Source of the DNA: Bacillota bacterium
GTDB lineage: Bacteria > Bacillota_A > Clostridia > Lachnospirales > Lachnospiraceae
Length of the DNA stretch: 9,110 nt
Reading direction: 5' to 3'
Assembly (NCBI GenBank): GCA_023443925.1
Contig: JAEZSL010000046.1
Span: forward strand, 1 to 9,110
Shown here in pieces: positions 1 through 9,110 of the stretch. Made by a program: the position numbers and the translations under genes. Positions within the stretch are counted from its first letter, which is position 1. Each line of letters begins with the position of its first letter. Under the pieces are notes generated by a model, which worked only from the letters and a program-made list of their open reading frames with translations, had not been told where the DNA came from and made no database searches.

Positions 1-800
1 TTGCACTTCTTGGTATCAACGGAGCCGGTAAAACCACTACATTGGAATGTATTGAAGGATTAAAAAGGTACGACAGCGGAGAAATACGGTTTCATCAGGA
101 CTTTGAAAACCGGAAAAAGCAGTTTGATTTCATGGGAATACAACTGCAGTCCACGGCACTGCCAGGGAATATAACGGTTTTGGAAGCCTACCGGTTATTC
201 TGTCTTGCGAATAAAGTAAAGGCAGACAGAGAACTTTTAGAGAGATTTGGTCTGAAAGCACTGTATCACAAACAATATGCTTCTTTGTCCACCGGGCAGA
301 AGAGAAGACTGCATCTGGTGCTTGCCCTGGTACATAACCCGGACATCGTAATTCTGGATGAACCTACGGCAGGTCTTGATGTAGAAGGCCAGGTGGCTTT
401 GCATGATGAAATTTTTCATTTAAAGAATGCCGGTAAAACAGTACTCCTGGCTTCCCATGATATGGCGGAAGTTGAGAAATTATGCGACCGGATTGCCATT
501 ATAAAGGACGGAAAAGTTGGTTTTACCGGAAGACCCGAAGAACTGATTTCTGCCTCCAGGGATATGACGGAAATCGCCCTGAAAACAGCAGAAGTTATTT
601 CGGTGCCGGAGTTAGGCTTAAGCAAACATGTGAAAAGAGAAAACGGGTATGATTTTTATAATTCCGAAACCCTATCGGAAGCACTGCTGGAGCTGCTTCA
701 AACCTATAAAGATAACCGGTATTCCATACTGGATATTAAAATAAAACATTCCACGCTGGAAGAAAAATTTATGGAATTTTCAAGGGAGGAGTTGGTCTGA
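1..800 (+). CDS. ABC transporter ATP-binding protein (5' partial)
   Basis: This is the nucleotide-binding subunit of an ABC-2 type exporter; it would hydrolyse ATP at the inner face of the membrane to power the permease encoded next. The reading frame is open to the left edge (first whole codon at base 3), so the true start lies outside the window. Visible motifs are Walker A GINGAGKT (bases 12-35), a Q-loop glutamine in MGIQLQ (about 132-149), the ABC signature LSTGQ (285-299), Walker B IVILDE followed by PTAGLD (about 345-380), and the H-loop histidine in LLASHD (about 456). The tail after the ATPase core ends in EEKFMEFS, as in many drug or lantibiotic exporter ATPases. It overlaps the permease start by one base, so translation is probably coupled. 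The substrate cannot be told from the sequence. The family call is secure. Confidence 0.95.
   Translation, partial: ALLGINGAGKTTTLECIEGLKRYDSGEIRFHQDFENRKKQFDFMGIQLQSTALPGNITVLEAYRLFCLANKVKADRELLERFGLKALYHKQYASLSTGQKRRLHLVLALVHNPDIVILDEPTAGLDVEGQVALHDEIFHLKNAGKTVLLASHDMAEVEKLCDRIAIIKDGKVGFTGRPEELISASRDMTEIALKTAEVISVPELGLSKHVKRENGYDFYNSETLSEALLELLQTYKDNRYSILDIKIKHSTLEEKFMEFSREELV
784..790 (+). promoter_or_regulatory. Ribosome binding site of the ABC permease
   Basis: GGGAGGA lies inside the end of the ATPase gene, 9 bases before the ATG at 800. The stop TGA (798-800) and this ATG share one base. Together they fix the permease start and suggest coupled translation. Confidence 0.8.
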
Positions 801-1516
801 TGGAGGTATTTGCATATTCTGTACTTTTACAATGGAGAAGGAACTTAAGAAATAAAAATGTTCTTTTGGTATATTATCTCATACCTTTGGGGTTCTGGGC
901 TTTTATGGGGGCTATCTTTTCTTCCGTAAATCCTCTGGTAAAAGATCAGCTAACCCAGGTACTGACGGTAATTGCGGTATCAACCGGGGCACTTTTGGGG
1001 GTGCCGGTAGCTCTAAGTGAGTCTTATACCGGTGATGTTAAAAAGGCTTATATAGCCGGCAATATCAAGTTGTGGATCGGTGTGGCCAGTAACTTTATAT
1101 CTGCTTTCCTGCATTTAAGCGTCGTTTGTTTTATTATTTACCTGCTGACACCGGTAGCCTTTCAGGCGGGAAAAACACCTGGATTAAATGTCTATATTCC
1201 CGCACTTATTCTATTTATGATTACTTCCATTGCGGTAGGCTGCGTAATCGGCTTATATGTAAAGGACCAGGGAAAATTAACGATTTATTCCCAGATTGTC
1301 TATATGCCTTCCCTTATGATGTCGGGAGCTATGTTTGATGCTGCTATGCTGCCGAAAGCGCTTGAAGCGGCAGGTAAATTATTTCCCGCGACCTGGGGCT
1401 TTTTAGCAATAAAGAGTACGGAGTTGTCATTCCGTTACCTGGCTCCTCTGGTTCTTATATTGGTCCTTTCGTTCCTTTTTATCGTGGTCCGGCTGATTAG
1501 GATGACAAAAGAATAA
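800..1516 (+). CDS. ABC-2 type transporter permease
   Basis: This is a 238-residue integral membrane protein, the likely channel-forming partner of the ATPase encoded immediately upstream. About six hydrophobic segments can be read: near residues 23-42 (YLIPLGFWAFMG), 53-72 (VLTVIAVSTGALLG), 100-122 (FLHLSVVCFIIYLL), 131-151 (IPALILFMITSIAVG), 161-180 (SQIVYMPSLMMSGAMF) and 213-233 (LAPLVLILVLSFLFIVV). The length and six-helix layout fit the small ABC-2 permeases of export systems. The fifth segment resembles the MPSLMMSG-type stretch common in this family. The start is the ATG overlapping the upstream stop, with a good ribosome binding site. Exported substrate unknown; antibiotic or peptide efflux is a guess from family resemblance only. 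Confidence 0.9.
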   Translation: MEVFAYSVLLQWRRNLRNKNVLLVYYLIPLGFWAFMGAIFSSVNPLVKDQLTQVLTVIAVSTGALLGVPVALSESYTGDVKKAYIAGNIKLWIGVASNFISAFLHLSVVCFIIYLLTPVAFQAGKTPGLNVYIPALILFMITSIAVGCVIGLYVKDQGKLTIYSQIVYMPSLMMSGAMFDAAMLPKALEAAGKLFPATWGFLAIKSTELSFRYLAPLVLILVLSFLFIVVRLIRMTKE

Positions 1517-1652
1517 TTTTAAATTATTTCATTGTATAACAGTAATACAAAAAAAGCTTTAGAAAATATTATGCAACCTCCTGAAATAGAAGATTTTCCG
1601 AGGAAATTTAAGAGAAAACTACTTAGAATATAAGAAGTGTTCTGTATAGGTA

Positions 1653-1681
1653 TTGACAAAAGTTTGATGTCAAACTATAAT
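1653..1681 (+). promoter_or_regulatory. Consensus sigma-A promoter of the MarR gene
   Basis: TTGACA (1653-1658), a 17-bp spacer and TATAAT (1676-1681) make a perfect consensus promoter. The expected transcription start, about 7 bases past the -10 box, falls at about 1687-1689, at the ATG of the regulator gene (1688). The spacer holds the palindrome described next, so the regulator very likely represses its own promoter. Confidence 0.9.
1661..1676 (+). promoter_or_regulatory. Palindromic operator, copy 1
   Basis: AGTTTGATGTCAAACT is a perfect 7-bp inverted repeat (AGTTTGA / TCAAACT) around a 2-bp centre. It fills the spacer between the -35 and -10 boxes and touches the -10 box, a position where a bound dimer would exclude RNA polymerase. 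The identical 16 bases recur at 2127-2142. Size and symmetry fit a MarR dimer site. Confidence 0.8.
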
Positions 1682-1687
1682 AATGGA

Positions 1688-2110
1688 ATGAACGCAAATG
1701 ACATTTTATCATTAATTTCAAAAATCAGGGAAAAGGTGAACCGTCGGATTATTGCCGATATGGAGAATCACGGAATACAAGGGATAGTAACCTCCCATGG
1801 AGATATTCTGCATGCATTGAATCGAACTCCCAGGTTAACCATGGCTGAAATTGCCTCTATAATCGGCAAAGATAAATCTACCGTTACCGCACTGGTGGAT
1901 AAACTGGTACGCCTGGGATATGTGAGTAAGGAAAGAGACACGCAAGATTCACGGGTAGTTTATGTTATACTAACTGAAAAAGGATATGAACTAAAACCGG
2001 TGTTTGAAGAGATCTCAAAGGATATACTGGAAGTCTTTTATACCGGCATTACAGAAAAAGAGAAGGAGGATTTGTTTTATGTTTTAAATAAGATATATCG
2101 AAATTTTTGA
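1688..2110 (+). CDS. MarR-family winged-helix transcriptional regulator
   Basis: A 140-residue DNA-binding dimer of the MarR family, most likely a ligand-responsive repressor. From the ATG at 1688 the protein has normal MarR length. Helix-turn-helix residues run about 50-76 (LTMAEIASIIGKDKSTVTAL, recognition helix about 62-76). The wing follows at about 81-95 with the typical D-x-R element (TQDSRVVYV). N- and C-terminal helices would form the dimer interface. The frame stays open upstream to a GTG at 1637 and an ATG at 1667, but these lie before or inside the promoter and cannot be on its transcript. No Shine-Dalgarno sequence precedes 1688 and the predicted transcript starts there, so the mRNA is probably leaderless. 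Identical operators before and after the gene suggest autoregulation plus control of the hydrolase downstream. The ligand is unknown. Confidence 0.9.
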   Translation: MNANDILSLISKIREKVNRRIIADMENHGIQGIVTSHGDILHALNRTPRLTMAEIASIIGKDKSTVTALVDKLVRLGYVSKERDTQDSRVVYVILTEKGYELKPVFEEISKDILEVFYTGITEKEKEDLFYVLNKIYRNF

Positions 2111-2126
2111 TTTTATTTACCTAAAT

Positions 2127-2142
2127 AGTTTGATGTCAAACT
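2127..2142 (+). promoter_or_regulatory. Palindromic operator, copy 2
   Basis: AGTTTGATGTCAAACT, identical over all 16 bases to the site in the MarR promoter, begins 17 bases after the MarR stop codon. No equally good promoter surrounds this copy. It may control a weak promoter leading to the hydrolase, or act at a distance with copy 1 by looping. A further half-site, AGTTTGA, occurs at 2310-2316. Confidence 0.7.
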
Positions 2143-2322
2143 AAAAATGGCACTAATTCTATAAAGGCACATGTAATATCGTGATTTTCGAGTAGTTTTA
2201 CGGCTGGTATTACCACTAAATAGCCTTGTTTTTACTGATAAAGGAATCAGCCAATCTGTTTCAGCATCTGTAAAAGTACTTTTTGTTAGTAAAAATCAAT
2301 TATTTTTCAAGTTTGATAATCT

Positions 2323-2349
2323 TATTGAAAGTATTGAAAGTATTGAAAG
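2323..2349 (+). repeat. Three tandem copies of TATTGAAAG
   Basis: Three exact 9-bp units sit at 2323-2331, 2332-2340 and 2341-2349. Each contains TTGAAA, a -35-like hexamer. The array lies just upstream of the hydrolase, so a change in copy number by slippage would alter its promoter region. Confidence 0.9.
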
Positions 2350-2361
2350 TAAATGTATATT
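2334..2361 (+). promoter_or_regulatory. Candidate promoter of the hydrolase gene
   Basis: TTGAAA (2334-2339, inside the second tandem unit), a 16-bp spacer and TATATT (2356-2361) form a reasonable sigma-A promoter. Transcription would start near 2368, giving a leader of about 44 bases with the ribosome binding site near its end. Confidence 0.5.
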
Positions 2362-2388
2362 GCGTTTGAGCAGCTGCTAACAATCCAC

Positions 2389-2400
2389 AAGGAGAAGGAG
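2389..2400 (+). promoter_or_regulatory. Double Shine-Dalgarno of the hydrolase
   Basis: AAGGAG occurs twice in a row (2389-2394 and 2395-2400). The nearer copy ends 11 bases before the ATG at 2412 and supports that start. Confidence 0.7.
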
Positions 2401-2411
2401 AAACGAACAGG

Positions 2412-3233
2412 ATGGATTACACAAAAACATTACCGGAACATAAAGAAAAATGGGTGGGAGAAAATGAGTTGTTTCTGGAAGTATACCAGAGTGAAATATC
2501 CGCTGAAGAAAGCAGAAAGCCGCCTCTGTTGTTTTTACATGGAGCATATACCGGTAGCTGGATGTGGAGTAAATATATACCCCATTTTGTAAACAAAGGT
2601 TATCAATGTTATGTCATGAATCTGAGAAGCCACTACAAAAGCAGGGTAATGGATCTGACCCGGGTTACCTTTGAGGATTATCTTAATGACATTCTGGAAG
2701 TAATAGGGGAATGCGGTGAACCTCCGGTTTTGATCGGCTTTAGCATGGGAGGAATCCTGGCACAAAAGATTGCCGAGTCAGCACATTTATCCGGACTGGT
2801 GCTGATTGATTCCTGTGTCTGCAAAGAAGTAAATGAAATCGTACCGTACAAAGATGCTGCCGGTATTGTCCGCGGGAATGTGGTGCCGGCTCCGGAACGT
2901 TTGGAACAGTCCAGTATAGATGAGTCTTATGACGATATCTTATTCCAGAGAAAATATCTTTCTATGGAATCTGACAAAGTACTTGCTGACTGCTCGATTC
3001 CTTTTGGAGCTTCAAACGGAGTCAGCATAGATAACAGCCGGATTAACGGTCCCTGTCTGGTTCTTCGTGCAGTAAATGTAGAAGAGGATGAAAGTCGTGG
3101 AAGAGCGGAAGCCGCTTATTTTCATGGTGAATTTACAGGATTTTCGAAAACTACCCATACCGGTCTGCTCATCGGGCAAAGTTATCAGGAAGTTGTAAAA
3201 CGTATACTGCAATGGCTGGAGCATTTGGAATAA
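2412..3233 (+). CDS. Alpha/beta hydrolase
   Basis: A 273-residue, probably cytoplasmic hydrolase of the alpha/beta fold; no signal peptide is visible. The oxyanion motif HG (residues 43-44 in LLFLHGAYTGSW) follows the first core strand. The nucleophile elbow is GFSMGG with Ser111 (residues 109-114). The catalytic histidine is probably His249 (KTTHTGLLIG). The acid is less clear: GPCLVLRAVNVEEDES at about 213-228 sits after the expected strand and offers E224, E225 or D226. The cap region is about 140-200. The length is typical of esterases, lactonases and C-C bond hydrolases in this superfamily. The substrate is unknown. The preceding MarR regulator and shared operator suggest induction by a small molecule, perhaps one the enzyme degrades; this is inference. 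Confidence 0.9.
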   Translation: MDYTKTLPEHKEKWVGENELFLEVYQSEISAEESRKPPLLFLHGAYTGSWMWSKYIPHFVNKGYQCYVMNLRSHYKSRVMDLTRVTFEDYLNDILEVIGECGEPPVLIGFSMGGILAQKIAESAHLSGLVLIDSCVCKEVNEIVPYKDAAGIVRGNVVPAPERLEQSSIDESYDDILFQRKYLSMESDKVLADCSIPFGASNGVSIDNSRINGPCLVLRAVNVEEDESRGRAEAAYFHGEFTGFSKTTHTGLLIGQSYQEVVKRILQWLEHLE

Positions 3234-3400
3234 GATTTGGAAAATTTGATATAAAGCTGACATTTCAGCAGTGATTAGATGAGAAATAATAGAATTAGTT
3301 GATTAGTGCAGTTAGGGATCTGGCTGATATCTATAAGAATCGTGATAAACAATATTTTAGCCGGAAGTGGAAAGTTATGGAGGAACTGGTAAATTCAACC
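3234..3400. other. Spacer between the hydrolase and the left recombination site
   Basis: No gene is supported here. A short hairpin GCTGA-CATT-TCAGC lies at 3256-3269. Read on the minus strand it is followed by TTTATAT, so it could weakly terminate transcripts coming leftward from the invertible segment. It has no T-run on the plus strand, so it is not a convincing hydrolase terminator. Confidence 0.4.
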
Positions 3401-3438
3401 ATAAAATACAACATTATCGTAAATATGTTGCATTTAAA
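3401..3438 (+). repeat. Left inverted recombination site (IR-L)
   Basis: The site consists of arm ATAAAATACAACAT (3401-3414), spacer TATCGTAAAT (3415-3424) and arm ATGTTGCATTTAAA (3425-3438). The arms are inverted copies around the spacer, as in core sites of tyrosine recombinases. The 21 bases at 3415-3435 match 4204-4224 exactly as reverse complement. Extending the match to 32 bases (3404-3435 against 4204-4235) adds only three mismatches. Confidence 0.9.
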
Positions 3439-3447
3439 GTTGCAATC

Positions 3448-3476
3448 ATTCTATACTATCGCCGTTGAAATGTCAA
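3448..3476 (-). promoter_or_regulatory. Outward-facing promoter inside the invertible segment
   Basis: On the minus strand, TTGACA (3476-3471), a 17-bp spacer and TAGAAT (3453-3448) give a near-consensus sigma-A promoter. Transcription would start near 3441, at the inner edge of IR-L. In the present orientation it runs left towards the 3' end of the hydrolase as antisense. In the inverted state it would lie at about 4163-4191 and read into the HD-GYP gene with a leader of about 145 bases. Confidence 0.7.
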
Positions 3477-3506
3477 TATAACAATTATTATGTGGGATTA
3501 GGGATA

Positions 3507-4067
3507 TTATAGCTGTACGATGGAGTATAATTCATCTTTCTGATCCTGATTTATACCGATATACCGTAGGGTAATGCTGGGGGAACTGTGATTAAAGGTA
3601 TCCATGATTAATCCGATATTATACTTGGATATTTTATAAGTCCAGTAACCCCAGGTTTTTCTTAAACTATGGGTTCCAAAATTCTCAATACCCAGTACAA
3701 GGGAAGCTTCCTTAAGGACTTTATAAACCTGAATCCTTCCCAGGTACCCCCCTTTCTGGCTTTGAAAAAGATAACCGTCAAGGTCAAGATTCTGACTCCT
3801 GGCATAATTGATAAGGCACCTTCGCAAGGTATCATTCAACTTAATTTTCTTTTCTTTTGCCGTCTTCTTTTCATTGATTATAAGATACTCTCTGAATTTC
3901 CATTTTTCAATAAAAATATCACTTGCTTTTATTGGTATAATATCACTGATTCTTAAACCGGTGTTAATACCGAACTTAAATATCAGTGCATATTTCGGTT
4001 CATTGCCGTTTAAGTACTGATAAAGCTGCTTAATCTTTGCTTTATCTCTGATCGGTTCTACGGTCAT
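3507..4067 (-). CDS. Single-domain tyrosine recombinase (probable DNA invertase)
   Basis: A 186-residue site-specific recombinase containing essentially only the catalytic domain of the phage-integrase family. Candidate active-site residues are all present in order: Arg39 (TGLRISD), a beta-hairpin lysine near 67-68 (NEKKT), His133 and Arg136 (GTHSLRKTWG), His160 (FNHSS) and nucleophile Tyr169 (LRYIGI). There is no separate N-terminal core-binding domain. The size matches FimB/FimE-type inversion recombinases rather than full phage integrases of 300-400 residues. The start is the ATG at 4067 with AGGAGGG (4083-4077) 9 bases upstream. The gene lies wholly between two inverted recombination sites, so it probably flips its own DNA. 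An arm-like sequence next to its ribosome binding site may allow autoregulation. Family call secure; inversion role inferred from context. Confidence 0.92.
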   Translation of the reverse strand: MTVEPIRDKAKIKQLYQYLNGNEPKYALIFKFGINTGLRISDIIPIKASDIFIEKWKFREYLIINEKKTAKEKKIKLNDTLRRCLINYARSQNLDLDGYLFQSQKGGYLGRIQVYKVLKEASLVLGIENFGTHSLRKTWGYWTYKISKYNIGLIMDTFNHSSPSITLRYIGINQDQKDELYSIVQL

Positions 4068-4076
4068 ATTTTCTAT

Positions 4077-4110
4077 CCCTCCTAATGCAACATTTTATTA
4101 TTATATTATA
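4077..4110 (-). promoter_or_regulatory. Start region of the recombinase: -10 box, arm-like site and RBS
   Basis: On the minus strand, TATAAT (4110-4105) has no good -35 hexamer at the usual distance. About a dozen bases further on is ATGTTGCATTA (4093-4083), which matches the recombination-site arm ATGTTGCATTT at 10 of 11 bases, and it runs into the ribosome binding site AGGAGGG (4083-4077). Recombinase bound here could affect its own expression. Confidence 0.5.
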
Positions 4111-4167
4111 CAGAAAAGATATTAGAAAATATACATAAAAATCTGCAATCATTTTGAAGCTGATTAA

Positions 4168-4194
4168 TAAAACCCTTAAATTATAAGGGATTTA
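4168..4194. repeat. AT-rich hairpin inside the invertible segment
   Basis: CCCTTA-AATTA-TAAGGG (4173-4189) is a perfect 6-bp stem, extended by four more pairs after one A-A mismatch. It lies just inside IR-R, upstream of the recombinase gene. No T-run follows on either strand, so a protein or host-factor site is as likely as a terminator. A TATAAT on the minus strand (4185-4180) overlaps its loop. Confidence 0.5.
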
Positions 4195-4200
4195 ATAAAA

Positions 4201-4238
4201 ATAAAATGCAACATATTTACGATATTGTTTCATTTAAA
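4201..4238 (-). repeat. Right inverted recombination site (IR-R)
   Basis: On the plus strand this reads arm ATAAAATGCAACAT (4201-4214), spacer ATTTACGATA (4215-4224) and arm TTGTTTCATTTAAA (4225-4238). The spacer is the exact reverse complement of the IR-L spacer. The inner arm matches the consensus AAATGCAACAT, while the outer arm (AAATGAAACAA read inward) is the most diverged of the four. Both outer flanks (ATAAAA, TTTAAA) are the same in both sites on the plus strand, so only the spacer tells the sites apart in direction. Confidence 0.9.
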
Positions 4239-4343
4239 TGTAATTTTATAAGCTGATAACCTGTATTCTTCCGCTTTCATTGCTGTTAGAGAACCTGTCA
4301 GGATGCCGTATGAAAGGGAAGTTAACAGAAAGGAGTTGAAAAT
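4239..4343 (+). promoter_or_regulatory. Leader of the HD-GYP gene with a long hairpin
   Basis: A long-range stem pairs CTTCC (4268-4272) with GGAAG (4317-4321) and CTTTCAT (4274-4280) with ATGAAAG (4310-4316), 12 pairs with one bulged G. Beyond a 3x3 internal loop, CTGT (4261-4264) pairs with ACAG (4325-4328). The stem ends directly before the Shine-Dalgarno AAAGGAG (4329-4335), which is 8 bases from the ATG. It does not match a c-di-GMP riboswitch that I recognise. A weak promoter, TTTACG (4216-4221) / TGTAAT (4239-4244), overlaps IR-R and could give basal expression. Confidence 0.55.
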
Positions 4344-5150
4344 ATGTCTCAAATTTTCTTAAAGAAAAATATTTATGACAAAAATGGGGTGTTACTTTTA
4401 GCAAAAGGCCAGAGGACCACAGAAGCGGTTCTGAAAAAGCTTAGAACTCGTGTCAGCTTTGAAGCCCAGACACCGTCCAACTCTGACACAAAACAGAAGG
4501 AATCAATAATTCAAAAGGCATGGGAACTCGGAGAAAAGATGAATATCCGGGATGTCCGTATTCTGGAAACTGCCAACCGGGTACTGAGTACCATCATATT
4601 TGATTCTAAGTCGAAACCCTGGTGGATTGTAGTGAATGCTATGACCAATTATGTGGATTGGATGTATACCCATTCCCTGGATGTAGCCATGATTTCACTG
4701 ATGATCGGAATTGAACTAAATTACAGTGAAGAAGAACTGTGGAATCTGGGCTTGGGGGCTTTCCTGCATGACGCGGGCAAACTATTAATTCCAAAATTAA
4801 TTATAGAGAAGCCCGGCCCCCTGGATGACATGGAGATGACTTATATGAGGCAGCACTGTGAGCTGGGCTTTAGTTCCCTTGCGCCGTTTCATCTCCCCAA
4901 GGACCTGACCGATATTGTTTTACAGCATCATGAGCGCATGGATGGCAGCGGTTATCCCTTTGGCCTTATAGGGGAAGAAATATCACGGAATGCCAGAATT
5001 GTTATGGTAGCGGATACCATAGATGCAATTACTTCCGGACGGCCTTATATGGAGCCAAAGAGCATGGAAGCCGCCATTCAAATTCTGGGGTATGAAAAGA
5101 ACAGATATCCTCGGGAATTAATCACTTTATTGGAAAGAATGCTGGAATAA
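4344..5150 (+). CDS. HD-GYP domain protein, probable c-di-GMP phosphodiesterase
   Basis: A 268-residue, probably cytoplasmic enzyme expected to hydrolyse the second messenger cyclic di-GMP. Residues 1-40 resemble the short N-terminal segment common in Firmicutes HD-GYP proteins (YDKNGVLLLAKGQ). The HD-GYP domain spans about 95-268 and keeps its signatures: His110 (YTHSLDVA), His142-Asp143 with Lys146 and Pro150 (LHDAGKLLIP), His171 (RQHCELGF), HHERMDGSGYP at 195-205, and Asp224 in VADTIDAIT followed by RPY (233-235). The glutamate expected ahead of the first histidine in trinuclear-metal relatives is not evident, so a two-metal site is likely. There is no receiver or membrane domain, so control may lie mostly at expression. 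The start follows AAAGGAG by 8 bases. The gene abuts the right inversion site and ends before a strong terminator, so it is probably monocistronic. Confidence 0.93.
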   Translation: MSQIFLKKNIYDKNGVLLLAKGQRTTEAVLKKLRTRVSFEAQTPSNSDTKQKESIIQKAWELGEKMNIRDVRILETANRVLSTIIFDSKSKPWWIVVNAMTNYVDWMYTHSLDVAMISLMIGIELNYSEEELWNLGLGAFLHDAGKLLIPKLIIEKPGPLDDMEMTYMRQHCELGFSSLAPFHLPKDLTDIVLQHHERMDGSGYPFGLIGEEISRNARIVMVADTIDAITSGRPYMEPKSMEAAIQILGYEKNRYPRELITLLERMLE

Positions 5151-5285
5151 TGGGAATATTGGAAACAATGGATATAATGCTAGAATAACGGAAATAGAAT
5201 TTTGATAAATAAGAGAAGCAGATAATCGGAAAGTGAACCGGCCTTTGTCAATGAGACAAGTTAAATAATTTAAAATATATAAGAT

Positions 5286-5315
5286 AATGCGGCCGCTTTG
5301 CTGGTCGCATTTTTT
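5286..5315 (+). terminator. Intrinsic terminator after the HD-GYP gene
   Basis: AATGCGGCC (5286-5294) pairs with GGTCGCATT (5303-5311), nine pairs with one G-T wobble around an 8-base loop, and a T-run continues to 5315. It is a strong Rho-independent terminator about 135 bases after the stop codon. Confidence 0.9.
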
Positions 5316-5591
5316 ATGCAATTTGTTTTTATTTTTTATGTTCTAAATGCTGTTTTATAGAATTGTATCTGTTTGATCTCTGGTATTCTCTGGTATCGGA
5401 TATGGAAGTGCCGGCTAACTTACTATTAACTCTGCATTTTGTATCTTCTATAGGAGCTAAATGGTTAAAGTGTTCTTGATACCCGTAATAATTGTAATAT
5501 ACCATAGTTAATTGATTAGTTATGTAATGCAGCTTGGTCCAAATAACTTTAGTGTGATTTGACTCGCGAAATACATTATAGTCGTTAGAAG

Positions 5592-5737
5592 AATAGCAAA
5601 AGGGGCTATTCTTTACGGTTTATTACAGGAATGCATGGCGTTAGTTTAGATAGTTCCGCTAAGGACATCCGAGCCATTGGAAAAATAGCTTAAGCGGTTA
5701 TTCTTCACAGTTTATGCCAGGAAGGCATGGGTTTAGT
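5592..5737 (+). repeat. Pair of 54-bp imperfect direct repeats with a conserved hairpin
   Basis: 5592-5645 and 5684-5737 align without gaps at about 43 of 54 bases. Both begin with a hairpin AATAGC-N7-GYTATT; the stem is kept although the loop has changed, and the one stem change (C to T) leaves a G-T pair. Both end in GCATGG followed by TTAGT. A third GCATGGG occurs at 5798-5804 after another hairpin. Confidence 0.7.
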
Positions 5738-5796
5738 GTGAAATAAAATGTTTTTCACACTCTTATTTGGGCAGTACCACAAGCTGGCTTGTGGTA
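5735..5796 (+). repeat. Two strong hairpins in tandem
   Basis: AGTGTGAAA (5735-5743) pairs with TTTCACACT (5753-5761), nine pairs and a 9-base loop. TACCACAAG (5775-5783) pairs with CTTGTGGTA (5788-5796), nine pairs and a CTGG loop. Neither is followed by a T-run, so terminators are unlikely; structured RNA or protein-binding palindromes are possible. Confidence 0.7.
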
Positions 5797-5864
5797 TGCA
5801 TGGGTGAATTACCTCACGAAATGTATACGAGTTATTATAAAAATAGAATATAAATTTTTCTTAC

Positions 5865-5904
5865 TTGACGTTACGCAAAATGTAATGTTATAATCTGTGT
5901 AACG
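5865..5904 (+). promoter_or_regulatory. Promoter and operator of the regulator-MFS operon
   Basis: TTGACG (5865-5870), an 18-bp spacer and TATAAT (5889-5894) form a strong promoter. Overlying it is a 34-bp imperfect palindrome (5870-5903) arranged GTTAC-N7-GTAAT-GTTAT-N7-GTAAC. It covers the spacer and -10 box and fits the binding of a regulator dimer or dimer pair. The winged-helix protein encoded next is the natural candidate, giving autoregulation of the operon. Confidence 0.75.
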
Positions 5905-5983
5905 AGTGTTATTTATAATCGTAAAGAAAGAATCAAAAGTTATTTGAAGAATCATATAAAGAATGAAGAATAGCTTGAAGGAT

Positions 5984-6019
5984 CGAATAATCAAAAAGGA
6001 ACGAATAATTAAAAAGGAA
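5984..6019 (+). repeat. 18-bp tandem duplication in the regulator leader
   Basis: Two 18-bp units (5984-6001 and 6002-6019) differ at one base. Each ends in AAAAAGGAA, a Shine-Dalgarno-like sequence, and the true ribosome binding site AAGGAAGG follows at 6020-6027. Confidence 0.85.
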
Positions 6020-6037
6020 AAGGAAGGCAGAAAGTAT

Positions 6038-6613
6038 ATGGAGAAAGTTAGACTTACCACAAAAAAAGAGTTGGAAATATACATGAATCCGGTTAGGCAG
6101 CAGCTGCTCCGTCAGCTGGAAATCTCTAAAACACCGATGACGCCCAAAATGCTGGCGGATAAGCTTGGTATCTCGGCTTCGGGAGTACAGCATCATATCA
6201 GAAAGCTGATATCTCTTGGTGTGATTTTGCTGGATCATACCGAACAGATTAACGGAATCACGGCAAGTTTTTACAAGCCGGCTGAAGTGACCGTTCAGAT
6301 AGGACTGGATATGGACGATAATGCAGCACCTCAGAGAGAAGTACTGATTCAGCAGAGAATTTCAAAAGTCTATGAAGGGTTTTTATCTGCGAAGAAATCC
6401 AGGGTAAGCCAATATGAAAATCCCGATCCGGAATTACTGCGGCAATGGGGAGATATAATGAACGGCGTTGTCCACTTAACAGAACAGGAATCCGGAGAAC
6501 TTATGAGAATTATTTCCGAATATATTGAAAGCCATGCAAAGCCTGCCTCAGACCGGTCGCCCTGGGAGTATAGTTTAATATTATATAACACCGAGGAGGA
6601 ACTGAATGACTAG
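6038..6613 (+). CDS. Winged-helix (ArsR-like) transcriptional regulator
   Basis: A 191-residue DNA-binding protein, probably the local repressor of the transporter encoded next. The N-terminal third is a winged helix: YMNPVRQQLLRQL (about 15-27), the helix-turn-helix MTPKMLADKLGISASGVQHH (about 34-53), and a wing near HTEQINGITASFYKP (about 68-82). This resembles ArsR-type domains. The C-terminal part (about 85-191) is a mostly helical domain of unknown role, perhaps for dimerisation or ligand binding. The frame is open back to an ATG at 5963 that lacks a ribosome binding site and would translate the tandem duplication. AAGGAAGG 10 bases before 6038 makes this ATG the better start. The gene overlaps the MFS gene by eight bases, so the two are coupled. 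A palindrome over the promoter suggests autoregulation. Confidence 0.88.
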   Translation: MEKVRLTTKKELEIYMNPVRQQLLRQLEISKTPMTPKMLADKLGISASGVQHHIRKLISLGVILLDHTEQINGITASFYKPAEVTVQIGLDMDDNAAPQREVLIQQRISKVYEGFLSAKKSRVSQYENPDPELLRQWGDIMNGVVHLTEQESGELMRIISEYIESHAKPASDRSPWEYSLILYNTEEELND

Positions 6614-7805
6614 AATACATCAGGCAATCATTTTTATTAATAACTTTTCATTTGGTTTAATTATACCGGTAATGAACCTGATTCTGCTGGAAAGAGGCGC
6701 AAGCCTTAAGAGTCTGCCTATCCTTATGGCATTGTACGCGGTTACGGTACTATGTTTTGAGCTGCCAAGCGGAATTTGTGCTGATTTGTACGGCAGGAAA
6801 AAAGTGTTTTTAATCTCCTGCCTAACCCAGTTGATTTCGATGTTATTACTGGTATTTGCCAGTGACATAATATGGCTGGCATTTGCCATATTATTTAATG
6901 GATTAAGCCGTTCCTTTGCTTCCGGAAGTCTGGATGCCCTCATCATAGATCATTCTCTTGCGGCACACGGAGAAGCCGTGCTATCTAAGGTTACATCGCG
7001 GCTGGCAGTTTTGGAAGGAATCGGGCATGCGGTGGGTGGTATCGCTGGTGGGTTTATAGCTTATGCTATGGGGAATCAGTTTAATATCCTGTTACGCGGA
7101 GGGTTTACTGCATTAATTTTTCTTCTCTGTATCCGGTATGTCAAGGATTTGCATGACACAGAAAAGGAGGAATGGGTTTCGCTGCCGGAACATTTAAAAA
7201 TGGGAAGAGATTTCGTGTCCTCCGTACCGGCATTAAAACTTCTGCTGGCAGGTGTATTCTTTTACGGTTTTTTCATCATTTCCTTAGAAACATACTGGCA
7301 GCCGGCATTTATGAATATGAATGTTCAAACAGATAATACCTGGCTGCTTGGTGTTATTACCTTTGCAAGCTTTATGGCAGCAGTATCCGGTAATACCCTG
7401 TCCCAGAAACTGCTTCACAAATTTCCGGCTCATCAGTGGAAGATTTACTATATAAGCCGGATAATACTAAGTCTTGGCATCGTCTTTCTGTCACTGCAAA
7501 TGAGCAGTATTGGGTTTCTAATTGGTTATATAAGCATATATCTGCTTACAGGTACCGGCAATGTGGCTGAAAATACCATAGTCAATCAATGCACACCAAA
7601 TAAAATGAGAGCCAGTATACTTTCTGTCAGTTCTTTTTTATCCCAGGCCGGTGTTATGTGCTCCTCTATATTTAGCAGTATTATGGTAAACCGTCTTCAA
7701 ATCAACGGAATCTGGAGAGTAACCGGAATTATGCTGGGTGGGTATGTACTTTTTGTTACCGTCATTACATACCTGGGTAACCGGAAACATCTCGTAAATA
7801 ATTAA
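6606..7805 (+). CDS. MFS transporter
   Basis: A 399-residue membrane protein of the major facilitator superfamily, with hydrophobic stretches consistent with 12 transmembrane helices in two halves. The loop between helices 2 and 3 carries the motif A-like ADLYGRKKVF (residues about 59-68), typical of drug/proton antiporters, preceded by FELPSGI. The central loop lies near residues 180-205 (KDLHDTEKEEWVSLPEH). The ATG lies inside the end of the regulator gene (overlap 6606-6613), with GAGGAGGA at 6593-6600 giving a strong ribosome binding site. Pairing with a dedicated winged-helix regulator suggests an inducible efflux pump or uptake system. The substrate is not evident. No clear terminator follows. 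Confidence 0.92.
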   Translation: MTRIHQAIIFINNFSFGLIIPVMNLILLERGASLKSLPILMALYAVTVLCFELPSGICADLYGRKKVFLISCLTQLISMLLLVFASDIIWLAFAILFNGLSRSFASGSLDALIIDHSLAAHGEAVLSKVTSRLAVLEGIGHAVGGIAGGFIAYAMGNQFNILLRGGFTALIFLLCIRYVKDLHDTEKEEWVSLPEHLKMGRDFVSSVPALKLLLAGVFFYGFFIISLETYWQPAFMNMNVQTDNTWLLGVITFASFMAAVSGNTLSQKLLHKFPAHQWKIYYISRIILSLGIVFLSLQMSSIGFLIGYISIYLLTGTGNVAENTIVNQCTPNKMRASILSVSSFLSQAGVMCSSIFSSIMVNRLQINGIWRVTGIMLGGYVLFVTVITYLGNRKHLVNN

Positions 7806-7820
7806 TCTCTATAAAATCAG

Positions 7821-7849
7821 TTGTATCCCTTATGAATATACGATATAGT
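7821..7849 (+). promoter_or_regulatory. Candidate promoter of the first GNAT gene
   Basis: TTGTAT (7821-7826), a 17-bp spacer and TATAGT (7844-7849) give a moderate sigma-A promoter. Transcription would start about 35-40 bases ahead of the acetyltransferase start codon. Confidence 0.4.
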
Positions 7850-7893
7850 TAATTAAAGATATCATATTTCAGTTAGAAGGGGAGAGGATGTAT

Positions 7894-8367
7894 ATGGATA
7901 TTAGATTTATCAATGCTGAAAACCGGCAGCAGGTCAATGAATTTATCCGTTCCAGCTGGTTTTCTACCGATATAATTATACGGGGTGAAGTAGTGGATAC
8001 GACAGTACTGGAGGGAATTGCAGTTTATGATAAAGAAGAACTGCTGGGCCTGTTAACCTTCCGTATAAAGGACAAGGAGTTAGAGATCGTGTCTCTGGAT
8101 AGTATCCAAGAGAACCAGGGAATCGGTTCGGCTCTGATGAATAGGATAAAGGAAGAGGCAGTTAAAAGAAATTGTAATAAAATTAAACTAATTACGACCA
8201 ATGATAACCTGAATGCACTAATGTTTTACCAAAAGCGCGGTTATGACATGGTTCAGGTCTATCCCAATGCCCTGGATTTGTCAAGAAGGTTAAAACCGAC
8301 AATCCCTCTTACCGGCAATTATGGCATTCCATTAAAACATGAGATAGAATTTGAATTGGTTTTGTAA
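7894..8367 (+). CDS. GNAT-family N-acetyltransferase
   Basis: A 157-residue enzyme of the GNAT fold, expected to transfer acetyl from acetyl-CoA to an amine; the acceptor is unknown. The pyrophosphate-binding motif A is SIQENQGIGSALM (about residues 68-80, Q-x-x-G-x-G type), after the strand LEIVSLD. Motif B is NLNALMFYQKRGY (about 101-113), with the tyrosine typical of the catalytic region. The C-terminal strand is HEIEFELVL. Two in-frame ATGs are possible. The one at 7888 lies almost on top of AGGGGAGAGG (7878-7887), too close for initiation. The one at 7894 is properly spaced and is chosen here; the other start would add only two residues. Confidence 0.9.
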   Translation: MDIRFINAENRQQVNEFIRSSWFSTDIIIRGEVVDTTVLEGIAVYDKEELLGLLTFRIKDKELEIVSLDSIQENQGIGSALMNRIKEEAVKRNCNKIKLITTNDNLNALMFYQKRGYDMVQVYPNALDLSRRLKPTIPLTGNYGIPLKHEIEFELVL

Positions 8368-8701
8368 AATGCGATGCATTAAATAGTGAGCAAGCAAGCA
8401 GCGTTTGATGGCAACTGGTATTGATTATAAATAGTGAGTGATATAATAAATGTTTGATTGGCAAACAGTGACTGATAAACAGGTATTGGCAAACACTGAT
8501 AATAACAAGTATTGTAGGTAAACATTAAACTGATAGGCTACGTGCAGGTATTTAATAATAACAGATGCACCATATATGCATTAGCATAAAACCTTACTAC
8601 GATATTGCTTGACATGCCGAACCGATAGTATAAATTTATTGATGGCATAAATATGATAATAAGAAACAAACAGGGATAAATTTCATATAAGAGGACGGTT
8701 T
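8368..8701 (+). other. Repeat-rich spacer between the two acetyltransferase genes
   Basis: No gene is seen in these 334 bases. ATTGGCAAACA occurs at 8457-8467 and again at 8485-8495 (28 bases apart), with a looser third version at 8511-8524 and related words (GGCAACTGGTATTG) at 8410-8423. The first copy is part of an inverted repeat TGTTTG-N5-CAAACA (8451-8467). Together these form a degenerate array with a period of about 26-28 bases. The remainder is AT-rich with one candidate promoter. Confidence 0.6.
8609..8636 (+). promoter_or_regulatory. Candidate promoter of the second GNAT gene
   Basis: A perfect TTGACA (8609-8614) is followed after 16 bases by TAAATT (8631-8636), or after 14 bases by TATAAA (8629-8634). 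Spacing is slightly short for the better -10 box. The leader to the ATG at 8702 would be about 60 bases. Confidence 0.45.
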
Positions 8702-9110
8702 ATGGGAGAAAACTTGAAATTTCAAAAGGGAAATAAGAAAGATGCTGACCGGATCTATGAGTTATTTTCAATGGGAATTATGGAGATGACGGCAAATGGG
8801 ATAAATCAGTGGGATGAGATTTACCCCAATAGAAATGACATAGACGAAGATCTTGAGAAAGAAGAACTGTTTGTGGGTATGTCTGGAAATGAAATTGCCG
8901 TTGCCTATGTACTAAATAAAGAATGTGACGAACAATATCTTACCGGAAAATGGCTCTTAGATACGGAGAATTATGTAGTCATACACCGGTTATGTGTACA
9001 CCCAAACTTTCAAAGAAAAGGGATCGGAAAAAGAACCTTGCAGCATATCGAAGAAACAGCAAAACAGCAGGGAATCCGAGCCATACGTCTGGATGCCTTT
9101 TCTCAAAACC
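8702..9110 (+). CDS. GNAT-family N-acetyltransferase (3' partial)
   Basis: The frame runs open from the ATG at 8702 to the right edge, giving 136 residues; the C-terminus is outside the window. AAGAGGA (8689-8695) lies 6 bases before the ATG. The N-terminal part contains NGINQWDEIYPNRNDI (about 36-51), a pattern typical of a common bacterial GNAT subgroup. Motif A is IHRLCVHPNFQRKGIGKRTL (about 95-114), with the Q/R-x-x-G-x-G acetyl-CoA loop. It is not closely similar to the neighbouring acetyltransferase, so a recent tandem duplication is unlikely. The substrate is unknown. Confidence 0.9.
   Translation, partial: MGENLKFQKGNKKDADRIYELFSMGIMEMTANGINQWDEIYPNRNDIDEDLEKEELFVGMSGNEIAVAYVLNKECDEQYLTGKWLLDTENYVVIHRLCVHPNFQRKGIGKRTLQHIEETAKQQGIRAIRLDAFSQN

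Follow-up and report, generated by a model that had tools for sequence, protein, structure and literature searches.

The window, meaning the whole 9,110-nucleotide stretch analysed here, contains a segment of about 0.8 kb that is bounded by two inverted sites, encloses a small tyrosine recombinase gene and lies upstream of a gene for an HD-GYP protein. The features of this locus are the following.

3256..3269, minus strand: weak terminator-like hairpin ahead of the neighbouring hydrolase gene
3404..3435: left inverted site, on the 3' side of the recombinase gene, with a 28-bp core at 3406-3433; reads AAATACAACAT (outer half-site), TATCGTAAAT (spacer) and ATGTTGCATTT (inner half-site)
3448..3476, minus strand: outward sigma-A-type promoter TTGACA-N17-TAGAAT, within the segment and 14 bp from the site core
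3507..4067, minus strand: tyrosine recombinase gene, 186 aa, catalytic domain only
4085..4092: additional site-arm copy (ATGCAACA), flanked by the RBS and the candidate promoter of the recombinase gene
4100..4128, minus strand: weak candidate recombinase promoter TTTCTA-N17-TATAAT, 9/12 matches
4173..4189, minus strand: hairpin resembling a terminator, at the cassette 5' end
4204..4235: right inverted site, on the 5' side of the recombinase gene, with a 28-bp core at 4206-4233
4236..4343, plus strand: HD-GYP leader, in which the best match to a promoter is 6/12 (shuffle mean 7.7)
4344..5150, plus strand: HD-GYP gene, 268 aa, predicted c-di-GMP phosphodiesterase and proposed target

Anatomy of the locus

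The two sites form the longest inverted repeat of the window (arms 3404-3435 and 4204-4235; 32 nt, 91% complementary, 768 nt between them). The exact reverse-complement spacers at 3415-3424 and 4215-4224 described in the sequence-only reading are borne out, as is its 21-bp perfect inverted match (3415-3435 / 4204-4224), which is the longest within 1.5 kb, whereas 200 dinucleotide shuffles of the window reach 17 bp at most (mean 11.9). Spacer and inner half-sites match perfectly between the two sites; the outer half-sites differ (AAATACAACAT on the left, AAATGAAACAA on the right). Inverted repeats lie around a promoter and upstream of a gene, the arrangement by which an inverton is recognized, and both the paired sites and the promoter are exact and exceed chance.

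The enclosed gene had been described as a tyrosine recombinase that travels inside its own switch, and both parts of the description hold: the product matches PF00589 in a profile search (5.7e-19; 69 bits against a gathering score of 27.1), and the gene sits between the two sites. Its frame is intact and contains all of the residues R39, K68, H133, R136, H160 and Y169 that are invariant in a 27-row recombinase alignment and that we take to be the catalytic R-K-H-R-H-Y set. The AlphaFold model has a pLDDT of 80, with residues 159-171 below 50, and its top Foldseek matches are XerA (E 1.9e-6) and lambda integrase (E 6.5e-6); among solved structures none matches the protein by sequence at E 0.001. 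The earlier comparison with FimB and FimE stands for size and mode of action but not for family, as the scores fall far below the corresponding NCBIfam cut-offs (PRK09871, 25.9 bits vs 222; PRK09870, 18.8 vs 221).

The near-consensus minus-strand promoter, also read earlier, is confirmed with 11 of 12 matches and is the best of the five promoter-like sites (>=9/12) that 3200-4500 contains. Five such sites are not above chance (5.8 expected), but an 11/12 match between the recombinase stop and the site arises in a single one of 200 base shuffles (p 0.005). The nearest HD-GYP relatives have a promoter of this type at the corresponding position. The assignment of the sequenced orientation as OFF is upheld, the promoter being directed away from the HD-GYP gene, and inversion in silico reproduces the predicted position at 4163-4191, facing the gene at 4344 from 152 bp upstream of its ATG. 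Among the smaller elements, the arm copy at 4085..4092 is a possible autoregulatory half-site, the hairpin at 4173..4189 could shield the cassette from outside read-through, and that at 3256..3269 could stop the transcript that the outward promoter starts in the OFF state short of the hydrolase gene.

The HD-GYP protein matches PF13487 (HD_5) at 1.4e-27 in a profile search and carries HDAGK and HHERMDGSGYP motifs, whose motif residues are conserved in 17 sequences. The leader of its gene has no promoter-like match beyond background. A riboswitch in this leader was set aside because an Rfam scan of the window gave no match and the leader fold is not significant (z -1.4; 21 of 200 shuffles fold equally well).

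A cassette family and its partner genes

Judged from sequence comparison, the cassette is one member of a widespread family whose partner genes are drawn from a restricted set. An arm-only search at a threshold of 13/16, blind to the spacer, finds inverted sites on both sides of the recombinase in 60 of 72 full-length matches, and the central 8 bp are identical within a locus in 44/60 and within one mismatch in 58/60, compared with 1.1% identical and 5.7% within one mismatch between sites of different loci. The first 60 loci had been picked by inverted-repeat detection, which favours matching spacers (45/60 identical, 60/60 with <=1 mismatch), and are possibly not the same set as the arm-only 60; the promoter counts (n=60) and partner counts below rest on the repeat-detected loci. 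Nine of the 72 full-length matches show no paired repeat (L003, L026, L043, L058, L060, L062, L063, L066 and L074), L043 having just 110 bp of sequence downstream and L003 and L026 having the recombinase with paired sites absent, and three were left out of the 60, one for runs of N (L022) and two cut by contig ends (L108, L110). The arrangement differs in L042, whose called HD-GYP frame begins at the 3' site and whose 5' site is separated from the recombinase ATG by 28 bp.

Carriers number 2/397 whole genomes in the family of G001, 4/392 in the order of G002 and 15/391 in the class of G404. All matches in plasmid and phage collections fall below 60% identity (1939/1939 and 150/150 records), and IMG/VR yields 13 matches, two of them close (L126, L127) and both with an HD-GYP gene divergent from the recombinase. 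Six held-out loci, unused in setting the rules, gave paired sites in four, with CheW-CheA (L159, by protein reading), CheY (L161), MCP (L163) and FapA (L164) as partners, the last three by Pfam; a clear promoter match is present in two of these four, a sigma-H motif in L163 and a sigma-A match of 11/12 in L164. No paired sites were found in the two distant held-out loci, L167 and L168.

Of 58 informative loci, 56 have a motility or c-di-GMP gene as the partner; the counts include related species and so are not independent. Target types were assigned by Pfam (for representatives), by BLAST clustering with representatives or by an HD-GYP profile, those of L100 and L118 by protein reading, with target class lists compiled by hand; in L018, L041 and L050 the target lies ~700-1170 bp off with another called frame between. 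The target is on the 5' side, the OFF position by the model, in 53/58 loci and on the 3' side in 3/58, an excess that reflects either a strong OFF bias or something absent from the model.

Outward sigma-A-type matches of at least 10/12 occur at the cassette 3' end in 30 of 60 loci, compared with 5 inward at that end and, at the 5' end, 3 outward and 17 in the recombinase's own direction. The sigma-H motif AGGA-N17-GAAT, which had been spotted in the same loci before it was counted there, is found in 14/60 cassettes vs 0/60 in three control stretches; 17/60 have neither this motif nor a sigma-A match of at least 10, and in L052, which is in the ON orientation, the match facing the HD-GYP gene is just 9/12. 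Target leaders are at shuffle background (8.15 vs 8.20, n=39), where, as in the cassette-promoter tests, the shuffles preserve base composition only. A SigD-type promoter was set aside (3 weak matches in 60 cassettes, none in 39 leaders).

Natural inversions and the proposed switch

The sequence-only reading had proposed a search of related genomes for the reversed segment, and this came out in its favour, as two relatives show natural inversions. The loci L171 and L017 belong to one family, one of them being a Thermoanaerobacterium, and they are related by a flip whose breakpoints fall at two 28-bp sites: on the same strand the cassettes match at 99.1% over 908 bp, one flank is reversed (96.8% over 3832 bp) and so is the other (94% over 120 bp, 92% over 267 bp). 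An assembly from the Desulfosporosinus family (G470) has both cassette orientations, an identical cassette being present on two contigs with its 5' end joined to either an HD-GYP flank or an oxidoreductase flank. Both contigs end within the 3' spacer, and no other complete site is found in that genome at <=3 mismatches; in a relative, L109, the same two flanks lie on opposite sides of a single cassette.

The segment in the window is very probably an invertible promoter switch whose recombinase is encoded within it. In the proposed mechanism the recombinase would bind the two inverted sites, crossover would take place in the identical spacers, and the ~0.8-kb segment would flip. In the OFF state, as sequenced, the strong promoter at the 3' end would be directed away from the HD-GYP gene; in the ON state, from 4163-4191, it would drive that gene, and the recombinase gene would then lie upstream and codirectional, so that recombinase transcripts could add to expression. 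HD-GYP expression would be expected to lower c-di-GMP and favour motility.

The best surviving alternative, though an unlikely one, is a decayed switch whose sites and gene persist in a segment that no longer flips in this organism. Diverged outer half-sites, the OFF state of most relatives and the broken recombinase frames of L009 and L065 are consistent with decay, but here the frame is intact with every invariant residue, spacer and inner half-sites are perfect, and the outer half-sites of G470 differ too, yet both orientations occur there.

Slightly less probable still is a minimal mobile element, IS-like or integrative, that inserts near such genes with incidental promoter effects. The family is found at many unrelated loci, one genome (L007) has three tandem copies with identical surroundings, and target type requires 23 changes on the recombinase tree, which was built under LG+G4 with no mixture model and has 16 open forks and a long-branch warning. 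Against a mobile element, however, the spacers match at both ends and vary by locus, inversion at a fixed locus is observed, nearly all partners share one functional group and most lie on one side, and outward promoter matches are concentrated at one end. Control mainly of the other neighbour, here the hydrolase gene by antisense transcription, is the most improbable of the three: as sequenced, the hydrolase gene does have its 3' end facing the promoter, but a terminator-like hairpin precedes that gene, and across the family 44/64 3'-side genes match no other gene in the set, whereas 51/58 5'-side genes fall in seven recurring clusters.

Meaning and known systems

Returning to the invertible switch, we lean, with some reserve, towards a broader reading in which one self-inverting, recombinase-encoding cassette family has been installed repeatedly across Clostridia before genes that belong to a single decision circuit, namely those for c-di-GMP breakdown, for chemotaxis receptors and kinases and for FapA, with locus-specific spacers and a promoter that suits the target, of sigma-A type for a c-di-GMP hydrolase and of transition-phase sigma-H type for chemotaxis. 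With its own spacer at each locus, several copies in a genome could flip independently, and in one genome the four cassettes L021, L023, L025 and L030 each have a spacer and a partner of their own. If so, the cassette would be a portable bet-hedging module that is reused before many motility genes of environmental clostridia and turns the choice between motile and sessile life into a heritable, stochastic one, and a compact genetic switch with spacer-based insulation; bet-hedging of this decision by DNA inversion across the class would be testable from existing sequencing reads. Phase variation is known chiefly for surface structures, according to PMC5903667; the gene flipped here would set a global signal.

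Sekulovic et al. (2018) noted signs of inversion close to chemotaxis and HD-phosphodiesterase genes of Clostridia, with paired-read evidence at an HD-type phosphodiesterase of Desulfitobacterium dehalogenans, an MCP of Anaerotignum propionicum and chemotaxis genes of C. thermocellum (PMC5903667); these are likely members of the cassette family. The portions available of that paper describe no shared embedded recombinase, site consensus, promoters or common Clostridia family, and no title or abstract opening in the literature searched, which covers subscription journals thinly so that a paper may be missed, describes a self-contained cassette family.

FimB and FimE are likewise small tyrosine recombinases (~200 aa) that invert a promoter segment; their genes are located outside the fim switch. 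Hin, of the flagellar switch, is a serine recombinase. The fim switch is 314 bp, and the seven switches of C. difficile R20291, on most of which RecV acts, are 154-230 bp (PMC5903667), too short for a recombinase gene; the RecV-dependent ones are flipped in trans, and the window segment, which encloses its recombinase gene, is set apart by architecture. A described system with a similar target is C. difficile pdcB, reported in 2022, where an invertible promoter segment lies upstream of a phase-variable c-di-GMP phosphodiesterase gene; according to that report (PMC9286219) the published reference orientation is also OFF, a promoter outside the switch is more active in C. difficile, and the target is a GGDEF-EAL protein, whereas that of the window is HD-GYP. 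The Hin switch and a putative fimbrial segment of Providencia stuartii, at 844 bp near the size of the window segment, resemble it in carrying the recombinase gene within the invertible DNA (PMC5903667). The targets of both are surface structures, whereas that of the window is a signalling protein.

The window cassette and its proposed OFF state

A sequence-only reading had placed two inverted sites around a tyrosine recombinase gene and an outward promoter next to an HD-GYP gene, and these positions were borne out:

3404-3435, first inverted site
4204-4235, second inverted site
between the sites, recombinase gene and outward promoter (the cassette)
4344-5150, plus strand, HD-GYP gene, on the 5' side of the recombinase gene

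The longest perfect inverted match within 1.5 kb is 21 bp, as compared with a maximum of 17 in 200 shuffles; the two sites are identical in the spacer and inner halves and different in the outer halves. The sequenced state was also proposed to be OFF, and under the switch model, in which OFF has the target on the 5' side, this holds, since the outward promoter is directed away and no promoter-like match above background was found in the HD-GYP leader. A ribosome-binding site precedes the HD-GYP ATG, and flipping the segment in silico brings the promoter to 4163-4191, facing the gene (ON). The most likely mechanism for the window cassette is a cycle in which the recombinase would be expressed from its own weak promoter and would flip the segment at a low rate, the ON state then leading to HD-GYP expression and lowered c-di-GMP.

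Elsewhere in the window the palindrome AGTTTGATGTCAAACT takes up the promoter spacer (TTGACA...TATAAT) of a MarR gene and again 3' of that gene, upstream of a hydrolase gene (1653-1681 and 2125-2142); the two copies are a likely MarR operator pair.

Paired sites and inversion among relatives

At E 0.001 the protein collection contains 2255 relatives of the window recombinase, with 69-96% identity among the best 120 of these. A genome scan for the recombinase gave 67 loci and whole-genome searches gave more; the earlier hits together with the window, duplicates removed, comprise 87 whole or partial recombinase frames, including 72 of full length. By inverted-repeat detection, 60 of the 72 have paired sites that follow one pattern, with the 5' site a median 138 bp upstream of the recombinase start codon (range 28-244), the 3' site a median 99 bp past its stop (range 51-299), and 44 different spacer cores. 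Because such detection favours matching spacers, the search of the full-length loci was repeated by arms alone, and both sites were again located in 60 of 72. Among these arms-alone sites the central 8 bp are identical within a locus in 44/60 and differ by at most one mismatch in 58/60; across sites of different loci the corresponding values are 1.1% and 5.7%. Recombination by tyrosine recombinases requires spacer homology, and spacers alike within a locus and unlike between loci are the mark of site-specific recombination with this requirement.

Distant relatives in C. ragsdalei / C. ljungdahlii (L060, L062, L063; 51-52% identity) are without paired sites and adjoin a radical SAM gene, recognized by Pfam at L060 and by cluster assignment at the other two. 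Two loci (L009, L065) have recombinase frames with stops or frameshifts together with sites and an HD-GYP gene still present, and are possibly switches locked by decay. The HD-GYP cassette is also found on two contigs classed as viral in IMG/VR (L126, L127), which may be bacterial DNA wrongly classed or else a mobile carrier.

A reversed segment among related genomes, proposed as a check, was found by comparing L171 with L017, and both orientations are indicated in genome G470. L171 (genome G527) carries the segment exactly reversed relative to L017 of Thermoanaerobacterium butyriciformans: the cassettes align on one strand at 99.1% identity over 908 bp and the flanks on the other, at 96.8% over 3832 bp and, for the second flank, 94% over 120 bp plus 92% over 267 bp, the alignment overlaps being the two 28-bp sites. 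FapA is downstream of the cassette 3' end in L171. G470 has an identical cassette on two contigs with unlike genes at the 5' end, one of them HD-GYP; both contigs end inside the 3' spacer, and the genome holds only two complete sites at up to 3 mismatches. In a relative, L109, on an unbroken 4.3-Mb contig, the two G470 flanks stand on either side of one cassette. The simplest reading of these contigs is that one locus was present in both orientations in the sequenced G470 culture; two paralogous copies with lost flanks are a less likely account. The ON orientation is also seen in L164 (FapA, promoter 11/12) and L052 (HD-GYP, promoter match just 9/12); at L061, with a recombinase truncated by the contig end, an MCP-cluster frame is downstream and a sigma-H-type motif precedes the site.

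Partner genes and outward promoters

Genes on the 5' side, divergent from the recombinase, belong to seven recurring clusters in 51/58 cases; on the 3' side 44/64 have no match elsewhere in the set and 20/64 cluster, 5 from 5'-gene families and 15 common to related loci. The recurring partner families by Pfam are HD-GYP, GGDEF-EAL, MCP, CheY, CheA, CheW and FapA. Sufficient flank is present in 58 of the 60 site-bearing loci; a partner-family gene is on the 5' side in 53 and on the 3' side in three (L042, L052, L111), and two have another neighbour, an EamA transporter gene 859 bp off (L027) and an IS110-like transposase gene, named by reading the protein (L117, 3-944), where the sister L118 has a GGDEF-HD-GYP gene. 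That 53 of 58 informative loci are OFF in the assemblies may point to a bias to this state, or to selection during culture. Target type requires 23 changes on a recombinase tree with 68 tips (57 labelled), as compared with a mean of 33.7 in shuffles and a minimum of 5. Target type is thus clustered, yet the cassette has switched partner many times; some changes may be artefacts, arising from weak forks or from the naming of neighbours that share a chemotaxis operon.

Genome G407 has three tandem cassette copies in identical surroundings (L007, 3182-7558), at least two of which each adjoin an MCP-type gene, an arrangement in which receptor genes could be lost or swapped by recombination from one copy to another. 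Genome G1090 has four cassettes with four different spacers and all different partners (L021, CheA; L023, FapA; L025, MCP; L030, CheY with MCP). At L042 (5945-8061) the called HD-GYP frame begins at the 3' site, so that a flip would give the HD-GYP gene a different beginning; the 5' site is just 28 bp from the recombinase start.

Outward matches to TTGACA/TATAAT of at least 10/12 occur at the 3' end in 30/60 loci and on the opposite strand of that stretch in 5/60; at the 5' end there are 3/60 outward and 17/60 in the recombinase direction, and 6.9% of shuffled 3' stretches reach this level. The motif AGGA-N17-GAAT, spotted in these same 60 loci prior to counting, is present in 14 of them, in none of three control stretches, and in a mean of 0.1 loci (maximum 2) in dinucleotide shuffles; one of four held-out loci with paired sites has it. 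It fits the SigH promoter pattern of an acetogen, AGGA, 17-18 nt, GAAT, as reported in PMC12456013. Strong sigma-A type promoters (at least 11/12) are found in 11/21 c-di-GMP hydrolase loci vs 2/29 chemotaxis loci (Fisher p 0.0006), and the sigma-H type in 11/29 chemotaxis vs 1/21 hydrolase loci (p 0.008); with near-duplicates dropped and kinship otherwise ignored, p is 0.0008 and 0.005, respectively. Strong sigma-A (at least 11/12) or sigma-H type promoters occur in 0/6 FapA loci, and 17/60 cassettes have neither the sigma-H motif nor any sigma-A match that reaches 10/12. TGTCGAA, which also resembles a Spo0A box, is found in 18/60 3' stretches.

Relation to known invertible switches

In C. 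difficile the GGDEF-EAL phosphodiesterase PdcB is switched by an invertible promoter segment (PMC9286219). Sekulovic et al. 2018 (PMC5903667) describe paired-read inversion signatures in Clostridia, most often near signalling and chemotaxis genes, one of them near an HD-type phosphodiesterase gene of Desulfitobacterium dehalogenans. The L109 genome is of the same family as Desulfosporosinus metallidurans, and the D. dehalogenans signature is probably an L109-type cassette. What appears to be new, as compared with the papers searched, is the unit itself, i.e. recombinase, spacer-matched sites and target-matched promoter in one recurring cassette.
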